Shown here piece by piece: positions 1-7,530 of a stretch of DNA of 7,530 bases. The DNA comes from DATKZS01 sp035527835 [NCBI: bacterium] (GTDB lineage Bacteria > RBG-13-61-14), in assembly GCA_035527835.1 (NCBI GenBank), contig DATKZS010000211.1, positions 1-7,530 of the forward strand. Direction: 5' to 3'. Numbering within the stretch: position 1 is the first letter of the stretch; every line of letters starts with the position of its first letter. A program made the position numbers and the translations under genes. The notes beneath the pieces were generated by a model. That model ran no database searches. It was not told the origin of the DNA and saw only the letters and a program-made list of their open reading frames with translations.

Positions 1-36
1 GATCCGTCGCAACAACCTTTGCTCAAGGAGGTCCAT
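1..36 (-). CDS. Possible start of a transposase gene, partial
   Basis: The minus-strand ATG at 36-34 opens a frame that stays open to the window edge and encodes MDLLEQRLLRRI. An AGGA motif lies about 8 nt upstream on the minus strand, a reasonable ribosome-binding distance. Its place just inside the repeated terminus fits the upstream gene (istA) of an IS21-like element. Twelve residues are too few to identify a family, so the assignment comes from context only. The opposite strand has a strong AAGGAGG with an ATG at 38 and a 23-codon frame (38-109), but that frame runs through the terminal repeat and is probably fortuitous. Confidence 0.3.
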   Translation of the reverse strand, partial: MDLLEQRLLRRI

Positions 37-63
37 TATGCGCTTCCTAAACCAATATCGAAA

Positions 64-88
64 AAGTGGTCAGCAATTGCTGACACTT
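64..88. repeat. 25-bp near-palindromic terminal repeat, inner copy
   Basis: The repeat begins AAGTGGTCAGCAATT and ends with the near-complement GCTGACACTT. It is palindromic except for one extra G in the left arm. It matches the copy at 108-132 at 23 of 25 positions. In IS21-type elements such internal repeats are the presumed transposase-binding sites. Confidence 0.7.
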
Positions 89-107
89 TGTCATGAATCA
101 ACATTTT

Positions 108-132
108 AAGTGGTCAGTAAATGCTGACACTT
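108..132. repeat. 25-bp near-palindromic terminal repeat, outer copy
   Basis: This is the second copy of the repeat at 64-88, differing at two central bases (CAATT versus TAAAT core). The inferred element end (TGT on the minus strand) falls at 129, within this copy. Confidence 0.7.
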
Positions 133-336
133 GGCCGGTTATGATTAGGAGTCGCCGATGCCGATAGCGCGGGCGAACAACAAGGGAAAAAGATGATAAG
201 TGAAAAAGAAGACCCTGGCCCGCGATGTATGATTGACGCGGCCCCTCGAGCGAACTACTTGATTCCCTCCCGGATTTAGCCCTCCGGTTCGCCTCCGGCC
301 GCGCATTGTGCATCGCGGCCAAGATGGAGGCGGGCC
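133..336. other. Intergenic stretch upstream of mgtE
   Basis: No convincing gene lies here. The minus-strand open frames that cover it have no family resemblance or start signal. A possible -35 (TTGACG, 233-238) is not followed by a good -10. I looked for the M-box (ykoK) Mg2+ riboswitch often found before mgtE and did not see its conserved core. The only structure is a GC-rich hairpin at 297-320 directly before the ribosome-binding site. Confidence 0.6.
297..320 (+). promoter_or_regulatory. GC-rich hairpin immediately upstream of the mgtE RBS
   Basis: The arms GGCCGCG (297-303) and CGCGGCC (314-320) form a perfect 7-bp stem with a 10-nt loop. It ends 5 nt before the GGAGG at 326-330. A stem this close to the ribosome-binding site could affect translation of mgtE, but in GC-rich DNA it may be chance. 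Confidence 0.3.
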
Positions 337-1716
337 ATGAAAAACCCTCTGATCTTACCCGAGCTGCGCGAGTTCCTCTCCCGTAACGATGAAAAAAGCC
401 TGCGCGAGTTCTGCCTGGAGAGCCACCCCGCGGACGTGGCCGAGCTCTTGTCGGCGCTCGAGCCCGCGGAGGTGTGGCGGGTGCTGGCTTCGCTGCCGCT
501 TGCGAACCGGGCGGAGATTTTCAGCAACCTGGGCGAGGAGGAGCAGGCGGACATCGCGGAGACGATCCGGCGCGACGAGCTGGCGGCGCTGGTCTCGGAG
601 ATGCCGCCGGACGACCGGGTGGACCTGTTGAAGCGCATCCCGGAGCACCGGCGGGAGGCGCTGTTGCCGGCGATCGCGCAGGCGGAGCGGGAGGACATCC
701 GAAAGCTCTCGGCCTATCCGGAAGGGACGGCCGGGTCGGCCATCACCACGGACTATGCCATGCTGCCCCCGAACCTGACCGCCGGCGAGGCCATCGCCCG
801 CCTGCGCCAGGTGGCGCCGGACAAGGAAACCATCTATTACGCGTACGTGGTGGACGATGATCGGAAGCTGCTGGGCTTCATCTCGCTCAAGGACCTGATC
901 CTGGCCCGGCCCGAGGCCAGGCTCGAGGACATGATGCACCGGGAATTGATCGCGGCCAACGTCATGGACGACCAGGAGGACGCGGCGCGGAAGATCCAGA
1001 AGTACGACCTGCTCGCGCTGCCCGTGATCAACGGGGAGGACAAGCTGGTCGGCATCATCACCCACGACGACGCGCTGGACATCATCACCCAGGAGCAGAC
1101 GGAGGACATCGAGAAATTGATGGCCATCGGCGGGAGCCACGAGGCCTGGGCCTATCTGCGCACTCCGGCGTGGGTGCATTTCAAGAACCGGGCCTACTGG
1201 ATCGTGGGGCTGGCCGCGCTGGGGCTGGTGTCGGGCATGATCATCCAGAGCTACGAGGCCACCCTGATGCACATGCTCATCCTCGCTTTGTACATGCCCA
1301 TGCTCGCCGACACCGGCGGCAATACCGGCAGCCAGTCCGCGACCGTGGTGGTCCGCGCCCTGGCCCTCAAGGAGGTCGTCCCCCGCGACGTCATCAAGGT
1401 GATGGGCAAGGAGCTCCAGATTTCACTGCTGCTGGCCGCGGTCCTCGGCATCCTCTCCTGGGGCAAGGTCATGTTCATCTCCATGGGCGCCACCATCCCC
1501 GCCGGATTCTCGCTGTCCAAAATCGGCTTCGCCATCGCCGTGGCCCTGAGCATCCAGGTCGTGACCTCGACCCTGATCGGAGCGCTGTTGCCCCTGGCCG
1601 CCGCCAAAATGAAATTTGACCCCGCCGTGGTCGCCAGCCCGGCCCTCACCACGATCGTGGACATCACCGGCCTGCTCATCTATTTCAGCACGGCCAAGAT
1701 GATGCTGGGGATATAG
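337..1716 (+). CDS. mgtE: Magnesium transporter MgtE
   Basis: The product is a homodimeric inner-membrane Mg2+ channel/transporter of 459 residues, normal for the family (about 450). The order of parts is canonical. A soluble helical MgtE N-domain lies at about residues 20-135. A tandem CBS pair follows at about 140-200 and 203-265 and acts as the cytosolic Mg2+ sensor. The membrane domain with several hydrophobic helices runs from about 278. The family signature LADTGGNTGSQS is at 323-334. D442 in IVDITGLLIYFS lies where the ion-selecting aspartate of Thermus MgtE (D432) sits in the last helix, by recalled alignment. The ATG at 337 has GGAGG 6 nt upstream. The gene stands alone: the IS-like end is upstream and a structured repeat follows. 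Nothing looks truncated or odd. Long open frames on the other strand inside it are GC-bias shadows. Confidence 0.97.
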   Translation: MKNPLILPELREFLSRNDEKSLREFCLESHPADVAELLSALEPAEVWRVLASLPLANRAEIFSNLGEEEQADIAETIRRDELAALVSEMPPDDRVDLLKRIPEHRREALLPAIAQAEREDIRKLSAYPEGTAGSAITTDYAMLPPNLTAGEAIARLRQVAPDKETIYYAYVVDDDRKLLGFISLKDLILARPEARLEDMMHRELIAANVMDDQEDAARKIQKYDLLALPVINGEDKLVGIITHDDALDIITQEQTEDIEKLMAIGGSHEAWAYLRTPAWVHFKNRAYWIVGLAALGLVSGMIIQSYEATLMHMLILALYMPMLADTGGNTGSQSATVVVRALALKEVVPRDVIKVMGKELQISLLLAAVLGILSWGKVMFISMGATIPAGFSLSKIGFAIAVALSIQVVTSTLIGALLPLAAAKMKFDPAVVASPALTTIVDITGLLIYFSTAKMMLGI

Positions 1717-1719
1717 ACG

Positions 1720-1813
1720 CAGGGCGTAGAGAGGAGAGCGGAGGGCGTGGAAGATATTACCTTGCCCGAATTTCTTCACGCCCTTCGCCCTCCGCTCTAC
1801 GACCTACGCCCTG
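1720..1813. repeat. Long imperfect stem-loop (REP/MITE-like) after mgtE
   Basis: The outer arms 1720-1729 (CAGGGCGTAG) and 1804-1813 pair over 10 bp. After a 5-nt internal loop on each side, the inner arms 1735-1747 (AGAGCGGAGGGCG) and 1786-1798 pair perfectly over 13 bp. A 38-nt loop holds a further alternative pairing (GGGCGTG 1743-1749 with CACGCCC 1777-1783). The structure starts 4 nt after the mgtE stop. There is no T-tract, so it is not a standard intrinsic terminator. The repeated GGGCGT module inside each arm suggests a dispersed palindromic repeat family. It could still protect the mgtE mRNA 3' end. Confidence 0.7.
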
Positions 1814-1853
1814 AACATGCCTTATGATCATGGCGGCGGCGCACCGCTTCCGC

Positions 1854-1859
1854 TATAAT
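1854..1859 (+). promoter_or_regulatory. Candidate -10 box (TATAAT) for the downstream gene
   Basis: A perfect TATAAT stands in GC-rich DNA, about 55 bp before the ATT start candidate at 1915. The best-spaced -35 (TGGCGG at 1831-1836, 17-bp spacer) is poor. It would place a transcription start near 1866 and a leader of about 50 nt. Confidence 0.35.
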
Positions 1860-1898
1860 CGCGCTTACGCGCTTGCGCGTTCATGTCACGGGTGCGGC

Positions 1899-1904
1899 GA
1901 GGTG
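1899..1904 (+). promoter_or_regulatory. Shine-Dalgarno supporting a non-canonical start at 1915
   Basis: GAGGTG at 1899-1904 is a good anti-SD match. It lies 10 nt before an in-frame ATT at 1915 and overlaps the in-frame TGA (1903-1905) that closes the frame upstream. The GTG at 1951 has only a weak GGAAG 12 nt away. Confidence 0.4.
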
Positions 1905-1950
1905 AAAGACGGCCATTGAGTTCAATGCGGACCTGGAAGCCGAGCTCAAG

Positions 1951-2970
1951 GTGCTCATACTGGAGGGCCGCAAGGTGGCGGCGATCAAGCGGGTGAGCGC
2001 GGAGATGGGCCTGGGCCTTAATGAGGCCAAGGAGGCGGTCGAGCGGTTCGCCGTGGAGCGCGGCATGACCCGGCACGGCGGCAAGCCCGGCCGTGTCACG
2101 TCAGCCTCGCCAGGGGGCGCCGGGTTCCTGACGCCCCGCATCCGGAACGAGATCGCGCTGCTGCTGAGCCAGCACAAGCCCATCGAGGCCATCAAGCATT
2201 ATCGCGAGGCCACCGGCGCGTCGCTCCAGGAGGCCGCGGTCGCCATCGAGGATATGTCGTCGCGGGAAGACCTGGAAGAGGCGCTTGAGTTCGCGGGGCC
2301 GGAGGCGTCCGTCACCGTTCCCGTCCGCGGCGTGATCAGCGCCGCGATCATGCAGGAGATCGTATCGCTATTAGAGCAGCACCAGAAGATCGAGGCGATC
2401 AAGCGGGTGCGCGAGGTCACGAGCCTGGGCCTCTCGGAAGCCAAGGACGCGGTGGAGAACATCGAGCGCGGACTGGGCCATGAGCAGCCGCCGCCCCTCA
2501 CGCCGGCGCCGCGGCGGCAAGCCCCTGCTCCCGCCGCGCCCGCGCCGCCCTCCACTCCCGACCCCAACGACTATGAGGAGCAGGTGGTCGTGCTGCTCTG
2601 CGCGGGAAAGCGCAAGGAGGCCGTGCGCTATTACATGTCGGCGACCGGCGAGCCCGAGCCGCGCGCCAAAAAGGCGGTGGAGCGCATCGGGCTCGTGAGC
2701 GGCGCCGCCAAAAAATCCGGCTGCTTCATCGCGACCGCCTGTTACGGCTCGGCCGATGCTCCCGAGGTGCTCGCGCTCCGTGGCTTCCGCGACCGCCGCC
2801 TGCTGGCTTCGGCCTGGGGCCGATCGCTGGTCCAGCTCTATTATCAGCTCTCTCCATTGTTGGCCGATTTCATTCGAGCCCGCCCCCGTCTCCGGCTGTT
2901 GATCAGGAAATCATTCCTGGTCCCCGTAAACAGGCTTATTTCAAGGGCCGGGAATGAGATGGAAGACTAG
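1951..2970 (+). CDS. L7/L12-like repeat protein with C-terminal CFI-box domain
   Basis: This is a 339-residue protein from the GTG at 1951. Four units resemble the helical core of the ribosomal protein L7/L12 C-terminal domain (pattern K-x-x-AIKxVRExTxLGLxEAKxAVE). They fall at about residues 1-37, 63-103, 131-173 and 208-248; units 1 and 3 are the closest to L7/L12. A Pro/Ala-rich linker (about 180-206) precedes unit 4. The C-terminus (about 256-330) is a CFI-box domain: [11 protein letters not shown] with C258, then [15 protein letters not shown] and [12 protein letters not shown]. No signal peptide is seen. GTG 1951 cuts into unit 1, whereas the frame is open back to 1906 and the ATT at 1915 (12 codons earlier) has GAGGTG in front and restores the full unit. 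The true start is therefore probably 1915. Function is unknown; the repeats suggest protein-protein contacts, perhaps with the translation machinery, which is inference. Its stop abuts a MITE-like repeat. Confidence 0.88.
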
Positions 2971-3075
2971 TGTCGTGTCCCGGGAATTCCTTGCATTGCC
3001 GTGCGGGCCTCTGGCCCGCATCTCCGCGGGGTTGCGGGCGAGGCGCCTGCACCACAATTCATGGGACACGACACT
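2969..3075. mobile_element. MITE-like 107-bp inverted-repeat element
   Basis: Terminal inverted repeats of 20 bp, 2969-2988 (AGTGTCGTGTCCCGGGAATT) and 3056-3075, match at 18 of 20 positions. The interior has no coding capacity and carries a perfect hairpin, TGCGGGCC (3002-3009), TCT, GGCCCGCA (3013-3020). Size, long terminal repeats and lack of genes fit a non-autonomous miniature element. No clear target-site duplication was seen. It lies between two convergent genes, and its first bases form part of the stop codon of the preceding gene. Confidence 0.65.
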
Positions 3076-3124
3076 GGAAAAGGGAGCGCCACGGTCGGGA
3101 AAACCAAGCGGGGAAAGCCAGGCC

Positions 3125-4636
3125 TTAGCCCACTGAGCGCCTGCCGCCGAAATTCCTCCTCCAGATCCTCACCAGAATCCCCAGGGTGTAGCGGGGGCGT
3201 TTGAGGAGGAGGTCGAGGAAGAAGCGGCGGAGGAAGACGCGGGGACGGCGGAGGAAGGAGAGGAAGGTGTGGTGGAGGAAGGCGCGGTGGGCGAGCCGTT
3301 CAAGTTCACCGGGGGCGAAGTCACCGCGCTGGAAGGTGGCGTGGGAATAGGAGAGGTCCTCGAAGTTGAAGCCGGGCGGGAGGAGGCCGCGCTCGCGGAC
3401 GATCTCGTACATCTGGGCGCCGGGGAGCGGATTGGCGATGAAGAAATAGGCCATATCGGTTTTCATCCGGTGGGCGAAGGCTATGGTTTCCTTGACCTGC
3501 TCGCGGGTCTCTCCGGGAAAGCCCAGGATGTAAAAGGCGTCGGTGCGGAGCCCGGTCGAGTGGATGTGGCGGGTGATGCGCTCGGCCTTTTCCAGGTTCA
3601 GGGGCTTCTTAACGATTTTGGAGAGCACCTCCTGGCAGCCGCTCTCGAAGGCCAGGGTCATCTCGTAACAACCGGCCTCGATCATGATCTCAACCAGCTC
3701 CTCGTCCAGGGTCCACAGCGCGACCCCGTTGGGGAAGTTGAACTTGATCTTGTAGCCGCGTTCGCTGATGCCCCGGAAGATGGCCTTGGCCCGAGCCCGG
3801 TCGGCGGTGAGGTTGTCGTCCTCGAACTGGATTTCCTCGATGCCCCATTTCCCGATCAGCTCGCCGATCTCGTCGAGCACGTTTTCCGGCGAGCGGAAGC
3901 GGCAGCGGCTGCCCCAGAACCGGGTGGAGGAGCAGTAGATGCAGTGGGCCGGACATCCCCGCGAGGTGATCATGGGCGCGAAGGCCCGGCCGGAGATGGA
4001 AAGGCTATGGGGGACTCCCTCCTTGCGGTAAACCTCCATGGGCAGAAGGTCCCGGGCCGGGAAAGGGAGAGTGTCCAGGTCCTCGATCCAGCGGGTCCGG
4101 GGGTTTACCGCGACCCGGCCGTCTTCTTTATAGGCGATGCCGTCGAGGTCGTTCAGGGGCCGCCCGTCCCGGGAACGGCGCACGATCTCGCGGAGCGCCT
4201 GTTCGCCCTCCCCGATGCAGATGAGGTCAAGGGCCGGCTCTTGAAGGCACTCCTGGGCCAGGAAGGAGGGATGGGTTCCGCCCGCGGCGGTGACGATGGA
4301 GGAGTCAATTCTCCGGATTTCCCTCGCGACCTCCTTCACCACCGGCCACACCGAGCTGAACAGGCAGGTGATGCCCACCAGGTCGGGCTTGAACTCCGTG
4401 ACCCGCCTCCCGATCTCGGTAAGCGGCACGCCATACCAGGTAAAGCCCTTGTCCAGCTCATGCTGGTGGTTGCTTTCACCTGCCGCGTCCATGATCCTCA
4501 CCTCGGCCTCATCCCGGATCGCGGCGGCAAGATAAGCCGCGCCAAGCGGCGGCGACGCCACCTTCATGGTCTCGGCCGGGAGCCGCACCGGCGCGTGGAT
4601 GAGCAGGACGCGCTCGATCTTGCGGGGGAGGATCAT
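3125..4636 (-). CDS. B12-binding-domain radical SAM enzyme, substrate unknown
   Basis: The product is a 503-residue class B radical SAM protein. Residues 8-150 form a Rossmann-like cobalamin-binding domain (VLLIHAP, PPLGAAYLAAAI, LVGIT, AAGGTHPSF at 117-125). The DxHxxG loop of base-on B12 proteins is not evident, as in many BchE/HpnJ-type members. The radical SAM barrel follows, with C228, C232 and C235 in the [4Fe-4S]-binding CxxxCxxC motif. Further on are FEDDNLTAD (271-279), GFPGET (372-377) and NPLPGAQMY (402-410), typical of the family. The C-terminus is very basic and amphipathic (about 450-497), possibly membrane-associated. Family members do methylations, ring formations or C-C bond changes on lipids, porphyrins and natural products; which applies here cannot be told. 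The ATG at 4636 has AAAGGA 10 nt upstream, and its leader holds a predicted three-way junction. It converges on the CFI-box gene. Confidence 0.93.
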   Translation of the reverse strand: MILPRKIERVLLIHAPVRLPAETMKVASPPLGAAYLAAAIRDEAEVRIMDAAGESNHQHELDKGFTWYGVPLTEIGRRVTEFKPDLVGITCLFSSVWPVVKEVAREIRRIDSSIVTAAGGTHPSFLAQECLQEPALDLICIGEGEQALREIVRRSRDGRPLNDLDGIAYKEDGRVAVNPRTRWIEDLDTLPFPARDLLPMEVYRKEGVPHSLSISGRAFAPMITSRGCPAHCIYCSSTRFWGSRCRFRSPENVLDEIGELIGKWGIEEIQFEDDNLTADRARAKAIFRGISERGYKIKFNFPNGVALWTLDEELVEIMIEAGCYEMTLAFESGCQEVLSKIVKKPLNLEKAERITRHIHSTGLRTDAFYILGFPGETREQVKETIAFAHRMKTDMAYFFIANPLPGAQMYEIVRERGLLPPGFNFEDLSYSHATFQRGDFAPGELERLAHRAFLHHTFLSFLRRPRVFLRRFFLDLLLKRPRYTLGILVRIWRRNFGGRRSVG

Positions 4637-4671
4637 GAATAAGGAATCCTTTCAACGCCAAGGAGCCAGGT

Positions 4672-4725
4672 TTCCGGCAGGCCCGAAATTCCTGTCGGGC
4701 TCCCCGGTTTGGGGCGCTGCCGGAA
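4672..4725 (-). promoter_or_regulatory. Predicted three-way-junction structure in the leader of the radical SAM gene
   Basis: An outer 9-bp perfect stem (TTCCGGCAG 4672-4680 with CTGCCGGAA 4717-4725) encloses two hairpins. The first is GCCCGA 4681-4686 with TCGGGC 4695-4700. The second is CCCC 4702-4705 with GGGG 4711-4714. It sits between a candidate promoter (4770-4798) and the SD (4647-4652) of the minus-strand gene starting at 4636, so it would be transcribed as leader RNA. The first hairpin is also a diverged copy of the REP-like unit at 5482-5548, so it may instead be a dispersed DNA repeat. Confidence 0.55.
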
Positions 4726-4769
4726 TGTCGCGCCCGCTGATCGGGGTCCCGGCTCTCGATTGGGTAATG

Positions 4770-4798
4770 ATTATAGGACACCTTAGAGGAGTAATAAA
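4770..4798 (-). promoter_or_regulatory. Candidate sigma70-type promoter for the radical SAM gene
   Basis: On the minus strand there is a perfect TATAAT (4775-4770) with a TTTATT -35-like hexamer (4798-4793) at a 17-bp spacer. It lies in the only AT-rich patch of this region. Transcription would start near 4763 and give a leader of about 125 nt. This suggests the radical SAM gene is not simply the tail of the riboflavin operon. Confidence 0.45.
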
Positions 4799-4842
4799 AA
4801 CGGAAGGGAGGTCATCCGGTTATCACCATCGGCCGGCGGGCT

Positions 4843-5424
4843 TTATTGCGCGCCGAGCCACTCGGCGTCCTCGGGCGCGCGGTCAATGGTCCATTCGCGG
4901 CATGAGGGGACGTGGAAGCGGAAGCGGCGGAGCTCGGAGGCCAAGAGGTCGGCCTCGTCGGCGTCCCAGTGGAGGCGGATGGTGTGTCCGGAATGGATGT
5001 CGGCGAGGTCGGCGCCGTGGGCGAGTCCGCGCAGGATGATCTCGGCGCTGTCGCGGGCGGGGGTGAGGGGTTTCTTGAAGTCGCGGGCGGCGAGTCCGAA
5101 CAGCGGGACCCTGGCGCGGAGCAGGGTCTCGATCATGCCGGCGATGATGCGCTCCTGTCCGGGGGCGGAGAGCGCGGAGCAGGCGCCGGCGCCGGAGATG
5201 ACGAGCATGGGGAACGAGTCGGGGGTCCCGGGCATGAAGAGGGTGGGGTCATGGGAGCTCGGGTCCACCACGGCGTCCTTGATCCAGGTGGAGATGAGTC
5301 CGGCGAGGCGGAAGTCCACGCGGCCGGCCTCGCGGCGCGGGGGGAAGACGTCGGCGAACACGGGCAGCGCGATCGGGTCCGCGAAGAACTGGTCAGCGGG
5401 GATGGCGGTCACCAGAATGTTCAT
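4843..5424 (-). CDS. Small protein resembling a stand-alone leucyl aminopeptidase (M17) N-terminal domain
   Basis: The product is 193 residues from the ATG at 5424. An alternative GTG at 5454 adds ten residues (MFRPPQRPWP) but lacks a clear ribosome-binding site, while the ATG has AAAGG 9 nt upstream (5434-5438). The first half, with VDFRLAGLISTWI (about 36-48), a Pro-Gly turn, the strand MLVISGAGA (about 73-81), then a long helix and VPLFGLA, resembles the macro-like N-terminal domain of M17 aminopeptidases. In those enzymes a strand giving RVLLVGLG follows a LxxLIxxGxF segment. No M17 catalytic metal-binding domain is present, so peptidase activity is not expected. The second half (HGADLADIHSGHTIRLHWD, then REWTIDRAPEDAEWLG) is unrecognised. 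The family match is tentative; that it is a real gene is supported by its coding frame and position after nusB on the same strand. Confidence 0.7.
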   Translation of the reverse strand: MNILVTAIPADQFFADPIALPVFADVFPPRREAGRVDFRLAGLISTWIKDAVVDPSSHDPTLFMPGTPDSFPMLVISGAGACSALSAPGQERIIAGMIETLLRARVPLFGLAARDFKKPLTPARDSAEIILRGLAHGADLADIHSGHTIRLHWDADEADLLASELRRFRFHVPSCREWTIDRAPEDAEWLGAQ

Positions 5425-5481
5425 CGGCCATGGCCTTTGCGGTGGGCGGAACACTCTTGTCCCGCGCGCCGGGAGATGAGG

Positions 5482-5512
5482 CGGCCCGACAGGAGTGTCG
5501 GGCCCGCCGATT
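5482..5512. repeat. REP-like palindromic unit, copy 1
   Basis: This is a 31-bp unit with a perfect 9-bp stem, GGCCCGACA (5483-5491), loop GGAG, TGTCGGGCC (5496-5504), followed by CGCCGATT. It is identical to copy 2 (5518-5548), with a 5-bp spacer between them. It lies in the gap between nusB and the next gene. Confidence 0.8.
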
Positions 5513-5517
5513 GATCC

Positions 5518-5548
5518 CGGCCCGACAGGAGTGTCGGGCCCGCCGATT
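5518..5548. repeat. REP-like palindromic unit, copy 2
   Basis: This is an identical direct copy of 5482-5512, with its stem at 5519-5527 and 5532-5540. Its last base is also the last base of the nusB stop codon (TGA, 5550-5548). The two hairpins could stabilise the upstream mRNA or reduce read-through, but there is no T-tract. Confidence 0.8.
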
Positions 5549-6000
5549 CAGCCGGTGCCTGGGCGCTCATGGTTCTGGTCCGGTCCGGGCGGCGTTATTT
5601 TCCCGAGCTTCCTGCAGATCTGGTCGAGGATGCCGTTGATGAAGGCGCCGGAGTCGGAGGTCCCGAATTTTTTTCCGACCTCGATGGCCTCGTCAATGCT
5701 GACCTTGGGCGGGGTGTCCGAGTCCATGAGCTCGAACACGGCCATGCGCAGGATGTTGCGGTCAATGCGGCTCATGCGGTAGAGCTTCCAATGGCGGGAC
5801 TGGGCCTCGATCAGGCCGTCAATCTCGGCCTTCTTTCCTTTAACGCCGTCCACGATGGCGCGGGCGAATTTCTTGACCTCCTCGGGATCGTGCTGGCTTT
5901 CCCAGAAGAGCAGGGCCGCTTCCTCGCTCTCGGGCCCGTGGAAGTCCCACTGGAAGAGGTATTGGAGGGCGAGCTCGCGCGCGCGGCGGCGTTTCCCCAT
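5548..6000 (-). CDS. nusB: Transcription antitermination protein NusB
   Basis: NusB is a small all-helical RNA-binding protein. With NusE (ribosomal protein S10) it binds boxA RNA and supports antitermination, mainly on rRNA operons. At 150 residues it has the usual family length. The conserved pieces are in order: RRRARELALQYLFQWD (4-19), the RMSRIDRNILRMAVFELM core (75-92), then VSIDEAIEVGKKFGTSDSGAFINGILDQI (100-128). The last 15 residues are a Pro/Gly-rich tail with no family signature. The ATG at 6000 lies 6 nt after the ribH stop, with no strong ribosome-binding site of its own, pointing to translational coupling. Placement directly after ribH is common in many bacteria. A pair of REP-like hairpins begins at its stop codon. 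Confidence 0.97.
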   Translation of the reverse strand: MGKRRRARELALQYLFQWDFHGPESEEAALLFWESQHDPEEVKKFARAIVDGVKGKKAEIDGLIEAQSRHWKLYRMSRIDRNILRMAVFELMDSDTPPKVSIDEAIEVGKKFGTSDSGAFINGILDQICRKLGKITPPGPDQNHERPGTG

Positions 6001-6006
6001 GGCGGC

Positions 6007-6471
6007 TCAGATCTGGCCGATGACGCGGGCCATCTCGATGGCGGACACGGCCGCGGCATAGCCCTTGTTTCCGGACTTGGCGCCGGCGCGCTCGATGGCC
6101 TGCTCGAGAGAATCAGTGGTGAGGATGCCGAAGGCCACGGGCACTCCGGTCTCGAGCATGACGTGCGCGATCCCCTTGCTGGCCTCGGCGGCCACGTAAT
6201 CGAAGTGGGGCGTGCCGCCGCGGATCACGGCGCCGAGCGCGATCACGGCGTCGTAATTCTTGGACTCGGCGAGCTTCTTGGCGATCAGCGGGATCTCGAA
6301 GCTGCCGGGGACGCGGACCACGGTGATCTTCTTGTCGTCGGCGCCGTGTCTCAGGAGCGCGTCCATGCAGCCCTCGAGCAGCCTGGCCCCGATGAAGTCG
6401 TTAAAGCGGCTCACCACCACGGCGAAGCTCAACCCCTTGGCGTCCAGCGCCCCTTCAATGGTCTTCGGCAT
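6007..6471 (-). CDS. ribH: 6,7-dimethyl-8-ribityllumazine synthase
   Basis: RibH condenses 5-amino-6-ribitylaminouracil with 3,4-dihydroxy-2-butanone 4-phosphate to lumazine, the penultimate step of riboflavin synthesis. It usually works as a large icosahedral or pentameric assembly in the cytosol. At 154 residues the length is typical. Visible motifs are RFN (22-24), PGSFEIP (55-61), [14 protein letters not shown] with the catalytic His at 89, and [24 protein letters not shown] (114-137), whose Arg128 corresponds to the phosphate-binding residue. The ATG at 6471 is preceded by a strong AGGAGG (6483-6478 on the minus strand) 6 nt away. The gene sits 27 nt after ribBA and 6 nt before nusB, so the three are almost certainly one transcript. 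Its butanone-phosphate substrate is made by the RibB domain of the neighbouring gene. Confidence 0.98.
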
Positions 6472-6498
6472 CTTGATCCTCCTTGGGGCCCCCCTCTT

Positions 6499-7530
6499 TC
6501 AGTCCTTGATGGTCAGGAGGTGGCCCATTTTTTCCTTCTTGGTTTTCAGGTACCGGATGTTGTTGCAGTTCGGGCAAATCTCGATGGGCACGCGGCTCGT
6601 GACTTCGAGGCCATAGCCTTCGAGGGCGACGATCTTTTTGGGGTTGTTGGTGATCTCGCGCATCTTGCGGACGCCGAGGTCGGCCAGGATTTGCGCGCCG
6701 ATGCCGTAGTCGCGGAGGTCGGCGGGGAGGCCGAGGGCGAGGTTGGCCTCGACGGTGTCCATTCCCTGGTCCTGCAGCGCGTAGGCCTTGAGCTTGTTCA
6801 AGAGCCCGATGCCGCGTCCCTCCTGGCGCATGTACACGATGATGCCCTTGCCCTCGGCGGCGATCATCTCCATGGCGGTCTGGAGCTGGGGCCCGCAGTC
6901 GCAACGGAGCGAGCCGAGCACGTCGCCGGTGAGGCACTCGCTGTGCACGCGCACCAGCACGTTGTCGCCGGGCGCGAGCTCGCCCTTGACCAGGGCCAGG
7001 TGGACGTCGGCGTTGACCTCGTTCGAGTAGGCGATGGCCTTCCAGTCTCCGCCGAAGCGGGAGGGGAGCACGGTCTCGGCGGCGCGGTGGACCAGGCGCT
7101 CGTGTCTCATGCGGTACTGGATGACGTCGGCGATGGTGACGATGTGGAGGTCATGGAGGTCGGCGAATTTTTCGAGGTCGGGCATGCGGGCCATGGAGCC
7201 GTCGTCCTTCATGACCTCGCAGATGACGCCGGCGGGCTTCAGGCCGGCGAGGCGGGCCAGGTCCATGGAGCCTTCGGTCTGCCCGGTGCGGACCATGACC
7301 CCGCCCTTCTTGGCGCGCAGAGGAAAGACGTGGCCGGGCCGGACCAGGTCGGAGGGACGGGCATCGTCGGCCACGGCGGTGAGGATGGTGTGGGCGCGGT
7401 CGTGGGCGGAGATGCCGGTGGTGACTCCCTTCCTGGCCTCGATGGACACGGTGAAGGCGGTGCCGTAGCTGGACTCGTTCTCGCGGCACATGGGCTTCAG
7501 GTCGAGCGAGTCGGCCTTTTCCTCGGTCAG
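6499..7530 (-). CDS. ribBA: Bifunctional DHBP synthase / GTP cyclohydrolase II, 5'-truncated by window edge
   Basis: The frame is open to position 7530, so the ATG at 7491 is internal and about 343 C-terminal residues are present. Residues here are counted from that ATG. Up to about 135 lies the RibB domain: [35 protein letters not shown] (51-60), and [12 protein letters not shown]. Its acidic N-terminal active-site segment is outside the window. From about 150 the RibA domain opens GTP to the pyrimidine precursor of riboflavin. It has the zinc cysteines C186, C197 and C199 in [38 protein letters not shown] and TNNPKK. Two oddities: the usual GHTE motif of RibB reads GQTE (Q71), and the C-terminal segment carries CPNC (306-309). 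It leads the ribBA-ribH-nusB operon and supplies both RibH-pathway precursors. Confidence 0.96.

Follow-up and report, generated by a model that had tools for sequence, protein, structure and literature searches.

Four L12-like helical units joined to a CFI-box C-terminal domain: architecture, relatives and possible roles of a bacterial protein

What could be the role of a protein that repeats a motif of ribosomal protein L7/L12 four times and ends in a CFI-box domain, and how far is such a combination found elsewhere? The question is raised by an open reading frame at 1951-2970 (+) of the window, the whole stretch of 7,530 nucleotides analyzed here. An ORF check of the window found this frame just as the original prediction had described it. 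Its start, however, is probably an ATT codon at 1915.

The gene, its domains and its setting

The initiator Met of two relatives, L005 and L118, aligns with the ATT codon at 1915, and upstream the frame of the gene stays open to 1906. The gene therefore probably starts at ATT 1915 rather than at GTG 1951, which, given the aligned start, interrupts the first helix of unit 1. ATT starts are rare and a sequence error at 1915 is possible. G or C occupies the third position in 85% of the codons, to be compared with 86-93% in six other genes examined, so that the frame looks coding. The features are listed below, with helices numbered from the residue that follows the ATT codon.

1899..1904, +, probable ribosome-binding site GAGGTG, 10 nt before the ATT (inferred from sequence)
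1915..2970, +, probable whole gene, 351 codons from ATT plus the stop TAG (alignment with the start Met of L005 and L118)
1918..2058, +, unit 1, predicted helices 4-15, 19-30 and 34-47 (AlphaFold2 model, unit profile)
2128..2262, +, unit 2, predicted helices 73-84, 88-99 and 103-114 (AlphaFold2 model, unit profile)
2335..2475, +, unit 3, predicted helices 142-153, 157-168 and 172-185 (AlphaFold2 model, unit profile, site residues)
2476..2559, +, Pro/Ala-rich linker, mostly of low model confidence (sequence, AlphaFold2 model)
2560..2697, +, unit 4, degenerate motif, predicted helices 218-228, 232-243 and 247-260 (Pfam, model, unit profile)
2722..2964, +, CFI-box-CTERM domain, four predicted helices, Cys codon at 2722-2724 (NF041770, models)

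The Pfam profile Ribosomal_L12 (PF00542) matched the protein in three stretches with E 2e-18 and 66.9 bits, above its gathering cut-off of 25.9, the best stretch covering only profile positions 10-38 of 67. The predicted CFI-box C-terminal domain was recognized by the NCBIfam model CFI_box_CTERM (NF041770; E 3.9e-24, 84.3 bits, cut-off 40) at residues 269-333 of the 350 scanned. This match covers profile positions 1-65 of 69, lies within the last 82 residues, at the C-terminus, and has Cys 269 at its first position. The domain matches that place L12-like units and CFI-box-CTERM in one protein are beyond chance. Our unit profile identified four units, each with E at or below 6.5e-16; it includes the window units among its own rows, so that the independent evidence is the Pfam result. 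The four motif-bearing units that had been announced are thus all present, but they fit the motif unevenly, unit 3 best and unit 4 poorly. A match to DUF6793 (PF20593; 29.1 bits, cut-off 27) has its best stretch in unit 4, and five PHROG families of function unknown were matched through unit 3. The Pro/Ala linker had been thought to join the units to the CFI-box; it separates units 3 and 4 instead, and only a short stretch stands between unit 4 and the CFI-box.

The description of the protein as non-ribosomal agrees with its score against the bL12 model TIGR00855 (59 bits, below the cut-off of 84.4). The first unit starts at the very beginning of the protein. Neither an N-terminal dimerization domain, which binds uL10 in bL12, nor the ClpS family was matched to E 1 in the Pfam and NCBIfam scans, and no signal-like or membrane-helix stretch was detected by hydropathy.

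The gene is flanked by an MgtE-type transporter gene (337-1716) and, on the opposite strand, by a radical SAM gene (3125-4636); no translation gene is adjacent to it. A defense system was rejected since PADLOC gave no match, and an RNA element since Rfam gave none at gathering scores. A 28-nt inverted repeat (1720-1813) lies between mgtE and the gene. Another, at 2969-3075, has 20-nt arms that are 90% complementary with 67 nt between them; it starts within the stop codon and could be a small mobile element or a terminator-like one. Elsewhere the window contains a 36-nt sequence present twice in tandem, both copies having a palindromic core (5482-5553), two direct copies of 25 nt, 44 nt apart and each partly palindromic (64-132: AAGTGGTCAG..CTGACACTT), and a minus-strand ORF of 203 aa (4846-5454) with no Pfam or NCBIfam match.

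Predicted folds and the factor-site residues

In the AlphaFold2 model of the full protein, computed with 51 further rows, every unit is composed of three helices and no strands. Ten-residue means of pLDDT are 92-98 inside units 1-3, with 81-82 at the ends of units 2 and 3, and 70-95 in unit 4. The linkers have low confidence, pTM is 0.36 for the full length and the mutual arrangement of the units is not fixed by the model. The C-terminal domain of bL12, by comparison, is alpha/beta. When the unit profile was compared with PDB chains, the match to bL12 (best E 2.2e-7) spanned positions 17-41 of the 45 in the profile, leaving the first helix of the unit outside the match. Since the bL12 domain is alpha/beta and the units are strandless in the model, the hairpin is the sole part of L12 with a counterpart in them. 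There is good support, from the models, for units predicted to consist of the helix 4-helix 5 hairpin of bL12 plus a new first helix replacing a strand. The proposal that they are L7/L12 C-terminal domains is consequently not retained: the hairpin has the sequence and helix pattern of L12, but the alpha/beta domain is absent from the predicted fold. The protein thus shares with bL12 (PF00542, TIGR00855) a 25-position helix hairpin carrying the same motif, and differs from it by the absence of strands and of an N-terminal dimerization domain, by the extra first helix and by its four copies. A PDB fold search with the full model gave no match at E 0.001 or below among 214 (best E 0.25). ClpS-like adaptors, to which the units had also been likened, have an alpha/beta fold akin to that of the L12 C-terminal domain; the comparison rests on that fold and loses its basis, as the model has no strands and there is no ClpS match.

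The factor site of bL12 is taken here to comprise K65, V66, I69, K70, R73, L80 and K84 (E. coli numbering). Positions 18, 23, 26, 33 and 37 of the unit profile correspond to K65, K70, R73, L80 and K84, respectively. Units that have the first helix were taken as non-ribosomal; there are 70 of them, repeat copies of loci included, and 61 are unique. Among the unique units the K70 position is K or R in 95%, the K84 position K in 90%, the R73 position R or K in 89%, the L80 position L in 97% and the K65 position K or R in 85%, all figures inflated by the collection of units through their similarity to the motif. By alignment, the basic positions of the site are mostly kept in the sampled units. 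All seven are kept in one window unit only, unit 3: Ser stands at the R73 position of unit 1, Pro and Ala at the K65 and K84 positions of unit 2, and unit 4 has lost most of these residues and keeps few. According to passages of PMC6753160, bL12 receives IF2, EF-Tu, EF-G and RF3 on a positively charged surface that its helices 4 and 5 form; these two helices are the part of bL12 kept in the units.

Modeled alone, the CFI domain has four helices (pTM 0.71). Its profile matched no PDB chain to E 1, a PDB fold search with the model gave just two matches, both with E 9.7, and VIA-align of the model on those two chains gave no Z of 2 or above. None of 79 CFI members matched Pfam to E 0.01. The Hedgehog autoprocessing motif served as the basis of comparison for the GCF sequence; autoprocessing of that kind was rejected, the domain being predicted all-helical and no His occupying any column that is invariant or almost so (in loci gathered with peptide patterns built on the motif, such invariance is partly forced). 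As had been stated earlier, the CFI-box has no firmly known role: no paper in the literature collection searched names CFI-box, CFI-box-CTERM, CFI motif or CFIATA.

Relatives and the place of the CFI-box

A first scan of genome contigs with the whole protein found no relatives. A scan driven by the CFI motif gave at least 80 loci, the best among the matches listed coming from Pedobacter (L005), whose protein has two units and a CFI-box. Genome draws, the ranks and names of which we infer, extended this set. The combination occurs in two of the 151 genomes of the family draw of L005 (L005 and L118), and in a phylum draw of 296 genomes a match across both parts was found only in the Pedobacter itself. 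The family draw of Niabella (214 genomes) provided three intact cases, L275, L276 and L277, where an N-terminal CxxC pair region resembling by eye a Zn ribbon precedes two units and the CFI-box. Among the matches listed, none spans both parts in draws of Planctomycetota (246 genomes) and Abyssobacteria (3 genomes). Intact genes with two units and a CFI-box, besides that of the window, are therefore L005, L118, L275, L276 and L277, from two Bacteroidota family draws only. L010 combines a CFI-box with a single weak unit and a weak match to a Zn ribbon. Over all loci collected, a unit is present in 6 of 150 unique CFI ORFs; ten further loci, scanned among the matches listed, contain none. To judge from these sequences, the architecture is genuine and recurrent, and rare in what was searched. 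L075 (5773-6545), from Niabella hibiscisoli and a fourth case in the Niabella draw, has its CFI-box in a different frame from its two units and Zn-ribbon-like start, which corresponds to a frame break or a sequence error.

The CFI Cys is kept in 11/11 NF041770 matches, which came from 11 genomes in a phylum draw of 249. The number of units is four here, two in the five intact relatives and one in L010. Window units 1 and 3 score nearer the first units of the Bacteroidota proteins and unit 4 nearer their second units. Unit 2 does not score nearer the second units, and the tree of units gives no clear answer either, so that an A-B-A-B duplication of the Bacteroidota A-B pair is no more than a candidate origin of the window array.

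A word-based literature search (subscription journals lay outside its scope) brought up no account of repeated three-helix units combined with a CFI-box, or of exchange of the CFI-box for a membrane helix. Within that scope the combination of units with a CFI-box looks undescribed. L12 fusions as such are in print: phage proteins carry bL12 domains within larger polypeptides (passages of PMC6375957), so that the occurrence of L12 domains elsewhere than in the ribosomal gene is already known. As in the window, an L12-like domain lies outside a ribosomal gene, and according to the paper its site residues are kept; these are, however, phage genes, and the same passages mention no CFI-box for them.

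Close relatives carry a membrane helix in place of the CFI-box. In the family draw of L005, the two units and following linker of L119 and L120 align with those of L005, and both proteins end in a membrane helix, as do L125 (two units), L154 and L285 (one unit each). In a tree of 44 short units (no support values), the L005 units group with those of L119/L120 while the second unit of L118 is placed elsewhere. A simple hydropathy rule (Kyte-Doolittle, 19-residue windows) was applied to 43 non-ribosomal unit ORFs, which are 45 rows minus two bL12 and represent best matches rather than a random sample. It predicts a membrane helix in 29 (15 C-terminal, 9 N-terminal, 5 internal), while 4 have a CFI-box and 10 have neither. 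These counts class L010 as CFI although the rule also flags a stretch there, and are affected by L155, whose two ORFs are perhaps one broken gene, by L252, cut by the contig end, by L249, whose frame extends too far upstream, and by L075 with its CFI-box in another frame. Gly-Cys directly precedes the C-terminal helix in 9 of the 15 (L251, L254, L257, L218, L259, L219, the second ORF of L155, L260 and L221) and is absent from the other 6, including L119 and L120. Gly precedes the CFI Cys in 103 of the 150 unique CFI ORFs; L275 and L276 have Ala-Cys. On a plain reading, unit proteins would often be tied to the membrane and the CFI-box would fill that place here. In the phylum draw of G007, L212-L215 and L222 combine paired Cys like those of a Zn ribbon, an L12-like unit and a membrane helix with a repeat region that is beta-propeller-like by eye.

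The wider CFI sample (97 ORFs, 95 different domains) was split at 92 residues counted from the Cys on. In the 54 long-tailed ORFs a membrane helix, commonly followed by basic residues, comes after the domain in 49, and a signal- or membrane-like stretch before it in 40. Of the 43 short-tailed ORFs, 16 have a hydrophobic stretch before the domain and none a following helix, an absence partly forced by length since only 18 of these tails can fit a 19-residue window. The window protein is of the short-tailed kind and has no hydrophobic stretch before its domain. It matches CFI-box-CTERM over 65/69 positions, with the usual C-terminal place and Gly-Cys start, but differs from the usual members by its N-terminal partner, an L12-like array, and by a short tail with no helix after it. 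The net charge of the last CFI helix has a median of 4 without a following helix (n=41) and 2 with one (n=54), a small difference whose p of 0.004 is too low owing to related sequences.

By sequence, long-tailed CFI proteins resemble exported sorting-tag proteins. L173-L178 and L264-L270 look exported and mostly show a Gly-rich linker, the CFI domain, a membrane helix and a basic tail, an undescribed sorting-tag-like arrangement. Other partners include leucine-rich repeats above cut-off in L022, and Zn-ribbon and TPR matches below cut-off in L013 and L020. L001, L002 and L004, from Burkholderia (annotated cold-shock domain) and Comamonadaceae plasmids, join Zn-ribbon-like paired Cys to a CFI-box. 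The controls Bacillus subtilis and Lactococcus lactis gave NF041770 matches below cut-off. A rhomboid partner was rejected: such a gene follows L005 only, a scan of the loci with a crude pattern found that locus and its copies L116, L117 and L143, and, being confined to one locus, the neighbor is taken as chance.

Possible roles of the protein

A scaffold or adaptor, already suggested by the original prediction, is the natural reading of repeated L12-like hairpins fused to a CFI-box. Our preferred version, held tentatively at a probability of roughly 0.42, is a cytosolic, membrane-associated multivalent adaptor. Four three-helix units on flexible linkers and, after them, an all-helical CFI-box domain are predicted with good support. 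The latter would replace the C-terminal membrane helix of the relatives and keep the units on the cytoplasmic side of the inner membrane. A partner would be bound by the basic face of the hairpin, where bL12 contacts translational GTPases; such GTPases are the obvious candidates. Unit 3 would bind, units 1 and 2 less so, and unit 4 resembles a spacer or a unit with another specialization. Several points count against this adaptor: the CFI-box of the window contains no membrane-helix window, the 10/43 unit ORFs without either anchor lack any such tie, and the window units other than 3 lose site residues. Anchoring by the CFI-box alone is also doubtful because the separate helix that follows it in 49/54 long-tailed ORFs would then be needless.

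Close behind ranks a soluble scaffold, possible but somewhat less favored, in which the CFI-box would be a docking or oligomerization domain and the units a generic three-helix binding module unrelated to translation. The CFI-box does end many unrelated proteins, some without a membrane stretch (L022, L013, L020 and the plasmid proteins), and its four-helix model and the anchorless unit ORFs fit a soluble role as well. Its spread is comparable with that of SHOCT, which is likewise small, widespread, C-terminal, joined to many partners and of open function in PMC3581485; the two are likened by description, and for the CFI-box there is a separate NCBIfam model and no match in Pfam. A soluble scaffold would, however, leave the membrane-helix exchange in close relatives and the helix frequency of 29/43 in need of another reason.

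It is rather unlikely that the units act as a stalk decoy or membrane-side recruiter, binding EF-Tu, EF-G, IF2 or RF3 and altering translation near the membrane or under stress. The basic site residues kept in the sampled units would suit this role, as would the retention of helices 4 and 5, where the GTPase site of bL12 lies (passages of PMC6753160). Phage bL12 domains, too, keep the EF-G/EF-Tu residues, and peptides of one were found in ribosome fractions; yet ribosomes could not be purified through the tagged phage protein (passages of PMC6375957). Moreover, the units have none of the strands on which the hairpin of bL12 is carried, window units 1, 2 and 4 each lack at least one site residue, and neither mgtE nor the radical SAM gene serves translation.

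A processing domain, whose Cys would be modified or at which the chain would be cut as proposed for MYXO-CTERM, is improbable: the Cys is invariant in the 11 NF041770 matches, and many exported CFI proteins recall, by their Gly-rich stretch, conserved Cys, helix and basic tail, the tripartite MYXO-CTERM/GlyGly-CTERM tags (passages of PMC11980579), but even the exported forms have a conserved domain of ~65 residues separating the Cys from the helix, the crude pattern revealed no partner protease among rhomboid-like neighbors, and the sorting route of such tags should not apply to the window protein, which has neither signal-like stretch nor membrane helix.

The broadest form of the membrane-associated adaptor is a long shot. 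It would be a non-ribosomal stalk in which arrays of bL12-like hairpins gather translational GTPases at the inner membrane, with a membrane helix as their anchor in many bacteria and the CFI-box serving instead in this lineage and in some Bacteroidota; the CFI-box would then be a widespread membrane-contact domain with a new all-helical fold. The CFI-box has been named by NCBI, yet no Pfam family, solved structure or, in the literature collection searched, paper was found for it, and close relatives that differ in a CFI or membrane-helix end make its role directly testable. With L12 hairpins apparently rebuilt as three-helix units and often membrane-tied, the recruiting surface of the stalk may live on outside the ribosome.
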